From an uncultured Lutibacter sp. (GTDB taxonomy: Bacteria > Bacteroidota > Bacteroidia > Flavobacteriales > Flavobacteriaceae), in assembly GCF_937891065.1 (NCBI RefSeq), contig NZ_CALAEQ010000082.1, forward strand, positions 1 through 33,096: a stretch of 33,096 nucleotides of DNA, in the 5' to 3' direction. Shown in pieces: positions 1 through 33,096 of the stretch. Each line of letters opens with the position of its first letter. Position 1 is the stretch's first letter. The notes under the pieces are model-generated. The model ran no database searches and was not told the DNA's origin. It was given only the letters and a program-made list of their open reading frames with translations. The translations under genes and the position numbers were made by a program.

Positions 1-1008
1 TATCTATTTTTTATTTTAATAATATTATTTTTTATTACAGTAAACGCAATGGCCCAAGTTGGTATTGGAACTGATACTCCAAACTCATCATCAATGTTAG
101 ATATACAATCTACAGCTAAAGGTGTTTTAATACCCAGAATGACAACTGTTCAAAGAGAACTGATAGCCGGAGTAGAAGGGCTTTTAGTATTTGATACAAC
201 TTCTTCAAGTTTTTGGTTTTACAGTGGTGCTTGGGTTGAATTAGCAACGGGTGCACCTGATAAAATTGTTGATGCCGATGGCGATACAAAAATTGAAGTA
301 GAGCAAACTCCCGATGAAGATAAAATACATTTTTCAACGGCAAATGTTGCTGGAGATGCCTCAGTTGAAAGAATGACTATAGACAAAGCAGGAGTTACAA
401 AAATTGGAGATATTGCCGGTGGTAATGACACTAAAATTGAAGCCGACGGTACTCTTATGTTTGAGGGAAATGCAGAAGTCTGGGATGATTTAAGAGTTTC
501 TATGGATAAAGGGTCTAGTTCAGCTTCTCTTGATTGGTTTCCAGGAGAATCTAGCGGTCCTCAAATTTGGTATTTTCGTGACGCAAAAGGTTTGGAATCT
601 TTAAGTTTTCAAGTTCAATTGCCACATAGTTATAAAGAAGGAACTACTATTTATCCACATTTACATTGGACACCAAATGCTTCTGAATCTGGTGACGTTG
701 AATGGAATCTTGATTATACCTGGGTAAATTATAATCCAATAACTCCACAAGTTTTTCCTGCAATAACTACTAGTACAGCTGTAGAAACTGGCCCTTTTAC
801 ACAAAGAACACACTTGATTACAGGTTTAACAGTAGGTGGTGTTGGTTTAGATGGAACGGATAAAAAGATTTCAAGTATATTAATATGCCGTTTATGGAGG
901 AATTCAGGTAATTCAGCCGATACATACACTAATGATGCAGGACTATTATCACTAGATTTCCATTTTCAAATAGATACTGTTGGCAGTAGAGAAACATTTT
1001 CAAAATAA
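1..1008 (+). CDS. secreted fibre-like surface protein, 5' end missing
   Basis: The reading frame is open from the first base. Before the ATG at 49 it encodes a hydrophobic run ending in NAMA|QVGIG, which reads as a signal peptide. The true start is therefore left of the window and the ATG at 49 is internal. The mature N-terminus (QVGIGTDTPN, then 'KGVLIPRMT', 'LLVFDTTSSSFWFYSGAWVEL') is the repeat-like opening common in flavobacterial surface and adhesin-like proteins. A middle part rich in 'DGDTKIEVE' type strands follows. The C-terminal half has 'LPHSYKEGTTIYPHLHW' and 'WNLDYTWVNYN', which resembles a beta-sandwich domain I associate with phage virion or fibre proteins; that resemblance is from memory. 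There is no catalytic motif and no obvious C-terminal sorting domain. The role is inferred to be extracellular binding or adhesion; no specific function can be given. Confidence 0.7.
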   Translation, partial: YLFFILIILFFITVNAMAQVGIGTDTPNSSSMLDIQSTAKGVLIPRMTTVQRELIAGVEGLLVFDTTSSSFWFYSGAWVELATGAPDKIVDADGDTKIEVEQTPDEDKIHFSTANVAGDASVERMTIDKAGVTKIGDIAGGNDTKIEADGTLMFEGNAEVWDDLRVSMDKGSSSASLDWFPGESSGPQIWYFRDAKGLESLSFQVQLPHSYKEGTTIYPHLHWTPNASESGDVEWNLDYTWVNYNPITPQVFPAITTSTAVETGPFTQRTHLITGLTVGGVGLDGTDKKISSILICRLWRNSGNSADTYTNDAGLLSLDFHFQIDTVGSRETFSK

Positions 1009-1332
1009 GTTGTTAATAAAAAATTTTAAAAAATGAATTAAGAACACTTAAAAAAAGTATCTTTAAAATGGCTTACAAATAGCTTATTTACAATACATTA
1101 GATAGCTTAAAACAATCAATAATATTTATGGGTAACTTTAAAATTAAAGTTATATAACTTTCGATAGAAAGTTGTATAACTTTTTTTATATTTTTATATA
1201 ACTTTTTGCAAAATTACGAAGTAATAAAGTACATTTAATAAACAAATACGGTTGCTTTAATAAACAATTTTTTTTAAAGTTATTAGAAGAGATAAATCAG
1301 TTACTTAAATTTTATGAATATAAAAAAATGCT
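1009..1332. other. gene-free intergenic stretch
   Basis: This 324-base, very AT-rich stretch has no credible coding frame on either strand. It holds one strong hairpin (1146-1187, listed separately) and a further partial copy of the same TATATAACTTTTT sequence at about 1195-1208. No tRNA and no clear TAnnTTTG promoter were seen; TACATTTA near 1228 is one base from consensus and could serve the HU-related gene. Confidence 0.6.
1146..1187 (+). terminator. long intrinsic terminator hairpin
   Basis: Two 17-base arms, AAAGTTATATAACTTTC (1146-1162) and its partner (1167-1183), pair fully with one G-T wobble around a GATA loop. The 3' arm runs straight into seven T's (1181-1187). It sits about 140 bases after the stop of the surface protein gene, which it most likely terminates. 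The stem is AT-rich, so its strength comes from length. Confidence 0.75.
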
Positions 1333-1719
1333 ATGGCTTTAAATTATCGTATTACCAAAAGAAAAAACAATATAAAAAATCCTGAGGAGACCCAGTATAT
1401 TATGCAAGCAGTTACTAAAGGAGTAATTGACTTAGAAAAAGTATGTTATGATATTAGCCACCAATGTACCTTAACTGAAAGTGATGTGGTAGGAGTGGTA
1501 AAAGCCTTAGGGAATAAACTACAGGATAGTTTAGAACAAGGCTATACGGTAGACTTAGGTGATTTAGGTAGGTTTAAATTGGGGATAAAAGGTACTGCTA
1601 AACCTGATCCGAAATTATTATCTAAACAAAGCATTCAAAAATTTATTTTAAACTACCAGCCTTCTAAAAACATGAAAAATAAGTTAAAGAAATCTATTTA
1701 TATAGAGAAGGAAAAATAA
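1333..1719 (+). CDS. HU-related DNA-binding protein (HU-HIG type)
   Basis: This is a 128-residue basic protein of the Bacteroidota HU-related family: an HU fold preceded by a short extension, often annotated 'HU family DNA-binding protein' or HU-HIG. Visible family features are the N-terminal 'YRITKRKNNI' strand, helices with 'VVGVVKALGNKLQDSLEQG' and the conserved 'VDLGDLGRFKLGI' strand-turn that leads into the DNA-binding arm. The C-terminus is lysine-rich. It should bind DNA in the cytoplasm with little sequence specificity, or act as an architectural protein; the targets of this family are not well known. An out-of-frame ATG at 1328 lies five bases upstream, and the frame from 1333 matches the family. 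It stands alone, with a terminator upstream and a 120-base gap downstream. Confidence 0.85.
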   Translation: MALNYRITKRKNNIKNPEETQYIMQAVTKGVIDLEKVCYDISHQCTLTESDVVGVVKALGNKLQDSLEQGYTVDLGDLGRFKLGIKGTAKPDPKLLSKQSIQKFILNYQPSKNMKNKLKKSIYIEKEK

Positions 1720-1826
1720 TTCTTTTCATCTATTGTTAAATGCATTTATCTAAAATAGTAGTTTAAAAAAGTTGTTAAAAACATCTTAAATATTTCTTTT
1801 GAAGTTTAATACTCATAAAATACAAT

Positions 1827-1834
1827 TAGATTTG
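1827..1834 (+). promoter_or_regulatory. predicted -7 promoter element of metallophosphoesterase gene
   Basis: TAGATTTG fits the Bacteroidota -7 consensus TAnnTTTG. It ends five T's before the ATG at 1840, so transcription would start at or next to the start codon. No good -33 TTTG is present at the usual spacing. Confidence 0.5.
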
Positions 1835-1839
1835 TTTTT

Positions 1840-3051
1840 ATGATGAGATGGATAATTTTTATTGCATTTGTACTTTTTATTGATTTTTATGCTTTTCAAA
1901 GTGTAAAAACGAGTACTAAAAATAAATTTGTTGTTGTTTTTTATTGGTTATTTTCTATAGCTGTTTTGTTAAATGTGATTTACCAACTCACTACTTTTAA
2001 CAATTCAAAAGGCATGCCACAATCGGTTATGTTTGCTTTTGGATTGTTGATTTTATCTATGGTTCCCAAAGTAATTGCACTAATAATTATGTTTGGCGAA
2101 GATATTTTTAGAATTTCAAATGGTGGTTTTAATTATTTTGTTAATTCAAAATCAACCACTTTTTTAGCGGATAGACGTGAGTTTGTAAGCAAAGTGGCAC
2201 TTGGTTTAGCCGCAATTCCATTCGCATCGGTTTTATATGGAATGGCGCGCGGTAAATACAATTACCAAGTACTAAACCACACCTTATTTTTTGAGGATTT
2301 ACCTAAAAGTTTTGAGGGTTTTAAAATCACTCATATATCCGATATTCATAGTGGTAGCTTTGATGATGCTGAAAAAATAGGTGTAGGGATTGATTTGATA
2401 AATGAGCAATCGTCTGATGTTATTTTATTTACCGGTGATTTGGTAAATAACACAGCTAATGAAATGAATCCTTGGATTTCGTTATTTAAATCATTAAAAG
2501 CACCATTAGGAAAGTTTTCAGTATTGGGAAATCATGATTATGGTGAATATGTGCAATGGAAAACTTCAGAAGAAAAAGAACAAAATTTTCAAGCAATTAA
2601 AGAGATTCACCCAAAAATAGGCTTTAATTTATTATTGAATGATAGCGTTTATTTGGAAAAGGGTAGCGATAAAATAGCTTTAATAGGCGTTGAAAACTGG
2701 GGGACCCGATTTAAAAAAGCGGGTGATTTAAACCTAGCTTCTTCAAAAATAAGTAAAGAAGATTTTAAAATATTAATGAGTCATGACCCTTCACATTGGG
2801 AAAATGAAGTAAAAAATCATGCAAATAATTACCAACTTACTTTAAGCGGTCATACCCACGGAATGCAGTTTGGAATTGAAATTCCAGGTTTTAAATGGAG
2901 CCCTGTACAATATATATACAAGCAGTGGGCAGGTATCTATACAAACTTTAATCGTTATATAAATGTGAATAGAGGATTTGGGTTTTTAGCCTTCCCTGGA
3001 AGAGTGGGGATTTGGCCTGAAATAAGCGTAATTACTTTGAAAAAGAAGTAG
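1840..3051 (+). CDS. membrane-anchored calcineurin-like metallophosphoesterase
   Basis: This 403-residue protein has about four N-terminal membrane segments (roughly residues 3-22, 30-50, 62-85 and 115-135) followed by a calcineurin-like phosphoesterase domain. The whole dimetal site is present: DxH at D168/H170, GDxxN at 199-203, GNHD at 230-233, a metal-ligand His at 315 and GHTHG at 337-341. The layout matches the YkuE/YaeI-like group of membrane-associated phosphoesterases, some of which act on lipid A precursors or other phospholipid pyrophosphates. The exact substrate cannot be read from sequence. The active domain probably faces outward after the last segment, but topology is inferred. 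The start could be 1840 or 1843 (MM); a -7 promoter element ending at 1834 makes a leaderless transcript likely. Confidence 0.88.
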   Translation: MMRWIIFIAFVLFIDFYAFQSVKTSTKNKFVVVFYWLFSIAVLLNVIYQLTTFNNSKGMPQSVMFAFGLLILSMVPKVIALIIMFGEDIFRISNGGFNYFVNSKSTTFLADRREFVSKVALGLAAIPFASVLYGMARGKYNYQVLNHTLFFEDLPKSFEGFKITHISDIHSGSFDDAEKIGVGIDLINEQSSDVILFTGDLVNNTANEMNPWISLFKSLKAPLGKFSVLGNHDYGEYVQWKTSEEKEQNFQAIKEIHPKIGFNLLLNDSVYLEKGSDKIALIGVENWGTRFKKAGDLNLASSKISKEDFKILMSHDPSHWENEVKNHANNYQLTLSGHTHGMQFGIEIPGFKWSPVQYIYKQWAGIYTNFNRYINVNRGFGFLAFPGRVGIWPEISVITLKKK

Positions 3052-3076
3052 GTAACCATTTTTCAAATTAAAATGT

Positions 3077-3084
3077 TACATTTG
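3077..3084 (+). promoter_or_regulatory. predicted -7 promoter element of thioredoxin-fold gene
   Basis: TACATTTG matches TAnnTTTG, about 50 bases before the ATG at 3137. No convincing -33 element was found. Confidence 0.45.
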
Positions 3085-3136
3085 TAAGTATAGTAGGTTT
3101 TATTTTTTTATTATTGTTTGAAAAGATTTTAAAATT

Positions 3137-3433
3137 ATGACAAAATTTGGAGAATTAATTAGTTCAGATATTCCTGTTTTAATAGACTTTTTTGCTGATT
3201 GGGAAGAGGACAACAATGATGTACATAGTGTTTTAAGAAACGTAGCAGCCGCTTTGGGTGATAAAGCAAAAGTTATTAAAATTGATATTGAAAAAAACGA
3301 AACACTAGCAAATGCGTTGAGAATTAAAGGAAACCCAACTTTTATAATTTATAAAGATGGTGAAATGAAATGGCGACAGTCAGGAGCGCAAGATGCTAAT
3401 ACTTTAATAAGTTTGGTAGAGCAATACGTTTAA
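3137..3433 (+). CDS. thioredoxin-fold protein lacking the CxxC active site
   Basis: The 98-residue sequence follows the thioredoxin fold. It has 'VLIDFFADW' (strand plus Trp22), a helix, the 'AKVIKIDIEKNETLANALRIKGNPTF' region with the cis-proline P67, then 'IYKDGEMKWRQSG' and a final helix. Where thioredoxins have WCGPC, this protein has W-E-E-D-N (22-26), and it contains no cysteine at all. It cannot be a dithiol oxidoreductase. The rest is well conserved and there is no frameshift, so it looks like a functional, redox-inactive relative, perhaps a binding or scaffold protein; this is inference. Its 3' end overlaps the convergent deacetylase gene by 38 bases. Confidence 0.82.
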   Translation: MTKFGELISSDIPVLIDFFADWEEDNNDVHSVLRNVAAALGDKAKVIKIDIEKNETLANALRIKGNPTFIIYKDGEMKWRQSGAQDANTLISLVEQYV

Positions 3434-4064
3434 ATACAAATCCTTTTTCAGAATAATATTCTAATATTTTTGGTAATACAAATTGTAATTTTTCACTTGC
3501 TTTAACACTGTCATGAAAAACAATAATACTGCCGTTTTCAGTATTTTTAATTACGTTTTCTAAACATTTTTTGTTGGTTATTTTAGTGTCAAAGTCGGCA
3601 CTTAAAACGTCCCACATTATAATTTTATAACCTTTTTTTCTTATTTTTCTCGATTGTGAAAAGCGTAATTTTCCATAAGGAGGTCTGAATAATTTTAAGC
3701 TTTGAGTTTCTAGTTTTGAGTTTTTATGAAAGGCTAATTCGGCTTTATTAATATTATCCAAATAATCAGCTGTTGTTGTTTTAATACCTTTTAAATGGTT
3801 ATGGGTATGATTACCTATTGAGTGGTTATTCTTAACTATTTTGTGGAAAATTTCAGGGTGTTGTTCTATGTTTTTTCCAATACAAAAAAAAGTAGCTTTA
3901 GCATTGTATTTATTTAATTGCTCTAATGTCCATGCTGTAATTTCAGGAGTAGGACCGTCATCAAAAGTTAAATAAATTGCCTTTTCTTTTTTAGAAAAAC
4001 TCCAAACCCAATTTCTAAAAAGAAATTTAACAAGGCTTGGAGTTTTTACAAAATAAGGTTTCAT
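3396..4064 (-). CDS. polysaccharide deacetylase family protein (NodB homology)
   Basis: This is a 222-residue carbohydrate esterase family 4 protein. The catalytic motifs are intact: TFDDGP with D35/D36, the metal-binding pair H86 and H90 in 'GNHTHNHLKG', RPPYG at 127-131, a 'WDVLSADFD' motif and 'IIVFHDS' near residue 185. Such enzymes remove N-acetyl groups from peptidoglycan, chitin oligosaccharides or capsule sugars using Zn or Co; the substrate here is unknown. There is no clear cleavable signal peptide, although residues 11-22 are moderately hydrophobic. The length is short, essentially one NodB domain. The 3' end overlaps the thioredoxin-fold gene on the other strand. Confidence 0.88.
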   Translation of the reverse strand: MKPYFVKTPSLVKFLFRNWVWSFSKKEKAIYLTFDDGPTPEITAWTLEQLNKYNAKATFFCIGKNIEQHPEIFHKIVKNNHSIGNHTHNHLKGIKTTTADYLDNINKAELAFHKNSKLETQSLKLFRPPYGKLRFSQSRKIRKKGYKIIMWDVLSADFDTKITNKKCLENVIKNTENGSIIVFHDSVKASEKLQFVLPKILEYYSEKGFVFKRIALPNLLKY

Positions 4065-4157
4065 GTGATTTTATTTATTGTTTTTTAATTGTCACATGTT
4101 GTTCGCTAATAATCATTACCCTAGGAGATAAGCTTTTAGTATGCTCGTTTCATTTAT

Positions 4158-7100
4158 TTATTCTTCATCGCTCATTAAAAACTCAAATAGTTTTAAGTAG
4201 TCAACATATTCATCTTTAATTGAAGTAGCGTACGCTTCATCATCAAAACGAATTGCGGTTTTAACAATTTGGTCGTACATTAATAAACTACGTTCAACTT
4301 CGGTGAAAACACTTTCAATTTCGGACTCATCAAATTGACTATAATAGGTCAAATTTTCTTGTAATGCCTTTTTTAATTCGGAAGCTAATTTTCTAGCTTT
4401 TTCATTTTTATCTAAACGATAGTATAAATCTATATAAGCAATTAACATACTATAATGTCCAAATTTATGTACTGGCATTTTTTCTAAAGAAATGTCTAAA
4501 ATTTCTTCAGCTTTTTCTAATTGATCTTCATTAATTAAAGCTTTTGCCAATCGCTCCATATTATTTCGGTACGAGACTGAATTTTTACGCGTTTCAGGGT
4601 CTAAATAGATATTATCATCAGTGATGTTTCTCCAATCCCAATTCTTCACGTTTTTGTACATAATATCAGTATTTATACGGCCCATTTCAAAGAAGTTTCC
4701 TTCATCTGGAGTTCTAATTGGTACTAATCGGTAAGCCATTCCATCTAATTGTAAATAATCTTTTAACCAAATATATTCTTCAGCTGCTTGTGCTCCACCA
4801 GTAAAATATATTGGTTTTTCCCAATTATTGTTGGCTAAAATATCAAGCATTAAAATCCTATTTTTAGAAAGTGCACTTGAAACTTCAATATCAATATAAG
4901 GAACAATTAAATGAGCATCTTTTTCTGCTACAACACCATTTCTTAAAACAGTTTCTTTATCTACTGGAATTCTAATTTTATTTGTTGGTAATACTTTTTC
5001 ATTAATTCCATCATCATCTAAATCGTAAAAAGTAACTTCTTTATCACTTTCAATCCATTTCATAAAATAATTAATATCAACAATAGAGTCTTTTAGTTGA
5101 GGGAAAATTTGTTCAAAGTAATAAGCAACATCTAGTGAGCCTACCTTGTATTTATCGTGCGTTAATTGAGAAGGAATAGGGTCTGCTAAGTATGTTTTTC
5201 GTTTCATTTGATCTATATACCAATCGGTTTGAAAAAGACTGGTGTTCACCAATTTCATATCAGTTCTGTAATTTTCTACTTCTTGCATATACCACAAAGG
5301 GAAAGTATCATTATCTCCAATAGTAAATAGTATAGCATTTTCAGCACAAGAATCTAAATAGGCTTTTGCGTTTAAGTGAGAAGTATAACGATTAGATCTA
5401 TCATGATCGTCCCAATTTTCAAAAGCCATTAATGTTGGTACAGCTACTAATGAAACTAGTGTAACGGCTATAGCTATTGAGTTTTTATTTGCATAATTTT
5501 TTAAGTATTCAAATAATGCGAGTACACCAAAACCTACCCAAATGGCAAAAATATAGAAGGATCCTACAACGGCATAATCCCGTTCTCTTGGTTCAAATGG
5601 TTTTGGGTTGGTATAAAATATAATGGCTAACCCTGTAAATGCAAAGAATAGGAGTAGCGTATAAAAATCGTTTTTATTATTTTTTAGTTGAAAAACAAGC
5701 CCAATAATTCCTAAAATTAAAGGAAGGAAATAGTAAGTATTTCGCCCTTTATTATTTTTAACATCAGAAGGTAAGTTGTCTTGAGTTCCTAAGCGTAATT
5801 CATCAATAAACGAAATACCGCTTAACCAATTTCCATTTTGTAAATCGAGATTTCCTTGCTCATCATTTTGTCTTCCAACAAAATTCCACATAAAATATCT
5901 TCCATACATATATCCAAATTGAAAATCGACCATAAATTTTATGTTTTCAATAAAAGTGGGTCTACGTTTACTACTTTGAGGTATACCAGCAATAGATTTA
6001 TAGTTTCTAATTACACCAGCATCAGTACTTACCATTCTTGGAATAAAACCTTTGTGCTTACTACTCCAATTAGGTAAAGCGTCTTTATAATTATTTACAA
6101 TTACATATTTGTTGGTTTTTTCGTCTTTTTCGTATTTTGGCTTATCATCTCTTGTTGGGTTTTCACTATCAGCATCTCTATTGTAAATCAGTGAATAATA
6201 TGTATCATAAAAAACATTAGCATCACCATATTGTTCTCTGTCATAATACGCTAATAATTCTCTTGCACTTGACGGATTATTTTCATTAATAGTGGTGTTT
6301 GCATTTGCTCTAATAGGCAACATTAACCAACTTGAAAATCCAATCATAATAAATAATACCGAAAGAATTAGCGTGTTAGCACCAACCTTGTTTTTTTTAT
6401 GAGTATAATTTAGTCCGAAGTAAAAAGCAGCAATTAAGAGTAAGAAGGCAATAATACTTCCAGAGTTAAAAGGCAATCCTATTGAATTCACAAAAAATAA
6501 TTCTAACGCACTAAAATATTTTAAGGTATATGGAAATAACATTTTAAACACAAATACTAAAACTAATATAGAAACTACATTAGCAATAATAAACTGTTTA
6601 GGAGTTAAGTTTGTGTACTTTTTATAGATGTATAAAAATACAATAGATGGTATTACTAATAATGATAAAATATGAACACCAAATGATAAACCAACTACAA
6701 AACTAATTAATAATAGCCATTTATTTCCTTGAGGTTTGTCCATCTCAGTTTCCCAACGTAATCCTAGCCAAAACAATAAGGCCATTAAAAATGAAGACAT
6801 TGCATATACTTCACCTTCAACTGCGCTGTACCAAAAGCTATCAGAAAATGTATAGGTTAATGCACCAACAAGTCCGCTTCCTAAAATTGCAATTGATGTA
6901 CTTTTTGCTAATTCAGATGAATTTTTCAGCAATCTTTTAGCTAGAGCAGTTATAGTCCAAAACATAAATAAGATTGTAAAAGCACTTGCTAAAGCCGACA
7001 TAAAGTTTACCATTTTAGCTATTTCAGTAACTTCAGTGGTAAACATTGCGAAAAAAGCGCCTAACATTTGAAACAAAGGAGCTCCAGGCGGATGCCCAAC

Positions 7101-7247
7101 TTCTAGTTTTACAGCAGTAGAAATGTATTCTCCACAATCCCAGTAACTAACTGTAGGCTCAAGAGTTAACGTGTACGTAACTAATGCAATTGCGAAAGTG
7201 GCCCAACCAAGAATGGTGTTCCATTTTGAAAAATTAAATGAATTCAT
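4158..7247 (-). CDS. DUF2723 membrane protein, GT117 O-mannosyltransferase-like
   Basis: This 1029-residue protein has an N-terminal membrane half with a dozen or so hydrophobic segments up to about residue 590 and a soluble C-terminal half. The N-terminal 'LEPTVSYWDCGEYISTAVKLEVGHPPG' (about 28-55) is the hallmark of the DUF2723 family. The acidic residues in the first loop, followed by HPPG, recall GT-C glycosyltransferases. The family includes human TMEM260, an O-mannosyltransferase now placed in CAZy GT117. The Bacteroidota members are usually annotated only as DUF2723. The C-terminal part has 'IGDNDTFPLWYMQEV' and a helical, TPR-like end (about 920-1010). The probable role is glycosylation of exported proteins or glycans at the inner membrane, but this is inferred from family membership. 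A near-consensus -7 element (CGAATTTA on the plus strand, 7267-7274) lies upstream. Confidence 0.85.
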   Translation of the reverse strand: MNSFNFSKWNTILGWATFAIALVTYTLTLEPTVSYWDCGEYISTAVKLEVGHPPGAPLFQMLGAFFAMFTTEVTEIAKMVNFMSALASAFTILFMFWTITALAKRLLKNSSELAKSTSIAILGSGLVGALTYTFSDSFWYSAVEGEVYAMSSFLMALLFWLGLRWETEMDKPQGNKWLLLISFVVGLSFGVHILSLLVIPSIVFLYIYKKYTNLTPKQFIIANVVSILVLVFVFKMLFPYTLKYFSALELFFVNSIGLPFNSGSIIAFLLLIAAFYFGLNYTHKKNKVGANTLILSVLFIMIGFSSWLMLPIRANANTTINENNPSSARELLAYYDREQYGDANVFYDTYYSLIYNRDADSENPTRDDKPKYEKDEKTNKYVIVNNYKDALPNWSSKHKGFIPRMVSTDAGVIRNYKSIAGIPQSSKRRPTFIENIKFMVDFQFGYMYGRYFMWNFVGRQNDEQGNLDLQNGNWLSGISFIDELRLGTQDNLPSDVKNNKGRNTYYFLPLILGIIGLVFQLKNNKNDFYTLLLFFAFTGLAIIFYTNPKPFEPRERDYAVVGSFYIFAIWVGFGVLALFEYLKNYANKNSIAIAVTLVSLVAVPTLMAFENWDDHDRSNRYTSHLNAKAYLDSCAENAILFTIGDNDTFPLWYMQEVENYRTDMKLVNTSLFQTDWYIDQMKRKTYLADPIPSQLTHDKYKVGSLDVAYYFEQIFPQLKDSIVDINYFMKWIESDKEVTFYDLDDDGINEKVLPTNKIRIPVDKETVLRNGVVAEKDAHLIVPYIDIEVSSALSKNRILMLDILANNNWEKPIYFTGGAQAAEEYIWLKDYLQLDGMAYRLVPIRTPDEGNFFEMGRINTDIMYKNVKNWDWRNITDDNIYLDPETRKNSVSYRNNMERLAKALINEDQLEKAEEILDISLEKMPVHKFGHYSMLIAYIDLYYRLDKNEKARKLASELKKALQENLTYYSQFDESEIESVFTEVERSLLMYDQIVKTAIRFDDEAYATSIKDEYVDYLKLFEFLMSDEE

Positions 7248-7375
7248 AAAAAATTTTTTATTGAGGCGAATTTAGTAAAATTAAACTTAAATATTGAAAC
7301 TTAGATTGATATGGAACGGGAATAAAGTATTAAAGTGTTGTTAAATTTGATTTATTAAAAAAAAACAAATATTTA

Positions 7376-7406
7376 TTTGCTGTTTTAAAACTTTACATTA
7401 AATTTG
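7376..7406 (+). promoter_or_regulatory. promoter of tRNA-Gln
   Basis: A -33 TTTG (7376-7379) and a -7 TAAATTTG (7399-7406) are separated by 19 bases, a full match to the Bacteroidota vegetative promoter. The predicted start is about 7412, just before the mature tRNA end at 7418. Confidence 0.85.
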
Positions 7407-7417
7407 CAGCCTTAAAT

Positions 7418-7488
7418 TGACCTATGGTGTAATGGTAGCACTCCGGTTTTTGGTATCGTCAGTCAAGGTTCGAGTCCTTGTAGGTCAA
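7418..7488 (+). tRNA. tRNA-Gln (anticodon TTG)
   Basis: The cloverleaf folds as follows: acceptor TGACCTA/TAGGTCA, a D stem GTGT/GCAC, an anticodon loop TTTTGGT reading TTG, a T arm CAAGG-TTCGAGT-CCTTG and discriminator A at 7488. CCA is not encoded. The anticodon stem CCGGT/ATCGT has a C-T mismatch at its outermost pair (27-43) and one G-T wobble, so it is weaker than usual. It has its own promoter and is followed by two terminators. Confidence 0.93.
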
Positions 7489-7502
7489 CTAGAGAAATTA
7501 AT

Positions 7503-7544
7503 AATCCCTTTAAACTTAAATGTTTAGAGGGATTTGTTTTTTAT
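7503..7544 (+). terminator. intrinsic terminator after tRNA-Gln
   Basis: Arms AATCCCTTTAAAC (7503-7515) and GTTTAGAGGGATT (7522-7534) form 13 pairs including one wobble, with a 6-base loop, then TGTTTTTTAT. It lies 14 bases after the tRNA. Confidence 0.85.
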
Positions 7545-7566
7545 AGCAAAGTTATTTTGAAGTATT

Positions 7567-7603
7567 AAATAGAAAAAGAGCCTAATCGGCTCTTTTTCTA
7601 TTT
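7567..7603. terminator. bidirectional terminator between tRNA-Gln and glutamine synthetase
   Basis: A perfect 16-pair inverted repeat (7567-7582 and 7588-7603) has core GAGCC/GGCTC, loop TAATC and A-rich/T-rich flanks. It can end transcription from both sides and probably serves mainly the glutamine synthetase gene on the minus strand. Confidence 0.85.
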
Positions 7604-7664
7604 AACTACACAAGTAGTAGCTATGATTTTCACTTAAATTAATAAACTATTGTAAAAGTAGAAA

Positions 7665-9170
7665 CTACATATGGTGTATATATTGGTCTACTATTTTTTT
7701 AATTTCTTCGGGCTTGTTAAATAAACGCTCATTCATATCCTTGTCATTAAAACTTTTTAATCTTTTAACAAAGCCATTTATTGTTCCTTCAGGGAAAACA
7801 CCATCTTTTTGATAGAAGCTACTGTCTTTTTCTAAACATTCAGCAGATTCGTAACATGAAGTAGGTAGGCTATTTAAAGAGTTATATAATGCTTTATGTT
7901 CATCATTAAAAATATTAACGTTCACATACATTTTGTTTGCCTTTTCTAAAGAATCTTCGGCTAAAATACCTTCTTTAGCAGCCATTATCATTGCAGCCAT
8001 TAAATGGTATAAATCGGCTGATCCATCTGGAGATCTAAGTTCAACAGTTTGTTTTCCTGGTATATATGGAACATCACCTCTTTCTTGTGGATTGGCATCT
8101 TTAATCATATTTGTTTTTGCAATCCAACCAAGTGGAACTCTAATAAGAACTGATCTATTACTATCTCCCCAGCAAACCATTGTTGGTGCTTCTTGATGCG
8201 GAACAAGTCTTAGGTATGATGTTGGTAATGAATTGCCAAATGCAGTGATAGATCGTGCTTTATCTAAGATCCCAGCCATAAATTTCTTAGCAATATCAGT
8301 TAAACCAACGTCATCGTTCATGTAGTTTATGCCGTCTTTTTCAAGCATCATGTGTATATGTAGACCACTTCCAGCTTTGCCGACTGTAATTTTAGGGGCA
8401 AAACTAATTGTAACCCCATGTTTTTGACCTAGCATTCTAAGTATCCATTTAGAAACAATCAATTGTTCAACTGCTTCTTCAGCATCAACAGGTGTGAATT
8501 CAATTTCATGTTGTTCATACATTTGGGTGTCAGTAGTGAAATTACCTACTTCAGAATGACCATATTTAATTTTACCACCACATTGGGCAATAGTTAGTAA
8601 AGCTTCTGTTCTAAGATTTTCCCAATTTGTAAAAGGTGAGGCTTCATGATAACCTCTTTGATCTTTAGAAGGATATAAATCATTTTTTTCACTAATGATA
8701 TAGTATTCTAATTCCCCCATCGCTTTAAAAGTATAGCCAGTATCTTTTGTAAATTGAGTTGAAGCTTTCTTTAAAATATATTCAGGAGCACTTTCAAGAG
8801 GTTGTCCTCCTTTAATGTAAAATGAACAAAGAATATCTAAAGTTGGGTGTTCTGTAAACGGATTTACAAAAGCAGTTCTAAATCTTGGAATAACATATAA
8901 ATCACTAAAATCTGCATCTATATAAGAAAATAAACTTGAGCCATCTACGCGCTCTCCAGTTGATAATATTGATTCAAGATAATCTTTACTGGTAATAACA
9001 AAATTTAAGGTTTTCAGTTTTCCATCTTCACCTACATATCTAAAATTCAACATTTCAATATGATGGTCATCAATAAATTTAATAATATCGTATTTTGTGA
9101 ATTCTCGAGCTGGTTTTTTAAGATGTTTAACCAGTTTATTTGGGTTCATTAATATTTCTAAATCTCTCAT
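7665..9170 (-). CDS. glutamine synthetase family protein
   Basis: The 501-residue protein aligns by motif with the glutamine synthetase catalytic fold (glutamate + NH3 + ATP to glutamine). Visible elements are an N-terminal beta-grasp part with 'RVDGSSLFSY', the metal-binding acidic motif 'GELEYYI', 'EIEFTPVDAEEA', the 'GSGLHIHM' loop, 'TSYLRLVPHQEAP', 'SNRSVLIRVP' and 'VELRSPDGSADLY'. These keep the glutamate- and ATP-site residues of type I enzymes. The C-terminus is diverged and I see no clear adenylylation-tyrosine motif, so regulation by adenylylation is doubtful. The protein is longer than typical GSI (about 470) and much shorter than GSIII (about 700). The second Met (residue 8) is an alternative start. 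It lies tail to tail with tRNA-Gln. Confidence 0.9.
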   Translation of the reverse strand: MRDLEILMNPNKLVKHLKKPAREFTKYDIIKFIDDHHIEMLNFRYVGEDGKLKTLNFVITSKDYLESILSTGERVDGSSLFSYIDADFSDLYVIPRFRTAFVNPFTEHPTLDILCSFYIKGGQPLESAPEYILKKASTQFTKDTGYTFKAMGELEYYIISEKNDLYPSKDQRGYHEASPFTNWENLRTEALLTIAQCGGKIKYGHSEVGNFTTDTQMYEQHEIEFTPVDAEEAVEQLIVSKWILRMLGQKHGVTISFAPKITVGKAGSGLHIHMMLEKDGINYMNDDVGLTDIAKKFMAGILDKARSITAFGNSLPTSYLRLVPHQEAPTMVCWGDSNRSVLIRVPLGWIAKTNMIKDANPQERGDVPYIPGKQTVELRSPDGSADLYHLMAAMIMAAKEGILAEDSLEKANKMYVNVNIFNDEHKALYNSLNSLPTSCYESAECLEKDSSFYQKDGVFPEGTINGFVKRLKSFNDKDMNERLFNKPEEIKKIVDQYIHHM

Positions 9171-9226
9171 TATAAGTATTCTTTCTATTGTTAAATTCTA
9201 AATCGTTTTCTTTAAAAAAACGTTAA

Positions 9227-9234
9227 CAAATATA
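9227..9234 (-). promoter_or_regulatory. predicted -7 promoter element of glutamine synthetase gene
   Basis: On the minus strand this reads TATATTTG (TAnnTTTG), giving a leader of about 50 bases. The -33 position is weak. The rest of the gap to the UspA gene (9235-9418) shows nothing I can name. Confidence 0.5.
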
Positions 9235-9418
9235 TCACCTTTTGAAGTAAATATCAGTAAAATATATGCAACTACTTATGGTATTCTACCATATAAATGG
9301 AAATAAGATTACAGCATAAAACTGCTCCTTTTTGATTAGAATAATTTTAGAGAATGAAAATAAGAATTCACCTAAATTAAAATGAATTTAAGATTTTAAT
9401 GATTAATTTTTTAAAACT

Positions 9419-10249
9419 TTATATTTTAAAAGTAATTACAGGCAATTTAGCATGATTTGCTAAATCTTCACCTAAACTTCCAGTAAATAAGTGAGCTAAA
9501 CCTCTTCTTCCGCTTGTATTTAATAAAATTACATCAGCGTCAATTACATTTGAAAAGTTTAAAATACCTAATTCAACAGAAACATCATTGTAAATGTTTA
9601 ACGTATAATCACCTAAATCAAATTCATTTATGAAATTTCTAATGGCGTCACTAGATTCTTTTGTTGTTTCAAAATTATGAATTGTATTTATTTTAAGTAA
9701 ATGTAATCGAGCATGAAAAAGAGATGCGAAACTTAATATTTTTTGAAAAGCTACTTTGCTTTTTTGTTCAAAATTAGAAGCAAAAACAATATTTTCAATT
9801 TTAAATTTGTCAACTTCACTCTTTACAACTAAAACAGGTACATCAGAATTTCTAACAACTTTTTCTGTATTTGAACCAACCAACATTTCTTCAAGTCCAG
9901 AAGTACCTTTAGATCCCATAACTATTAAGTCTATAGATTGTTTTTTACTCTCATCTATAATACCGTCATAAGCCTTATGAAACTGTACTGAATCTTCAAT
10001 TTCTATGCCATCAAAAAAAGGTAATTTTTTAAAATCCTCAAATTTTTCATGAGCTCGTTTTAAAAATAACAAAGTAGTTGGAGCATTGTTAGAATTTCCA
10101 AAACTAGATGGGTCAACAACACCAGTTGGTAACTCGAGCATATGTAATAAAAATATTTTCGAATTTGTAACTTTGGCTATGTCAGTTGCAACCTTAGCAG
10201 CATATTTTGCTTGGTCAGAAAAATCAATGGGAACTAAGATATTTTTCAT
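9419..10249 (-). CDS. tandem universal stress protein (UspA family)
   Basis: This cytoplasmic protein of 276 residues consists of two fused Usp domains. The N-terminal one starts 'MKNILVPIDFSDQAKYAAKVA' and carries a perfect ATP-binding motif G-x2-G-x9-G-S in 'MGSKGTSGLEEMLVGSN'. The second starts near residue 150 ('IENIVFASNFEQKS') and ends with 'SGRRGLAHLFTGSLGEDL', a slightly altered version of the same motif. Family members bind ATP or AMP and support survival under stress or low oxygen; no specific partner is indicated. It is divergently oriented from rimP across a 168-base gap. Only a weak promoter candidate (TAACTTTA on the minus strand, near 10283-10290) was seen. Confidence 0.92.
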   Translation of the reverse strand: MKNILVPIDFSDQAKYAAKVATDIAKVTNSKIFLLHMLELPTGVVDPSSFGNSNNAPTTLLFLKRAHEKFEDFKKLPFFDGIEIEDSVQFHKAYDGIIDESKKQSIDLIVMGSKGTSGLEEMLVGSNTEKVVRNSDVPVLVVKSEVDKFKIENIVFASNFEQKSKVAFQKILSFASLFHARLHLLKINTIHNFETTKESSDAIRNFINEFDLGDYTLNIYNDVSVELGILNFSNVIDADVILLNTSGRRGLAHLFTGSLGEDLANHAKLPVITFKI

Positions 10250-10343
10250 AGAAATTTAATGTAAATAATATTATATGAGATGTAAAGTTAATAATTTTAA
10301 ATTAAAAAGAAGAATGAATTTTTATCATTTAAAAAATTGTTAG

Positions 10344-10351
10344 TATATTTG
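10344..10351 (+). promoter_or_regulatory. predicted -7 promoter element of rimP-nusA-infB operon
   Basis: TATATTTG matches TAnnTTTG exactly and would start transcription near 10357, giving a leader of about 60 bases that contains the hairpin at 10379-10406. The -33 region is poor. Confidence 0.6.
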
Positions 10352-10378
10352 CACCGAATTAGGATAATTTAGAAGGAT

Positions 10379-10406
10379 AGGAGGGGACAATAAGTCCCCT
10401 CTTTTT
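10379..10406 (+). terminator. leader hairpin with U-tract before rimP (attenuator candidate)
   Basis: GAGGGGAC (10381-10388) pairs with GTCCCCTC (10394-10401) around loop AATAA; one A-T and one G-T pair can extend the base. Five T's follow (10402-10406). This is a compact, GC-rich intrinsic terminator lying between the operon promoter and the rimP start at 10418. No gene upstream on this strand needs it, so it probably acts on the operon itself. Confidence 0.65.
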
Positions 10407-10417
10407 ATACTACTATA

Positions 10418-10882
10418 ATGGATAAAGGAAAAGTAATAGGTTTATTAAACGATGCTCTTGAAGAAAATAAAGAGTTATTTTTGATAGAATTAAAATTTTT
10501 AGCTGACAACAAAATTTATGTTGAAGTTGATGGCGATAATGGAGTTACATTAAAAGAATGTATTAGAATTAGTCGAGAAATTGAACAAAATTTAGATAGA
10601 GAAGAGGAAGATTTTTCATTAGAAGTAACCTCTCCTGATGTTGCTAACCCATTAAAAGTTAAAAGGCAGTATATAAAAAACATCAATCGTATTTTGGATG
10701 TAAAGTTACGAGATAACAAAAATATTCAAGGGCAGCTTAAAAGTGTAACGGATACTAATATAGAGTTAGAATGGAAAGCACGAGAGCCAAAACCAATAGG
10801 AAAAGGAAAAATAACTGTAGTTAAGAACGAAGTAATACAGTTTGAAGATATATTAGAAGCAAAAGTGAAAATAATATTTTAA
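10418..10882 (+). CDS. rimP: ribosome maturation factor RimP
   Basis: The 154-residue protein has the RimP two-domain plan. The N-terminal alpha/beta domain carries 'LFLIELKFLADNKIYVEVDGDNGVTLKECIRISREIEQNL', and the conserved 'LEVTSPDVANPL' leads into a C-terminal beta-barrel ('GQLKSVTDTNIELEW', 'IQFEDILEAKVKIIF'). RimP binds the free 30S subunit and assists late 16S rRNA and protein S12 region assembly. It is the first gene of the conserved rimP-nusA-infB operon, 12 bases before nusA. It follows a leader hairpin, so expression of the operon may be attenuated. Confidence 0.95.
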   Translation: MDKGKVIGLLNDALEENKELFLIELKFLADNKIYVEVDGDNGVTLKECIRISREIEQNLDREEEDFSLEVTSPDVANPLKVKRQYIKNINRILDVKLRDNKNIQGQLKSVTDTNIELEWKAREPKPIGKGKITVVKNEVIQFEDILEAKVKIIF

Positions 10883-10894
10883 TTTAGAGAATGC

Positions 10895-12154
10895 ATGGAA
10901 AATTTAGCATTAATTGAGTCATTTTCAGAGTTTAAAGGAGATAAAGATATAGATAGAGTAACGCTAATGGCGATACTTGAAGAGGTTTTTAGAGCAGCTT
11001 TAAAAAGAAAATTTGGATCTGATGATAACTTTGATATCATTATTAATCCAGATAAAGGGGATTTAGAAATTTGGAGAAACAGAATTGTTGTAGCTGATGG
11101 AATGTCAGAAGATGATAACGAAGAAATTGAACTTTCTGAAGCTCGAAAAATTGAACCAGATTTTGAAATTGGAGAAGATGTGTCAGAAGAAGTGAAATTA
11201 ATAGATCTTGGTAGAAGAGCAATTTTAGCTTTACGTCAAAATTTAATTTCAAAAATATATGAACATGATAGCACAAATACCTTTAAGCATTTTAAAGAAT
11301 TAGAAGGTGATATTTATAGTGCAGAAGTTCATCATATTCGTCATAACGCGATAATTTTGTTAGATGATGATGGAAACGAAATTGTTTTACCAAAAAGTGA
11401 GCAAATTCGTTCAGATTACTTTAGAAAAGGTGATTCAGTACGTGGTATTATTAAATCGGTTGAATTAAGAGGTAATAAACCAGTAATTATATTATCAAGA
11501 ACAGCACCTGAATTTTTAGTTAAATTATTTGAACAAGAAATTCCTGAAGTTTTTGATGGTTTAATTACCATTGAAAAAGTTGCAAGAATACCTGGTGAAA
11601 AAGCAAAAGTAGCTGTAGATTCTTACGATGATAGAATTGATCCAGTAGGAGCATGTGTTGGTATGAAAGGATCTCGTATTCATGGAATTGTACGTGAATT
11701 AGGAAACGAAAATATTGATGTGCTTAATTACACTAAAAACACACAGCTTTTTATAGCAAGAGCATTAAGTCCTGCAAAAGTAGTATCCATGGTAATTCAT
11801 GAAGAAGAAGGCAGGGAAGATGGTAAAAAAGGACGTGTGGATGTATTTTTATTACCTGAAGAAGTATCAAAAGCTATTGGGAAAAACGGAGTAAATATTC
11901 GTTTAGCATCACAATTAACAGGTTACGAATTAGACGTTCAAAGAGAAGGTGTACAAGCAGAGGATGATGTTGAATTAACAGAATTTTCTGACGTAATTGA
12001 GGCTTGGGTAATCCAAGAATTCAATAAAATTGGTCTAGATACAGCAAGAAGTGTATTAGAAAAAGACGTAATAGAACTTTTAAAAAGAACTGATTTAGAA
12101 GAAGAAACTATTTTAGAAGTTCAAAAAATATTAAGAGAAGAATTCGAGGATTAA
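10895..12154 (+). CDS. nusA: transcription termination/antitermination factor NusA
   Basis: The 419-residue protein contains the NusA core. An N-terminal RNA polymerase-binding domain (about 1-125) is followed by an S1 domain ('GDIYSAEVHHIRHNAIILLD' to 'IILSRTAPEF', about 135-205). KH1 has 'GACVGMKGSRIHGIVREL' and KH2 has 'VSKAIGKNGVNIRLASQLTG'. It lacks the two acidic repeats of the longer E. coli protein, as is normal outside proteobacteria. NusA binds the RNA exit channel of polymerase, strengthens pausing and assists hairpin-dependent termination. The ATG at 10895 is used; a nearby ATG at 10891 is out of frame and closes after a few codons. It is 40 bases before infB. Confidence 0.96.
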   Translation: MENLALIESFSEFKGDKDIDRVTLMAILEEVFRAALKRKFGSDDNFDIIINPDKGDLEIWRNRIVVADGMSEDDNEEIELSEARKIEPDFEIGEDVSEEVKLIDLGRRAILALRQNLISKIYEHDSTNTFKHFKELEGDIYSAEVHHIRHNAIILLDDDGNEIVLPKSEQIRSDYFRKGDSVRGIIKSVELRGNKPVIILSRTAPEFLVKLFEQEIPEVFDGLITIEKVARIPGEKAKVAVDSYDDRIDPVGACVGMKGSRIHGIVRELGNENIDVLNYTKNTQLFIARALSPAKVVSMVIHEEEGREDGKKGRVDVFLLPEEVSKAIGKNGVNIRLASQLTGYELDVQREGVQAEDDVELTEFSDVIEAWVIQEFNKIGLDTARSVLEKDVIELLKRTDLEEETILEVQKILREEFED

Positions 12155-12194
12155 TTTCTGAAAATTCAACAATAATAGGCTTAAAATTAATTAT

Positions 12195-15068
12195 ATGGCT
12201 GACGACAAAACATTGAGACTAAACAAAGTATTACGAGAATTAAACATTTCGTTAGATAGAGCTGTTGAGCATTTAGCTCATAGTGGTTTTGAAATAGAAG
12301 CAAGACCAACAACTAAAATATCTAATGAAGAATACAAAATACTATTGGACGGTTTTCAAACTGATAAAAGTAAAAAGGTAGCTTCAAAAGAGGTAGGTGA
12401 AGAAAAGCGAAAGGAGAAAGAAGCAATTAAAATTGCTCTTGATGAAAAACTCGAGCAAAAACGCCTTGAAGAAGAAGCAAAAAGAGTTGTCGTTAAAGCC
12501 AAAGCTGAAAGATTAGAGGTTAAAACTGTTGGTAAAATAGATATCGAGCCAAAAAAAGAAGAAGTTATTAAGCAAAAGAAAGAAGAACCAAAAACGGTTG
12601 AAGTTGAAGAAAAACAGCAGGTAGTGGTTGACAAACCAAAACCAGTTGAAAAAGTTAAAGTTGAAGAACCAAAAGTTGTAGCTCCAAAAGTTGAGAAGGA
12701 TAAGCCAAAAGTTATTGAAGAAGTTCCAACTAAAAAAACAGTTGAGCGTCCAAAGATAGCTGTTAAAGAAACTGCAAAAGAAGTTCCTTCAGAAAAAATA
12801 AAAGAGGCTACTAAAGAACCTATTAAGGGCATTATTAGTGATGTGGCTAAAGAAGAAGATAAAGAAGCAGAACCAGGAACTCAAACAATTGAAACTCAAT
12901 ATAAAAAATTAAGTGGGCCTAATTTTACAGGTAAAACAATTGACTTAAAACAGTTTGAAAGACCTAAAAAGAAAAAGCCAGAAGCTGTTGTTAAAAAACA
13001 AGCTGAAGCTGATGCAAACAAAAAGAAAAGAAGAAGAATAGTTAAAAAAGCTCAACCACTCAATCCAAGAAAACCTGGTGCTCCTGGACAAAGACAGCCT
13101 AGAGGACCTGTAAGACCTGCTGCTGGAGCAAGAAAACAACTCGTAAAAGTTGAACCAACCGAAGCAGATGTACAAAAACAAGTTAGAGAAACTTTAGAAA
13201 AGCTACAGGGAAAATCTAAAAAAGGAAAAGGAGCAAAATATAGAAGAGATAAAAGAGAGCAACATAGAGAGCAATCTGATATAAATCAAGAATTACAAGC
13301 ATTCGAAAGTAAAGTTCTAAAAGTAACTGAGTTTGTTACGGTTAGTGAAATTGCAACAATGATGAATATTCCTGTTACAAATATCATTTCTACTTGTATG
13401 TCCTTGGGAATGATGGTGACTATGAATCAACGTTTAGATGCAGAAACCATTGTAATAGTAGCAGAAGAATTTGATTATACGGTTGATTTCGTAGGAGCTG
13501 AAGTAGAAGAATCTATTGAAGAACATAAAGATACTGCCGAAGAATTAGAAACTAGAGCGCCAATTATTACAATAATGGGTCATGTTGATCACGGTAAAAC
13601 ATCATTACTTGATTATATACGTGAAGAAAATGTAATAGCTGGTGAATCAGGAGGTATTACGCAGCACATTGGAGCTTATGGAGTTGAATTAAAAAGTGGT
13701 CAAAGAATAGCATTTTTAGATACACCAGGTCACGAAGCTTTTACAGCAATGCGTGCTCGTGGAGGACAAGTTGCTGATATTGTAATTATTGTAATAGCTG
13801 CGGATGATGATATCATGCCACAAACAAAAGAAGCAATTAGCCACGCACAAGCAGCAAGTGTTCCAATTGTTTTTGCAATAAATAAAATTGATAAGCCAAC
13901 AGCTAATCCAGATAAAATTAAAGAGCAACTTTCAGCTATGAATTTATTGGTTGAAGATTGGGGAGGTAAAATACAATCGCATAATATTTCTGCAAAAACT
14001 GGTGATGGTGTAGATGAATTACTTGAAAAAGTACTGTTAGAAGCGGAAATGTTAGATTTAAAAGCAAACCCAAACAAGCGTGCAGTTGGTACAGTTGTGG
14101 AAGCTTTATTAGATAAAGGTCGTGGATATGTTTCTACAATTTTGGTTCAAGAAGGAACATTAAAAATTGGAGATTATATGTTAGCTGGAAAGCATAGCGG
14201 TAAAGTAAAAGCTATGTTTGATGAACGTGGAAATAATATGAGTCAAGCAAAACCTTCAACACCAGTTTCAATACTTGGTTTAGATGGTGCTCCACAAGCG
14301 GGAGATAAATTTCATATTTTTGAAGATGAAAAAGAAGCAAAACAAATTGCAACCAAACGTGCACAATTACAACGTGAGCAATCTGTAAGAACACAACGTC
14401 ATATTACTTTAGATGAAATTGGACGTAGAATAGCATTAGGAGACTTTAAAGAATTAAACATTATTTTAAAAGGAGATGTTGATGGTTCTGTTGAAGCTTT
14501 AACTGATTCTTTCCAAAAACTTTCTACAGATGAAATTCAAGTAAACATTATACATAAAGGAGTTGGAGCAATTACAGAATCTGATGTATTACTAGCTTCT
14601 GCTTCTGATGCAATTATTATTGGATTTAATGTAAGACCATCTGGAAATGCAAGATTATTAGCTGATAATGAAGAAATTGATGTTAGAACATATTCTATTA
14701 TCTATAATGCTATTAATGATTTACGTGATGCAATGGAGGGAATGTTATCTGCCGAGATTAAAGAGGAGGTAATAGGTAATGTTGAAATTAGAGAAATTTA
14801 TAAAATTTCTAAAGTTGGAAATATCGCTGGTTGTATGGTTGTAAGTGGTAAAATATTAAGATCTTCTAAAATTAGAATTATAAGAGATAGTGTGGTAATC
14901 CATTCAGGTGAATTATCAGCATTAAAACGTTTTAAAGATGATGCAAAAGAAGTTGCAAAAGGATACGATTGTGGTATTCAAATTAAAAACTTTAATGATA
15001 TTGAAATTGGCGACGTAATTGAAGCTTACCATGAAGTTGAAGTTAAAAAGAAACTTAAAAGAAACTAA
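12195..15068 (+). CDS. infB: translation initiation factor IF-2
   Basis: This 957-residue GTPase delivers initiator fMet-tRNA to the 30S subunit. The order is: an IF2-N helix bundle (1-50); a long charged Lys/Glu/Pro/Val-rich linker (about 55-340, '[18 protein letters not shown]' style, then a basic '[10 protein letters not shown]' patch); a second IF2-N motif (about 370-425); the G domain; domain II; and the IF-2 C-terminal domains with '[11 protein letters not shown]' and '[10 protein letters not shown]'. G-box motifs are GHVDHGKT (about 462), DTPGHEAF (about 509) and NKID (about 563). The linker is low in complexity and unlikely to be conserved. It is the last gene of the operon and is followed by a strong terminator. 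Confidence 0.97.
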
Positions 15069-15083
15069 TACATATTAATACTC

Positions 15084-15118
15084 ATAAAAAAAGCGTGCAA
15101 TTTGCACGCTTTTTTTAT
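15084..15118. terminator. bidirectional terminator between infB and the SPOR gene
   Basis: The core GCGTGCA/TGCACGC with loop ATT is flanked by seven A's and seven T's, giving a 16-pair perfect inverted repeat. The tracts on both sides let it stop infB on the plus strand and the SPOR gene on the minus strand. Confidence 0.92.
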
Positions 15119-15130
15119 GGATAAAAATCG

Positions 15131-15505
15131 CTAAATTTTATCTTCCAAAACTATAGCTCCTGAAAATTTATCTTTAATAATAATCAAAACCCTATCCGCT
15201 TCTATTCGCGTATTAAAATTACCAACTTGAGTTTTCCAATCTGGTTGTTTTGATGCGTCAATAAAAGTTTTGTATTCGGGGAAAGAAGCTTCAAAATTGC
15301 GTTTAATTTTGTAGGCTTCTGTTTCATACCCATTATAAAGTTGAATTTTATATACGATAGAGCTTTTATTTTTTTTATTAAAATTTCTTTTTTGCTCAAT
15401 TAAATTATTAATTTTTTCATTTTCACTCTGTGAATATGAACTTATAGTTCCAACTAAAAGTGCTAAAAATGCAGTGAAATATATTTTTTTTAATGAAATT
15501 GTCAT
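15131..15505 (-). CDS. exported SPOR-domain protein
   Basis: This small protein of 124 residues has a Sec signal peptide (basic MTISLKK, hydrophobic core, cleavage likely at SYS|QSEN near residue 25). A C-terminal SPOR-like domain (about 48-122: 'SIVYKIQLYNGYETEAYKIKRNFEASFP', then 'WKTQVGNFNTRIEADRVL') follows. SPOR domains bind peptidoglycan stripped of stem peptides, often at division sites, so a periplasmic cell-wall role is expected. A -7-like element (TAAATTTG on the minus strand, 15525-15532) is 20 bases upstream. It lies head to head with the act operon promoter. Confidence 0.85.
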   Translation of the reverse strand: MTISLKKIYFTAFLALLVGTISSYSQSENEKINNLIEQKRNFNKKNKSSIVYKIQLYNGYETEAYKIKRNFEASFPEYKTFIDASKQPDWKTQVGNFNTRIEADRVLIIIKDKFSGAIVLEDKI

Positions 15506-15524
15506 ATTATTTTTAAATTTTCTT

Positions 15525-15532
15525 CAAATTTA
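15525..15532 (-). promoter_or_regulatory. predicted -7 promoter element of SPOR gene
   Basis: It reads TAAATTTG on the minus strand, placing the transcript start about 13 bases before the start codon. The -33 element is weak. Confidence 0.45.
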
Positions 15533-15608
15533 TAGTTTTACTTTAAATTTCTATACACATGTGTGTTATTTAGAATGAATATAAATTAGATTTAACACAA
15601 TTATAACA

Positions 15609-15639
15609 TTTTGATGTTTACATTTAAATGGTACTTTTG
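15609..15639 (+). promoter_or_regulatory. promoter of the act (alternative complex III) operon
   Basis: A -33 TTTTG (15609-15613) and a -7 TACTTTTG (15632-15639) are 18 bases apart, a good Bacteroidota promoter. The predicted transcript start is near 15645, which leaves an 80-base leader before the actA start at 15724. Confidence 0.78.
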
Positions 15640-15723
15640 TCAAATCCTTTAAAAAATGACTTAAGTCATATATTTTTAAATGAAAATATTGTACCAAACA
15701 AGAAGAAAATATTTTTTTTAAGT

Positions 15724-17295
15724 ATGAAAAGTGTGAAATTACACAGTCAATTATCAAGATTAGTCGTTAATAGTCTTGTTTTCCTTTTATTATTCTCACT
15801 TAATTTATCAGCTCAAGAAGCAGATGTAGCAAATGGAGAGAAAATCTTCAAATCTACCTGTGCGGCTTGTCATAAATTAGATAAAAAATTAGTAGGACCT
15901 GCTTTAAAAGGGATTACGGATAAAAGAGAACAAGAATGGTTAATTTCTTGGATTAAAGATAGTCCGGGAATGATTAAGTCAGGTGATAAACTAGCAATTC
16001 AGGTTTTTGAAGAAAACAATAAATTGCCAATGATAGCTAATCCTCAATTGTCTGATCAAGATATTATTGATGTATTAGAGTATACAAAGGGTGAACCAGT
16101 AGCTCAAAAAACAGCTGTTGCAGTTCAAGAAGTAGATCCGGGAGTTGCAAGAGGAAAGGAACTTTTTAAGACCAACTGTGCAGCTTGTCACAAGATGGAA
16201 GGTAAATTATTAGGTCCTGAACTTTTTAAGATTGGAGATAAGTATGAAGCTGAATGGCTTAAACTTTGGATTAAAGATAACAATGCGTTAATTGCTACAG
16301 GAGATAAACTGGCAAAAAAAGCATCTGAATATTCTGCAATTGCAATGACACCATTTCCTCAGCTTTCAGATGAAGATTTAAATGATTTATTAAAGTACTT
16401 TGAAGTTGGCGATGCAAAAGAAGTTGCTGTTACAGCTGTAACTTCAAGTAAAGATGAAGAAATTTTCAATAAACCAGGTTTTGGAGTTTTACCAACCCTT
16501 GGTGTCACAATTTTAGCATTTTTATTATTGTGGTTAATTGTAACTGCTACAACTGCTAAAAAAGTAGTTGAAGATGAAGAGTCTACGGGAAGTATGTTAA
16601 AAACATTGATTTTTAATCCTTTCTTACGTTTCTTAGCAATACTATTTTTCTTATTATTAGGAGCTTGGTTGCTGTTTGGATGGTTAATGCAAATAGATGT
16701 CAACGAAGGATATCAACCAATTCAACCAATTGCTTTTTCTCACGCTGTGCACGCTGGTGATAATAAAATAGATTGTCAATATTGTCATTCTTCAGCAAAA
16801 AACAGTAAAACTTCAGGTATACCATCTGCAAATGTTTGTATGAACTGTCATAAATCAATTACAGAATATAATGGAGAGTTATTTGGAGATTATACTAAAG
16901 AAGACTTAGATAATGAAATTCAAAAAATATATGATGCTGTGGGGTGGGATAAAGACAATCTTCAATATAAAGAAGGTGCTGTTGAAAAACCAATTGAATG
17001 GATTAGGATTCATAATTTAGCTGATTTTGCATACTATAATCACTCTCAACACGTAACTGTGGCTGGAGTTGAATGTCAAACTTGTCATGGACCTGTTGAA
17101 GAAATGCACGATATGTATCAATTTTCACCACTTACAATGGATTGGTGTATAACTTGCCATAGAGAAACAGAAGTAGATTTAACAGAAAGTGGATACTATA
17201 AAAACATTCACGATCAGTTAGCTAAACAGTATGGTGTAGAAAAAGTGACTGCAGCTCAAATGGGAGGTTTAGAATGTGGTAAATGCCACTATTAA
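15724..17295 (+). CDS. actA: alternative complex III subunit ActA, seven-haem form
   Basis: ActA carries the c-type haems of alternative complex III, the menaquinol:cytochrome c (or oxidase) oxidoreductase. With the start at 15724 it has 523 residues: a Sec signal peptide (MKSVKLHSQLSR then a hydrophobic run, cleavage near LSAQ), two mono-haem cytochrome domains (CAACH at 46 and 152), two membrane segments (about 255-280 and 300-320) and the pentahaem domain (CxxCH at 351, 372, 451, 475 and 518). The frame is open back to an ATG at 15628, but the operon promoter overlaps that point and the extra 32 residues would destroy the signal peptide, so 15724 is preferred. ActA of the original family is pentahaem; the two N-terminal domains are an addition that could reach towards the oxidase. 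Confidence 0.9.
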   Translation: MKSVKLHSQLSRLVVNSLVFLLLFSLNLSAQEADVANGEKIFKSTCAACHKLDKKLVGPALKGITDKREQEWLISWIKDSPGMIKSGDKLAIQVFEENNKLPMIANPQLSDQDIIDVLEYTKGEPVAQKTAVAVQEVDPGVARGKELFKTNCAACHKMEGKLLGPELFKIGDKYEAEWLKLWIKDNNALIATGDKLAKKASEYSAIAMTPFPQLSDEDLNDLLKYFEVGDAKEVAVTAVTSSKDEEIFNKPGFGVLPTLGVTILAFLLLWLIVTATTAKKVVEDEESTGSMLKTLIFNPFLRFLAILFFLLLGAWLLFGWLMQIDVNEGYQPIQPIAFSHAVHAGDNKIDCQYCHSSAKNSKTSGIPSANVCMNCHKSITEYNGELFGDYTKEDLDNEIQKIYDAVGWDKDNLQYKEGAVEKPIEWIRIHNLADFAYYNHSQHVTVAGVECQTCHGPVEEMHDMYQFSPLTMDWCITCHRETEVDLTESGYYKNIHDQLAKQYGVEKVTAAQMGGLECGKCHY

Positions 17296-17327
17296 TATTA
17301 ATTACGAAGTAAATAACAAGATATAAA

Positions 17328-20300
17328 ATGGCATCAAACAAAAAATACTGGAAAAGTGTTGAAGAGCTAAACGAAAATAGTTCTATTGTTGATACGTTAA
17401 GACAAAACGAGTTTGTTGAAGAAATTCCAACAGATGAATTTTTAGGGAATAAAAACAACCTAGAAACCTCATCAACATCACGTAGAGACTTTTTAAAGTA
17501 TGTAGGATTTACAACAGCAGCGGCTTCATTAGCGGCTTGTGAAGGTCCAGTAGTTAAATCAATTCCTTATGTAATTAAACCAGACGATATAATTCCTGGG
17601 GTTGCTGAATATTATGCAACAACTATGGCTGATGGTTTTGATTTTGCAAATGTATTGGTAAAAGTTAGAGAAGGACGTCCAATTAAAATTGAACCAAATA
17701 AAGAAGCTAACGGAAAAACAAATGCACGTGTGCAAGCTTCTGTATTATCATTATATGATAGTCTTCGTTTAAAATCACCTAAAACAAATGGTGCTGAAAT
17801 TTCTTGGACAGATGCAGATAGTCAAATAATTACAAAACTTAATGAAGTTAAAGAAGCTGGTTTACCAATTGCAATTTTAACAGGTACTTGTGTTAGTCCT
17901 TCTACCAAGAAATTAATAAATAAATTTAATGAGACTTTCGGTAATGTAAATCATGTAGTATATGATGCAGTTTCTGAATCATCTGCTTTAGATGCTTTTG
18001 AAGAAATGTATGGTACAAGAGCATTGCCAGATTACGATTTAGAAAAAGCGGATGTTATTGTTTCTATTGGAGCAGATTTCTTAGGAGATTGGCAAGGAGG
18101 AGGTTTCGATGCTGGTTATGCAAAAGGACGTGTTCCAAAGCAAGGGAAAATGTCTCATCATATTCAGATAGAATCAAATATGACGTTATCAGGTGCAAAT
18201 GCTGATAAACGTGTTATAGTAAAACCATCTGAACAAAATTTAGCACTTATAAAATTATACCAAGCAGTTGTAAAAGGAATTTCTACAAGAGAAGCAACTC
18301 CTTTAAATGATGCAATTCAAAAAGCTGCTGCTCAAATTCAAAAAGCAGGAAGTAAAGCTGTTATTTTAACGGGTATTCAAGATAAAAATGCACAGTTACT
18401 TGCATTAGCAATAAATAATCATATTAACAGTGAAGTTATTGATGTTGTCGCGACTAAAAATGTAAGGCACGGTAATGATGCTGATGTTACGAAGTTAATT
18501 GCGGATATGAATGCTGGTAAAATTGGAGCTGTAATTATTAACAACTCAAACCCAGTATATTCTTTACCAAATTCAACTGAATTTGTTGAAGGCTTGAAAA
18601 AAGTAAAATTGTCAGTTGCATTTTCAATGCAAGATAATGAAACAGCAAACGCTGTTCAATATGCATTAGCGACTCCTCATTATTTAGAAGCTTGGGGAGA
18701 TGTTCTTATCAAAAAAGGACACTATAGCTTAATGCAACCAACAATTAAACCATTGTTTAATACACGTCAGTTTCAAGATGAATTATTAACTTGGACTGGT
18801 AGTACAACAACTTATTATGAATTCCTAAAAGATTCTTGGAATACAGATGTATTAAATGGTACTTCTTGGAATAACGCATTACATGATGGTGTTTATATTT
18901 CAGAGATTTCTTCTGAAGTTTCTCCTTTAGAAGTTAATGTTGATGGAGCTGCTTCAGAATTGTCAAAAATAACTGGAAGCGATTTCGAATTAGCTTTATA
19001 CACTAAAGTTGGTTTGGGAGATGGTCAAATGGCGAATAACCCATGGTTACAAGAATTTCCAGATCCAATTACAAGAACTTCTTGGGATAACTACTTAACA
19101 ATGTCTAAAGCAGATGCTGAAGCACTGGGAGTAATAAATAAAAATGTTGCAAACGGAGCTTTAAATGGTAGTTTAGTAGAAATTACTTCAAATGGAGTTA
19201 CAGAAACTTTACCCGTATTAATTCAACCAGGTCAAGCAAAAGGTTCTTTAGGTTTGGCATTAGGTTATGGACGTACTCAAGGGTTGAAAGATGAAATGAA
19301 AACAGGTAAGAATGCTTACCAATTTTATAAAAACTTTAATAATTTTCAAGCTGATGTTATTTTAAAAGTAGTTGAAGGTGAGCACGAATTTGCTTGCGTA
19401 CAATTGCATAATACCTTAATGGGTAGAGGTGATATTATTAAGGAAACTACGTTAGATACATACAACGATCATTCATTAGATTCAAGAAAGACGTGGAATA
19501 AAGTTCCTGTTGTTTCTTTAGATCATAATGAAGTTGAAGCATCAACAGTTGATTTATGGGAATCTTTTGATAGAACTTTAGGGCATCATTTTAATCTTTC
19601 AATAGATTTAAATGCTTGTACAGGATGTGGAGCTTGTGTTATAGCTTGTCACGCTGAAAATAATGTTCCAGTTGTAGGGAAGGATGAAATTAGAAGATCA
19701 AGAGATATGCACTGGTTAAGAATTGACCGTTACTATTCTCACGAAGAAGATTTTGCAGGTGATGTTGAAACAAAAGAAAATGGTACAGGAGTTCTTGGAT
19801 ATAAAAACACAATGTCTGATTTAGAAGATCCATCAGAAAACCCTTCAGTTGCTTTTCAACCTGTAATGTGTCAACACTGTAATAAGGCACCTTGTGAAAC
19901 AGTTTGTCCAGTTGCTGCAACTTCTCACGGTCGCCAAGGTCAAAATCAAATGGCTTATAACAGATGTGTAGGAACACGTTACTGCGCAAATAACTGTCCT
20001 TATAAAGTACGTAGATTTAACTGGTTTGAATACCCAGAAAATGATCAGTTTGACTATAATATGAATGATGATTTAGGTAAAATGGTGTTAAATCCAGATG
20101 TTACTGTTCGTTCACGTGGAGTTATGGAAAAATGCTCAATGTGTATTCAAATGACACAAGCTACGATCTTAAAAGCTAAGAAAGAAGGCAGACCAGTTAA
20201 TACAAATGAATTTGAAACGGCTTGTTCTAATGCTTGTAGCACTGGTGCTATGATATTTGGAGATGTCAATCATAAAGAAGATACAATTACAAGCTTAACT

Positions 20301-20393
20301 GAAGATAAAAGAGCTTATCATTTATTGGAACATATTGGTATAAAACCAAACGTGGTTTATCATGTAAAAGTGAGAAATACGGAAGAAGCATAA
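17328..20393 (+). CDS. actB: alternative complex III subunit ActB (molybdopterin-like plus iron-sulfur)
   Basis: The 1021-residue protein fuses a molybdopterin oxidoreductase-like domain (about 90-740), which in this family carries no Mo cofactor, to an NrfC-like ferredoxin domain. Residues 51-71 read 'SRRDFLKYVGF...SLAAC': a Tat-type twin arginine (R52/R53) followed by a lipobox with Cys71. It is probably exported folded and lipid-anchored on the outer face of the inner membrane. Cysteine clusters start at C764 (CxxCxxCxxxC), C848 (CxxCxxxxCxxxC) and C880 (CxxxxxCxxxC), with a fourth 'CSMC...CSNAC' set, consistent with four Fe-S clusters that wire quinol electrons to ActA. It lies 32 bases after actA. 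Confidence 0.95.
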   Translation: MASNKKYWKSVEELNENSSIVDTLRQNEFVEEIPTDEFLGNKNNLETSSTSRRDFLKYVGFTTAAASLAACEGPVVKSIPYVIKPDDIIPGVAEYYATTMADGFDFANVLVKVREGRPIKIEPNKEANGKTNARVQASVLSLYDSLRLKSPKTNGAEISWTDADSQIITKLNEVKEAGLPIAILTGTCVSPSTKKLINKFNETFGNVNHVVYDAVSESSALDAFEEMYGTRALPDYDLEKADVIVSIGADFLGDWQGGGFDAGYAKGRVPKQGKMSHHIQIESNMTLSGANADKRVIVKPSEQNLALIKLYQAVVKGISTREATPLNDAIQKAAAQIQKAGSKAVILTGIQDKNAQLLALAINNHINSEVIDVVATKNVRHGNDADVTKLIADMNAGKIGAVIINNSNPVYSLPNSTEFVEGLKKVKLSVAFSMQDNETANAVQYALATPHYLEAWGDVLIKKGHYSLMQPTIKPLFNTRQFQDELLTWTGSTTTYYEFLKDSWNTDVLNGTSWNNALHDGVYISEISSEVSPLEVNVDGAASELSKITGSDFELALYTKVGLGDGQMANNPWLQEFPDPITRTSWDNYLTMSKADAEALGVINKNVANGALNGSLVEITSNGVTETLPVLIQPGQAKGSLGLALGYGRTQGLKDEMKTGKNAYQFYKNFNNFQADVILKVVEGEHEFACVQLHNTLMGRGDIIKETTLDTYNDHSLDSRKTWNKVPVVSLDHNEVEASTVDLWESFDRTLGHHFNLSIDLNACTGCGACVIACHAENNVPVVGKDEIRRSRDMHWLRIDRYYSHEEDFAGDVETKENGTGVLGYKNTMSDLEDPSENPSVAFQPVMCQHCNKAPCETVCPVAATSHGRQGQNQMAYNRCVGTRYCANNCPYKVRRFNWFEYPENDQFDYNMNDDLGKMVLNPDVTVRSRGVMEKCSMCIQMTQATILKAKKEGRPVNTNEFETACSNACSTGAMIFGDVNHKEDTITSLTEDKRAYHLLEHIGIKPNVVYHVKVRNTEEA

Positions 20394-20429
20394 AAAATAA
20401 TATTAATAGATAATAATTAAATAAGAATT

Positions 20430-21821
20430 ATGTCGTCTCATTACGAAGCACCTATAAGAAGACCTTTAATTGTTGGAGATAAAAGCTACCACGATATTAC
20501 AGTTGAAGTAGCAGCTCCTGTTGAAGGTAAAGCAAATAAATTATGGTGGACAGCATTTATAATTGCACTAGTAGCTTTCCTTTGGGGAGTTGGGTCAATT
20601 ATATACACTATTGGAACAGGAATTGGAGTTTGGGGATTGAATAAGACCGTAGGTTGGGCTTGGGATATTACCAACTTTGTATGGTGGGTAGGTATTGGTC
20701 ACGCCGGTACACTTATTTCCGCAGTACTTTTATTATTCCGTCAAAAATGGAGAATGGGTATTAACCGTTCTGCTGAAGCAATGACAATTTTTTCTGTTGT
20801 GCAAGCAGGTTTATTCCCAGTAATACATATGGGGCGTGTTTGGAATGCACATTTTGTATTACCACTTCCAAATCAATTTGGTACACTTTGGACTAACTTT
20901 AACTCTCCATTATTATGGGATGTTTTCGCGATTTCAACATATTTATCAGTTTCATTAGTTTTCTGGTGGACAGGTTTATTACCAGATTTTGCAATGTTAC
21001 GTGATAGAGCAGTTAGACCATTTCAGAAGAAAATATACAGCTTATTAAGTTTTGGTTGGAGCGGTAGAGCTAAAGACTGGCAACGTTTTGAAGAAGTTTC
21101 ATTAGTGTTAGCAGGTTTGGCAACACCATTAGTACTTTCGGTTCATACAATTGTATCATTTGATTTTGCTACATCAGTAATTCCAGGATGGCATACTACA
21201 ATTTTCCCTCCTTATTTTGTTGCAGGAGCGGTATTCTCAGGATTTGCAATGGTAAACACCTTGTTAATTATAATGAGGAAAGTGTCAAACTTGGAAGCTT
21301 ATATTACAGTACAACATATTGAATTAATGAACATTGTAATTATGATTACAGGTTCAATAGTTGGTTGTGCTTATATAACAGAATTGTTTATAGCTTGGTA
21401 TTCAGGTGTTGAATATGAACAATATGCATTTTTAAATAGAGCAACCGGACCATATTGGTGGGCTTATTTATTAATGATGAGTTGTAATGTGTTCTCTCCA
21501 CAATTTATGTGGTCTAAAAGATTAAGAACAAGTATTATGTTCTCATTCTTTATTTCAATAGTTGTAAACATTGGAATGTGGTTTGAAAGATTTGTAATTA
21601 TTGTAACATCATTACATAGAGATTATCTACCATCATCTTGGACAATGTTCTCACCAACATTTGTAGATATTGGAATTTATGTGGGAACCATTGGTTTCTT
21701 CTTTGTGTTGTTTTTATTATACGCAAGAACATTTCCAGTAATTGCACAAGCAGAGGTTAAATCTATTTTGAAGTCATCAGGTGAACAGTTTAAAAAATTA
21801 AGAGACGGAAATCATGAGTAA
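20430..21821 (+). CDS. actC: alternative complex III subunit ActC (NrfD-like quinol-binding protein)
   Basis: This integral membrane protein of 463 residues belongs to the NrfD/PsrC family, with about ten hydrophobic segments, for example 'WTAFIIALVAFLWGVGSIIYT' and 'GFFFVLFLLYART'. In alternative complex III, ActC pairs with ActB and holds the menaquinol oxidation site near the periplasmic side. The conserved 'WWVGIGHAGTLISA' and 'HTIVSFDFA' stretches carry the His and Asp residues linked to quinol binding in the family. Its end overlaps the start of actD by 8 bases, which suggests translational coupling. Confidence 0.95.
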   Translation: MSSHYEAPIRRPLIVGDKSYHDITVEVAAPVEGKANKLWWTAFIIALVAFLWGVGSIIYTIGTGIGVWGLNKTVGWAWDITNFVWWVGIGHAGTLISAVLLLFRQKWRMGINRSAEAMTIFSVVQAGLFPVIHMGRVWNAHFVLPLPNQFGTLWTNFNSPLLWDVFAISTYLSVSLVFWWTGLLPDFAMLRDRAVRPFQKKIYSLLSFGWSGRAKDWQRFEEVSLVLAGLATPLVLSVHTIVSFDFATSVIPGWHTTIFPPYFVAGAVFSGFAMVNTLLIIMRKVSNLEAYITVQHIELMNIVIMITGSIVGCAYITELFIAWYSGVEYEQYAFLNRATGPYWWAYLLMMSCNVFSPQFMWSKRLRTSIMFSFFISIVVNIGMWFERFVIIVTSLHRDYLPSSWTMFSPTFVDIGIYVGTIGFFFVLFLLYARTFPVIAQAEVKSILKSSGEQFKKLRDGNHE

Positions 21822-22335
21822 TAAAGTAATACAAGCAATGTATAATGATGATGATATCCTTATGGATGCCGTAAAAGAAGTACGCGCAGCAAATCATCAC
21901 ATTCAAGAAGTTTATACACCATTTCCTGTTCATGGTTTAGACAAAGCCATGGGATTAAAAGGTACACGAATTGCAATTACAGCTTTTATTTATGGTTGTA
22001 TAGGTTTTGTATTTTCTATTTGGATGATGAACTATATGATGATCGAACAATGGCCACAAGATATTGGTGGTAAGCCAAGTTTTTCATTCATACAAAATAT
22101 GCCAGCATTTGTGCCTATAATGTTTGAAATGACAGTGTTTTTTGCAGCACATTTAATGGTAATAACATTTTATATGCGTAGTAAATTATGGCCATTTAAA
22201 GAAGCTGAAAACCCAGACCCAAGAACAACGGATGATATGTTTGTTATGGAAGTTTCTGTGGAAGGAAATGAAGCTGAATTAGTTTCGTTTTTAGAAAAAA
22301 CAGGAACAGTTGAAATTAAAGTAACTGAAAAGTAG
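21814..22335 (+). CDS. actD: alternative complex III subunit ActD (DUF3341)
   Basis: ActD has 173 residues and two membrane helices (about 50-72 and 103-125) joined by a short outside loop with 'GGKPSFS'. N- and C-terminal parts are cytoplasmic. The N-terminal 'YNDDDILMDAVKEV' and 'VYTPFPVHGLDKAMG' are typical of the DUF3341 family. It has no cofactor motif and is a structural subunit of the membrane part. The start ATG lies inside actC (8-base overlap), and actE follows 5 bases after its stop. Confidence 0.93.
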   Translation: MSNKVIQAMYNDDDILMDAVKEVRAANHHIQEVYTPFPVHGLDKAMGLKGTRIAITAFIYGCIGFVFSIWMMNYMMIEQWPQDIGGKPSFSFIQNMPAFVPIMFEMTVFFAAHLMVITFYMRSKLWPFKEAENPDPRTTDDMFVMEVSVEGNEAELVSFLEKTGTVEIKVTEK

Positions 22336-22340
22336 TTAAA

Positions 22341-22895
22341 ATGAAAAACATTTTAAAAATAACAATAGCATTGGCTTTTACATTTATAGTGTCATCATGT
22401 TGGAGTGATAAAACAAAGCCAAATTACCAGTATATGCCCGATATGTATAAGTCTGTTGGGTATGAAACGTATTCTGAAAATCCAAATCATGCAAATGGTA
22501 TGACCACACAACTTCCTGTTGAAGGAACTATTGCACGTGGACAAGTACCTTATGATTTTGATAATACAAATGAAGGGTATGAAGCGGCAAAAATAGATTC
22601 TAAAAATCCATTAGAATTGAATGAAGCTAATTTAGCGAATGGAGAAAAGATGTACACTATTTATTGTAATACTTGTCATGGAAAAACAGGTGTTGGAGAT
22701 GGAGAATTGGTTAAAAGAGATAAATTTTTAGGAGTTCCTAATTATAAAGACAGAGAAATAACTGAGGGTAGTATTTACCACGTTATTATGTATGGAAGAA
22801 ATATGATGGGATCACACGCTTCTCAGTTAACAGCTAAAGAGCGTTGGCAAACAACAATGTATGTTCAGCAATTAAGAACTGAACTATTAAAATAA
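22341..22895 (+). CDS. actE: alternative complex III subunit ActE, mono-haem lipoprotein cytochrome c
   Basis: The 184-residue precursor has a lipoprotein signal peptide with lipobox VSSC (Cys20), so it is anchored at the outer face of the inner membrane. A single haem site, CNTCH (about residues 109-113), is followed by the 'MYGRNMMGSHASQL' segment that would supply the methionine ligand. ActE carries one c-type haem near ActA and passes electrons towards the terminal oxidase. With the seven sites of ActA, the operon encodes eight c-haem sites. It lies 28 bases before actF. Confidence 0.94.
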   Translation: MKNILKITIALAFTFIVSSCWSDKTKPNYQYMPDMYKSVGYETYSENPNHANGMTTQLPVEGTIARGQVPYDFDNTNEGYEAAKIDSKNPLELNEANLANGEKMYTIYCNTCHGKTGVGDGELVKRDKFLGVPNYKDREITEGSIYHVIMYGRNMMGSHASQLTAKERWQTTMYVQQLRTELLK

Positions 22896-22923
22896 CACTT
22901 TTACTAAGATAGAATTTAAGAAT

Positions 22924-24261
22924 ATGTATACCTTTTCAAGTAAATTAAAAATAGTTGCATTTGCTCTAATGATTATTGGGTTTTTGGGAGTTGGATATGG
23001 CTTTTTATCTACACCAAGTTCAGTAGAAGATGTTAAACTAATGATGCAAGATAGTCATGATACTCATGGTGAAGTAGCTACAACTCATCAAGTAGAAGCA
23101 GAAGTTGCGGGTCATGATACTTTAGCTAGTGTTGAAACTGAAACACATTCAGATGATGCACATGCAGAACACGTATTACATTTATTGCAAAACAAACCTT
23201 GGTCAGCATTATATGTTGCTTTGTTTTTCTTTTTTATGATTTCATTGGGCACATTAGCTTTTTATGCTATTCAACATGCTTCACAAGCTGGTTGGTCTGT
23301 TGTATTATATAGAGTTATGGAAGGAATAGCAGCTTATTTGCCTGTTGGTGCAATTTTATTATTTGTATTCTTTGTACTTTCATCATTACATATGAATCAT
23401 TTATTTGTATGGATGGATCCTGAAGTAGTAGCACATGATGAGCTAATTCAAAATAAAGTAGGTTATTTAAATGTACCATTCTTTTTAATTAGAGCTGCAA
23501 TTTATATGGCAGGATGGATTTGGTACCAACAACATTCAAGAAAATTAACATTAGCTCAAGATAGCGCTACAGATATAAGTAATTACACAAAATTATTCAA
23601 ACGTTCAGCAGCATTTTTAGTATTCTTTTTAGTAACAGAATCTATGATGTCTTGGGATTGGATTATGTCTTTAGATCCACATTGGTATAGCACATTATTT
23701 GGATGGTATGTATTTGCAAGTATGATTGTTTCAGCAATTACAACAATTGCATTGGTTTCAATATATTTAAAAGGAAAAGGATATTTAGAATTTGTAAACA
23801 ATAGTCATTTACATGATTTAGCAAAATTTATGTTTGGTTTTAGTATTTTCTGGACCTACTTATGGTTTTCTCAGTTTATGTTAATCTGGTATGCAGATAT
23901 TCCTGAAGAAGTGACATACTTTGTAACAAGATTTAATGATTATAGATTGCCGTTTTTAGGAATGGTAGTTTTAAACTTTGTATTCCCATTATTGGTGTTA
24001 ATGAACAGTGATTATAAACGTGTAAACTGGTTTATAGTTTGTACCGGTATTGTAATTTTAATTGGTCATTATATAGATATTTATGTAATGATAATGCCAG
24101 CAACAGTTGGAGAACAATGGTTTTTTGGTATTTCTGAAATAAGTTCAGCTTTATTAATTTTAGGAGTATTTATATATGTGGTTTTTAATGCATTAACAAA
24201 AGCTCCATTATTAGCAAAAGGGAATCCATTTATAAAAGAAAGTGAACATTTTCACTATTAA
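22924..24261 (+). CDS. actF: alternative complex III subunit ActF (NrfD-like)
   Basis: ActF is the second NrfD-like integral membrane subunit, 445 residues with about ten hydrophobic segments. It is related to ActC but is thought not to bind quinol and may serve in proton translocation. After the first helix there is a His- and acid-rich loop (about 37-85, with many H and D/E residues such as 'HDTHGE', 'HSDDAHAEH') on the presumed periplasmic side. Conserved-looking segments include 'LHMNHLFVWMDPEV' and 'WDWIMSLDPHWYSTLFGWYVFAS'. It is the last gene of the operon and is followed by a terminator. Confidence 0.94.
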   Translation: MYTFSSKLKIVAFALMIIGFLGVGYGFLSTPSSVEDVKLMMQDSHDTHGEVATTHQVEAEVAGHDTLASVETETHSDDAHAEHVLHLLQNKPWSALYVALFFFFMISLGTLAFYAIQHASQAGWSVVLYRVMEGIAAYLPVGAILLFVFFVLSSLHMNHLFVWMDPEVVAHDELIQNKVGYLNVPFFLIRAAIYMAGWIWYQQHSRKLTLAQDSATDISNYTKLFKRSAAFLVFFLVTESMMSWDWIMSLDPHWYSTLFGWYVFASMIVSAITTIALVSIYLKGKGYLEFVNNSHLHDLAKFMFGFSIFWTYLWFSQFMLIWYADIPEEVTYFVTRFNDYRLPFLGMVVLNFVFPLLVLMNSDYKRVNWFIVCTGIVILIGHYIDIYVMIMPATVGEQWFFGISEISSALLILGVFIYVVFNALTKAPLLAKGNPFIKESEHFHY

Positions 24262-24287
24262 AGCATAAAAAATTAGATAGAAAACAG

Positions 24288-24318
24288 TCCTGAATACATT
24301 TTATTCAGGATTTTTTTT
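24288..24318 (+). terminator. terminator after actF
   Basis: TCCTGAATA (24288-24296) and TATTCAGGA (24302-24310) form nine perfect pairs with a 5-base loop, followed by eight T's. It separates the act operon from the cox genes, whose own -7 element starts at its last T. Confidence 0.9.
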
Positions 24319-24325
24319 ATATTTG
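24318..24325 (+). promoter_or_regulatory. predicted -7 promoter element of coxB-coxA
   Basis: TATATTTG matches TAnnTTTG, with predicted start near 24331 and a leader of about 26 bases. The place of the -33 element is taken by the actF terminator stem, so no -33 is recognisable. Confidence 0.55.
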
Positions 24326-24330
24326 GCAAC

Positions 24331-24350
24331 ACTATACTAACTACTAACAA
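24331..24350 (+). repeat. leader element shared with coxA (copy 1)
   Basis: ACTATACTAACTACTAACAA lies at the predicted 5' end of the cox transcript, just before the coxB ATG. A copy differing by a 4-base AACT gap lies before coxA. Confidence 0.5.
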
Positions 24351-24356
24351 AAAAAT

Positions 24357-25367
24357 ATGACAGCATTACTTTATGTTTTATTGGCAATTGTGCTTGCCGT
24401 TGCTATTTGGCAAATAACAAGTATACTCAATTTAAAGGGCGTAATCGCCACTGAAAAAGATAATAATACCCAAGGAGTCTTATTTGCGGCCTTTGGAATT
24501 TTCTTCTATGGTTTAATGATATTTTCGTTTTGGAAATATTCGGTAATTTTATTACCAGATGCAGCTTCAATAGAAGGCGAAAGTTATGACACACTATATT
24601 TAGTAACTATGTTACTAATTTTAGTTGTTCAAGCAATTACCCAATTTTTACTATTCTATTTTGCTTTTAAATATAGAGGTATTAAAGGAAGAAAAGCTGT
24701 ATTTTATGCTGATAGTCATAAATTGGAAATGATTTGGACAATTATTCCAGCAATAACTTTGTCGGGATTAGTATTATATGGACTTTTTGTTTGGAATGAC
24801 GTTATGGATACTTCAGATGCTGAAAACCCTTTAATTGTTGAAGTTTATGCTAAACAATTTCAATGGGAAGCTCGATACGCTGGAGAAGATAATGAATTAG
24901 GTTTAGCCAACGTACGTAATATTAAAGGGATTAATACTATGGGGGTTGATATGACAGATAAAAATGCATTGGATGATGTGCCTGTTCGTGAATTGCGTTT
25001 GCCTAAAGGACGTAAAGTTATTTTTAAGTTTCGTTCACAAGATGTATTACACTCCGCTTATATGCCACACTTTAGAGCTCAAATGAACTGTGTTCCTGGT
25101 ATGGTTACTCAATTTGCATTCACTCCAAGTATGACTACTGAAGAAATGAGGTTGAATGATAAAACCATTGCTAAAGTGGATGGAATTAACAAAATTAGAG
25201 CCGAAAAAGGAGAAGCCCCTTACATATTTGACTACCTTTTATTATGTAATAAAATTTGTGGTGCTTCGCATTACAATATGCAAATGAAAATTGTTGTTCA
25301 GGAAGAAGCCGATTTTAATGCTTGGTTGAAAGATCAAAAAACAATGGTTCAAGTTGTTGTTCAATAA
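24357..25367 (+). CDS. coxB: cytochrome c oxidase subunit II
   Basis: The 336-residue protein holds the CuA centre that accepts electrons for the terminal oxidase. The CuA ligands are visible as C297, C301, H305 and M308 in 'CNKICGASHYNM', with a further His in 'VLHSAYMPH' and the aromatic 'KQFQWEARY' strand. Four hydrophobic N-terminal segments are present (about 2-20, 40-60, 78-103 and 123-145); classical subunit II has two, so an extra pair precedes them. No cytochrome c domain is fused at the C-terminus, so electrons must come from the Act haems. It lies 31 bases before coxA and is transcribed with it. Confidence 0.95.
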   Translation: MTALLYVLLAIVLAVAIWQITSILNLKGVIATEKDNNTQGVLFAAFGIFFYGLMIFSFWKYSVILLPDAASIEGESYDTLYLVTMLLILVVQAITQFLLFYFAFKYRGIKGRKAVFYADSHKLEMIWTIIPAITLSGLVLYGLFVWNDVMDTSDAENPLIVEVYAKQFQWEARYAGEDNELGLANVRNIKGINTMGVDMTDKNALDDVPVRELRLPKGRKVIFKFRSQDVLHSAYMPHFRAQMNCVPGMVTQFAFTPSMTTEEMRLNDKTIAKVDGINKIRAEKGEAPYIFDYLLLCNKICGASHYNMQMKIVVQEEADFNAWLKDQKTMVQVVVQ

Positions 25368-25373
25368 AAACTA

Positions 25374-25391
25374 ACTATACTACTAACAAAA
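25374..25391 (+). repeat. leader element shared with coxB (copy 2)
   Basis: ACTATACTACTAACAAAA lies in the coxB-coxA gap seven bases before the coxA ATG. It matches the coxB leader apart from a missing AACT; the 10-mer TATACTACTA also occurs just before rimP (10406-10415). Confidence 0.5.
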
Positions 25392-25398
25392 TATAATT

Positions 25399-27150
25399 AT
25401 GTCAGATCATCATCATAAAGAAACATTTGTAACTAAATATATATTTAGTCAAGATCATAAAATGATTTCTAAACAATACTTAGTAACAGGTATTTTTATG
25501 GGAATAATAGGCGTGTTAATGTCTATGTTATTCCGTTTACAAATTGCTTGGCCAGATCATTCATTTACTATAATTGAGGCTTTTTTAGGACGTCATCAAG
25601 ATGGAGGAGTTATGTCACCTGATATTTACTTAGCTTTAGTTACTATTCACGGTACTATCATGGTGTTTTTTGTACTAACAGCGGGTTTAAGTGGTACTTT
25701 TAGTAACTTATTAATTCCATTGCAAATTGGTGCTCGTGATATGGCATCTGGTTTTTTAAATATGGTTTCATATTGGTTATTCTTCTTATCAAGTGTAATT
25801 ATGGTTACTTCACTTTTTGTTGAAGCAGGACCAGCATCTGCAGGTTGGACAATTTATCCACCGTTAAGTGCTTTACCACAAGCTATTCCAGGATCTGGAA
25901 TGGGAATGACACTTTGGTTAATTTCTATGGCAATATTTATTGCTTCATCTTTACTAGGAGCTTTAAATTATATTGTTACAGTTCTAAACTTACGAACTAT
26001 AGGAATGAAAATGACAAGGTTACCACTAACAATTTGGGCGTTTTTTGTAACAGCAATAATTGGTGTGGTTTCATTTCCTGTATTATTATCAGCAGCGTTA
26101 CTTTTGATTTTTGATAGAAGTTTTGGAACATCATTCTTTTTATCAGATATTTTTATCCAAGGTGAAGTTTTACATTATCAAGGAGGTTCTCCTGTATTGT
26201 TCGAGCATTTATTCTGGTTCTTAGGGCATCCGGAAGTATATATTGTAATATTACCTGCAATGGGTATAGTTTCTGAAATTATAGCATGTAATTCCCGTAA
26301 GCCTATTTTTGGTTATAGAGCAATGATTGGATCAATTATAGCAATCGCGTTTTTATCTACCATTGTTTGGGGGCACCATATGTTTGTTTCTGGGATGAAT
26401 CCATTTTTGGGATCTGTATTCACATTTACAACTTTGTTAATTGCAATTCCTTCAGCAGTGAAAGCTTTTAACTGGATTACTACAATGTGGAAAGGAAATA
26501 TACAAATGAACCCAGCAATGCTTTTTTCTATAGGTTTTGTTTCTACATTTATTTCTGGAGGATTAACAGGGATAGTTCTTGGAGACAGTGCACTGGATAT
26601 TAATGTACACGATACGTACTTTGTGGTTGCCCACTTTCACTTGGTGATGGGTGTATCTGCAATTTATGGGATGTTTGCAGGTGTTTATCATTGGTTTCCT
26701 AAAATGTATGGCAGAATGATGAATAAAGTATTAGGTTATTGGCATTTCTGGATTACCGTAGTTGCAGCTTATGGTGTGTTTTTTCCAATGCACTTTGTTG
26801 GGCTAGCTGGTTTACCACGTAGATATTATTCAAATACAGCATTTCCATTATTTGATGATGTAGCGGATGTAAATATTGTAATTACTTTATTTGCAATTTT
26901 GGGTGGTGCGGCACAAATTATATTCTTAGCAAATTTCTTTATTAGTATTTATAAAGGGAAAAAGGCAGAACAAAATCCTTGGAGATCTAATACATTAGAG
27001 TGGACAACTCCAGTTGAGCATGTTCATGGGAACTGGCCAGGAGAAATTCCTGCGGTTCATCGTTGGCCATATGATTATAGTAAACCAGGACAACCTGAAG
27101 ATTTTGTCACCCAAATTACACCTTTAATGGATGGTGAAGAGGAATCTTAA
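25399..27150 (+). CDS. coxA: cytochrome c oxidase subunit I
   Basis: This haem-copper oxidase subunit I has 583 residues and about twelve membrane segments. All metal ligands are present: H84 and H414 for the low-spin haem, H412 for the high-spin haem, and H277, H326 and H327 for CuB. Tyr281 is placed for the His-Tyr crosslink and E279 in 'GHPEVY' is the proton-channel glutamate of A1-type enzymes. The His-rich start ('SDHHHKE') is typical of Bacteroidota. It reduces O2 to water while pumping protons. Subunits III and IV are not in the window. Directly following actABCDEF, it is expected to form a supercomplex with alternative complex III, as known in Flavobacterium johnsoniae. Confidence 0.97.
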   Translation: MSDHHHKETFVTKYIFSQDHKMISKQYLVTGIFMGIIGVLMSMLFRLQIAWPDHSFTIIEAFLGRHQDGGVMSPDIYLALVTIHGTIMVFFVLTAGLSGTFSNLLIPLQIGARDMASGFLNMVSYWLFFLSSVIMVTSLFVEAGPASAGWTIYPPLSALPQAIPGSGMGMTLWLISMAIFIASSLLGALNYIVTVLNLRTIGMKMTRLPLTIWAFFVTAIIGVVSFPVLLSAALLLIFDRSFGTSFFLSDIFIQGEVLHYQGGSPVLFEHLFWFLGHPEVYIVILPAMGIVSEIIACNSRKPIFGYRAMIGSIIAIAFLSTIVWGHHMFVSGMNPFLGSVFTFTTLLIAIPSAVKAFNWITTMWKGNIQMNPAMLFSIGFVSTFISGGLTGIVLGDSALDINVHDTYFVVAHFHLVMGVSAIYGMFAGVYHWFPKMYGRMMNKVLGYWHFWITVVAAYGVFFPMHFVGLAGLPRRYYSNTAFPLFDDVADVNIVITLFAILGGAAQIIFLANFFISIYKGKKAEQNPWRSNTLEWTTPVEHVHGNWPGEIPAVHRWPYDYSKPGQPEDFVTQITPLMDGEEES

Positions 27151-27173
27151 AAAATATAAAATATTATAAAATG

Positions 27174-27205
27174 AAAACCTTTCTTTTTTTTAGAAAGGTT
27201 TTTTT
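27174..27205 (+). terminator. terminator after coxA
   Basis: AAAACCTTTCT (27174-27184) pairs with AGAAAGGTTTT (27192-27202) around a loop of seven T's, and the T-tract continues to 27205. Confidence 0.85.
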
Positions 27206-27213
27206 ATTTCTGC

Positions 27214-27221
27214 TATCTTTG
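27214..27221 (+). promoter_or_regulatory. predicted -7 promoter element of ruvB
   Basis: TATCTTTG fits TAnnTTTG and is followed by five T's and the ATG at 27227. The transcript would begin at the start codon. Confidence 0.55.
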
Positions 27222-27226
27222 TTTTT

Positions 27227-28249
27227 ATGAACGAAAACTTGAATCCTGAAAAAAAAGATTTTACTTCTGAAGAATTGGATGTTGAAAAAAAATTACGCCC
27301 ATTAACCTTTGATGATTTTACAGGTCAGGAACAAGTATTAGAAAACTTAAAAATTTTTGTTGAAGCAGCCAATTTAAGAGGCGAAGCTTTAGATCACACC
27401 TTGTTTCACGGTCCTCCAGGATTAGGAAAAACTACGTTAGCACATATTCTTGCCAATGAATTAAATGTTGGCTTAAAAATCACCTCAGGTCCTGTATTAG
27501 ATAAACCAGGAGATTTAGCGGGGTTGCTTACCAATTTAAGTGAACGTGATGTATTATTTATTGATGAAATTCATAGATTAAGTCCAATTGTTGAAGAGTA
27601 TTTATATTCAGCAATGGAAGATTATCGTATTGATATTATGATTGAATCTGGGCCAAACGCCCGAACTGTTCAAATAGATTTAGAGCCATTTACCTTAATT
27701 GGTGCAACAACACGCTCAGGCTTGTTAACGGCACCTATGCGAGCTCGTTTTGGAATTAGCAGCCGATTACAATATTACAGTGCAGAATTGTTAACTACAA
27801 TTATTCAAAGAAGTGCTACTATTTTAAAAGTTCCAATTTCAATGGAATCGGCAATAGAAATAGCAGGTAGAAGTAGAGGTACACCACGAATTGCAAATGC
27901 ATTACTTCGTAGAGTTAGAGATTTTGCTCAAATTAAAGGCAATGGAACTATTGATATTACGATCGCTAAATATGCTTTAAATGCATTAAATGTTGATGCG
28001 CACGGATTGGATGAAATGGATAATAAAATTTTAACTACCATTATAGATAAATTTAAAGGAGGTCCAGTTGGAATTAGCACAATTGCAACTGCGGTAGGAG
28101 AAAATGTAGAAACCATTGAAGAAGTTTATGAACCTTTTTTAATTCAAGAAGGTTTTATTATGCGAACACCACGCGGACGTGAAGTAACAGAACTTGCTTA
28201 TAAACATTTGGGTAAAATAAAAGGACTTAATCAAGGAGAACTATTTTAA
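27227..28249 (+). CDS. ruvB: Holliday junction branch migration ATPase RuvB
   Basis: The 340-residue protein is a full-length RuvB, the hexameric motor that drives branch migration with RuvA. It shows the family opening '[12 protein letters not shown]', Walker A 'GPPGLGKTT' (about 62-70), Walker B 'LFIDEIHR' (about 110), the sensor and arginine-finger region '[18 protein letters not shown]' and the C-terminal winged helix ('[17 protein letters not shown]'). There is no other Met before the conserved region, so the start at 27227 is firm. It lies directly at a -7 promoter element, so translation is probably leaderless. It forms a single-gene unit between coxA and the SulP genes. Confidence 0.96.
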
Positions 28250-28256
28250 TTTTTTT

Positions 28257-28272
28257 TGTGATTGTCATCACA
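28257..28272. promoter_or_regulatory. CRP/FNR-type operator upstream of the SulP pair
   Basis: TGTGA-N6-TCACA is a perfect CRP-type palindrome, embedded in a longer repeat with TTTTGTGAT (28254-28262) and ATCACAAAA (28267-28275). Its centre is 28.5 bases before the -7 element, about -41 from the predicted transcript start, the class II activator position. The promoter has no -33 element, which fits activator dependence. Confidence 0.6.
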
Positions 28273-28292
28273 AAACTAAAAATACTTCACTG

Positions 28293-28300
28293 TACTTTTG
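28293..28300 (+). promoter_or_regulatory. predicted -7 promoter element of the SulP pair
   Basis: TACTTTTG fits TAnnTTTG. The predicted start is near 28305, about 28 bases before the ATG at 28334. Confidence 0.55.
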
Positions 28301-28333
28301 TCTTGTAAATAATTATAAACTTGTAAGTTAACA

Positions 28334-30076
28334 ATGAGTTTTAAACAACTATTTCCTTTTTTAACTTGGCTTCCATTAGTAAAAAAATCTTGGAAAGATG
28401 ATTTAATTGCTGGATTAACAGGGACTATAATAGTTATTCCGCAAGCAGTAGCCTTTGCGTTAATAGCTGGGATGCCACCAGTTTACGGTTTTTATATTGC
28501 TATGATTGCTCCTGTTATTGCAGCACTTTGGGGATCTTCAAATCACTTAATATCTGGTCCAACAACTACAAGTTCAATTGTTGTTTTTGCAATTATCACA
28601 AAATATTATCATCCGGAGAACGAAATAGACTTATATATTTCAATGACCATTGTATTGTCATTTATGGCTGGAGTTATTAAGTTGTTAATGGGGCTTTTTA
28701 AAATGGGAAAACTTGTTGATTTTGTCTCAAACTCGGTTGTAATTGGTTTTACAGCTGGAGCAGGAATCTTAATTGCATTTAAACAATTAAAACATGTTTT
28801 TGGGATAAATGTACCCCAAGGTTCTAAGATATACGAAGTTGTAAATTATATAATTTTACACATTAAAGAAACCAATTATTATGCTTTAATTGTTGCTTTA
28901 GTAACACTTTTAATTGCTATTATAATAAAAAAATTCATAAAGAAAATTGGAAGATTTAATTTATTAATTGCAATGGTATTAGGAACTTTACTAGCAATTT
29001 ATATGGGTGGAGAAAACTCAGGTATTCAAACAGTTGGAAATATACCAAGCCATTTGCCCCCTTTTAAAATTCCGAATTTCAGTTTTGATTGGATGCAGAA
29101 GTTATTTCCAGGAGCAATTGTTTTAGCGCTTTTAGGGTTGGTTGAAGCGGTTTCAATTTCAAGAGCTGTTGCTTTACATTCACATCAAAAGTTAAATAAT
29201 AATCAGGAATTTATTGGACAAGGGTTGTCAAATATAATTCCTAGTTTTTTCTCATGTTATGCAAGTTCGGGTTCTTTTACGCGTTCAGGTGTAAATTATC
29301 AGGCAGGAGCTAAAACACCTCTTTCAGCAATTATTGCTGGACTTGGTTTAATACTTGTTTTATTATTTGGAGCCAAATATGCTTCTTTCTTACCCAAACC
29401 TGCAATGGGAGGAATTATTTTATTGGTAGGTTATAACTTAATTGATTTTAAACATATAAAACTAATATATATGAGCAGTAAAAGAGAACTGCTCGTATTC
29501 AGCTTAACTTTATTAGGTACTTTATTTTTACATTTAGAACAAGCGGTAATTTTAGGAATTGCAGTATCGTTAATTTTTTATTTAGAACGTACTTCTAAAC
29601 CAAATGTGGCTGAATTAGGTTTAAATATTGACAAAAAATTTGTGAATATAATCAGAGATTCATCAGTAGAAGAATGTCCACAAATAAAAGTGATACGTAT
29701 TGATGGTTCACTTTATTTTGGAGCCGTTGAGGAAATTTCAAACTTTTTTATGAGTTTGTATGAAAAAAACACTTACAAACATGTTTTGGTCTTGTCAAAT
29801 GGAATTAATTTTATTGATTTGGCAGGAGCAGAATGGTTAACTCATGAAGTTGGCAAATGGAAGGCGAGAGGTGGTGGAATTTATTTTTCTGGATTAAAAA
29901 TTATAAGCCAAGATGTTCTAAATAATGGAGGTTTTTCTGAAAGAATTGGTTATGAAAATTTCTTTAAAGATAAGAATACTGCTATTTCTACAATTTACAA
30001 TAAATTAGAGAGCGATATATGTGAGAATTGTTCGGTGAAAATTTTTAAAGAATGTAAAAATGAAATTGAGTCTTAA
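28334..30076 (+). CDS. SulP family anion transporter with STAS domain, first copy
   Basis: This 580-residue inner membrane transporter belongs to the SulP (SLC26) family. The membrane domain opens with 'DDLIAGLTGTIIVIPQAVAFALIAG', has 'ISGPTTTSSIVVFA' and the 'SCYASSGSFTRSGVNYQAGAKTPLS' signature, and is followed by a cytoplasmic STAS domain (about 450-555). SulP proteins move sulfate, bicarbonate or other anions; the substrate is not readable. In the STAS loop the usual D-S-S-G is D-L-A-G, so no phosphorylatable serine is present. A C-terminal tail has Cys563, Cys566 and Cys574 (C-x2-C-x7-C), possibly a metal or redox site. The stop overlaps the next gene by 17 bases, which implies translational coupling and perhaps a heteromer. 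Confidence 0.92.
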   Translation: MSFKQLFPFLTWLPLVKKSWKDDLIAGLTGTIIVIPQAVAFALIAGMPPVYGFYIAMIAPVIAALWGSSNHLISGPTTTSSIVVFAIITKYYHPENEIDLYISMTIVLSFMAGVIKLLMGLFKMGKLVDFVSNSVVIGFTAGAGILIAFKQLKHVFGINVPQGSKIYEVVNYIILHIKETNYYALIVALVTLLIAIIIKKFIKKIGRFNLLIAMVLGTLLAIYMGGENSGIQTVGNIPSHLPPFKIPNFSFDWMQKLFPGAIVLALLGLVEAVSISRAVALHSHQKLNNNQEFIGQGLSNIIPSFFSCYASSGSFTRSGVNYQAGAKTPLSAIIAGLGLILVLLFGAKYASFLPKPAMGGIILLVGYNLIDFKHIKLIYMSSKRELLVFSLTLLGTLFLHLEQAVILGIAVSLIFYLERTSKPNVAELGLNIDKKFVNIIRDSSVEECPQIKVIRIDGSLYFGAVEEISNFFMSLYEKNTYKHVLVLSNGINFIDLAGAEWLTHEVGKWKARGGGIYFSGLKIISQDVLNNGGFSERIGYENFFKDKNTAISTIYNKLESDICENCSVKIFKECKNEIES

Positions 30077-31805
30077 AGATATATTTCCAATTTTTGAATG
30101 GTTACCAAATTATAATAAATCTTGGTTAAAAGGAGACCTTTCAGCAGGTTTAACAGTTGGAATTATGTTGGTTCCACAAGGTATTGCGTATGCCATGATT
30201 GCTGGGTTACCGCCAATTTATGGATTGTATACCGCTATGATTCCTCAAATCATCTATGCGATTTTTGGAACATCTAGACAACTAGCAGTTGGGCCTGTAG
30301 CTATGGATTCATTAATTGTAGCATCAGGAGTGGCAACATTAGCAGAAATTGGTACTGAAAATTTTATTGAATTTGCAATACTTCTAGCTTTTATGATGGG
30401 AGTTTTACAAGTAATATTTGGATTGTTTAAATTGGGGTTTTTGGTTAATTTTTTGTCAAGGCCAGTAATTAGCGGATTTACTTCTGCAGCTGCTTTAATA
30501 ATTGCATTCAGTCAGTTAAAGCATTTACTTGGGGTTAATATTCAAGGTGATAATAAGTTACATAGTATTGTTATAGCGCTATTTCAACACTTAAAAGATA
30601 TTAATTATATAGCTTTTGCAATAGGAGGGATTTCAATCTTAATTTTAATTTTCTTTAAACGAATAACAACTAAAATACCAGCTGCTTTAATTGTGGTAGT
30701 ATTTGGGATTTTAGTTGTGAAATATTTAAAATTAGATGAAGCAGGAGTTCAAATAATAGGAAATATACCAGAAGGATTACCATCTTTTAAAATGCCGAGT
30801 TTTAATATTGAAATAATGAAAGAGTTATTTCCTATTGCCCTAACGTTATCTTTTATTGCATTTTTAGAAGCAATATCAGTTGCAAAAGCAATTGAATTGA
30901 AACATAATAATACCTATAAAGTAATAGCAAATAAAGAGTTAATCGCTCTTGGAATGGGGAATATTATTGGCTCATTTTTCCAAACATATCCAGCAACTGG
31001 AGGATTGTCTAGATCAGCTGTCAATAATCAAGTAGGAGCAAAAACACCAATGGCTGCAATTATTGCGAGCGTTGTAATTGGGTTTACATTACTTTTTTTA
31101 ACTCCAGTTTTTTACTATTTACCAAAGTCAATTATTGCAGCAATAATTATAGTAGCAGTTTATGGATTGCTTGACTTTAAAGTTCCTAAACAAATTTTAA
31201 AATATTCGAAAAGAGAATTAATAATTTTAAATAGTACTCTTATAGTAACAGCAGTTGTTGGAATAAAAGAAGGGATTTTTATAGGGGTTATTTTATCAAT
31301 GGCAATGTTAATTTATAGAAGCACAAAGCCTCATATTGCTATTTTAGGAAAAGTTTCAGGGACTCATTTCTATAGAAACATAAAAAGATTTGAAGGACTT
31401 TTAGAGGTTAATGAAGCTATTTTAATAGTACGGTTTGATGCACAACTTTATTTTGCAAACGTTCAGTATTTTAAAGATAAATTAGAAGAGTATGTTATAG
31501 AGAAAGGAGAGAATTTAAAACTAATTATAATTGATGGAGAAAGCATAAATAGTATTGATAGTTCAGGTGTTTATATGTTATATGAAATTATTAAAAAGTA
31601 CAATAATTTAAATATTGATATAGTTTTTACAGGGATGAAAGGTCCTGTTAGAGATGTTTTTGAAAAAAGTGAAATCATGAAAGAAATTAGCTATAAAAAC
31701 TGTTTTATGAGTATTCAAGAAGCTGTTGATTCTTTTGATAAAAATTCAAATAATAAAGAAAATGGTCGTAACTTTATTAAATACGTTAAACAAACGAATC
31801 GTTAA
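30060..31805 (+). CDS. SulP family anion transporter with STAS domain, second copy
   Basis: The 581-residue paralogue of the preceding gene has the same plan: 'GDLSAGLTVGIMLVPQGIAYAMIAGLPPIYGLY' style entry, 'AVGPVAMDSLIVASG', 'PATGGLSRSAVNNQVGAKTPMA', then a cytoplasmic STAS domain (about 440-550). Here the STAS loop keeps the classical 'SIDSSGVYML' with serines. The Cys-rich tail of the first copy is absent and is replaced by an Asn/Lys-rich end. The two copies differ clearly in sequence, so this is an old duplication and not a recent one. The start lies inside the first gene. The context next to a persulfide dioxygenase-like gene favours a sulfur oxyanion substrate, but bicarbonate remains possible. 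Confidence 0.92.
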   Translation: MKLSLKDIFPIFEWLPNYNKSWLKGDLSAGLTVGIMLVPQGIAYAMIAGLPPIYGLYTAMIPQIIYAIFGTSRQLAVGPVAMDSLIVASGVATLAEIGTENFIEFAILLAFMMGVLQVIFGLFKLGFLVNFLSRPVISGFTSAAALIIAFSQLKHLLGVNIQGDNKLHSIVIALFQHLKDINYIAFAIGGISILILIFFKRITTKIPAALIVVVFGILVVKYLKLDEAGVQIIGNIPEGLPSFKMPSFNIEIMKELFPIALTLSFIAFLEAISVAKAIELKHNNTYKVIANKELIALGMGNIIGSFFQTYPATGGLSRSAVNNQVGAKTPMAAIIASVVIGFTLLFLTPVFYYLPKSIIAAIIIVAVYGLLDFKVPKQILKYSKRELIILNSTLIVTAVVGIKEGIFIGVILSMAMLIYRSTKPHIAILGKVSGTHFYRNIKRFEGLLEVNEAILIVRFDAQLYFANVQYFKDKLEEYVIEKGENLKLIIIDGESINSIDSSGVYMLYEIIKKYNNLNIDIVFTGMKGPVRDVFEKSEIMKEISYKNCFMSIQEAVDSFDKNSNNKENGRNFIKYVKQTNR

Positions 31806-31828
31806 ATTTTTCTAAAAATAAAATTTTA

Positions 31829-31844
31829 TGTAACTTGAATCACA
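31829..31844. promoter_or_regulatory. CRP/FNR-type operator upstream of the MBL/rhodanese gene
   Basis: TGTAA-N6-TCACA differs from the SulP operator by one base in the left half and shares the right flank ATCACAAAA. Its centre is 28.5 bases before the -7 element, the same spacing as at the SulP promoter. Confidence 0.55.
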
Positions 31845-31864
31845 AAAACATAAAATCTAACTTG

Positions 31865-31872
31865 TAGTTTTG
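31865..31872 (+). promoter_or_regulatory. predicted -7 promoter element of the MBL/rhodanese gene
   Basis: TAGTTTTG fits TAnnTTTG, with predicted start near 31877 and a leader of about 38 bases. No -33 TTTG lies at the usual distance. Confidence 0.55.
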
Positions 31873-31914
31873 AATTTCAAAATGTAAATTTAATAACATA
31901 AAAATCAGATAATT

Positions 31915-33096
31915 ATGAAAGTTGAACAATTGTTTACAGGATGCTTGGCGGAAATGGCATATTATATTCATTCCAATGGAGAAGCCGCAATAATTGACCC
32001 TTTAAGAGAAACTGAACCATATATTGAAATGGCAAAAGCTGATGGAGCTAAAATTAAATATATTTTTTTAACTCACTTTCATGCAGATTTTGTGTCTGGT
32101 CAAGTTGACTTAGCAAAAAAGACTGGAGCAACCATCGTTTTTGGTCCAAATGCAGATCCTATTTATGATATTCACCAAGGAAAAGATGGTGAAAATTTTA
32201 AAATTGGAGATTTAACACTTAAACTTTTACACACCCCTGGGCATACCATGGAATCTTCATCTTATTTATTAATTGATGAAAAAGGTAATAAACCTTATGT
32301 GTTTACAGGAGATTGTTTATTTATTGGTGATGTTGGTCGCCCAGATTTAGCTGTTAAATCTGATTTAACACAAGCTGATTTGGCAGGTCATTTATTTGAT
32401 TCTCTTCGAAATAAGATAATGACTTTACCTGATGATATTATAGTATATCCAAATCATGGAGCAGGTTCAGCCTGTGGTAAAAATATGAGCTCTGAAACTT
32501 TTGATACCTTAGGAAATCAAAAGAAAACAAACTATGCTTTAAGAGCTGATATGACTAAAGAAGAATTTATTGTGGAAGTTACAACTGGATTAAAACCACC
32601 ACCACAATATTTTGGGAATAATGTTAGAATGAATAAAGGTATTAACATTAGTATTGATGAAGTTATACACAGAGGTACTATTCCAATTGATGCTGATTCA
32701 TTCAAAGAAATAAGTGAGCAAAATGATATTTTGGTATTAGATACTCGTACCAAAGAAATTTATGCTGAAGAAGGTACCGTTCCGGGTGCTTGGTATATTG
32801 GTCTTGAAGGAGGTTTTGCACCTTGGGTTGGAGCATTAATTAAAGATATTAATCAAAAAATAATTTTTATTGCTGAAGAAGGAAGAGAACATGAAGTTGT
32901 AATTCGTCTTTCGCGTGTTGGATACGACCATACTTTAGGTTATTTACGTGGTGGAATTCATTCATGGAAAGCAGCAGGGCATAAAGTAGATAAAATTGGT
33001 TCTATATCTGCAACTCAATTTGCAAATAAACTAAAAGATGATTCTATGCAAGTTGCGATGGATGTTAGAAAAGAATCAGAATATTTATCTGAACAT
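31915..33096 (+). CDS. persulfide dioxygenase-like MBL-fold protein with rhodanese domains, 3' end missing
   Basis: An open frame of 394 codons runs from the ATG at 31915 to the window edge without a stop. Residues 1-240 form a metallo-beta-lactamase domain of the ETHE1/CstB group: 'THFHADF' (H54, H56, D58), 'HTPGHT' (H110), 'TGDCLFIGDVGRPDL' (D133) and 'YPNHGAGSACG' (H181). H54, H110 and D133 match the 2-His-1-Asp iron site of persulfide dioxygenases. A first rhodanese domain (about 255-360) has A-E-E-G-R (320-324) where active rhodaneses have a Cys loop, so it is probably inactive. A second rhodanese domain starts near 365 and is cut off. The likely reaction is oxidation of glutathione or other persulfide to sulfite, in the cytoplasm. 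Its operator links it to the SulP genes. Confidence 0.88.
   Translation, partial: MKVEQLFTGCLAEMAYYIHSNGEAAIIDPLRETEPYIEMAKADGAKIKYIFLTHFHADFVSGQVDLAKKTGATIVFGPNADPIYDIHQGKDGENFKIGDLTLKLLHTPGHTMESSSYLLIDEKGNKPYVFTGDCLFIGDVGRPDLAVKSDLTQADLAGHLFDSLRNKIMTLPDDIIVYPNHGAGSACGKNMSSETFDTLGNQKKTNYALRADMTKEEFIVEVTTGLKPPPQYFGNNVRMNKGINISIDEVIHRGTIPIDADSFKEISEQNDILVLDTRTKEIYAEEGTVPGAWYIGLEGGFAPWVGALIKDINQKIIFIAEEGREHEVVIRLSRVGYDHTLGYLRGGIHSWKAAGHKVDKIGSISATQFANKLKDDSMQVAMDVRKESEYLSEH

Follow-up and report, generated by a model that had tools for sequence, protein, structure and literature searches.

Crp/Fnr-type operators upstream of Lutibacter sulfur genes and candidate Crp-family proteins that may read them

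Which regulator reads the palindromes that precede the sulfur genes at the end of this Lutibacter contig? The window, by which we mean the whole 33,096-nucleotide stretch of DNA analysed, contains two neighboring predicted promoters, one upstream of a pair of SulP transporter genes and one upstream of a persulfide dioxygenase-like gene (the MBL gene). These operators appear to belong to a Crp/Fnr-type family that is widespread in Bacteroidota and often found beside persulfide-oxidation genes. Throughout, operator class (A/A, A/G, or G/G) refers to the base at position 4 of each half site. The window features are as follows.

28257 to 28272, no strand assigned: Crp/Fnr-type operator TGTGATTGTCATCACA, G/G class, 5' of SulP1, conserved in Lutibacter-type loci
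28293 to 28300, plus strand: TACTTTTG, a -7 element of the Bacteroidota type, 28.5 bp past the operator centre
28334 to 30076, plus strand: SulP1, SulP-family anion transporter with a STAS domain (Pfam PF00916 and PF01740)
30060 to 31805, plus strand: SulP2, sulfate permease-like transporter (Pfam search), overlapping the end of SulP1
31829 to 31844, no strand assigned: Crp/Fnr-type operator TGTAACTTGAATCACA, A/G class, 5' of the MBL gene
31865 to 31872, plus strand: TAGTTTTG, -7 type element, 28.5 bp past the operator centre
31915 to 33096, plus strand: persulfide dioxygenase-like gene, MBL fold plus rhodanese (Pfam PF00753 and PF00581), cut at the contig end

SulP1 scores 374 bits against TIGR00815, just under the 380-bit cut-off, and SulP2 exceeds that cut-off. 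The product of the gene at 31915 is persulfide dioxygenase-like by its domains; against the Blh equivalog it reaches 56.5 bits (cut-off 625). A direct reading of the sequence agreed with the initial annotation in the sequence, coordinates, and flanks of both palindromes, and each palindrome centre indeed lies 28.5 bp ahead of the T in TAnnTTTG. When we scored 10 palindrome positions at this offset, allowing up to two mismatches, only 2 of the 36 plus-strand TAnnTTTG elements in the window (28293 and 31865) had a palindrome; 52 other offsets gave one match in total at up to one mismatch. Inspection by eye found that neither promoter has a TTG where a -33 element would normally lie, as had been claimed. 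Given the assumed transcript start, the operator centres would lie at about -41, the class II activator position.

Whether these sites can be recognized elsewhere depends on how much of the pattern is searched. In the window's own genome, TGTRA-N6-TCACA had 8 forward and 8 reverse matches compared to 6 and 9 for the reversed control, and because it was on a par with the control we dropped this short form, suggested in the initial annotation, as a genome-wide predictor. The fuller motif TGTRAY-N4-RTYACA was enriched (23 matches, control 7), and more strongly so was the palindrome at fixed spacing to TAnnTTTG with up to one mismatch (5, control 1). Across 31 genomes of the genus, the latter search gave 120 matches and 12 in the reversed control; at least five of the listed matches among those 120 resemble an intragenic stretch at 21335 of the window, and not all 120 are promoters. 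Both operators, and largely their spacing, are conserved in Lutibacter-type relatives. The operator-to-element distance is 28.5 or 29.5 bp but is not universal: at the MBL gene, 13 of 15 Lutibacter-type loci have it, as do 11 of the 23 other loci that have a site. Upstream of SulP1, 23 of 26 Lutibacter-type loci are G/G, one is A/A, and two have no site. SQR-like operators are G/G in all eight Lutibacter loci; outside the genus (n = 7), five are A/A, one is A/G, and one locus has none. The Fisher tests covered loci whose site scored at least 9, which excluded 8 of 31 non-Lutibacter MBL loci (one being L036, whose upstream sequence spans only 72 b) and one of seven for SQR. The tallies omit the second MBL copies, all A/A, of L021, L025, L028, L041, and L043.

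The window contig continues through a 55-base exact overlap into contig C109 (10,081 bases), which supplies the 90-residue tail of the MBL gene. Genes for a rhodanese, a Tll0287-like protein, an FAD oxidoreductase, and an SQR-like protein lie in the 9,000 bases of C109 that we read, and operator-type sites precede the first and the last of these. The regulator gene that had been guessed to lie just right of the window was not found there: no Crp gene occurs in those 9,000 bases. An operator type common to the two SulP genes and the persulfide dioxygenase-like gene is supported, and such sites extend to a wider sulfur set (SQR, YeeE/YedE, rhodanese, Phs/Psr-like, and FeS-NrfD genes). TGTAAC sites also occur upstream of genes with no evident sulfur role.

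Four Crp proteins of the genome (A, B, C, and D) have a CRP-like recognition helix. A and D are encoded on either side of a YeeE/YedE pair, and B one gene away from a second SQR. They form two specificity classes: A and B are Val-type and bear a cysteine, and C and D are Glu-type. Both A and C score above the cut-offs for the cNMP-type domain (PF00027) and the Crp-type HTH (PF13545); D has only a weak CRP match (23 bits), is 34% identical to A, and has Ser in place of the cysteine that is near-invariant in this Crp family. Scores lie far below the cut-offs for the CRP equivalog (A 46.3 bits, cut-off 266), the NtcA equivalog (A 40.5 and B 53.2, cut-off 245), and the FNR subfamily (A 22.2 and B 19.6, cut-off 228). 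Of 13 genomes of the genus, 3 have an orthologue of C, and C may also be a reader of the sites. Given four proteins with CRP-like helices, two classes, and window sites that themselves differ in class (G/G at SulP1, A/G at MBL), the single activator of the initial annotation is too simple, even though the Crp/Fnr-type operator common to both promoters stands.

Similar Crps are frequent near sulfur genes beyond Lutibacter. Crp similarity gave 128 places, for which 120 regions cover 123, with C51 of the own genome added and G021, G025, G206, and G285 left out; region L156 yielded no typed Crp. Among 119 Bacteroidota loci fetched in this way, a sulfur gene lies within 4.5 kb of the Crp in 65, and no gene of the sulfur set lies nearby in 54. 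The fraction of ORFs assigned to the sulfur set declines with distance: it is 92 of 357 up to 1 kb from the Crp and 14 of 203 at 3 to 4 kb (domains were checked on one representative per cluster). Adding the Crps from MBL-fetched loci (29) to those from Crp-fetched loci (122) gave a set of 151, of which 71 have a palindrome within 250 b behind the stop codon, compared to 11 when read backwards. Judged from sequence, these palindromes have a CRP-like operator layout, in keeping with membership of the Crp/Fnr superfamily.

Operator class tracks one residue of the recognition helix, Val or Glu at position 181 of E. coli CRP. Excerpts of PMC11253593 describe contacts between the position-4 G:C pair of TGTGA and two CRP residues, Glu181 and Arg185. 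In 58 typed Crp-site pairs, Glu-type Crps had 20 G/G, 13 A/G, and no A/A sites (a G in 33 of 33), and Val-type Crps (n = 25) had 22 A/A, 2 A/G, and 1 G/G. These pairs are those whose best site is A/A, A/G, or G/G; the other 13 of 71 (2 Glu, 11 Val) were left out. The association (Fisher P = 4e-13) is uncorrected for kinship. Residue 181 changed at least four times on the tree, three of these forced by starred branches, and the site followed the residue in about three of three independent pairs. With only these three pairs on starred branches, the tree test is underpowered (P = 0.25), and for that reason we rejected covariation as statistically independent proof. In L118 and L141, a G/G palindrome lies right behind the Glu-type Crp and an A/A palindrome up to 0.45 kb upstream of the Val-type Crp, while in L118 the palindrome right behind the Val-type Crp is T/A. 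Counting against the rule, Glu-class loci also hold 10 A/A palindromes. Typing in non-Lutibacter genomes took 30 of 42 matches and left some matches in the genomes of L014, L020, L027, L030, and L037 untyped. Outside Lutibacter, L021, L025, L028, L038, and L040 carry weaker SulP2 sites in which one half has a G; a Glu-type Crp is present in the stretch fetched for only L025, L028, and L040.

Within Lutibacter, SulP1 operator class also largely follows the distribution of D. Orthologues of D (at least 63% identity) are present in 26 of 31 genus genomes, and nothing above 39% was found in 147 genomes from other genera of the family. Each of the 20 SulP1 operators compared from D-bearing genomes is G/G, whereas G477 (one contig, 99% complete), with no D and two Val-type Crps, has an A/A operator; this comparison leaves out two Lutibacter-type SulP1 loci, L002 and L011. 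G304 has D and no SulP1 site, and its SulP1 reading contains one internal stop. G474 (78% complete) has a G/G site and no D was found there, with a contig ending near the expected place of D. Among the Crps, D is the likeliest reader of the operators.

We consider it likely that a Crp/Fnr subfamily widespread in Bacteroidota controls a sulfur regulon with these palindromes as operators, and this reading includes the rule for residue 181 and the role of D. A Crp dimer would bind TGTRAY-N4-RTYACA with its centre near -41 and would act as a class II activator, assisting RNA polymerase at promoters that have TAnnTTTG but lack a -33 element. Predicted members of the regulon include the genes for persulfide oxidation, sulfide:quinone reductase, rhodanese, and the SulP and YeeE/YedE transporters. 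Residue 181 would set position 4 of the half site, with Val favoring TGTAA and Glu favoring TGTGA. In most Lutibacter, the Glu-type duplicate D, encoded behind yeeE-yedE, would have largely taken over, and the SulP1 and SQR-like operators would have become TGTGA under this takeover. Because the MBL operator is mixed, A and B may share it. Sequence comparison establishes the sites, their spacing and conservation, the linkage to sulfur genes, the covariation of residue and base, and the distribution of D; binding, activation, the transcript start, the signal, and D as main reader are inferences.

Alternatively, the cysteine-bearing Val-type proteins A and B could read these sites as elsewhere in Bacteroidota, with D uninvolved and Lutibacter Val proteins tolerating G. 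G478 (100% complete) is consistent with this: we found no D and one Val-type Crp, and its sites are mixed (TGTGATTTAAGTTACA at MBL and TGTAATCTAAGTCACT at SulP2), so Val does not exclude one G. In the same direction, 10 of 25 Lutibacter-type loci have an A/A site at MBL, and the site directly behind Val-type A in 14 Lutibacter genomes is G/G in 6 (A/A in 5, A/G in 1, degenerate in 2). Against it stand the lone G/G pairing among 25 typed Val-type cases, the contrast in SulP1 operators between the 20 D genomes and G477, and the only two G/G MBL loci found outside Lutibacter, L012 and L032, whose genomes both have a Glu-type Crp. We therefore regard an A and B regulon without D as unlikely.

It is rather improbable that the Crp protein instead represses, blocking the promoter until a signal releases it, although this could overlap with the explanation we prefer. 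CstR, SqrR, and BigR are named as repressors in excerpts of PMC9774590 and PMC11211675, but a predicted centre near -41 at a promoter that lacks a -33 element fits a class II activator layout, and a repressor needs no fixed distance of the kind that recurs in many of these promoters (28.5 or 29.5 bp). We give still less weight to an oxygen- or NO-sensing FNR-like protein, or another Crp-family member, reading the sites with sulfur as a secondary link. The genome does encode further cNMP-domain proteins, and A/A sites also precede napA; however, A-like genes lie near sulfur genes, and seven of those proteins (L092 to L095 and L097 to L099) do not have the R-[EV]-x-x-[ST]-R helix seen in A to D. 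We set these seven aside as readers on recognition-helix residues, by eye, with L096 left out. Chance AT-rich inverted repeats are a highly improbable source of the palindromes, since conservation and recurring spacing across the genus and beyond contradict coincidence despite the lack of genome enrichment of TGTRA-N6-TCACA alone.

The initial annotation suggested that the regulator may sense persulfide, redox state, or oxygen. Of the 151 family members, 149 keep the cysteine and 88 have another no more than 11 residues away; by alignment the conserved one would correspond to CRP Ile70, beside Gly71-Glu72. At the column of the cAMP-binding Arg82 of CRP, 136 members have Ser, 7 Asn, 5 Phe, and 3 other residues; none has Arg. 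We rejected the cysteine as proof of sulfur sensing because it is also kept in members with no sulfur gene nearby and in PDB 3dv8. A possible but doubtful reading of these sequences is that the Bacteroidota clade senses sulfane sulfur through a cysteine at the place where CRP holds cyclic AMP and activates persulfide oxidation, and that the cysteine-less, Glu-type D of Lutibacter captured core promoters by a one-residue, one-base change in specificity. If true, this capture uncouples the core promoters from the thiol sensor or adds a second input, G477 displays the older state, and the clade is a persulfide sensor outside the CstR, SqrR/BigR, FisR, OxyR, and MarR types.

Those regulators have been studied in other phyla, as far as the excerpts of the literature consulted describe them. 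Our literature search found nothing on how Bacteroidota switch persulfide-oxidation genes and no published description of such a Crp/Fnr-type system beside them. The present analysis supplies a candidate regulator family, operator, and specificity rule and predicts targets in many genomes, and the Lutibacter duplicate provides a natural example of joint change in the specificity of a regulator and that of its sites. Among solved structures, the best sequence match is PDB 3dv8 of the Crp/Fnr family, which shares the position of the cysteine and carries REVITR in its recognition helix; its name gives no function, and its listing shows no sulfur link. CstR, SqrR/BigR, and FisR likewise control sulfide- and persulfide-oxidising genes but are CsoR-like, ArsR, and Fis-type (sigma-54) proteins rather than Crp/Fnr, according to the excerpts of PMC9774590 and PMC11211675. 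NtcA of cyanobacteria resembles the Val-type proteins in having Val at the 181 position (recognition helix TRVTVTR), GTA/TAC half sites, and a class II position, which is predicted for the Val-type proteins. Excerpts of PMC3898017 give its site as GTAN8TAC at about -41.5 and its role as nitrogen control by 2-oxoglutarate, and A and B fall far below the NtcA cut-off. There is also a likeness to E. coli CRP (TGTGA-N6-TCACA, class II) in the Crp/Fnr domains, a 16-bp palindrome with a predicted centre near -41, and Arg plus Glu or Val in the recognition helix; the Bacteroidota family differs from it in lacking Arg82 (Ser in 136 of 151), in the cysteine at the Ile70 column, and in having its genes beside sulfur genes.

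Both palindromes and both TAnnTTTG elements reported in the initial annotation are present in the window at the positions it gave, and the centre-to-element distance is 28.5 bp in each case. Operators are listed below and classed by the base at position 4 of each half site (TGTAA or TGTGA).

28257-28272: operator upstream of the SulP-family transporter gene SulP1, G/G
31829-31844: operator upstream of the persulfide dioxygenase-like gene (MBL), A/G
31915-33096, + strand: MBL gene, MBL fold and rhodanese

The plus strand of the window carries 36 TAnnTTTG elements, only these two with a palindrome at the 28.5-bp offset. As a genome-wide signal, the short motif first proposed showed no enrichment in the window's own genome. 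The fuller motif TGTRAY-N4-RTYACA was enriched there (23 vs 7), and when combined with the fixed spacing it gave 120 hits, some inside genes, versus 12 for the reversed control across 31 genus genomes (≤1 mismatch).

The window is a full-length contig (C82), one of 276 in the genome, whose closest relatives with names are Lutibacter species. The end of C82 interrupts the MBL gene. The remainder is encoded on C109, whose first 55 bases are identical to the end of C82. The initial annotation had guessed at a regulator gene just right of the window; none was seen in the 9,000 bases read of the 10,081-base C109, and the genes that follow the MBL remainder on C109 encode:

rhodanese protein; an off-pattern palindrome at its gene, GTAACTTTAGTTAC, lies 29.5 bp before TACATTTG
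Tll0287-like protein
FAD oxidoreductase
SQR-like protein, 250 bits and thus below the type III SQR cut-off of 525

The order ruvB-SulP1-SulP2-MBL/rhodanese is retained in Lutibacter relatives wherever stretches are long enough to show it. Window positions 20430-27150, which border ruvB and the sulfur genes on their left, hold Alternative complex III (ActD, NrfD-type) and cytochrome oxidase genes.

Among the 23 genomic sites, 7 fall within long reading frames and 16 elsewhere. Eight of the 16 are upstream of a sulfur set: SulP1, MBL, SQR-like, a second SQR (above the type III cut-off), yeeE, FeS-NrfD, Phs/Psr-like and CoA-disulfide-reductase-like/rhodanese. The FeS-NrfD site has the 28.5-bp spacing and is also found in a second genome, G307; the yeeE and SQR-like sites have this spacing with one mismatch. 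One of the remaining eight precedes a peroxiredoxin gene, and seven lie before or near other genes, including napA.

C264, L084, 6640-13000: Phs/Psr-like run of molybdoenzyme, FeS, NrfD, YeeE-type and rhodanese genes, two palindromes ahead, one imperfect
C150, L255, 178-1872: CoA-disulfide-reductase-like/rhodanese fusion gene, TGTAATAATAATTACA 50 bp upstream
C235, L085, 981-996: site TGTAACTAAAATCACA, 70 bp ahead of the peroxiredoxin gene

In two Lutibacter genomes (L229, own C74:4097; L265, G307), TGTAAC-N4-GTTACA lies 227-250 bp upstream of the NapA-like nitrate reductase gene. TGTAAY sites also adjoin an outer-membrane-like gene in two genomes (L256, L289) and lie near a FadL/OmpP1-like gene (L261, L276, L288; gene in two, intergenic site in three); both genes were named by eye and have no evident sulfur role.

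A Pfam search found 11 cNMP-domain proteins in the genome, and a protein search added D. In four of these proteins the recognition helix is CRP-like:

A, C23:2461-3093: SRVVISR
B, C262: SRVVVSR
C, C51: VREVVTR
D, C23:4183-4815: SREAISR

The yeeE-yedE pair lies between A and D, TGTAACAAATGTTACA comes directly behind A, and B is one gene apart from the second SQR. Of 296 genomes searched in the phylum, 105 contain homologues of A (E ≤1e-25). Among 119 typed loci, fetched as A homologues, 65 have a sulfur gene ≤4.5 kb from the Crp, and the share of sulfur ORFs drops with distance (92/357 within 1 kb, then 32/211, 23/189, 14/203 and 3/37). Cluster names rest on one Pfam-checked representative per cluster; the two SQR clusters consist of Pyr_redox proteins and owe their name to similarity.

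The operator class follows residue 181 of the recognition helix (E. coli CRP numbering). Palindromes at 68 Val-type loci were A/A in 51 cases, A/G in 3 and G/G in none; at 70 Glu-type loci the counts were 10, 21 and 29. A site lies behind the Crp stop in 71 of the 151 family members (11 of 151 when read backwards). The 58 typed sites divide into 0 A/A, 13 A/G and 20 G/G for Glu, and 22, 2 and 1 for Val (Fisher p 4e-13, uncorrected for kinship). At least 3 to 4 residue switches are required by the tree; in about 3/3 independent pairs the site changed along with the residue, too few for significance.

The SulP1 operator and its spacing are conserved: the first set of Lutibacter-type loci was G/G in 13/13, with TAnnTTTG at 28.5 bp in 12, and 13 added loci comprised 10 G/G, 1 A/A (genome G477) and none in genomes G304 and G473, for 23/26 G/G in total. 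No palindrome scoring ≥9 was found upstream of SulP1 at 19 non-Lutibacter-type loci; some of these genomes have one before SulP2 instead. In G304, which has D, SulP1 (L449, C45:116090-117823) contains one internal stop and lacks the operator. MBL operators were 10 A/A, 11 mixed, 3 G/G and 1 none at 25 Lutibacter-type loci, and 21 A/A, 2 G/G and 8 none at 31 others; MBL genes of Cytophagia and Saprospiraceae are likewise preceded by palindromes. SQR-like operators were G/G in 8/8 Lutibacter; seven loci outside the genus, three of them just 45-50% identical, gave 5 A/A, 1 A/G and 1 none.

Orthologues of D occur in 26/31 genus genomes (12/13 and 14/18); across 147 genomes from the family's other genera, no match exceeded 39%. 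Typed orthologues carry Glu at 181 (12 typed in the first set, and 12 of the 14 in the second). In the 20 genomes known to have D, all SulP1 operators are G/G. G477, assembled as one contig and 99% complete, is without D; it carries two Val-type Crps, and its SulP1 and MBL sites are A/A. G473 (87% complete) also lacks D; its MBL has no such site and its SulP1 only a weak A/T site. On these sequence patterns, D best explains the operator shift in Lutibacter. However, G478 (100% complete) lacks D yet has mixed sites, and the site behind the Val-type A is G/G in 6/14 genomes, so Val-type proteins may tolerate a G. These genomes leave the odds as they were, G477 speaking for D and G478 against. 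The initial annotation's shared Crp/Fnr-type operators stand; in place of its single activator we prefer Val- and Glu-type paralogues, the window sites most likely being read by D.

A cysteine kept by 149/151 family members aligns to CRP Ile70, adjoining Gly71-Glu72; the account in PMC6603298 gives residues 71, 72, 82, 83, 127 and 128 as cAMP-binding. A second cysteine lies ≤11 residues away in 88/151. In D the position is Ser (15/15 distinct sequences). L028, also an exception, is truncated where its contig stops, and L012 contains a 45% relative that has Glu but retains Cys. Because the cysteine is also present in 3dv8 and in members with no sulfur gene nearby, it only suggests thiol sensing.

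A literature search, with subscription papers mostly outside its reach, found no report of persulfide oxidation in Bacteroidota being controlled by a Crp/Fnr regulator. The operators point to a sulfur regulon of this Crp/Fnr subfamily that is real and probably undescribed. In CRP, by the account in PMC11253593, Glu181 and Arg185 make contacts to the G:C pair at position 4. NtcA, whose site is described in PMC3898017 as GTAN8TAC, has Val at the 181 position.
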